Part shown: positions 1 through 64,000 of the stretch, in pieces
Position numbering within the stretch: position 1 is the stretch's first letter
Layout of the letters: every line of letters begins with the position of its first letter
Origin: Bolinopsis microptera
Taxonomy: Eukaryota; Ctenophora; Tentaculata; Lobata; Bolinopsidae
NCBI RefSeq assembly: GCF_026151205.1
Contig: NC_087073.1
Coordinates: 2,128,501-2,192,500, forward strand
DNA: 64,000 bases
Direction: 5' to 3'
Translations under genes and position numbers: made by a program
The notes under the pieces: generated by a model
Told to the model about the DNA's origin: nothing
Databases searched by the model: none
The model's input: the letters and a program-made list of their open reading frames with translations, nothing else

Positions 1-2049
1 ACTGAAGTGCAAATTGATCACAAATTGCTTCTTGCGCTGACGCACCTTATTGGCATCAATGTTTTGACATCCTATCGTCTTGGCACCTGGTACAATTATA
101 CTCCTCGAAATCGTGGTTATGGAGTGAAAACTAGTCGATCAAATTATACTCAAACGAACAAATAATACACAGATGGATATTGGATATGAGAAATTATTTC
201 TGAAGAAACTGAGATTCAGTGAATAAAAAAGTGTGCCGATAAGACAATAAGCATTTGTGTAATTGGGGAATAAGGTTTCCAATTACGTAATTTGTCTTTG
301 TCTGATAATTGATTTTTCGCCGCAGACCGCCTATCTCAAAATTCAGATTTTTTCCTGTAAATTTCTTTTACAACTGTCCGGCAATTAAACAGCAAGGGTT
401 TCTTGGTCGACAAAGATATGATTAAATAATAAATATATATATGGGTAATCGATTTTTATTTTGGCGAAAGACCCGTATAACTTTGAACTATCCAAAGAAA
501 CCGTAAAGCGAATTTTTATTTAGAAGACGAAAGGGATAATGGATATGACGATATTATCGGCAAAATCACAACCTGGTAACCTCGACAAATGTTCTGTGAG
601 AAACTGTCAGTCAAATATTTCATTATCGGCAAATTTATTGACGCTTCGATTATGTCATAATGCAACGCAGCGATCCAACGGACGATATCTGTTTTCAACT
701 CAACCAACGGTTTCTGCTTACCAGTATGCAGACTGATGAATATTCGAATAATGTTATGGAATTTTAAAATGAATGCATTTCTCGGGATTCCAGAATTGTC
801 GCCATTTATCCGACGAATTGATATTTTCGCAAGCAAGATAAGCACATTTAATAGCAATTATTTGGGCAATAGCTTGACTATCTTTATGTTTTATCTGTCT
901 TAACGCTGTGTCTGTTTAAAATTTAAACCATTTTCTTAATCGAATGACGGAAATGGCAAAATTTATTATCACCAAGGCAATTGATAACGAAAATAGTGAA
1001 AGTTTTGACGAATTATTATTATTTATTATTTGCTTCACAATTTGTGCCATCTATTTGAGAATTCCTAAAATGTTGATGGTGAATGATCTCACACTCACAT
1101 GAAACATTGACGCTTATAACTTAACATGGTGGGTTAGAACTGACATAATTACATTATGACTTTATACTGAGATCATGATATAGTTTCAATCTTTTCTGAG
1201 GGTCGGTGACTCTGTATATTTAGATCATCTAGTTAATAGTTGCAATATTCTCTGACGGAGGATTGCCGACAAACACTTCAGCTCATTCGCATTGATAACT
1301 CAAATTTTAAACTTAACTGTAGAATATTCGATACCAAGATCATGTTGTCGGTTGTTCTTTTTAGTTTATGATCTAAAGTTGGAGCGTAAATGAAGAACAG
1401 GACCGAGTTGTATTGCAAAGTACCTCCGTGAGGCTCACTTGTCTTCTGAGTAGAAGACACCCCCGTGTATTCAATGAGCTGATATTTGATATCACTAGCT
1501 CCGTTAATCCTTCAGACCGTCCAACGGTTAATCAATTGTTTATTAATTTTCCCTGAATAAAAGCTGTAACTGGCGGAGTCGCCATCCGACCAGTCGGGAA
1601 TTAGAAGTTTAATCGTCCCTGAAGAGCCCTGTCAATTAATCCTCGTAGTGACTTATTGGAGCTTGGTAAATTAGCTAACAAAGAGTAACATTGCATCCCT
1701 TTTGTTAAGAAACCGACAACGAGAATTGGACGGGCTCTTTAACATCAAGATCCGCATATATAAGGTCACATGGCCCTTGCTAGACTGCAGAAACATGTCG
1801 GTCACATGATATAAGTTAGACCTAAGTACCAAACAAACCAGCTGTCAAGTTGTGGTCTATTGTCGGGGCCCACCTGGCCCATTCTCACTACTACCACCCT
1901 GACTGTAGTCAAATATATTCCTCTCTTCGGGCAGCATTGTAAGTGCAACTAGGCTGAGCTGTAGCTCACCACCGCACTGTGTCCGCCCTCTCAAGACGTA
2001 ACCTGATATTATAAACTGAGTAAAACGGTCAAAGTTTCGAGCTCTAACT
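1..2049. other. No gene recognised; AT-rich non-coding sequence
   Basis: Open frames here are short (at most 113 codons), overlap on both strands and show no recognisable domain or convincing splice-bounded exon. I see no tRNA or rRNA. It may be intergenic or intronic sequence of a gene outside the window. Confidence 0.5.
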
Positions 2050-2345
2050 CCGCCGTTTGATTGGATCACGGTGAGTCATGTGATGGAGGGTTATGACATC
2101 ATCTGCTGTTCTGCGCTACGATTGGTCGTGACGTCACGTGATTAAATGCAACGTCACGGGGTCACGGGAACCATTATACATGTGGACTCGAGGGTAGAAT
2201 TATCGCAGCAATTTATTATTTATTTGGACGCTTAGTAATAACGCTGAGAGAGGGCTCGCATTAACCGGAGCTGGCTATTGCTATAATATAAAGTTAGAGG
2301 AATAGGTCATGTGACGCCCTATCACGTGATACTAATAACCAGCCG
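2050..2345. promoter_or_regulatory. Possible promoter or enhancer: CCAAT, CRE and E-box cluster
   Basis: An inverted CCAAT box (ATTGG, about 2121) is followed within 10 bases by a palindromic CRE (TGACGTCA, about 2129) that overlaps a CACGTG E-box. Further CACGTG or CATGTG motifs occur near 2074, 2308 and 2323, in a stretch that is more GC-rich than its surroundings. CREB/ATF and bHLH-Zip factors bind such sites. No transcript start or adjacent coding exon is visible, so the role is inferred from motif density only. Confidence 0.25.
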
Positions 2346-3851
2346 ACTAAAGACCCGGGAGGGAGGGAGGGAGGGGGTCAACACGCCATTCCTCGGTCCA
2401 CTGAGCGCCGACCTTTTGTCGGGGACCAGCACTAGACAGAGTGAGTAGCAGGTCCTTCCATTGTGGAACAAACAACTGGTAACAGAAGGTCCGGGGGATA
2501 ACAATAATGCAGCTCATATTTAATGTGATGACGATATTAGACCCACAAGGGCATTAATACTTTCAGCAGACTGTTATCATTATAATTACAGTTTCTACAT
2601 TCTGCTGTTCACGACATACGGCTCATCACTTGGTAAATGGTTCGTGCCCTTCTTCGTGGCCTATCTCCGTAAAAACGGATAATCAATGGCCATTTTCAGG
2701 GACTTGTACCGGAGTGGGGGGCCCTTGTACCAGTCAAAACTTAGAACTGTTATCATTTTTAACCTTCATTATCCGTAAAAACGAAAAAAATAAGGTTATT
2801 TCCAGGGACTTGTACCAGGCAAAACATAGAACTGTTATCGTTTTTTGAAACTCAAGAAGCTTTATTACAAGTCTAGGTCGAGTAATTATGTAAGGACCTA
2901 GTGTGGCTATACTAGTTTCCATTAACTACCCCACTTAATGCTACCACTATATTCTCGTACTATATCACTAGTTTCCAATAACTACCTCACTTAATGCTAC
3001 CACCGGTTCAAATATTAGAGTTGGGTTCGAGCGAGAACATAACAGTCGAGATCTATAAATGAAATAAATAAATATTCTTTTAACAAAGTATTTTAGTAAT
3101 GAGGAATCATTTATGGTAGTGCTGGAGGGATAATAACATTAAAAAATATTTACAATACTAAGAAGTTGTGAAGGAACAACGAAAGGTGCAGTGGAGGTCT
3201 GTAAATGGGATATATAAGGTTACCTTTAACAAAATATTTATTATACAAGAGTGCAAGGGAATGATTTTGTAAGGATAAAAATAGCTATTATCGGGTGAGG
3301 CTCCGATATTGCAACACACTGCCAAATCTATTAACAGAGTTTTAAGACTTTTTAACTCTTGCAACAGCGACAATTGCAGAGAAGTGCAGCGACAACTTTA
3401 TATTTACCTCCGATGATTTTACTATAACGGAAACTGAAAAGAAGATACGACTACCCATATCATTACTGCTGTGACGTGAATGTTGCTTCATCGCCCGATT
3501 GAATGGCTATCTGAAATATCAGCTGAAAGAACTATTGAATAATACCATATATGGTCATTACTCAATACAAACCATGGATTCTCCCCTAACTCTGTGATAG
3601 GAGTACTTTCACTTTAAACGTTGTAATTATTGTGGAAGCGAGAAACCGGAACTGGAAAATGAGAATCATAGAAACTACCAATATTATTACAGTTCCAACG
3701 TACGTGTTTAATACTCCGAACAACTGCTCACATTGCCAACAAACGATAAGCTAATTTTACTGACAGTGATGACACATGTAGTCACTGAGTGTTATGACTT
3801 ATGACGCACCAACACTGTTCTTCCTCCTTATATTCTCCGACTTTTATCCCG
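2346..3851. other. No gene recognised; small local duplications
   Basis: Two near-copies of a segment around CAGGGACTTGTACC lie at about 2695-2750 and 2800-2840. Two near-copies of a segment around ACTTAATGCTACCAC lie at about 2905-2950 and 2965-3003. No coding signal was seen. Confidence 0.4.
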
Positions 3852-4062
3852 GTAACCTGGTAACCTGGTAACCTGGTAACCTGGTAAGATGGTAACCTGG
3901 TAACCTGGTAACCTGGTAACCTGGTTACTTTTATCCCGGTAATATGGACTGGACTACTAGGTTACTAGGGCTACTAGGTTACTAGGTTACAAGGTTACTA
4001 GGTTACTAGGTTACTATGTTACTAGGTTACTAGGCTACTAAGTTACCATGGTAACTGGACTA
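3852..4062. repeat. Adjacent 8-bp tandem repeats (GGTAACCT)n and (TACTAGGT)n
   Basis: From 3852 to about 3930 the unit GGTAACCT repeats about nine times with one variant (GGTAAGAT). From about 3957 to 4062 a related 8-bp unit, TACTAGGT, repeats with substitutions. Both are short-period minisatellites in non-coding sequence. Confidence 0.9.
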
Positions 4063-4446
4063 CTGGACTATCCCTTTTCTTCTCTACATGTGTCTCACGA
4101 GAAAAAGTGAGTCGGTAGTTAGCAATCAGAATACATAGTGCTACGTGGGGGCTTGTTGTCATGCAAGTGATTGAGTAACAGACATGTAAACTAAGATTGT
4201 AAAATGTAGGTGGAGTCAACTCTCAGAGTGCTATCAGCTAAACTAACTCAATAAACTGATATAAGTTAAAGGAAAATATGTTAATAAATAACAGTAGAAC
4301 TAGTGGTGTAAGGACGAATACTAGTGGAGTATACACTAAGAAAGTAGTAAACGGAAAAAATATGCTAATAAACAGTAAGTAAAAGAAAAATAAGCTGACA
4401 CTTGTAATAACACGAAATACACTGCTAATAGATACCGCAGATTAAC

Positions 4447-4527
4447 AACAAAGCTTAATAACAAAGCTTAATAACAAAGCTTAATAACAAAGCTTAATAA
4501 CAAAGCTTAATAACAAAGCTTAATAAT
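4447..4527. repeat. 13-bp tandem repeat, six copies
   Basis: The unit ACAAAGCTTAATA is repeated six times almost perfectly; each copy holds a HindIII-type AAGCTT. Confidence 0.92.
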
Positions 4528-5232
4528 ACCGACTTTATCAAATATCAATAATAAGGATACGGAGAATACACACAACACGATTATTAGGCTAACGATCCTA
4601 TAATAACTAGCTACCACCAGCTAACGAGCTCACTCAGTACACAAACTACTAGTCTACTGATATTTGGCAGTATTAACAGTGTTTAGACCTGCTCACCAAG
4701 AGAGAGAAGAAAACTTAGAAATACTTGGTGTCATCTCGTGTACTGTGCATGATGAGATATGATCTGGGTAGCTGATGTGTCAAGATAGGAGAGAGAGGAA
4801 TGTTACTTCATCTGCAGGACATTGTACCTGGATCAGCGGATTATTGAGTTTCTGCACCATGTATGTCTTCGTCAGCCGGCTAGTCAGGGTTTGTCAGACG
4901 TAGTATTATATTATACTCATATTTTAATATATTATGTGTTGAAATATGGCTTGTCTGAGGAATTGGAAATTTGGCACTCAGCCCCATTTCACAGGAACCT
5001 TGTTTCACCACTTATCTGTACGACCTTTTAAGTTTTTCCCGCATATTTATTTGATACTGTCATTCATTTATTATTTGTACAGATTCACTTAATGAATTCT
5101 ATTAATAGTCCAACAATTTATCGTATTAATTATACGTTTTAAGATACAGCATCACCAAGAATAACTTGAAAAATGACATTTATAATGGCCGCTGTGCCAC
5201 CTGGATGAACCACAAATTAGTCAGGCACAAAT

Positions 5233-5328
5233 ATACTGTCTCAAGAGTTGTTCATTACTTTGTTTCAGGTCTATTGAAACATACTGTCTCAAGAGTTGTT
5301 CATTACTTTGTTTCAGGTCTATTGAGGG
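5233..5328. repeat. 48-bp direct duplication, two copies
   Basis: Two nearly identical 48-bp copies begin ATACTGTCTCAAGAG at 5233 and 5281. Each copy contains a pyrimidine-rich segment ending TTTGTTTCAG followed by GTCTATTG, which looks like a 3' splice site on the plus strand. No flanking open frame supports an exon. Confidence 0.85.
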
Positions 5329-6459
5329 AACAGTGAAGATTCCACTGAGAGATTGAGTTGTTATTGTCTAACATTGAGAGACATTAATTATAATTAGGTC
5401 TCAATAATATGTCCTTATAATACATAAGTTCCCACGTGCTGCCGCTTCTCAGTACGGCTGGGCAGCAGACAGCAGTGACATGCTCTGAATCGTGCTGCAA
5501 ATTTTTTATTGGTAGAAATTACCCCCTCAAAATTTCCCTGTCCAAGCTGCCTATGCTTCAATTTAGACTAATTTATTAACACCATGATTATCTTTAAACA
5601 ATAAACATATTTACTTCTATCATGAGAAGTTAAACCCCTCCTTAAAATCATTGGGCGAGCAAAAGCACCATTTACTAATTACTGTCGTATACTGCATCAA
5701 ACTAATTTCACTGAACATGCTGCAAGCTTTCAAAAAGTTTTAAATTTTGTTAATTTTATATTATAAGGCAGATCATTGATAACTACGAATTATTTAGCCT
5801 ATTCACCTCAAGACATTACTTAGGCTTTATTTGGGACAATTTCGCAAAGAAAACTGAATCCTTTCTGTAGAATAACCATGGTCGAGATCAATATTTTCTA
5901 CCGATGCTATTGTCTTCGTCACTAAAACCTAAATACGGCGCCGATAAGACGTTGGGTCCAATGGTGTCAGTAGTATTTTAGCCCCTTTGAGATGTTACTT
6001 CTGCAAATTGCTCCATTGGCGCTTAATATTAGAACTCGTATTGCTTAATATAAAACCATTTACTTTGACTGCTGAGGAGATCGATCATTGAGTCTCCTAA
6101 GTTTTAATCGGACACTCTTTCGTCCGTATTAATCGGCGCACGGATATTAAAATGAACGTTTAACTTACGAAAACTACAATATATCTCAGTCGATACGACA
6201 GCAAACAGAAGAAGCAACCCAAGCACAGCTGCATTCAGCCCACAATCTGTTACTGGCAGCTTACAAGCATCGGATAGAAGAATGTGAGTTATCCCCCTGT
6301 ATAACCTATGTTCAGATTAACCGCCAATAGACAAACACTGGCTCCCATTTCATCCGTCCGGGAACAAATCAGATAAGACAGGTGACATTCGGAATAACAT
6401 ATATAACACCTGTGGCTACGGGAGAAGACTACCTTTGAATATAATACTAGTGCTGGCTA

Positions 6460-6640
6460 CCGCCACCTTGCGGCGGCGTTATGAGTGATGCCGTAAGACG
6501 ACGTCGGCAATAGAGCTTTTACGGAAGGCGCGAACGTCATTTACTTGTTTTGTGAATAAAACATGCATTTTCATCGGCTACGTTGACAAGAATCATCGCG
6601 CGCGCTCGCGGTTCTGCGCAATATAATAATTTAGTTAAAT
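6460..6640. promoter_or_regulatory. GC-rich patch with inverted repeat; possible CpG-type promoter
   Basis: A CCGCC...GGCGG inverted repeat near 6461-6479 is followed by several CG-rich motifs, including GACGTCGG and a GCGCGCGCTCGCGG stretch near 6600. It contrasts with the AT-rich surroundings. No transcript evidence is visible, so the label is tentative. Confidence 0.15.
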
Positions 6641-7871
6641 CCAGCTGCGTTCTGTTCATGCGACAGCCGACATCAGACATGACAGCAGATGAATCCATAA
6701 ATTTGGAACATTGGGGACAAATTTAAAAACAGGATTTTTGGTCTCAAACTTCTATTGCAGATATTTTAACTTAGTTATGATTACAGTAAGTTTTTAATGG
6801 TTGTTAGATTTGTTCATAATATATGAACGAAATAGACGAAAATATGGCGGGACCACACCTTGATTATTTATAGTAGTTATAAAGGGCTGGCAGGAGCCTA
6901 TATTTTTACATGCATGGGCCAAGGGGCCTTCAAAAGTGACACAAAATGACCCACATTCATGGAATGAAGATGAACATTTTCCTCTAAGTGCTCAGAATTG
7001 TTGAAAATTGGTCGGATATCGGATTAGGAAAGAGTTCCAATTATTCCGAACTTGGCTTGAGTGGTCCTAAGACCAACACAAACTCTTTCCGAACAATTTT
7101 GAACCATTCATATGCATCATTTATGACTATTTTTGGCTTATTAGGGCAGATAAACGCATGTCCCCATTTGTCCCAATGTTTCAAAATCCGGATTCATCTA
7201 CCTACCTATTGAACCTATTCATCTACTCCATGACAGCAATCTTCTGGCCGAATGGAACTAACCATAACCACACATGACACAGTTACTGTAAACACGATAG
7301 TCAAGCTCCGATTGACTCCTGCAGTATTTGTGGACGTGTGAATTTCTGTTTATCATAATTAATCGAATTTTTGCATATCAATATGATAAGGTCTAGATGT
7401 GTTAGATTCATGTCAACAAGTAAGACTCTAAAATAATCATCGGAAGGACTAATGTACAGTAAATTTAAAGAAAACCCTCGAACGAGAGAAGACAATTTAC
7501 AAATCTTAAAAATATGTACACCTCCCCTAGCTATTATTATCACGACTTTCTTTTCTTCCACTTAGACAACTGAACATCTTATTATTATTATTATTAGACG
7601 CTTGGTTAAGAGTTAGATACTCGTTAGATAGAAAAGTAAAAATCTAATATTAAAAACAAATTGTTGCTATATAGCTCAACACATTGTTCAAAACGTCGAA
7701 GGTCCTTTTGTGTTTGCTTCCTCAGATGGACCAAAACAAACAAAAACAACAAGCCTCAAGTCAAATAGACCCCAAATCCGGTAAAAATTTTAATAATATA
7801 GATTTCAACTGTAGAACCTAAATGTCATCATTTCTGAGGACCGTGAATTTTGACTGTTTTTTTTTCTTGAT

Positions 7872-10800
7872 TCAGGCTCGGTACTGGTACGTATCGTTCT
7901 CTCCGTCTAACCTCTCTATGTAGTCTTTCTCTATCAGTATACCAATACATTTCTGGGAGGGGAGGGTGTGTTAGCTAATTTAGCAAATAAATGTATATGG
8001 TTTCCATCGAAATATTATTGTCAGAACTCTGACAACTTTCCGCAATATATTTATTACGTTATATATTTATTACGTTATATATTTATTTATTGTAAGAATG
8101 CTCTTGCTCTGCACCCGCATCGAAATAAGGGCTAAAGCAGTAAGCAATATGAGCTAATCTGAATTTGAAATAACATCAGTAATTCAGTATTTTATAATAT
8201 CACAGACAAGCACATGTTTCCTCTTACCTTGATAGCAGGGACGCTTGGCTGGAAATTCTGAAGTTGCTGCATCACTTCAGCTAGCAATAAGGAGTGCTTC
8301 AACTGTTTCCTCGACTTCATTGTCCGTACAATACACGCCTATCAAGCGGACCATTTACATATCAATTACATATTAATTATTAGCAATAAACATTATTTAC
8401 ATATTATTTACATATTATTTACATATTATTTACATATTATTTACATATTATTTACATATTATTTACATATTATTTACATATTAATTACATATTAATTATT
8501 AGCAATAAATGTTTCTCTTCAACACTAACAGTTCTTGAGTTCTGACTCTCACGAACAAATCTCTCCCAAAAAAACACTAATCTACCTGGATCACGAGCAT
8601 ACGATCGTCCTTAACACTTTGGTGCGCTTGTTCAGTTTCCTGTTTAGACTCACTCTTCAGAGGGAGGGCCAGGTTGACTCGTATCTTACGACTGGGGGAA
8701 GTTAAGTTACATGTGGCTGGAAGAGACATCGCCAGACTATGGAATAGACTAGAGATAATTAGATGTATCCTGAAATGCTGTAGATTCTGCTATTTATGTG
8801 TCAGTACGGTAGCACTGGGTCGCGTTGGGATACAAAAGGGAACTGCCTAAAAAGGATTAACAATATTAATATAGTAGACTTTTAATGGATGGGAATATAA
8901 TATTAAACTCGGTGATATATTTGAATCAGCACACAGAACGACAGTGAGATTCTCTAGTCTACACTAATAGGCCTAAGCAATTCAGCAGAAGTCAGGTTGA
9001 TATATTATATCAGCTATGAAATGCATTATCCCTTGAGATTAGCAAAACTTACTTGGAGTAGTTGAGATTAAGCTGTAAAAGATCTGTCACTTGCATTTCT
9101 GTATCCTTGGTAACACCATCCACTGACTGCTTCGACAACGCCTGATAACACACTTTGTTAACTCTTAATATAACCATTTTAACTCTTTACAACCTCTTTA
9201 AATTTAAACAGTAATAAAATATTAAAGTATCTTGTTCGCACTAACATAATAAGTATGCAAGAAGCGTTGACAGTAGTGTTGGGGCGATAATGAGCTGGTT
9301 ATAATTTAATAAACATATTATCAACTAGTTATATCATTGTGTACTACTACTATACTACTTACCAGAACATTGAAGCTTACAAGCTGCTTTACTAACTGAT
9401 CCAGCTTGTCCTGAAAAGTAAATTATTGTAAGTTATAAAAGTTAAGTAAGTTATAAAAGTTAAGTAAGTTATAAAAGTTAAGTAAGTTATAAAAGTTAAG
9501 TAAGTTATAAAAGTTGAGTAAGTTATAAAAGTTATAAAAGTTATGTAAGTTACGTGAGTTATATAAGTTACAGACTCTACTAACCACAAATACATGGCCA
9601 TTGTGGTGACATAAAGGAATTTAATATTTTTTCCTCATTTACGTCATGACGATGACTTGTAGGATTTTTGGAGTTATACATAACTTAATAGTTATATTAA
9701 TAGTTTAATATAATGTAATGCGTACCATGCTTACGTACTGCTCAGTATGCGGCGATGAAGGAACACATTATTAAGTTTTTCAGCTACAAAAACATAAAAA
9801 ATAACGTTTCCTAAATGTGGGATCGCATTAATAAGGATGCACATTGGTTCCTATCTGTGCCATGGTTATAGAAATCATTTAAAAACCAGGCAAGAATCGA
9901 GAATATACTTCGAGTATCAAACTTTATTTCATCTATTTATCTATTTATGTAATTACGAATCACTGAATTCTCACATTGTCGATCATAGTGTTGGTCTGAA
10001 GCTCGCCGAAAGTGAGTGAGTCCCGGTGGTTAAATTGGAAGAGTATACTCAGTTGAAAAGTAGTACAGTGGAATCGATGAGAAGTCTTGGGTTTCCCTCG
10101 CGACCATTCCACCTCACCTGAAAGGGGTTTATTACTAAAAACTGGTATTTCGTGATTAAAATATAGATAGTCGATCACTGATTATTAAATTATGCTCTAT
10201 AACTTTGGCGCAATCGAATTGGAAGAGTGATGGACAATGGACATGGTTCAGTACACAATTATATAACGTAATGGTGATAAAATCGCACGATCCACATATA
10301 TAATAAACGCAGCAAGATCACGGTTGAAATTGGACGATTGCCAAGCTGCATCTAATTAAACAAGCCTTAATTACCAAATGTGTTCAAGTTGTTAAATAAG
10401 TTTAAAACTTAGAATAGCCCCTCACCCTTGCTCTGACTGTAGAGCCAGCTGAGTTTACGACCACTGTGCTGCTTGTCGTAGAACGATGAGAACCTATCGT
10501 GGATGGTCCGGAGTTCGGGGGCGATGTTGAACTCTGAACTGGGACGAGAGTACGGCCACGAACCGTCCGACAACACCATTACGGAGAAACCTTGTACTGT
10601 AAAGAATACAGTCACTCAGATTAAACATAATCACTCAGACAGTAATACTTTTATTGAAATAAGTCACAGAGATTAAGTTCATCGATTTTATGATTGGATC
10701 GAATTTTTCAACCAAAAAACTCCCCACCCTTATTCCTTTCATTAAGGAAAATATTCTCACGTGAGTCGTTAGGTGCAGGGTTGGCACTGCAATACTCCTG

Positions 10801-13800
10801 GAACCTATCATTCAGATCTTTACTGGTGTGCGTGTCCGTGTACATCTTTTGTAACTTACTCGTGTACTCGAACCCACATTCTTGCTGTTTGTACAAGAAA
10901 CTTCAGATAAACATGCAAATGTCATTATTCATTAACTTATTAGACACTTGGAACATCGATGTGTACTGTGTACTGTGTACTGTGTACTGTGTACTGTGTG
11001 CTGTGTACTGTGTACTGTGTACTGTGTACTGTGTACTGTGTACTGTGTACTGTGTACTGTGTACTGTGTACTGTGTACTGTGTACTGTGTACATGAACCG
11101 ATTCTAGAGAAGCTCAAAGAATGTGTTTTGACAACAGAATGAGATGAAGGCTGGGAACAAACCTTCAGTTTTGTGTACTGTGTATAATGTATAATGTACA
11201 AACCTTGAGTTTTGAGATCATGCTACCCTCCAGGTCGTGAGATACGGAGGTATCGTTAACAAGTCTACTGGCTAACAAGTTCCGGTAGAACTTCTGGAAA
11301 ACGTCTTTCTCTGTGATGTATTTGAAGATAACCATAACGTCGTTCAAGATACATTCTAACTCTTCTTCTTCGGGGTTTATACGAGAGCTGAAAAGATATT
11401 TGTTTTATTTTCATTTGTTTTATTTTTATTTAATGTATTGGTACGGAGGATCACGGCTCTCGACAATTCTTGTTAAACGGGAGAAAATCAAACAACTGAC
11501 AAATACAACAGCCGTCATTTGGCCACTTGTTGATTACAACTGACATAGGGTATCACTAGCAAAGTAAATGACCTTTGTAAAAAGCCAACAAGTGCCCAAG
11601 CGTCGGTATTATACTCGGTTGTATTTTCTTACCAGTTATTTTATCTGTTTGTTGTCCGCCCTAAAAAAGCTGTAGTGCTCCCTACCAAAGCAATATTACA
11701 ATCTCACGCCTAGCCCTAAATTATTTTCTCTCATGTAAGAAACGATAAAGTCATACTCAAAATTATACGGAAAGAGTATAAATGTTTACACTTTATAGCT
11801 TATGAATTAATTACCTCTTCTTCAAGAGGAGATTGCAGTATTTTGCCAACAATTCAGGCGATTTGCCTGTATTGTTAGCGGCCTCGGACACACAGTTTTT
11901 GTTTATAAATCCAGTACATGCTTTATCCAGTGCCTGTACAAATAGTGAGTTCTTGTCAAAGGACTTGTTTACCAGGTCGTTATACTTCCGATGTACGTCC
12001 AACAAGGCTTGCACGTAACTCTTAGGATCCTGAAGAGAAATTTTAAGTTTTGTGATTTTAAAATTAAAATATTGTACCAAGAAAATTTAGATTCGATAAG
12101 TGATGAATAAAGAGTCTGATTATAAGCTGATAAGTAGTAAACTAACCACAGATTCTTTAGATTCCTGACAACTCTGTACTGCTTTCAGCCCCACCCTCAG
12201 TATGTGATCTTCCAACAATTGTTTGAGATGCTTTAGTCCGCCTTCTAATCGATACACTAACTCGTACATTCTACCAATATCTGTAAACAAATCCCGGTTC
12301 AGAGAGTTACGGGGGGGGGGGGGGGGGGGGTACACTAACTCGTACATTCTACCAATATCTGTAAACAAATCCCGGTTCAGAGAGTTACGGGGGGGGGGGG
12401 GGGGGATACACTAACTCGTACATTCTACCAATATCTGTAAACAAATCCCGGTTCAGAGAGTTACGGGGAGGGGGGGGGATACACTAACTCGTACATTCTA
12501 CCAATATCTGTAAACAAATCCCGGTTCAGAGAGTTACAGGTGGGGGGGGGATACACTAACTCATACATTCTACCAATATCTGTAAACAAATCCCGGTTCA
12601 GAGAGTTACGGGGGGGGGGGGGGGCGGGATACACTAACTCGTACATTCTACCAATATCTGTAAACAAATCCCGGTTCAGAGAGTTACGGGGGGGGGGGGG
12701 ATACACTAACTCGTACATTCTACCAATATCTGTAAACAAATCCCGGTTCAGAGAGTGACGGGGGGGGGGGGGGGGGGGGGCGGGATACACTAACTCGTAC
12801 ATTCTACCAATATCTGTAAACAAATCCCGGTTCAGAGAGTTACGGGGGGGGGGGGGGGGGATACACTAACTCGTACATTCTACCAATATCTGTAAACAAA
12901 TCCCGGTTCAGAGAGTTACGGGGAGGGGGGGGATACACTAACTCGTACATTCTACCAATATCTGTAAACAAATCCCGGTTCAGAGAGTTACAGGTGGGGG
13001 GGGGATACACTAACTCATACATTCTACCAATATCTGTAAACAAATCCCGGTTCAGAGAGTTACGGGGGGGGGGGGGGGGGGCGGGATACACTAACTCGTA
13101 CATTCTACCAATATCTGTAAACAAATCCCGGTTCAGAGAGTTACGGGGGGGGGGGGGGATACACTAACTCGTACATTCTACCAATATCTGTAAACAAATC
13201 CCGGTTCAGAGAGTGACGGGGGGGGGGGGGGGCGGGATACACTAACTCGTACATTCTACCAATATCTGTAAACAAATCCAGGTTCAGAGAGTTACGGGGG
13301 GGGGGGGGGGGGTGGGGGATACACTAACTCGTACATTCTACCAATATCTGTAAACAAATCCCGGTTCAGAGAGTTACGGGGGGGGGGGGGGGGGATACAC
13401 TAACTCGTACATTCTACCAATATCTGTAAACAAATCCCGGTTCAGAGAGTTACGGGGGGGGGGGGATACACTAACTCGTACATTCTACCAATATCTGTAA
13501 ACAAATCCCGGTTCAGAGAGTTACGGGGGGGGGGGGGGGGGATACACTAACTCGTACATTCTACCAATATCTGTAAACAAATCCCGGTTCAGAGAGTTAC
13601 GGGGGGGGGGGATACACTAACTCGTACATTCTACTAATATCTGTAAACAAATCCCGGTTCAGAGAGTTACGGGGGGGGGGGGGGGGGATACTCTAACTCG
13701 TACATTCTACCAATATCTGTAAACAAATCCAGGTTCAGAGAGTTACGGGGGGGGGGGGGGGGATACACTAACTCGTACATTCTACCAATATCTGTAAACA

Positions 13801-16243
13801 AATCCCGGTTCAGAGAGTTACGGGGGGGGGGGGGGGGATACACTAACTCGTACATTCTACCAATATCTGTAAACAAATCCCGGTTCAGAGAGTTACGGGG
13901 GGGGGGGGGGATACACTAACTCGTACATTCTACCAATATCTGTAAACAAATCCCGGTTCAGAGAGTTACGGGGGGGGGGGATACACTAACTCGTACATTC
14001 TACCAATATCTGTAAACAAATCCCGGTTCAGAGAGTTACGGGGGGGGGGGGGGATACACTAACTCGTACATTCTACCAATATCTGTAAACAAATCCCGGT
14101 TCAGAGAGTTACGGGGGGGGGGATACACTAACTCGTACATTCTACTAATATCTGTAAACAAATCCCGGTTCAGAGAGTTACGGGGGGGGGGGATACTCTA
14201 ACTCGTACATTCTACCAATATCTGTAAACAAATCCAGGTTCAGAGAGTTACGGGGGGGGGGGGATACTCTAACTCGTACATTCTACCAATATCTGTAAAC
14301 AAATCCCGGTTCAGAGAGTTACGGGGGGGGGGATACACTAACTCGTACATTCTACCAATATCTGTAAACAAATCCCGGTTCAGAGATCAGAGAGTTAGGG
14401 GGGGGGGGGGGGGGGATACACTAACTCGTACATTCTACCAATATCTGTAAACAAATCCCGGTTCAGAGAGTTACGGGGGGGGGGGGGGGGATACACTAAT
14501 TCGTACATTCTACCAATATCTGTAAACAAATCCCGGTTCAGAGAGTTACGGGGGGGGGGGGGGGATACACTAACTCGTACATTCTACCAATATCTGTAAA
14601 CAAATCCAGGTTCAGAGAGTTACGGGGGGGGGGGGGGGGGGATACACTAACTCGTACATTCTACCAATATTTGTAAACAAATCCAGGTTCAGAGAGTTAC
14701 GGGGGGGGGGGGGATACACTAACTCGTACATTCTACCAATATCTGTAAACAAATCGAGGTTCAGAGAGTTACGGGGGGGGGGGGGGATACACTAACTCGT
14801 ACATTCTACTAATATCTGTAAACAAATCCAGGTTCAGAGAGTTACGGGGGGGGGGGGGGGATACACTAACTCGTACATTCTACCAATATCTGTAAACAAA
14901 TCCCGGTTCAGAGAGTTACGGGGGGGGGGGGGGGATACACTAACTCGTACATTCTACCAATATCTGTAAACAAATCCCGGTTCAGAGAGTTACGGGGGGG
15001 GGGGGGGGTACACTAACTCGTACATTCTACCAATATCTGTAAACAAATCCCGGTTCAGAGAGTTACGGGGGGGGGGGGGGGATACACTAACTCGTACATT
15101 CTACCAATATCTGTAAACAAATCCCGGTTCAGAGAGTTACGGGGGGGGGGGGGATACACTAACTCGTACATTCTACCAATATCTGTAAACAAATCCCGGT
15201 TCAGAGAGTTACGGGGGGGGATACACTAACTCGTACATTCTACCAATATCTGTAAACAAATCCCGGTTCAGAGAGTTACGGGGGGGGGGGGGGGATACAC
15301 TAACTCGTACATTCTACCAATATCTGTAAACAAATCCCGGTTCAGAGAGTTACGGGGGGGGGGGGGGATACACTAACTCGTACATTCTACCAATATCTGT
15401 AAACAAATCGAGGTTCAGAGAGTTACGGGGGGGGGGGGGGGGGGGGATACACTAACTCGTACATTCTACCAATATCTGTAAACAAATCCCGGTTCAGAGA
15501 GTTACGGGGGGGGGGGGGGGGGGATACACTAACTCGTACATTCTACCAATATCTGTAAACAAATCCCGGTTCAGAGAGTTACGGGGAGGGGGGGCGGGTG
15601 ATAAAATTTAAATTACAGCTTTGATCCAGTAACAAAACTTATCAACTCAGCTCTATAAAATTCATAAAACTTATAAAATTGCAAACCTTCGTTTTTATCG
15701 TTATCAAGAAGGTTCTGGAACTCGGAGTAAAATATATCTAGATGTTGCTCCACTAAAACCTGCAAACACCTTTTTTCTAGTTCACTTCTTGTGCTTTCGT
15801 TAAGGTATTTATCGCACCTTTCCTGCTCATCCTTCAACCTTTTCTGTGCTTTCTTCAGATATTCTGGCACCTGATCAGACGGGAGGTCAAGAATATCTTT
15901 CAACTGACTGCATCATTGCATAACTAAAATATGTGCTAGTGTTGCCAAGTGCAAATGTGCAAACATTTTGAGTCTGTTCCAAGAAATGGCATAATGCATT
16001 GCCTTTATTGTATCTTACGGGATTCTGTTCAAGAAATTGCATGCTTTCACTGGTGTAATAACTCGTCGTCTCTGCTAAGAAATGATGTTCGAAGTTCTGA
16101 GAGTACACCAACAATCGGGCCTCAGGGGCGTTTCCTTTCAATCCTAACTGAACAAAACTTTCCACCGCTGTTTTGATGAGGCCGTTGTTCACGACTTCCC
16201 CATTCCTTTCCTTCTCTATCAGTTTCAAGACTGCTCGAGTGAC
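7872..16243 (-). CDS. CUL1: Cullin-1-like SCF ubiquitin ligase scaffold, 13 exons, 5' end not found
   Basis: Cullin-1 scaffolds SCF ubiquitin ligases: its N-terminal cullin repeats bind SKP1/F-box adaptors and its C-terminal domain binds RBX1. Exons on the minus strand, all with GT-AG borders and matching phases: 16243-16019, 15870-15687, 12280-12147, 12029-11815, 11387-11204, 10884-10761, 10596-10426, 10117-9975, 9410-9363, 9141-9053, 8691-8586, 8338-8228, 7952-7872. They sum to 1815 nt, 604 residues plus stop, with no in-frame stop. The product aligns with animal CUL1 from about residue 189 to the end. Landmarks are [10 protein letters not shown] (exon 1 here), [17 protein letters not shown]-type [15 protein letters not shown]-type [17 protein letters not shown], the neddylation-site segment IVRTMKSRK, and a C-terminus ending YQYRA. 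The first ~185 residues usual in the family were not found. At least four introns hold tandem repeats. CUL1 is favoured over other cullins from these motifs. Confidence 0.9.
8366..8508. repeat. 11-bp tandem repeat in a CUL1 intron
   Basis: About eight copies of ACATATTATTT fill the centre of the intron between the last two-thirds CUL1 exons (8338 and 8586). A direct repeat containing ACATATTAATTATTAGCAAT flanks the array on both sides. Confidence 0.9.
9424..9570. repeat. 18-bp tandem repeat in a CUL1 intron
   Basis: The unit AAGTTATAAAAGTTAAGT is repeated about six times with degeneration at its right end, in the intron between CUL1 exons 9975 and 9410. It begins within 15 bases of the 3' splice site. 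Confidence 0.9.
10963..11093. repeat. 7-bp tandem repeat (GTACTGT)n in a CUL1 intron
   Basis: About 19 nearly perfect copies of GTACTGT lie in the intron between exons ending 11204 and starting 10884; one copy reads GTGCTGT. It is open in several frames simply because the unit lacks stops. Confidence 0.95.
12252..15598 (-). repeat. G-rich minisatellite copying a CUL1 splice acceptor and exon start, about 45 units
   Basis: The unit is about 70-80 bp. On the minus (coding) strand it reads: GTAACTCTCTGAACCGGG, then ATTTGTTTACAG (a 3' splice site), then the first 29 bases of the CUL1 exon starting at 12280 (ATATTGGTAGAATG...), then a run of roughly 8-20 C. The copy at 12252-12308 is the native exon edge and the rest lie upstream in the intron. 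I counted about 45 occurrences. Units differ mainly in C-run length, with rare substitutions (CCAGG or CGAGG for CCCGG, CTCTAAC for CACTAAC). The plus-strand G-runs could form G-quadruplexes. Confidence 0.97.
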
Positions 16244-16364
16244 CTGTAGGAAGAGGACAGTGGTTGTAGATCATGATGAGATTTAATACTAACGAAGTGA
16301 ACACGAAAACACATTAAACGATAACATGTGACCTTTCATGCTGGTCCTTTTGATAACTATGGCG

Positions 16365-16904
16365 GCCGAGATGGCTCACCTAAATTTTCACTGAAAATTT
16401 GTAATTTAAAAATTAATTATACAATTAATCACAAAATAAAAACGATTTTACATTTGATTTCTAAAATTATTTTAAAATTTAAATAAAAAACGATTTTCAT
16501 ATTGAAATTAAAAACAATTCTCATTTTGAAAACGGTTTTGATTTCGATTTTGATTTTGATTTTGATTTCAATTTTGATTTTCATTTTGAAAACGATATTG
16601 ATTTTGACTTTAAAAACGATATCGATTTTGATTTTAAAAACGATATTGGTTTTGATTTTAAAAACGATATTGATTTTGATTTTGAAAACGATATTGATTT
16701 TGATTTTGAAAACGGTATCTATTTTGATTTTGAAAACGATATTGATTTTGATTTTGAAAACGGTATCTATTTTGATTTTGAAAACGATATTGATTTTGAT
16801 TTTGAAAACGTTTTTGATTTTGAAAACGGTTTTGATTTTGAAAACGATTTTTATTTTGCAAACGATTTGCACGTACGTTTATATAGGTGAGCCATCTCGG
16901 CCAC
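16365..16904. mobile_element. Foldback/MITE-like element with 19-bp terminal inverted repeats
   Basis: The sequence GGCCGAGATGGCTCACCTA near 16365 is perfectly repeated in inverse orientation at 16886-16904. The interior (about 16480-16865) is a tandem array of GATTTTGATTTTGAAAACG-type units. No transposase is encoded, so it is a non-autonomous element. It sits upstream of the first CUL1 exon found. Confidence 0.6.
16480..16865. repeat. Degenerate tandem repeat without stop codons, (GATTTTGATTTTGAAAACG)-like
   Basis: The repeats alternate GAT, TTT and AAAACG blocks over about 385 bp. The unit contains no stops in several frames, which yields low-complexity open frames on both strands (KIKINIVF-type and ILILKT-type). 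I regard these as artefacts of the repeat, not proteins. Confidence 0.85.
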
Positions 16905-16981
16905 GCGCAAAACAAAATCATTTTCAAATTTGAAAATGAAAACGATTTTGTTTTGCGCGTGGCCGAGATGGCTCACCTATA
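16886..16981. repeat. Near-perfect 96-bp palindrome (hairpin-forming)
   Basis: The 48-bp half-site beginning TAGGTGAGCCATCTCGGCC is followed directly by its inverse, ending GGCTCACCTA. It shares its tip with the adjacent foldback element, so the same terminal sequence occurs three times in 620 bp. Confidence 0.9.
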
Positions 16982-17927
16982 TGTACGTACGTGCTGCGCC
17001 ACATTAATGATTTTAAAACGTATGCGCGTTCCATATTGACCGCTTTTACATATTCTGCATCAGAAATTGCCATATAACACGTGGGAATATGGCTATAAAT
17101 ATATTTTGCACTATAGATTTTGGAAAGTGCTTATTAACCCGATAAACTCAGTGAATGTCCTTGCTGAACGGTCTGTGAAACAAGGAACTGAAACTGAGGG
17201 GTCCCGTGCAGTGCACTATAATAGTGCAAATTACATTTATAAATGGCAAATTCCTTATATGTTTAATGTTGCGGTCACGAGTCATCTCTGCTACCTATTT
17301 ACCGTGCCTCCCGATTTATCATACGCAGTGGTTTTTTACCGCATGAAATTCACATTAGACCATGCATGCATCTCCCTTTCCCCGACAAGCACGGCTAATC
17401 GGGAGATAACTATAACACTAGTTACCACCAGCCATACTCTATGATCCCAATAAATTTCATGAGCGTTATCGTTCATTCACTACCCGAATAAACGGTACAT
17501 CAGCGCAATATATATATATATATTTTTTAATATATTCTATTTAATTTGACCAATTTTACTTTTGATATAACAGCACCTTTAAACTTAGATTAGAATGAAC
17601 AACACCTTCATTATTAGGACAAAATAAATCATAAATAGTATTTAACAGAATATCAAAACAAACACACTTCTCCGTGCATTTTGGGTGCGCTGCAGACTAT
17701 ATGTCAAAAATAACATAATTGGTACGATTTGGGAGCAACACGGCTCTAGGCAACTCTGTTGAAACTTTGAAAGGATAAGTGAAACGATACGAATTTGGGA
17801 TTAAATTTAGATCAAAACCGACATTACGGCACGTATTGACCTCACTTCCGGTCAGTGATGTGGAAGTATAGACCGTTTCGCTGGTCCAGGGTGGGACATT
17901 CCTGTGAGTTGACAGAATATGCTTTGT
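16982..17927. other. No gene recognised between CUL1 5' region and TFIP11
   Basis: I searched the minus strand for missing CUL1 N-terminal exons and found none. A 125-codon plus-strand open frame (17067-17444) has no recognisable domain. There is a short (AT)n tract near 17512. The part next to 17927 is probably the TFIP11 3' UTR. Confidence 0.4.
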
Positions 17928-19970
17928 TCAGTGATCACGACAGTTGTGAAAGTTTTGTTTGACCACAGCTGTGAGAAGCAAGTTGGGAGGAAAGAGCCCC
18001 TTCCCTTGGTACCACATGATCACTTCGTTGTAGTTTGGGTTGCTCGACAACCATGTTTTGAGAATAGCTGTAAATTTAGGGAAAAACTGTTTATCAAACA
18101 GCGAAGCTAGATGCACAGGTGATATCATGTCAGCCCAGGACAAGACCCAGTGAAACGGGTCTAATATTTGGTGATTAGGATTTATAACAAGTTCACCGAG
18201 ACATTGATTCAATTTGGGGACAATGCACTTCAATAAAAAAGTGTCCATCGAAGCTGTGGACCAAACACCAAGCCAAGGTTGTATAATTAGTTTAGCTGAG
18301 GGGTCAGATGGGTGCCATTCTCGCAGGGCATTGCCAAGTTTTTGTCTTATTGTAGGGAAAACATCAGACATAGCATCACCACTTACAGGAAGCCAGGGCT
18401 GTAACCAGGAATGAATGGGAACTGTGTCTGAAGTAGGATTCCATTTATCAACTTCTGAACGTAACCTGGGGAGGAGTAGGGAGTAGAGAATGTTATTAAC
18501 CATCCAGGATGGTAAAAGAGGCAGCCAAGTCTCAATCAGTTTAATCAGCTGGTCTGAGTCCCTTACATTCCAGCTCTGCATTGCTTGCCGGATGTATGGC
18601 ATCCACACATTCCAAAGAAGATGATGAAAAGGGTCAAGATCACCCTGACACCCAGTATTTGGATCTTCCTCCAAAAGCTCTCTCCAAGTTACAAAATAAT
18701 CGATACCGAAGCTGGGATTTATTGGAGGCTGCCATGGCTTCATTAATTCCTTCAACCTAGGATACAGCAGAGGAATTGCAACGTTCTTAAGATTGTACTT
18801 CTTGTAAACTTCTTTGTTCGCTTTGATTTTTGTGAAAATATCCTCACAGTCATCCAATGAGATTGGGGCCCCTGACGATGGGTTCATCCTACATTTCACA
18901 TCAGAAATTATCTGTGTTATGTCAATAAGGGAATGAAGAGCTGATCTTTGTCTGTCAATTACAGTCTCTTTTTTCTCTTTATCATACTTAAGGTTCACAA
19001 TGGTATCCTTTTCATATTGTAGCTTTTTATGATTAGACAGTAGGTCCGACTCAGTCATGTCGACAAGAATGCTGATATTGTAAACTAATTCTGGGAGATA
19101 CTCGGATTTTAGGTCAACTCTGCCTGATAAGTTGTTTTGGTCAGGTTTAGCGGCTTGTGAATGAATCTTGCCATAACCTTGATATTCTTTGACTTCTGGG
19201 CCAGTCATATCCAAAACTTTCGTTTTGTTTGTGTCCAACTTCTTGCCTTTGAAAAGTCCTTCAGATAAAACTTGATCAACCGTTTTGTATGAATATTTTA
19301 CTTTTTCGGTGGACTTTTTCCACTGTGGGTCGGATTGGGTTTCAATAGCAAGTGTTTCATCATCATCACCCCCTTCAATCCGATCAATGTGAGCATCTTT
19401 TGCCAACTTTGCCACTCTAATGTCTGCCTGAGCTTTCTTTTCAGCACCATGATAGCTCATTCCAGCTTTTTTACCTTTTCTCAGAGTGGCCCTGACTGGT
19501 TCAACTAAACCCTGACCTTCTTTCCCCAAACCTTTTCCTGGTTCATATCCCATTTTAGCCATTAATTTACTACCAATACCGCTGGTGTATTTCTCCCAAG
19601 AAGCGTAATCTTTGCTCAACTTCCCATCGTTCCTTGCTCCTCGCATGGTCGTATTTTGAGGTTTTCTACTCTTTTTTTCATCATCTAAAGTTGTACTTGT
19701 GGAAGATACAAAAGCTACACCCTTTTTATTTCGCTTTCCTTGTCGAGGCAAATACTCTTGTCCATCTTCCTCTCCACCACTATCATTCCACATTCCATAA
19801 ATAGCATCGTCCTTGGTGAATTTTCTCGCATTGTTAGCCAGTGGATCCATAGCGAAATCCCAGTCTGCTTGAGTGACACCCTCCATCTCCTCATCTTCAT
19901 ATAATGGTTCCTCATCCTCGTACTGCTGTTCATACTCGTCCTCGGAGTTATCCGATATTTGATCTGCCAT
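17928..19970 (-). CDS. TFIP11: Tuftelin-interacting protein 11 (G-patch splicing factor)
   Basis: TFIP11 is a nuclear G-patch protein that partners the DEAH helicase DHX15 in spliceosome disassembly. This frame codes 680 residues. There is an acidic N-terminus typical of the family (1-60). A G-patch follows at about 130-175, with [20 protein letters not shown] as its core. The GCFC/C-terminal region runs from about 300 on, with [18 protein letters not shown]-type tryptophan-rich repeats and [16 protein letters not shown]. Human TFIP11 is about 837 residues; this product stops shortly after a VKQNFH segment that aligns with the family's VKDKFN speckle-targeting motif, so roughly the last 100 residues are absent. 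The coding region has no introns. A 3' splice site (TTTTTGTTCAG/G) lies 18 bases before the ATG, so a 5' UTR is spliced on. AIMP1 lies 258 bp upstream on the same strand. Confidence 0.93.
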
Positions 19971-19999
19971 CGTGTCAAACTGAACCTGAACAAAAATTA
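19971..19999 (-). promoter_or_regulatory. 3' splice site just upstream of the TFIP11 start codon
   Basis: On the minus strand a branch-point-like TTAACTAAT is followed by TTTTTGTTCAG/GTTCAG and then the ATG. This marks a 5' UTR exon joined in cis, or a spliced-leader acceptor. Confidence 0.5.
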
Positions 20000-20226
20000 G
20001 TTAATTCTAATTATTATTCTTTCAGCATTCAAGCAGTAATTTCATTCAATTTTGATAATCAATCAACACAAATGGGAAGAAAACATGAAAAAACACTGAT
20101 ATAATCTATTAATTTGCCATAACAATTTGGTTTTTGATTTTGCTTTCATTCGCACCATTAATACCATTATTACAAAAGGTCCCTCAATGAAAACACAAGT
20201 TAAAACCAAGATTAAAAAAGAAGTAA

Positions 20227-20232
20227 TTTATT
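20227..20232 (-). terminator. AATAAA poly(A) signal overlapping the AIMP1 stop codon
   Basis: The minus strand reads ATTAAATAAATTAC at the end of AIMP1. The TAA stop (20230-20228) lies inside a canonical AATAAA. If used, the 3' UTR would be only about 15-30 nt, and the remaining gap to TFIP11 would be about 230 bp. Confidence 0.4.
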
Positions 20233-21099
20233 TAATGCCACAACCACGCATAGAAGGGGCAGTTATAACTTGATCATTGATCTTCCATTGTACACCTTTA
20301 TACAGAGCATGTCCTTCAGGTGAGACTAAGATATCTGGTTGAATCCCTTCAAAAACCTTTTTCTTAGGATTCAATTGTTGGTCAGGTGTACCAGAGAACC
20401 CCTCAACAGTTACTTTATCTCCAGGTTTGGAGCCAGCTGGAGGGTCCAAAATCTCAACTTTCTCAGGAGCACTAGCACACATCACCATAGCATGAGACAT
20501 TATACCTCTCATTTTAGCAGGTTTAAGATTGCAGAGTACCACACAAGGTCTCTGCTGCATTTGCTCGAGAGGGATGTGTTTCACCAAACCACTGATCACC
20601 TGTCGTGGCTCAGGTTCTCCACAATCTATCTCTTCGAGATACAATCCATCTGCATCAGGGTGTTGTTTAGCGCTGTTAATGAACCCAACCCTCATGTCAA
20701 GTCGTGAGACATCAACAGGTAGACTAGCAGCAGCTTGTTGTTGCTGTGCTGGTTTTCCTTGCTTCTTTGCTGCTTTTTTCTTGTTCTCTTTTGGAGAACT
20801 GGAGCCATTGCAGCAGGAGTTATTGGTTGAGCTTTAGCAGGTTCTACAGGTGCAGCTTTACTAGCAGGTTGTGATCCAAATTGCTTCCTGCCATTCACAG
20901 TCTCAAGATCAACCAACTGTTCTTTCAGATCTTCAACTTGCCTTTTTAGCTTCTCATTTTCGGCAAGTAATTGTTTTTTGTAAGTGGAAGAATCTTTTAC
21001 AAGATTTCCCTTGCTTCTGAGGTTCAAAACTTGCTGTCTAAGAAGCTCAAGCACAGTATCAATCTGACCTGCTTTCGTTGTACAAGCCCTGGCCGACAT
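20228..21099 (-). CDS. AIMP1: AIMP1 / EMAP-II-type aminoacyl-tRNA synthetase complex factor, apparent frameshift
   Basis: AIMP1 (p43) joins the multi-synthetase complex through its N-terminal coiled coil and binds tRNA through a C-terminal EMAP-II OB-fold. The first part (21099 to about 20800) codes [20 protein letters not shown], then a leucine-rich coiled coil ([19 protein letters not shown]) and an Ala/Pro/Lys linker. The second part, in another frame (about 20830-20228), codes a lysine-rich linker, then [54 protein letters not shown] and a terminal GIK, which covers the whole EMAP-II domain. The frames are offset by one base near an A6 run (about 20780-20790) in the linker. An assembly indel, a real frameshift or an unrecognised short intron could explain it. 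A TTGTGCAG/G acceptor precedes the chosen ATG. Identity is firm; integrity is not. Confidence 0.9.
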
Positions 21100-21589
21100 C
21101 CTGCACAATAAACCATATCAATTTGTTGATGTAAAATAAATTCACTTTAAAATTCTAAGAATAAGATCGATTTAATAAAATGTGTTTATTGATTTTATTA
21201 CATGTCCTTGAAACGTTCCTTAGTAAGCCAAATAAAAATGACGTTTCCGGTCGAGGTACAGTTCATGTGTATATTTCTAAAGCCAAAGATTTGTTATTTT
21301 GGCTAATAACTCGGTTATGCAATGGATGGATCGAATTGTTTAACCCAAATTGGAGCAAAAACCATATTTGACGAAATACCCATTCTACTAATTATAACAA
21401 AATTCTACTGAGATAATTCCAAATGTTTTAAGGGATATAACAAGTTCAAGTTGTGTCACTTGCTGTTCGAAGCTGTGATAACAGGAGCCTTAGCAACAGA
21501 AGATTTGATTTTGGTAAATGCAATGTGTGCAGTTTAAGGCTTTAAAATTAAATTAGAAGGATTTAAGAAAATATAATTACTTAAAGTAT
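21100..21589. other. AIMP1 5' flank; no further gene seen
   Basis: This is the region upstream of AIMP1 on the minus strand up to the outer end of the inverted repeat. It should hold the promoter, or an outron if AIMP1 is trans-spliced. I see no conserved motif or coding frame. Confidence 0.35.
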
Positions 21590-21810
21590 TACAAATGATT
21601 GCTTGTTTTGTAATGTTTTATGAAGTTTAGGGAAGAATTGAGGGTGCAGTTATTTTATGACAGTAATAAAAAAGAGAAAATTTCGAGTATCTTTGGTTTA
21701 TCCTTATGTGGCAAAAGAAGCGATTTATAAATCTTTATCCACTGGGAAGTTTGATTAGGTTTTTAAAATGGGATACTGTAATGTTTTGATACATTTTTTT
21801 AAATATTGTA

Positions 21811-23302
21811 CGGGTTCGGCCTTACAAATGGACAGGCTCACAAAATGAACAGCCCACATAGGACCATGCTGTATTTAGGTTCCTATAAATTAACCTATTC
21901 ATCTTACTGTATGAAAGATAAAAAAAAAAGCATTAATTAACACTTCAGGAATGATAATGACATAGATTCAATATTTCTTTCACAAAAATTATGGACGTAT
22001 TTTGCTGTTCTGGTCATTGCCCCGGCTCTAAACTGTTACCAGAAATGGAGACCAAGGTTTAGAATTTAACCCAGAAAACAAGGTTCTACCATGGACTTAT
22101 GTCATCAAAGACTACTCTGGTCAAATAAATAAAAAACTGATTTAGTGACCTTTGGTAGATGAAAGAATGACAAAATAATAAATGAATAGCTCACATAAAT
22201 GGACAGTGTTTGCCTCACAAAATGACAGTTTTATTTTATGATACAAGATGGCATATTAAAATTGGATGCCCCTTGCATAATTATTGGTATTCTTAACCAG
22301 TAAGGCTTATATGATGTGCCTAAATGTGTTGTTTGATCATCAATTTTGATCAAAATGCCTCACAAAATGACACGAAAAGCCTTTACAAAAATGACTCTAT
22401 GTTTCAGATTGAATTACTTTCAATCATCTAAAATGGATCAGAAGCAGTCAATACAAGAAGGAGTTAATAATAATCAAAATCTGACAGTTAACAATCAAGT
22501 AGCATTTACATAAAGTGCTTAGTTCTGGTATCAAAACTTTGATTTCATACTCTTGATTTCAAACTCTGATTTCAAAAACTAAACGTAAATGAACGCTTCT
22601 CTTTTGTGAATGCACAGGAGAGTAATAAAAAAAACTCCTAAAAAGTAACTATAACACTGAAAAGTGATCGATCCAGTCTAGAAAATATCAAATATAACCA
22701 ATTAACTGTATTACTAGTATGAAACAAAAAATGATTTTTACGCCTCTCACAAAATGACAATTTTTAAAAAATTTTTCAGAGTATAAAAAAATGTTCCTTT
22801 TTTTATTTATTCTGGTAATACAGAATGGTATATATATAACAACATATATATTTCTAACGTTAAGACACTTGAAAGTATAATGAAATTTTTCCCAATCGGA
22901 TTTTGAAGTGAGCCCGTTTGGGTTGTAATTTGTAAGGCACTATCTCACGCGAAATTGGCCCAACTTTTTTTAATCATCCCTTTTTCCTGTAAACAGCTAT
23001 TTATTCTTCAATCTATTGTATTTATCTAATGTCCTAGGCAGTGAAATCAATTGCATAGGCTGCTGTTAAAAATGACAGCCGTGACGAAAATTGTCTTTTT
23101 GTTATGGCATGTTTTTTTGGAAGATTTCAAAGATGACATTTTTATCTGCAAAATTTCGTTTTTTCAATCAATATCAACCACCGGGAAGGAAAAGTCTACC
23201 GTTTGAACTACCTATCTGGATAATAAAACAGGAAACAAAACTCATTTTTTGTGCATTTCAGTGCCATCTCCTTTTTCGTGTCATTTGTAAGGCCGATTAC
23301 CG
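21811..23302. mobile_element. Non-autonomous DNA transposon, about 1.5 kb, with inverted ends and 7-bp target duplication
   Basis: The left end CGGGTTCGGCCTTACAAATG matches the inverse of the right end (CATTTGTAAGGCCGATTACCG) with mismatches near the tip. TATTGTA flanks both sides as a probable target duplication. The interior has no transposase. It carries at least four copies of CACAAAATGA (about 21839, 22215, 22360, 22747), which may be subterminal binding repeats. The right arm lacks this element. Confidence 0.6.
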
Positions 23303-23489
23303 TATTGTAAATAAATACTTGGCGATTATATTTCAATACCTTCTTGTGGTCACAGAGCATATTTGATGGCTTTGAGAGCCTACCAAGGTTTTTTCTTTCA
23401 TTCACCATAAATATTTTTGATCCCAGAGTGTTGCCTATGGACACGAACTAACTTCAGTGAAAAAATTTTGTGGCCAGGTCATTCTTGTA

Positions 23490-24265
23490 GGAGATATTCA
23501 GGAGGTGCCGGGAATCCGGGTCCCGGTCAACCGGTCAAATGCTGATTTATGAATCCTGGTCCGGTCCCGGTTAATTCAGGATTATTGGTCCCGGTCCGGG
23601 TACCCGTTCAAGCATCTCAAATTTGCCAGGGATTTTGACCGGGAATCTTTTACATCATTTCATTCTCTGTGATTTTAGGTTTTTACTTTCATTCATTGTG
23701 ATTTCATCTTTAAAAATTCTGAGCCAATAAAACAATGTTTAAAATGCTAAACAAGTTTAGGTAACTAATATCGTTACATAACTCATAATGAAATTACATC
23801 AAGTTTTCAACTCGGGCTACGCACCAATTGTCAATTGGAATTGGAGAATGAAAACTGTTGAATAATTATGAGGGATCATTGATTGAGGGAATGAGGAATG
23901 GGGGTGAACTGAGTAATCGTACATGAACATTCAACATTATTGGTGTAGTACATTAGGCCCATGCCTTTTTGACGGTTTTTTAAAGTTTTTTCTAAATTTA
24001 ATATTCTAGTTATTACTTATTCAAATTGTTCATTAATAATGTAAATGAAAGTTGCAGGCTTTTCAATATGAGAAACCAGTTTTTGGTCCCGCCCCCGTCA
24101 TCCGGTCAAATCCCGGTCATCCCGGTAATATTGGATTGTTGGTCCCGGTCCGGTTCCGGTAAAGATCTAGTTCCAGGAATGATTGGTCCCGGTCCGATCC
24201 CGGGTCCGGTTGGTAAATTGGATACTCTCAGTCCCGGTCCCGGTCAAGTCACATTTTGTATCCCG
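23490..24265. repeat. Clusters of GGTCCCGGTCCGGT-type repeats
   Basis: Two GC-rich clusters (about 23505-23625 and 24085-24255) consist of degenerate (GGTCCCGGTCC)n units in the same orientation. An AT-rich stretch without genes separates them. The paired clusters may be the ends of a mobile element, but I could not define its borders. Confidence 0.5.
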
Positions 24266-24429
24266 GTTCTGAAAAAATATCATTGTAGACTTATTTTCTA
24301 TCGAAATTTTACCCAATCAGGTTCTTTTTAGAAGCAAACATGTTTAAAAGACAAAAGGGGCAATTGAATGATCACAATGCTCAATATACAAAGATATTGT
24401 CCACAGTGCATCAATTTTGCAATTTTAAG

Positions 24430-25600
24430 CCATAAATTTGCCCTATTATTAATTATCAACTATGTACAGCAAAACAAGATAATAAGGAAAATAAATCCTA
24501 AGATCAAGTGGCCGAGTAGTCTCGACTCACCCATAGCTTCTCCATAAACGTCTATCATGAGCTTTGTACACTAAATCGTTGAAATTACTTACAAATTTGC
24601 CCTAGAAGCCAGTAATGTTATTTTAGGGATGTGATGACTTGAAAATCATAGATTATTACGACCAGGTACACATTTTAATCAAAATGAAGGATGCTATTGT
24701 TGAGAATTTGAGGAAACGACTTCAAAAATCTGATAACCGCAAATTCAAAATTTCAAATTCTTACTTTTTCTGGGAAAAATGGTGTTTCAAAACAAATATT
24801 TTAATATTTACCCACTATTTGCACTCTACTGAGATAGGTCTTATGCATTTTAAAGGTTTAAAGTGACCCAAGTCACTCTGAGAAAACTTTTCTCGCCTTT
24901 TTTCGTCACAGACCTTCATCAGCTTCTTTAAGGAGTCGCCTAGAAAAACCCATACACGGTGGACAAAATTTGAAATTTGCACAATCATCTGTGACATCTG
25001 AATATCCTATGACCAGAAAATTGGAGCCAGAAATCATTTCCACATCTCCTGGCATTCAATCAAACGAAATTTTAATTTTTCAGAAAAAGTTCAGATTTTT
25101 GACTTCAATAAGCTACTAACATTTTTCTGTTCCGTATTTTAGCATAAAATTTGTTGATCCAGACCCTCAAAACATTTGTCTACCAAATTAAACCGGAATT
25201 TATGGCCAAAGGGGGTTTTGAAATCGTGGCCTCCGTGCAACCGGTTTTGAAATATCGCCTAATGTTGGTGGGGAAATATTAATTGTATATTTTTTCATAT
25301 TTTGTAGACATGTGTGATGATGTGATGTCATCAATTTTACGTTACTTTACTTTTACAGAAAATACCAGAAAGTCTGGGTATAATTCAGACATCTTTAGCC
25401 CAAAACTGCAGTAGTTATATTATAGAGAAAGGTTTGTATCACCTCAATTCACCCTCATTAGAGCACTACACTAAACTGTTCAATCGCTTTGTAAATCAAA
25501 CAGTCAACAGTCCAGTGGGCCCCAATTTGTGGAGATTTCCTAGCCATGTGGTCATAAATCCCTACACTTCTCAAAAACCAGATGAACTCGATCACTCAAC
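24430..25600. other. Left-arm-only insertion, unknown content
   Basis: Homology with the right arm runs from 24290 to 24430 (against 58556-58720) and resumes at about 25600 (against 58555). The intervening 1.17 kb therefore has no counterpart. Its open frames are short, with no recognisable domain and no clear terminal repeats. Confidence 0.45.
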
Positions 25601-26204
25601 TTGCTAAGGAATACAGACTTAAGGCTCCAACCTTGATGCCGTAGCACTAATGATAAATACATCAACATCTGGGAAATAAGAACAAATCAAATAAACGCAC
25701 AATCATGTCATAGTTAAGGTCCTATGGGTGACAGGTGTTTGTCCTCTTCAATGCAGCTTAAATTCGGATTTTGATTGAGGATTGGTGCATAATGGTCAAT
25801 GATTATGAGGGTTTTATTGGTCAACTAACGGTCATCTAACAATGACCACGATAATTGCAACCACATAGACCCGATCTGGGTGAATTTTGGCATGTTGATT
25901 GGGTTCTCAGAGTTCTCAGATTAACATTTATTTGCCCAATCATCCTGATAAGTGGGAAACCGGATCCGAGGGAAAGGTATGTAGGACACCGAAAAGGATC
26001 ACCAACTGCTGTTTGCGGTGGACTCACCAACAGTAACACTGGGACTACCGGGAAAGGATTATCGGCTTCTGTAGACAAGGATGATTCACCAACTGAAACT
26101 ATAAATATGATGTTTACATACATCCATTGGATAGTGCAAACATTCAACATTGCAATTGATTCTTAGCTTTTAGATGAAAAATTGTTCAGTCTAATTATTA
26201 TATA
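25601..26204. other. Arm segment with frames open on both strands, preserved in both arms
   Basis: A 103-codon frame (25855-26166, plus strand) and an overlapping 104-codon minus-strand frame are both preserved in the right arm (57967-58318). No domain is recognised. Preservation in both arms is expected from recent duplication and does not by itself show coding function. Confidence 0.3.
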
Positions 26205-26430
26205 ATACCAGCAGGAACCCGTCTACCCTAAAGTCATTATTTGACACCACTTGGGAGTCCAAATTTTGGGCACTAAAATTTTTATTCCTTGGCCAATTTT
26301 TTATTTTTTCATGCTGATTTGAAGGCCATTAAAGCATTTGACCCAGTCAAAAAAGTTTCAGTTGTATGTCTTTTACGGTTTTTGTGGAAAGTCGCGTTAA
26401 AATTGATGCCATGACGTCAGTAAAATAGTA
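26205..26430 (-). mobile_element. Copy of a dispersed repeat family ending in a TTCCTGCT motif
   Basis: In inverse orientation this matches the two tandem copies at 53.2-53.8 kb. Shared landmarks are CCAAGTGGTGTC, GGCCAATTTTTTATTTTTTC, TTTTACGGTTTTTG and CATTTTACTGAC-type ends. It has no coding capacity and is probably a non-autonomous element. Confidence 0.55.
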
Positions 26431-27669
26431 AGATTGTATGAGTTAATATAGTATTGTATGAGTTAATATTTTTTTCAATCATAAATTATTCAAACAATAT
26501 ATAAATAATATAATATAATTATATAAAAACAACCCTTCATGAGTTAATATTTGATCATTTAGTAACTTTTTAAAATCATTTGGTTTTAAGTTAAGCCAGT
26601 TGAACATGATGTTAATTTTGCTAAATAACGAAGTAAACCGTACAGTACACTATAGTGTACTAGCGTCAAAAGCATTATTTATTACATAAGATTGATTATC
26701 TGTTCCATATCCAGGACCGTCGACGAGTCCGACTCGGCGCGCGTCCTGGTAGGTTGTAAACCTACAAATAGTTTTTCGAGCTGTATTTACCCCAAAAATT
26801 GGGGCACATTTAGCTTTAGCACAGTCAACAGTCGACTAATTTGATTGACGATGTCAGCCCTTCCAGATCGTTGCTTTGCGAAGCAAGAATGCTAGTTTGC
26901 GTTAACGGGCGATACTCGTAAAATATCTGTTCGACGAGTCCAACTCGGCGCGCGTCCTGGTAGGTTGTAAACCTACAATAGTTTGCGAGGCGCGTCGAAG
27001 TGGCGATCAAGTCCTCCAATTGACTAATCTGCCAGATATTTTATTTGGAGATTACAAGTTCAATCCCAGTCGGAGTCGTTTTCGGTTCTCCAATGTAATT
27101 ATATTATTATGACGTTAAACATTTAACCTAGTTTAACCCACCAATAAATTTTATTTAACCCTACGTACGTTATGTGATACAGATGTATCAACTAAACACA
27201 TTCACCATACAGCAGAATTCGTTAAATGTATAGTTTATTTGACGATGTCAATATTCATCGTTGACCATTGTTAATGATTTGGCCCGGCGCGCGCTACTTC
27301 GTAGTACTTGCCAACATTTCGAGAAGAAAGCGGCGCGCGCTACTTCGAAGAAATTTAGACGAGTAACATCCGTCAAATTCATCGCAGCTCGGCGAGGCAC
27401 AGTACAAGTAGCGCATTTCGCCGATCTAGCTGTGCGAGGAGCCTCATTGAGTGCGCGGCGCGGCACAGTAACGCATCGCGCTACAAATGTATAGTGTACA
27501 CGTTCACTTCACATAGCTATGTGTCTACGCGTACTGCGTGACGCGATTGTTTCACAAGTGCTACTGCAAGCGAGAGGGCTCTGGTTAGAGCAATACGTTC
27601 ACGTTACTCACGTAAAAACAATGTAATATTGTTGATATGGTAACGTAATTAGAGGACACTTTCAGGCCG
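26431..27669. other. Arm sequence with GC-rich short repeats and a SINE-like unit; no gene
   Basis: A segment containing ACTCGGCGCGCGTCCTGG and GTAGGTTGTAAACCTAC occurs twice (about 26715-26768 and 26935-26981). Another GC-rich stretch with GCGCGCGCTACTTCG occurs twice (about 27283-27300 and 27333-27350). These give arginine/alanine-rich open frames that I do not regard as genes. Confidence 0.4.
26988..27122 (+). mobile_element. tRNA-derived SINE-like unit
   Basis: The segment has a tRNA-type B box (AAGTTCAATCCCAGTC) preceded by a degenerate A-box region and GACTAATCTGCCAGAT. It is followed by an AT-rich tail (CCAATGTAATTATATTATTA). The matching unit lies on the opposite strand in the right arm at about 56357-56492. 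Confidence 0.45.
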
Positions 27670-28001
27670 CCCCAGCAAACCCTACCGGCCGGGGAATATC
27701 TCCAAAAGTAAAATAGATAGAACCTTCCGGTTTTCAACAAAATGTCCGTCTCGTAAATTTAAAGGAGGCTCCCCAGGAGCACAATTTGGGACAACTTAGA
27801 TTCTGAATTAAACCGAAAAGTTTGATTTTTGGCTAGATAAAAGGTCACAGCTTTTAAACTTTGCAAAGTCATGTCGTTGTCATGACTACTAAACTAAATA
27901 CAGCGTGCGAAAGGTAAACTTGATGTGACGCGCGACGCCAAACGTGCTGTTGAAAATCTATCACCTCTAGCGAGCCCAGCAGGCGGTAAGGTTTTCTGGG
28001 G
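27670..28001. mobile_element. MITE, about 330 bp, present only in the left arm
   Basis: The ends CCCCAGCAAACCCTACCG and CGGTAAGGTTTTCTGGGG are imperfect inverted repeats. In the right arm (about 54125-54145) the flanks join directly as GAGTAACCGCGGCCTGAAAG, an empty site. No coding capacity is visible. Confidence 0.65.
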
Positions 28002-29517
28002 CGGTTACTCAATAATATCAAGATTGTGGGCCAATTTGAATGACGATTAAAAAGGTCTCTGGTCTGATCATAATTTTCATAACATATTTGACCTCACTTA
28101 CAGTTACACACGTTTTGTTGAATGAACGCACCTCGCACTTGATATGGAAACAAATAAAACACAGTAAATAACATAATGTAATCAATTGAAAAGTACATAG
28201 TGATTCATTGCTCTAACCAGTATAGTGCGCGTCACGCATTGTATATTACTTTTCTGTTGTTGGTACATCATTATAACCTGCAACCTCAAACTCAACACCC
28301 TGCAAATAGTACAGATTATTATTTTGGCGCAGTTTATATCTCCGCCAAAAGCACACTCCCCAAATTGCGCGCATTGCTGTAACTTCTTTCAAACTTCATA
28401 TGAATCGAGATAAATTATTTTGCAATGTATACAGAGTTAATATATGCACTTATATAAATCACTTGGAATACTTTTGAAAGAGAATAACAAGCTCAAAAAC
28501 GTTACTGACGTATTTCTCCATATGAAAAGCACATAATAGCGTAAAAAGTTTTTGTCGAGGTGCCTCGAAAGTAATCTTAAATGATTCCCCGTTCAATTTT
28601 GGTCGAGGAACGCCAACTTAGTGCATAATCAAGCAAGTTATAGACATATTTCATACGTATCAAATTAGATGTGCTTTTGACGGAGATATAACGTGCGCCT
28701 ATTATTATTATTAATCATAAAGCAAAGAGGTAGTCTAGTGATCAAAATTAAATTCAAATTTCAGTCAAACTAGATTATAAAGCAAAGAGGTAATTTATTT
28801 AGCTCGCTAACCTCAAGCTCGTACCTCTTAGTCTTATTTATTTATATCTTTAAAGCCTCATTTTACTGTTGAACTTCAAATCGATTTAACTTTGACTGTG
28901 TTACAAATTTTTCCATGATCTCAAAAGTTTTTGATAGGAAATTTTTAGGAAATTACAGTGAATGGACGATTATTAAGAGTCTGAATGCCTATTTGGACCT
29001 GAAATAAGAATTGTACATCATAAATCTATAATTCAATTCAAATATGTCGCGTTATTACCTCTAATATACCACACTTTTGGGAATCTAGATCACGCGACAC
29101 GTGATCACGTGACAATGTCAATAGTATGACTATGGCGTTAATTACGCTGATGTTGGAGGTCGGCGCTTTTATAATTGTATCACGTGCTGACTGTTTCACC
29201 AGTAACAGAGGTGGCCACAAGCTTGTAATTTGAGATCGAAGGTTCAAAGAAATTCGGTATCCGTGTAGCTTGTGTAGATAAAATTCGCCATATCGGAGTC
29301 CGACATATAATTAGGTTCCCGGAACCAGGTCCAAATAAGCATTCAGACTGTTTGTCTGCAGCGCTGTTATTCTAATTCTATCGCTGTTTTTGGAGACTAT
29401 GTATTTACCCAAAGCGATCTATCAAGATGAATCTGTGGTAGGTGCATGCTACCTTTCTTAATCACAGAGCTTAACTACAACAAATTAAATACACATTAAA
29501 ATTTAATAATGACTTAC
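28002..29517. other. Left-arm sequence without a recognised gene
   Basis: It matches right-arm sequence from about 52 to 54.1 kb in inverse order. A short internal duplication around ATAAAGCAAAGAGGTA is seen at 28717 and 28777. A CACGTGATCACGTGAC cluster lies near 29098 and is also present in the right arm near 52360. Confidence 0.4.
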
Positions 29518-30398
29518 CGTTACTTTAGGCGGGTACGAAATTCCACTCCCCGAAAACTTTATTTTGCTCTTGGTCGGATCGTCCTCAGCCTGGTAAGAAG
29601 TCTGAACATCATATTCTATAAACTGTTTGAAAATCCAATATCATTTGTTTTATTCCATTTCTGTACACTTGACTACTGATAAAGAAAATGATTTTGAATT
29701 GTATTGTCAATGTCATTGAATTAAAGAAACGCGTTTAATTGAATTGTTGTAGAACATAGAGTTATATTCACAAATTCTTTAAGACTTTTCAGGATGTTCT
29801 GATCGAATACCGTAGCTTTTCCTATAGTATTTGAAGTGGCGTACCATTTTATGCTACTGAAATTTATATGTTACAGTCAACAACCTTGAAAATACGTATC
29901 AGATAAATAATTATCGTTAATTCTTTTAGCCTTAATGTAATATTTATTTACTAAATTTTTTATCGGTCTAATGGTGAAGTAATTGTACTTCTCTGTAATA
30001 AAAAGCGTTCACTAAATAAGTATTTCTATACGTAAGGCCTCGAAAGTCTGGTTACCAACTAACATACACGATGGTAACGAATAACCATAAGCAATCTGAT
30101 TACAAACTTACGCATAAAGGGTAGAACGTTTTGTCGTCCCAACTTCAAAGAGCTTCATTCTAACGAAATCCGTCCACTGTTCGAAACCCTCCACGTCGTC
30201 CACACCGCTACCTGTGTCTTGAACGGAACCCTCGATTGCGTCATCGTCTTTTATTGCCTCAACTTCACACTTTTTGACTAGATTTATCGCGGGGTTCTCC
30301 GATATCAAACTCTTTCGCGCCCGACTCGGTCCGACATCGGGTCGCCTCACCCATTCTTGGAGTGTAATCTTTGCTTTTTTACTTACCGGTTGTGCCAT
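29518..30398 (-). CDS. Hypothetical multi-exon gene, partial (MAQPVSKKAK... protein)
   Basis: I do not recognise this protein. The first candidate exon (30398 to about 30112) starts at an ATG and codes 95 residues: KITLQEWVRRPDVG, a basic stretch, an acidic stretch, then FEQWTDFVRMKLFEVG. It ends at a good donor (TATGC/GTAAGT). A second candidate exon, 29589-29518, sits between CTTACCAG/G and ACG/GTAAGT and codes a 24-residue segment ending GSGISYPPKVT. Joined directly, the phases do not match, so an intermediate exon or another border is needed. The right-arm copy of exon 2 is 12 nt longer, an in-frame difference that suits coding sequence. A GTAAGT donor also follows the fourth codon. Confidence 0.35.
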
Positions 30399-30785
30399 GA
30401 CGTTGCCTTAATAAAGATCTTGGTAAGTAATACTATTTATCGACGATTAGTAAGTTAATATTATCACGGACATAACTTTCACGCTGAGGACCCTTGCGTG
30501 AATAATTATGTCCGCGAAAAATAAAAATAAATAAATAAGTAAAATTTCATGTCCGTGAATGCTAAAGTCTGATGATTATTTCCATTAATTTAAGTGTGTC
30601 GGTCCTTAAATATGTGTAGATATGTGTAGCCAATTGTTACAAAATGATTAGTTAGAACTCAGAACACGCATTCACACTGTATTAATTCACTGTACATAGC
30701 TTAGAAATAGAAATAAGTTGAATCACGCAAGTTACAACATTTTGACTGTAGCTTTGTTTCTAGGTTTCAGAAATAGTAAAACATT

Positions 30786-31779
30786 AATAAATAAAACATA
30801 ATATAAGTCATATCATGGTTTTATGGAATGAATAAATTAAAAGTTGAATTTTGGTCATTACATTTTGGCTAAATTGGTGCCAATGAAAAATTGTTGGAGT
30901 TTTCACAAATCATGCAGTAGTTAAACTTATTTACTAATCACTCCTAAAGTGAGCGTTTTTGAGTATATGATGTGCATGAGTCGGCAATTGCAAACAATTT
31001 GATGTTAGCAACTGACCCTTTGACCTTTACTTTGACCTTTACTAAAGTAACCGTAATTTTGAAAAATTGCCCTTTCGTAAGACACAAGTATGCTGCTGAG
31101 TGCTGTCCTGGCCCATTAAGAGAGATGCCCAATAAAGAAGATCATTCTCCAATTTTTGTAAGTGTTTCTGGACACAAAGTGAGTCGTCTTACATCTTGTG
31201 ACAAATGCTATATTGCTCATGAGTCTTTAAGACCTTTCTAGTTAACAGTCCAATAGCCCATTTGTGAATACTGTCATTGTTCGCGAGGCAAAAATCCATT
31301 TTTCAGCCATATTTCCGAAAGTTAGCCTTTTAGGGTATATGTTGCTTCATAAGGTGTATATAAATGTGGCCATTATGTACATTTTAGTGTATCAGAATAG
31401 TCTCTACAACCTTCCTAGGCGGAAATGCTAAAAATCACGGAAATTATGAACTGCGTCAAGCCAAAAACCTTTTTCGGCCATATTTCCGAAACGAAGCATT
31501 TTAAGGTATATTTTGCTTGATAAGTTGTATATAAATGTGGCTATTAGGCACATTTTGGTGTATCGGAATAGCCTTTAAGACCTTCCTGGACCGAAATACA
31601 AAAATTCGAGTGACTGCGAAACCCTGAAAAAGGGTGTGGCCGAAAACGCCCTCATTGCATTTATTTCAAAAATGCAATGAAGTCCAAATGTTTTAAGAAT
31701 CATCTAGAGAGGTGATAACCGTTGAGAAATCGCTTTTAACACGAAAAGCTAACGAGATTCCGTTTCGTCCCTGACTATA
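30786..31779. mobile_element. Left-arm-only insertion, about 1 kb, with an internal 170-bp tandem duplication
   Basis: The right arm (about 50668-50690) reads straight across this point. In the left arm TAAATA occurs at both ends, a possible target duplication. Inside, two related copies of about 170 bp lie at 31290-31440 and 31460-31610 (shared GGCCATATTTCCGAAA-type and GTATATAAATGTGGC motifs). No known protein is encoded, so the element type is undefined. Confidence 0.5.
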
Positions 31780-32169
31780 AATATTGCCCGAGTAATTAAA
31801 GCAAGCTTATAAAATTAGATTCATATAGTATATAAATTATTTGGTGAATTTTCATTCTATGAAATAAAGTAGTCTGGTTATTATATATTTTAAAACAGTC
31901 GCGTTAGATTGACTACTTTCTATTCTGATAAGTTATCAGATGACCAGAGAGTGAACTGCAGACTACGAGCTGCTAAAGAAGTGTGAGCGCTCAGCATTTG
32001 TACATGGTTTATATATTTATGAGATTTCCTTTGTTTTTAGCTCAGTCCATTGTTATTAACTAATTTTCACCAGATATCTCCCGGGTAATAACCCACCTGC
32101 TTAAAACCCACGCGATCTAAGTCTGTTCTTTCTTGGTGCGAATTCAATTATATCTAAAACAAAGGTCAC

Positions 32170-32570
32170 CATTGTTTTTCAGTTTGACCCACATTCCACG
32201 CCTTTCTGTTATAGACCTGGGTCTTTGTTCAACAGTCAACACCTGGAGTTAGGATGTTATTCCAGGGTGCGAACAAACTTAATATAACAGTCATGTTCCT
32301 TGTAATGACAAGACAAATTTATTAAAAGAACTTAGATTGGATAGGAATCTGTAGATCGTAAAAAAATTACGAATTCACTGTGTAAACTATAAGTTGATAT
32401 CATACTCATACTCATAGGGTCTACGGAGCGAGCAGAAACAGTTCGATCCACATTTCACGCCTTTCTGTTATAGACCTGGGTCTTTGTTCAACACCTGGAG
32501 TTAGGATGTTATTTCAGGGTGCGAACAAACTTAATATAACAGTCCTGTTCCTTGTAATGTGTGTGTGTAG
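32170..32570. repeat. Direct duplication of about 120 bp, left arm only
   Basis: The segment containing CGCCTTTCTGTTATAGACC and GGTGCGAACAAACTTAATAT occurs at about 32190-32310 and again at 32450-32565. The right arm has one copy (about 50145-50260). Confidence 0.75.
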
Positions 32571-32660
32571 TTACCAGGGCAACTAGTTCAGCCCTCACTC
32601 TCCCCACCACCCAAGTTATCCCCCTCATCTGTTTTCTGATAACACTCCTCTCTCTCTCTC

Positions 32661-35600
32661 CTGGGTAACACCACCGTCCTGTATTCCTCCCTGCGATATA
32701 ACACCATCAAGATGGACTGTATCTCCGTGCTTCTGGTCCAGAACCTGGCGGTGGCAGATCTGCTCTACACGGTGATCGTGCTGCCCATCCTGGTGACGTA
32801 CTCTGCAGGAGGCTGTGTGTTAGGTGAGGGATGGTGTTGGGTGATGAGCCATCCTGGTGACGTACTCTGCAGGGGGCTGTGTGTTAGGTGAGGGATGGTG
32901 TTGGGTGAGGGATGGTGTTGGGTGATGAGCCATCCTGGTGACGTACTCTGCAGGGGGCTGTGTGTTAGGTGAGGGATGGTGTTGGGTGATGAGCCATCCT
33001 GGTGACGTACTCTGCAGAGGGGCTGTGTGTTAGGTGAGGGATGGTGTTGGGTGATGAGCCATCCTGGTGACGTACTCTGCAGGGGGCTGTGTGTTAGGTG
33101 AGGGATGGTGTTGGGTGATGAGCCATCCTGGTGACGTACTCTGCAGGGGGCTGTGTGTTAGGTGAGGGATGGTGTTGGGTGATGAGCCATCCTGGTGACG
33201 TACTCTGCAGGGGGCTGTGTGTTAGGTGAGGGATGGTGTTGGGTGATGAGCCATCCTGGTGACGTACTCTGCAGGGGGCTGTGTGTTAGGTGAGGGATGG
33301 TGTTGGGTGATGAGCCATCCTGGTGACGTACTCTGCAGGGGGCTGTGTGTTAGGTGAGGGATGGTGTTGGGTGATGAGCCATCCTGGTGACGTACTCTGC
33401 AGGGGGGCTGTGTGTTAGGTGGGGGATGGTGTTGGGTGATGAGCCATCCTGGTGACGTACTCTGCAGGGGGCTGTGTGTTAGGTGAGGGATGGTGTTGGG
33501 TGATGAGCCATCCTGGTGACGTACTCTGCAGGGGGCTGTGTGTTAGGTGAGGGATGGTGTTGGGTGATGAGCCATCCTGGTGACGTACTCTGCAGGGGGC
33601 AGTGTGTTAGGTGAGGGATGGTGTTGGGTGATGAGCCATCCTGGTGACGTACTCTGCAGGGGGGCTGGGTGTTAGGTGAGGGATGGTGTTGGGTGATGAG
33701 CCATCCTGGTGACGTACTCTGCAGGGGGCTGGGTGTGTGGTGAGGGATGGTGTTGGGTGATGAGCCATCCTGGTGACGTACTCTGCAGGGGGCTGGGTGT
33801 GTGGTGAGGGATGGTGTTGGGTGATGAGCCATCCTGGTGACGTACTCTGCAGGGGGCTGTGTGTTAGGTGAGGGATGGTGTTGGGTGATGAGCCATCCTG
33901 GTGACGTACTCTGCAGGGGGCTGTGTGTTAGGTGAGGGATGGTGTTGGGTGATGAGCCATCCTGGTGACGTACTCTGCAGGGGGCTGTGTGTTAGGTGAG
34001 GGATGGTGTTGGGTGATGAGCCATCCTGGTGACGTACTCTGCAGGGGAGCTGTGTGTTAGGTGAGGGATGGTGTTGGGTGATGAGCCATCCTGGTGACGT
34101 ACTCTGCAGGGGGCTGTGTGTTAGGTGAGGGATGGTGTTGGGTGATGAGCCATCCTGGTGACGTACTCTGCAGGGGAGCTGTGTGTTAGGTGAGGGATGG
34201 TGTTGGGTGATGAGCCATCCTGGTGACGTACTCTGCAGGGGGCTGTGTGTTAGGTGAGGGATGGTGTTGGGTGATGAGCCATCCTGGTGACGTACTCTGC
34301 AGGGGGCTGTGTGTTAGGTGAGGGATGGTGTTGGGTGATGAGCCATCCTGGTGACGTACTCTGCAGGGGGCTGTGTGTTAGGTGAGGGATGGTGTTGGGT
34401 GATGAGCCATCCTGGTGACGTACTCTGCAGGGGAGCTGTGTGTTAGGTGAGGGATGGTGTTGGGTGATGAGCCATCCTGGTGACGTACTCTGCAGGGGGC
34501 TGTGTGTTAGGTGAGGGATGGTGTTGGGTGATGAGCCATCCTGGTGACGTACTCTGCAGGGGAGCTGTGTGTTAGGTGAGGGATGGTGTTGGGTGATGAG
34601 CCATCCTGGTGACGTACTCTGCAGGGGGCTGTGTGTTAGGTGAGGGATGGTGTTGGGTGATGAGCCATCCTGGTGACGTACTCTGCAGGGGAGCTGTGTG
34701 TTAGGTGAGGGATGGTGTTGGGTGATGAGCCATCCTGGTGACGTACTCTGCAGGGGGCTGTGTGTTAGGTGAGGGATGGTGTTGGGTGATGAGCCATCCT
34801 GGTGACGTACTCTGCGGGGGGGCTGTGTGTTAGGTGAGGGATGGTGTTGGGTGATGAGCCATCCTGGTGACGTACTCTGCAGGGGGCTGTGTGTTAGGTG
34901 AGGGATGGTGTAGGGTGATGAGCCATCCTGGTGACGTACTCTGCAGGGGGCTGGGTGTTAGGTGAGGGATGGTGTTGGGTGATGAGCCAACTCACCTTCA
35001 TCCCGGGGACAGTTACTAACCTTACTGTGCTTGTTATCACTGTTTACAGGTTGAGGACCCTCTTGTCTCCATTCTCAAGTGTATCTGTGACTGCAGGCCG
35101 AGGTGTGGTAGGGTTGACCTGGATAGTATCTCTACTGGGAATTATGATCTCTCTGTCCTACAAGTCCCTCTCAGTGTACAGTCCCACAGCTGCTCGCTGC
35201 AACTCCTCTCTCTGTCCTACAAGTCCCTCTCAGTGTTCAGTCTCACAGCTGCTCGCTGCAACTCCTCCATCTAGGGACCCTGTAGGAGGTCCTGTGTTTC
35301 TGGTGGTAGCTACAGGTCTTCTGATCATCCTACCAGTCTTCGCTATCACACTCGACAACATTGCTATGGGAGTCACTGCTTTTAGGAACTCATCCGCTGG
35401 AAACCGAAGCAAGGGTATAACTACTGAGTACTGTTACCGCACTTTCAGGACTTTTCATAGCGAGCTGGACTCCTCTCATTGTCTTCACCTTCTTCAGGAT
35501 ATGGAGGGTACCGGTGCCCATTTTATTAGACTTACTGGCGTTTCATTGCATCTTCTTGGATACTGCGGGTAACCCTGTTTTGTACACTTTTACTAACAGG

Positions 35601-35747
35601 CGATTTAGGGAGTATGTGAGGAACAGTGTCGTGTTGTGCTGCAGAGGAAGAAAGGGGAGCAACCTAGTGGGAATTTCTCTCCGCACTACAAATAATCCCA
35701 CTCTTTCTCCTACCCCTCCTTCCTTTGCTATGGAGTCGGAGTCGTAG
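32661..35747 (+). CDS. Rhodopsin-class GPCR, left-arm copy, reading frame interrupted by minisatellites
   Basis: This is a seven-helix membrane receptor of unknown ligand. The TM1 end and TM2 read GNTTVLYSSLR and NLAVADLLYT (32661-32790). TM3 and the DRY-like region read VITVYRLRTLLSP (about 35030-35075). TM4 is WIVSLLG, TM5 FLVVATGLLIILPVF and TM6 GLFIASWTPLIVFTFF. TM7 carries NPVLYTFTNRRF (35570-35610), and the tail ends in SESES. A 64-bp minisatellite (32791-34988) separates TM2 from TM3. A 59-bp repeat lies in extracellular loop 2. TM6 is reached in frame only if GTATAAC...TTTCAG (35415-35448, 34 nt) is removed. In the TM1 frame a TGATAA lies 24 nt upstream; hydrophobic TM1 residues are in the neighbouring frame. 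It is functional if the array is spliced out; otherwise a pseudogene. Confidence 0.7.
32791..34988 (+). repeat. 64-bp coding-derived minisatellite in the GPCR, about 34 units (left arm)
   Basis: The unit begins GGTGACGTACTCTGCAGG, continues GGCTGTGTGTTAGGTGAGGG and ends GGGTGATGAGCCATCCT. One unit is exactly the coding segment VTYSAGGCVLGEGWCWVMS that links TM2 to TM3. 64 is not a multiple of 3, so direct readthrough shifts frame each unit. Each unit holds CTCTGCAG/G (acceptor-like) and AG/GTGAGG (donor-like). Variants are mainly one extra G or GAGCTG for GGCTG. Confidence 0.97.
35153..35271 (+). repeat. 59-bp repeat in GPCR extracellular loop 2, two units (left arm)
   Basis: The unit CTGTCCTACAAGTCCCTCTC...GCTCGCTGCAACTC occurs twice. 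The 59-nt duplication would shift the frame, but AC is missing from CCATCTACAGGG just downstream (35270), so the net change is 57 nt and TM5 stays in frame. Confidence 0.92.
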
Positions 35748-35984
35748 AAACCCAAAAAAGAGACATAACCTATCATAATGAATACATGCTGTAGTACTTT
35801 GTTGTTTCAAATCCAGAAATCATTGACCATGTTCTGAATTATTTGAAATATATTGTTATCGTATTGTGAAGATTTTAAAAACATTTCCATCCACAACTGC
35901 AAGGCCAATTATAGAATGAAATGATCGTTTAATAATGCAAAATATACAATTTTGACTTGTTGAACTGTTCAAAAATAGTATCAA
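35748..35984. other. Short convergent intergenic region (GPCR/MACPF 3' ends)
   Basis: The GPCR (plus) and MACPF gene (minus) end tail to tail 237 bp apart. The same arrangement is mirrored in the right arm (44369-44584). Confidence 0.6.
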
Positions 35985-37637
35985 TTAAAACGGAGTCTTC
36001 TCAATTATCCATTGATGTCTTGCTTGTCTTTCTGCTACTTCTTTGGTTACCGTTTGTAGCCACTGTCCATCGTCTGTGGTTCCTATGACATACCCAGGCC
36101 AGTACCGATTGTAGATAAGTAGAATATCACTGAAACCGACAAATGTACCGAGATTTATCATCGAAGAAGCAGGGCTTAGATACCAAGAACACTTACGAAT
36201 GTCAACACTTAAGTGATGATCCCAAAATACATACCAATTGTTTTTACCCATGCAAAGGTAGTAATTGGGAGTTGTGTCAGAGGTGATTAAGAAGTATTGT
36301 TGATAATACGCTACTCTTTTATCCGACAACGCATCTAGATGAGTGAACTTGAGCCTAATTGGTGATGTGTCTGTCAGCCTTGGATAATTGTGTTTATCAA
36401 TTGATATGTACCTACTTAATCCTCTACTCCGCAGGTAACATGTCTTGGATGTATCAAAATATCTCTCATTTTTCAAGAGGTTTGATAGAGCAATCTGAGC
36501 ACGGTAAGGATACTCCTTGAATTTTTCAATCAGTGACTTCAGTTCATTTGCATGGCTGTAGCGAAACTTTGTCTTGAGATCAATTTGAAGTGTAGTAGCT
36601 TCATTTGCAATATCTTTAACTAAATCAGCTGCATTTTCCGACAGGAAAGAGAAGGTCTCATCTTTTTCTTTCAGTTCAAGGATACTATTGGTTCGACTTT
36701 TAACATCTTCGAAGGCAGCAGATATCTGAACAATTTCATCCACATTTTCCTGAATTGATAGGGCATAGTGTCTAAATCCAAAGGAAGCATAATATATTTG
36801 AAACATGGAGTGGTATTCAACGTGATGAACTCGAGAAGTTTCAAGTGATTCGATACTGTGCATGAATCCCTCTGCAAATTTTAACACTCCAGAAATGTCA
36901 GGCCTTGGAGGAGGTCTTTCACTGCCCACAGTGAACACGTTTATTTGCGAGGCTCCGCGTTGATGTAGCTGTCTTAGAGCATCTTTCAGTTGTGACACAG
37001 TGTCATAACTTTCTGGAAACTGTGCAAGATGATGATCAAGTGTTGCCTTTTCTTTTCTGGTAATTAAAGAAAACTCCATGGTTATGTATAGGTAACCTCC
37101 ATATACTACTTTGCTTAGGCAGTGCGTCCCATAAAATCCGACAAAATCTTTGTAATCTTCGTTTTTCAGAAGGTTTTCAGCACGTTTTGTAAAAGTAAAT
37201 TCTCCTACTTCCGAAGCATTTGTTGTAACATCAATTTTTATTACAAGGACTGTGCTAAGTTCAGTGATATGCGATGTTTTGAAATATTCATTTAAACTTG
37301 GTGACGTTGCTGTAAGAAATGCTCCAGCCGTGAAAAGTTCCCCAGAAAGAAAAGAAAATGTCTCTCCCCCTGTTCTGCATGCCTTTAACTGTATTTGAAT
37401 TCTTTTGTATGGCTTTTCATCAAGACCCTTCACCTTAACTGCAGCATTGAATGTAGGCTGCAACTTTAAACTGTTGTAACCATTACCCCACTCAATATCA
37501 CTGGGACTAGAAGCAAAAGGTGCTTTGATAACCGTTTGGTCATATACTTTTGTTGCCACAAACTTACTATCAATTACAGCAGCGTTGATAGTTAAGTATG
37601 TTAATGTTATCAATAGTAAAAGTCCTGCAAACGCCAT
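35985..37637 (-). CDS. Secreted MACPF-domain protein, left-arm copy
   Basis: MACPF proteins form membrane pores or act in immunity, egg defence or development; which role applies here is unknown. The 550-residue, single-exon frame starts with a hydrophobic signal peptide (about 1-20). A MACPF domain follows (about 30-380), with the family signature YGTHCLSKVVYGG at 169-181 after an FVGF lead-in. Helix-forming stretches flank it, as expected for the membrane-inserting clusters. The C-terminal ~150 residues (about 400-550) form a separate Trp/Tyr-rich, probably beta-rich domain I cannot name; it may be a binding module. The right-arm copy differs at 10 residues and is equally intact. The gene lies 494 bp from the inner edge of the arm and is transcribed away from the spacer. 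No intron is visible. Confidence 0.88.
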   Translation of the reverse strand: MAFAGLLLLITLTYLTINAAVIDSKFVATKVYDQTVIKAPFASSPSDIEWGNGYNSLKLQPTFNAAVKVKGLDEKPYKRIQIQLKACRTGGETFSFLSGELFTAGAFLTATSPSLNEYFKTSHITELSTVLVIKIDVTTNASEVGEFTFTKRAENLLKNEDYKDFVGFYGTHCLSKVVYGGYLYITMEFSLITRKEKATLDHHLAQFPESYDTVSQLKDALRQLHQRGASQINVFTVGSERPPPRPDISGVLKFAEGFMHSIESLETSRVHHVEYHSMFQIYYASFGFRHYALSIQENVDEIVQISAAFEDVKSRTNSILELKEKDETFSFLSENAADLVKDIANEATTLQIDLKTKFRYSHANELKSLIEKFKEYPYRAQIALSNLLKNERYFDTSKTCYLRSRGLSRYISIDKHNYPRLTDTSPIRLKFTHLDALSDKRVAYYQQYFLITSDTTPNYYLCMGKNNWYVFWDHHLSVDIRKCSWYLSPASSMINLGTFVGFSDILLIYNRYWPGYVIGTTDDGQWLQTVTKEVAERQARHQWIIEKTPF

Positions 37638-38131
37638 GTCTCACTCTACGTAGCCAAAGAATCAGACCCACGTTCAAAGTGTGAACAAGGTTGCACCAAA
37701 AAACAGGTTCAAGATTATGCTGGCTTTCTCTCGGTAAAACTGTAAACGTACAGCGCAGTACTGCAGTATGTCAAACTTCACAAGAATATACTATGTAGAA
37801 AGAGTAAAACAAAATGGCCACTAGCTACACCTCGCGCTAAGTTGATTAACTGAAGCTCACCATCTGCTCAAATGACGTCAGATGCATTTCGAATGGATGA
37901 ATAAAACAACGAAAATTTAGTCATCTGTAACTTGGGAACACCAGTTGCAGGTGGGACCACTGTAACAACGCTCACAAAGATGTATTCTTGTGTAAATTTG
38001 TATTGATCCCGTTTTATGCGACAAGGAAAAATGCTATTATCAGAAAAGGAATTACTCGACGTTTCAATGTTACAACATCGTATTCATGATCTAAAAATCC
38101 AAGAAAACATTGCAACCATAATACTCATAAA
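37638..38131 (-). promoter_or_regulatory. MACPF upstream region, shared by both arms
   Basis: This 494-bp stretch between the MACPF start codon and the inner arm edge is nearly identical to 42226-42715. It must hold the proximal promoter of each copy unless the spacer contributes. I see no canonical TATA box close to the start. Confidence 0.35.
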
Positions 38132-41100
38132 AATATCGATTTTATTGGGGTCACAACGGCATAAAAGTGTTAGTAACATTACTCATTCCTTCATTAGTAT
38201 AGAGGCGCCATAAGCCCCGTTTTTGTTGCTTTAACCCTAATCTTTGGTATATAATTATTATGTTTAGATTAGATATGCAATCAAAGTTGAATTTTATATT
38301 CTTGTGGGGGGTTTATATAATGTATTATTACAGAGAGAGAGTCGCTAAGGGTCCCGATGGAAAAGGTTTAGGGACACATAACTCAGTAGCGATTGTAACT
38401 CACCGCCCCGAACTTGCGTTGAGTTTTGCCGTTTAGACATGAGCAATTTGAAAAGGCAGATTGGGGAGACATCCAAATGAATATTTAAAATCTATATTTA
38501 ATTGAAGGATTTGATTACAAGAAATATTGTGATGAATAGTTTGACCGATTTAACAGAGCACGACTGGACTGCCCAGAACCGAAACCATTTGGCGCCAATT
38601 GATAATTTTCAATAAATAGTGTTTTTCCAGTATTGGTGCCCTGATAGTTTAGATTACGTAGTCATGTTTCTTCTGCGTAAGACTTATCAGACCTTTAGGA
38701 TGTTTTCTTTAACTACTTTGGGTTGTTTTAAAGTTCGATAATAATAATAATATATTAATGTATAGTGTGGTGTAATGATAAATATACAAAATATATAATA
38801 CTGAGTGCGTCCTATAATAAATCCAAATCTATAAACTGCAGTACCACATCATTGAGTAACTGTATAAGACCTCTGTACGTGTCCGCTGCGCACCATGGTA
38901 GCTACTCTCCACTAAAGTCTTCTATTGTTGTTGTAATTCACATAATAAAAATATAATGAGATTTAGAGTGCGTAATATAATATAGAACTGATACGTGTAC
39001 GCTATCACTTTACTGGCAAGCGGTCAACTCTACCCATGATTATGGGTTTTTGGTCAAATAAATTAGAGGTAATACTCAAATACGAAGGTCAAAAACCTAA
39101 GTACACCCCGATAAAAATAAAAAAAAAAAGCTAAAAGTTGTAAAAGTAATTTACCAAACGATAAATAGTATGGTGAGTATAAGGGCGGAGGTCGTGCTTG
39201 CCAGCACTGTGATATATGAGCTAACGTGCGTCACTAAAGTGACTCAATAGGTATGTCGATCTTATCTCATTGTACACAGCTGTGTCCGGTATAGCAGTAT
39301 ACTACAATTTTTGATAAGAATAGATTAAAAAACATTTGACACTTGATAGTGTAGAGTTGAGACACAGTTAATAAACTGCGTTACTAAAATGCTATACAGC
39401 AAAAACAGAAGCCCCTTACCAAACACTCTACCTACTGACTCCAACCACCCTAACATCTTGTGGGACCACTCTTCTGCCTGCTTTAAGCTTTACAATGAAC
39501 TTAAAGTCAGAGATTCAGTAAACTTATTTGTGTCACCTTTGTGAGCATAAAATCCGGGATTGGAGTATTATTCATTGATACACTGGCAAAATATGGTTTT
39601 GCTCAAACAGTTTCCAAACCAACACGAGTCACTGACCACAGTGCCACCCTTATTGACCATGTTTACACAAATAATATTGAAAACACATTAAGTAGTAACG
39701 TTCTAACATTCGACATCTCTGATCATCTTGCAACATTAACCACTATAAAGCTACGTGCAGTATCACAAAAGCACACCACACACTCGAATAGGACCAATAC
39801 CACAAAATATCGTCAAACACGTACTATTAATGAAGCCAACAATGCCATCTTCAAGGAGCTATTGGAAGGGGAGACGTGGGAGGTAGCGCGGGAATCAGGC
39901 TGTGCAAATGAACAGTATGATAAATTCTCAGAAATATACATGAAACATTACAACACTGCATATAATACCCCGTTAAGAGCAATCGTAGTCGTCGCGAAAA
40001 TGAACGGTCTGATCCGAAGCCGTGGATACTTCCATGGCTCGAAACGGCCTGCTCACGTAAACAGCATTTATATCATCTGAATATCACTGGGCCTACTTAT
40101 GAAAACATAGCCGCATACGATAAAATGAAATTATTTTGCAGTAAACACGTTAATCTTGCCAAGGAGCGGTATTACAAAAAACAATTTGAAAAATATCAGG
40201 ACTGTTCCAAAAAACAATGGGAGATAATCAACGGCCTGCTAAACAGAAAAAGACGGGGATCTGATCAGATTAGATTGAGGGATACTGACGGGAAGATCCT
40301 GAGTACTAACTCGGCTGTCGCTGAAAAGTTTAATGGCTACTTTTCCAGCATCGCAGCCAACATCAAGTCTCAGATCAGTTCCCGACAGACCTTCGATCCT
40401 GGGGGGTTCCAGGACTATCTGACCGGGTCATGTCCAACGTCTATCTACCTTGAACCTGCGACACCTATCGAGATACATAGAATTATTATTGGCCTCAAAA
40501 ATAAGGCAACTCTCGATTCAAAAATTGAGCCTTTGAAAGTAGCTAGCACATGCCAAAATTTTGTATGTACCTTTGCATCAGTAGTCAACACATCTTTTGC
40601 AGAGGGAACTTTCCCTAAAGCTCTGAAAACCGCAAAAGTTACACCTATACACAAAGGAGGTTCCAAACTCGACGTAGCAAATTATAGACCTATCTCGCTT
40701 TTGGGCTCGTTCTCAAAAATTTACGAAAAACTCATGCACAGGCGGGTACTAGAATTTCTCGACAAGAATAACTCACTATTCGAGAATCAATACGGATTCC
40801 GACCAGGAAGATCATGCGAGCATGCGCTTCTCAATGCTCAGAGCTCCATTCTGCATTCCCTTAATAAGAACCAAATAACACTACTATTACTTTTAGACTA
40901 TAGCAAGGCATTTGACGTCCTAGATCACGCGACATTACTCAGGAAACTTGAGCATTACGGTATTCGCGGCATTGCCTTGAAATGGTTCGAGTCATACCTT
41001 AATGGTCGCAGTCAATTTGTCTCCTTGAACGGCTCCAATTCATCATTAGAATCTATGGTATACGGTGTTCCACAAGGTAGAATATTAGGCCCCCTGCTTT

Positions 41101-42225
41101 TCGTTATATATATCAATGACTTACCAGGAATCAGTAACTTAGCTAAATTTATATTATACGCAGACGATGCAAATATAATTATCACCGGATCAAATATACA
41201 GATCTTCCAAAGTTTTGTACAATCTCACTTAAATTTCTGTTCGCTCGTTTGGGGTTTTGCTGCAAAATCTCATATTAACTCACTGTTCACTAAACAAAAA
41301 CAAGGAATACGAGCAGTTATGCCGGGTTACGTGAATTACTATTACAAAGATGGTAAACTTCCGGATCATACTAAAGCTACGTTTAAAGAGTACGAAATAT
41401 TAACTGTACACGGGGTAATCATAAAAAATGCTCTGACTCTGATGCACAAGATAAATTACATGCCTGGCCTTCTGCCGTCGTCGATAAAAGACTTATTTCC
41501 TCCCGATTTACCAAAGTATGGCACATCTTATGACGACAATATCGACTGGCTATCAACGTACTCTCAGACTCAACCAGATCTACGCGCTAGTGTTCTGTAT
41601 AAAGGTCCTATATTAGCTATTACCGAGCACAACATTAGTCGCATAACTTGCCCATCTAGCATTTTCTCAATAAGCATTTATAAGAAATCAGCAAAGCGTG
41701 TAATGATAGAACTACAAAGCTCAGGAAACGATGAAGAATGGCCAACTTTTCTGTAATAATTTACCCGGGCTACGTAAATCAGCAAGATCAGGCACTCAAC
41801 AAATCAACTACCGAGAATAACCTAAGGAATAAGTAAAACTAGACGGTTAGCACACCGTTAGAACAGCCGACACTTAATAGCAACCTAACATATGCAGCTC
41901 AACTTTCACTATTATATCCCATCTAAATCACTTATCGTGCCATCCTGACAGCACATTCCATATTTCACTGCCAACTAGCGCAAACCTATACTGATAAAAC
42001 ACCTACGACAGTATTATCAAGTAAAGAATTTTATATAAACGTTTAAGCTTTTAAATGTGTTTGCAGATCAGGGTCATCAGAATCAACTGATAAAATCTAG
42101 ACGAAATAACTATGAGTTCGATGGCATGTAATTTGCGTGCCCTTCGGGGATTAATATTGATTAATACAATTATTATATATTTTGAGTAAACATTGACTGG
42201 TGTAAAAGCCAGCCCCAAACAAACA
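38132..42225. other. Spacer of the inverted repeat, unique sequence with a decayed retrotransposon
   Basis: This 4.1-kb segment lies between the two arms. The left 1.2 kb (38132-39380) has no recognised gene. The rest is occupied by a plus-strand non-LTR retrotransposon whose 3' end abuts the right arm. Confidence 0.8.
39390..42225 (+). mobile_element. Decayed non-LTR retrotransposon in the palindrome spacer
   Basis: Parts in order are: a short frame (39390-39543, MLYSKNRSPLP...); an endonuclease C-terminus (39541-40080) with TRVTDHSATLIDHVYTNN and the SDH motif; and a reverse transcriptase (40125-41756) with PIHKGG, NYRPISLL, YGFRPGRS, DYSKAFD, GVPQG and the YADD catalytic box. After YADDANIII the frame jumps directly to a C-terminal HLNFCSLVWG segment, so the RT thumb and linker are deleted in frame. 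The endonuclease N-terminus is also missing. The 3' end (GAGTAAACATTGACTGG..., to 42225) resembles the 3' end of the element at 54.3-55.6 kb. It cannot be autonomous. Confidence 0.8.
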
Positions 42226-42715
42226 TTTATGAGTATTATGGTTGCAATGTATTCTTGGATTTTTAGATCATGAATACGATGTTGTAACATTGAAACGTTG
42301 AGTAATTCCTTTTCTGATAAGAGCATTTTTCCTTGTTGCATAAAACGGGATCAATACAAATTTACACAAGAATACACCTTTGTGAGCGTTGTTACAGTGG
42401 TCCCACCTGCAACTGGTGTTCCCAAGTTACAGATGACTAAATTTTCGTTGTTTTATTCATCCATTCGAAATGCATCTGACGTCATTTGAGCAGATGGTGA
42501 GCTTCAGTTAATCAACTTAGCGCGAGGTGTAGCTAGTGGCCATTTTGTTTTACTCTTTCTACATAGTATATTCTTGTGAAGTTTGACATACTGCAGTACT
42601 GCGCTGTACTTTTACCGAGAGAAAGCCAGCATAATCTTGAACCTGTTTTTTGGTGCAACCTTGGTTATTCACACTTTGAACGTGGGTCTGGTTCTTTGGC
42701 TACTTAGAGTGAGAC

Positions 42716-64000: not shown

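Follow-up and report, generated by a model that had tools for sequence, protein, structure and literature searches.

Tandem amplification of a receptor coding segment in Bolinopsis microptera resembles intron birth in what is probably a pseudogene

The sequences from which new introns arise are rarely identified, so a case of intron gain in which the pre-duplication paralog survives would be valuable. Does a receptor locus of the ctenophore Bolinopsis microptera offer such a case? In the 64,000-nucleotide stretch analyzed here (contig NC_087073.1; hereafter the window), a 64-bp coding segment of a class A receptor gene is repeated many times in tandem, and the first-pass annotation had read the array as an apparent newborn intron, spliced from the donor in its first unit to the acceptor in its last. 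The positions of the features discussed are collected in Table 1.

Table 1. Features of the receptor locus and of other arrays; positions refer to the window unless a locus label (L) is given.
Feature	Position	Strand	Remarks
23-bp match to C7 sequence ~3 kb further upstream	32565..32587	+	E 1e-4; marks loss of the start-codon region
Copy 1, second half of TM1 through TM2 to first donor-like site	32643..32823	+	open frame
Array 1, 34 units of the 64-bp TM2-TM3 coding segment	32785..34988	+	bounded by CCA at 32785 and 34989
Donor-like GT, unit 1 (TTAG/GTGAGG)	32824..32825	+	score 9.8 of 12.6 bits
Acceptor-like AG, last unit (CTCTGCAG/G)	34945..34946	+	score 5.4 of 15.4 bits
Copy 1, TM3 to C-terminus	34989..35747	+	frameshifted before TM6 (+7 bp)
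ECL2 coding segment, tandem duplication, copy 1	35148..35267	+	59 bp x 2
551-aa ORF, neighbor of the receptor, two copies	35985-37640 and 42713-44368
Copy 2 of the putative receptor pseudogene	44570..50113	-	approximate limits, array 2 included
ECL2 segment, several tandem units, copy 2	45087..45489	-	units of 46-61 bp
Array 2, 64 units of the TM2-TM3 segment	45640..49761	-	in the inverted second copy
150-bp insert, copy 2 only	49872..50021	-	14-bp terminal inverted repeats, 8-bp flanking direct repeat (CCACCGCC); read from sequence
Cullin-1 array, 45 units of 73 bp	12251..15594	-
56-bp unit, ~178 copies, contig C7	L035:3028-9999 with L021:1-3011		beside the intact receptor paralog
C10 array, 75 bp x 8	L054:9406-10000		TRF

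Array 1 lies where it had first been placed. TRF returned a period of 64 bp with approximately 33 copies and 98% matches, running to 34989, and when the 34 units are cut at the unit start all are 64 or 65 bp in length, with the single exception of one of 81 bp. CTCTGCAGG is present in 32 of the 34 units and AGGTGAGG in 31. A hypothetical junction from the unit 1 donor (at 32824) to the unit 34 acceptor (ending at 34946) would remove 2123 nt and add 15 nt, that is, five codons, and the frame of this copy of the gene (copy 1) would then be open from 32643 to 35572; without splicing, copy 1 has stops in all three frames. The arithmetic of the first-pass annotation is thus reproduced. Five codons would be added because the preferred acceptor lies 15 nt ahead of the donor, which is the acceptor-to-donor distance in a standard unit and agrees with the further remark that inner units could yield in-frame micro-exons of 15 nt. 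The classical AGGT acceptor of the unit scores 2.6 bits, below CTCTGCAG at 5.4.

The strength of this pair of sites was compared with that of control coding sequence, using splice-site matrices built from approximate metazoan frequencies, so that all scores are approximate. In eight control coding sequences (windows overlapping the receptor unit omitted; locus L031 contributing just a 246-bp ORF), a pair at least as strong as that of the unit occurred in 4 of 8772 64-bp windows, once in frame. At moderate strength (6/3 bits), pairs were found in 524 of these windows (372 in frame), and at 4/2 bits, in an earlier control on two receptor genes with the unit included, in 771 of 2062 (389 in frame). 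The exact strength of the unit's pair is therefore rare, and weaker pairs are common in coding windows. For reference, two donors of the Cullin-1 gene in the window (see below) score 4.2 and 5.6 bits, and two of its acceptors 6.7 and 8.5 bits. The rarity of the pair lends real support to the intuition that the array could be spliced, tempered by the fact that the case was chosen for such looks.

The state of the gene before amplification is preserved on contig C7, where an array-free paralog (L021:4069-5100, minus strand) encodes an uninterrupted class A receptor of 343 aa with a full-length Pfam 7tm_1 match. This paralog has exactly one unit, which bears out the identification of the unit as the ancestral TM2-TM3 coding segment, and the five closest relatives (P0007-P0011) have one YSAGGWVLG segment each. 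Because the C7 paralog and these relatives have a single unit, the ancestral gene was intronless at this point and the array is derived. The five extra residues predicted from splicing occur in none of the eight relatives aligned (8 of 28, among them P0014, which is without its N-terminal third). When the TM3-TM5 frame of copy 1 was used as a protein query, six receptors were retrieved, all among the earlier 28 relatives; the best receptor match is 88-90% identical. P0014, a related receptor from another source, starts between TM2 and TM3, at the site of the array (MLGKGWCWAMSQ...), and that a similar interruption lies upstream in its gene is only a guess. Upstream of the intact C7 paralog, approximately 1.9 kb of short TAGTG-type repeats (L021:5933-7794) separate two stretches that adjoin in the window copies.

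The receptor and its neighboring 551-aa ORF are present twice in the window, in inverted orientation. Counting blocks of at least 150 bp outside the arrays, the two arms match from 24.3/58.7 kb to 38.1/42.2 kb; six blocks of at least 500 bp are 93-98% identical and carry private insertions, and shorter blocks are 77-98% identical. The unit variants of the two arrays fall into 12 and 11 types, of which 4 are common to both, and their orders differ. A search of the assembly (264,652,675 bp in 232 contigs, thirteen of them large, at 15.2-26.2 Mb; C1 has 26,206,493 bp and C14 0.2 Mb) with positions 32640-32830, including 46 bp of the unit, gave, among the matches listed, two sites in the window and one on C7, besides a stretch of C11 at 72% identity. 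The 551-aa ORF matched no Pfam family at E up to 0.001; P0006, a distant relative, carries PF01823 as a precomputed annotation. Rfam gave no match within the 64-kb window at gathering thresholds. The spacer between the inverted arms (38132-42225) holds long open frames (39505-41756) that, by eye, resemble a LINE-type reverse transcriptase.

Several lesions are shared by the two copies. Both align to the C7 paralog only from 32587 on, and nothing in them corresponds to the ATG and first codons, as the 23 bp ahead of this point match C7 sequence much further upstream. Relative to the C7 paralog, both copies have gained 4 bp in a TC run of TM1, so that the halves of TM1 lie in different frames, and no frame joins them in either copy. 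Both have also gained 7 bp ahead of TM6, and TM6-TM7 is out of frame in copy 1. The ECL2 segment is repeated in tandem in both, with two units in copy 1 and several in copy 2. Three substitutions found in both copies (N108T, N268D, and F162Y) affect sites that are identical in 20 of 20 relatives (20 of the 28 were used; P0013, P0027, and P0029-P0034 were dropped). Copy 1 alone has lost 3 bp in TM2 and 2 bp in ECL2; the ECL2 loss and the 59-bp ECL2 duplication jointly keep the frame, and TM2-TM5 is open after the hypothetical splice. Private to copy 2 are a 150-bp insert, the loss of 1 bp near ICL3, and, in TM6, a nonsense codon. The insert looks like a small DNA transposon of hAT type. Removal of the array by splicing cures none of the other lesions, and the gene, disabled at several points where its paralog is intact, has the makings of an unprocessed pseudogene. 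A 34-nt GT-AG stretch over the +7 insert of copy 1 would, by eye, keep the frame of TM6; it was rejected as an intron since such a length is unsupported, the frame of copy 2 is not kept, and TM1 is still broken.

Substitutions tell of the history of the lineage. Between the C7 paralog and copy 1, dN/dS is 0.25 (45.5 synonymous and 34.5 nonsynonymous substitutions over 311 codons, those touching indels excluded here and below), and between the paralog and copy 2 it is 0.27; the lineage thus spent much of its past under constraint. For the time since the inverted duplication, the two copies give a dN/dS of 0.83, with 14 nonsynonymous and 6 synonymous substitutions and one stop over 304 codons, 1-2 of the copy 2 differences beside the insert being possible alignment artefacts. 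Finding 14 nonsynonymous changes among 20 is improbable at a dN/dS of 0.25 (p=0.009) and unremarkable under neutrality, in line with relaxed selection, on small numbers (20 substitutions). Both copies share 25 amino-acid changes relative to the C7 paralog; polarised with P0007, 16 of them fall on the window branch (changes 108 and 109 possibly being a single event), 4 on the C7 branch, and 5 are unplaced (16 vs. 4, p=0.012). The window lineage was long constrained and later released.

The locus is probably a pseudogene of a class A receptor without introns, and its array a minisatellite derived from the exon. The 64-bp segment would have been duplicated in tandem at a 3-bp microhomology, as the CCA at 32785 and that at 34989 lie 64 bp apart in the one-unit gene; slippage and microhomology-mediated tandem duplication commonly leave such a pattern. 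Slippage or unequal exchange would then have lengthened the array within a host gene that was losing, or had lost, its function, after which an inverted segmental duplication would have copied the gene, leaving arrays that now stand at 34 and 64 units. The differing unit orders and counts between the arms fit turnover by unequal exchange. Both this mutational mechanism and the placing of array growth after, not before, gene death are what we infer. A second segment of the gene, in ECL2, is also amplified, and no strong donor was noticed in it by eye. That the TM2-TM3 array was instead spliced out while the receptor gene lived seems unlikely, and yet the unusually good splice-site pair keeps this explanation viable, with the frame-keeping junction and a dN/dS of 0.25 also in its favor; on the other side, no trace distinguishes such a past from growth under neutrality, several lesions were present by the time of the segmental duplication and are common to both copies, and the ECL2 segment was likewise amplified.

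What holds of the newborn-intron reading is the tandem amplification of a coding segment whose splice sites are good and whose splicing would keep the frame. A working intron in a living receptor gene is very improbable, because the gene appears to be dead on other grounds: the halves of TM1 are unjoined in both copies, TM6-TM7 lies out of frame in copy 1, a nonsense codon interrupts copy 2, and the substitutions between the copies are unconstrained. In favor of a working intron stand the splice-site pair, the junction, the constrained history of the lineage, and the open TM2-TM5 frame of spliced copy 1. Long arrays and inverted repeats are prone to assembly errors, and tandem copies could have been invented or collapsed, or two haplotypes joined as an inverted duplication. 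Such an artefact is extremely improbable given that the unit variants differ in kind and order, with only 4 types in common, and that the six long arm blocks have diverged and carry private insertions.

The same window holds a second array, which is a more promising case than that of the receptor. In each unit the end of an intron, with its 3' splice site, is followed by 29 nt from the start of an exon, and the last unit continues into that exon of the gene. TTTACAG was counted 44 times, and the exact site joined to the start of the exon 41 times. The joined exons have a Pfam Cullin match, and their best PDB matches are Cullin-1 chains (E 5.6e-52; best other cullin 1e-21). Because a genome-wide search with the next exon (73 aa) gave a single match, this is probably the sole Cullin-1 locus. 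Only the last acceptor of the array is predicted to give the conserved protein, and the array appears to be of the mirage type (see below) in an apparently living gene.

Gene-derived minisatellites were encountered elsewhere in the assembly as well. The 56-bp unit beside the intact C7 paralog contains an acceptor-like site and the exon-like start of a neighboring gene, for which PDB gave one weak match (E 0.26) and Pfam none. In eight preselected 10-kb stretches, one clean array was found (units of at least 50 bp, at least 5 copies; a GAG-rich stretch on C8 with 65-66% identity was not counted). Its unit, on C10, is possibly the edge of an exon, the last unit on the minus strand running into a putative coding exon that had no PDB match.

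Several known systems invite comparison. In the model of Rogers (1989), an intron is gained through tandem duplication of an exon segment bearing AGGT, and the ATP2A1 case (Hellsten et al., 2011) is presented as a gain by such a duplication (both as outlined in PMC4974935). The receptor array, as an exon-derived minisatellite in a probable pseudogene, is similar in that an exonic segment, single in the ancestral gene, was duplicated in tandem, with splice-like sites drawn from the segment and the frame kept (PMC4974935). It differs in its copy numbers, 34 and 64 as opposed to two, in an acceptor that lies 15 nt ahead of the donor and adds five codons, and in its host gene, which the model takes to be otherwise functional and which is here disabled (PMC4974935). 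The introns of fission yeast that lie in 24-nt tandem repeats also involve several exonic units with proto-splice sites (AGGC in yeast), as described in PMC3629103; they are supported by ESTs, whereas the receptor array sits in a broken gene.

In amphioxus, minisatellites of intron-exon boundaries, termed mirages, come with a model of introns arising from them (as given in PMC3087553). The receptor array shares with mirages its derivation from gene sequence, splice signals in several units, and differences in length between copies, but it lies wholly within an exon, in a gene without introns; the Cullin-1 array fits mirages closely (PMC3087553). Judged by sequence, the receptor segment supplies a usable donor and acceptor and keeps the frame, and it is the Cullin-1 unit, not the receptor unit, that spans an intron-exon boundary. 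Among the papers listed on ctenophore repeats and mirage minisatellites, none was seen to describe mirages from a ctenophore. In humans, genes that lie in segmental duplications have been altered by internal tandem repeats, some with putative novel introns (according to PMC2812944). Minisatellite growth in recently duplicated genes and cryptic splice sites are features in common; the human cases were judged from transcripts, whereas both receptor copies appear to be pseudogenes (PMC2812944).

The receptor array is unlikely to be a working newborn intron; it resembles intron birth, yet in a gene that is apparently dead, and so urges caution with claims of intron gain made from sequence only. 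What makes it valuable is that the array-free paralog survives and that it points to a genome with gene-derived minisatellites at several places, including the Cullin-1 gene. As a tentative and rather speculative reading, such minisatellites may be frequent in Bolinopsis microptera, may be kept in living genes only where they are spliced out, and may serve as recurrent raw material for introns, the Cullin-1 array being a living case and the receptor arrays former or failed ones, spliced while the gene lived. The window makes it testable how often duplicated pieces of genes turn into introns, and the Cullin-1 array how the spliceosome passes across dozens of decoy 3' splice sites.
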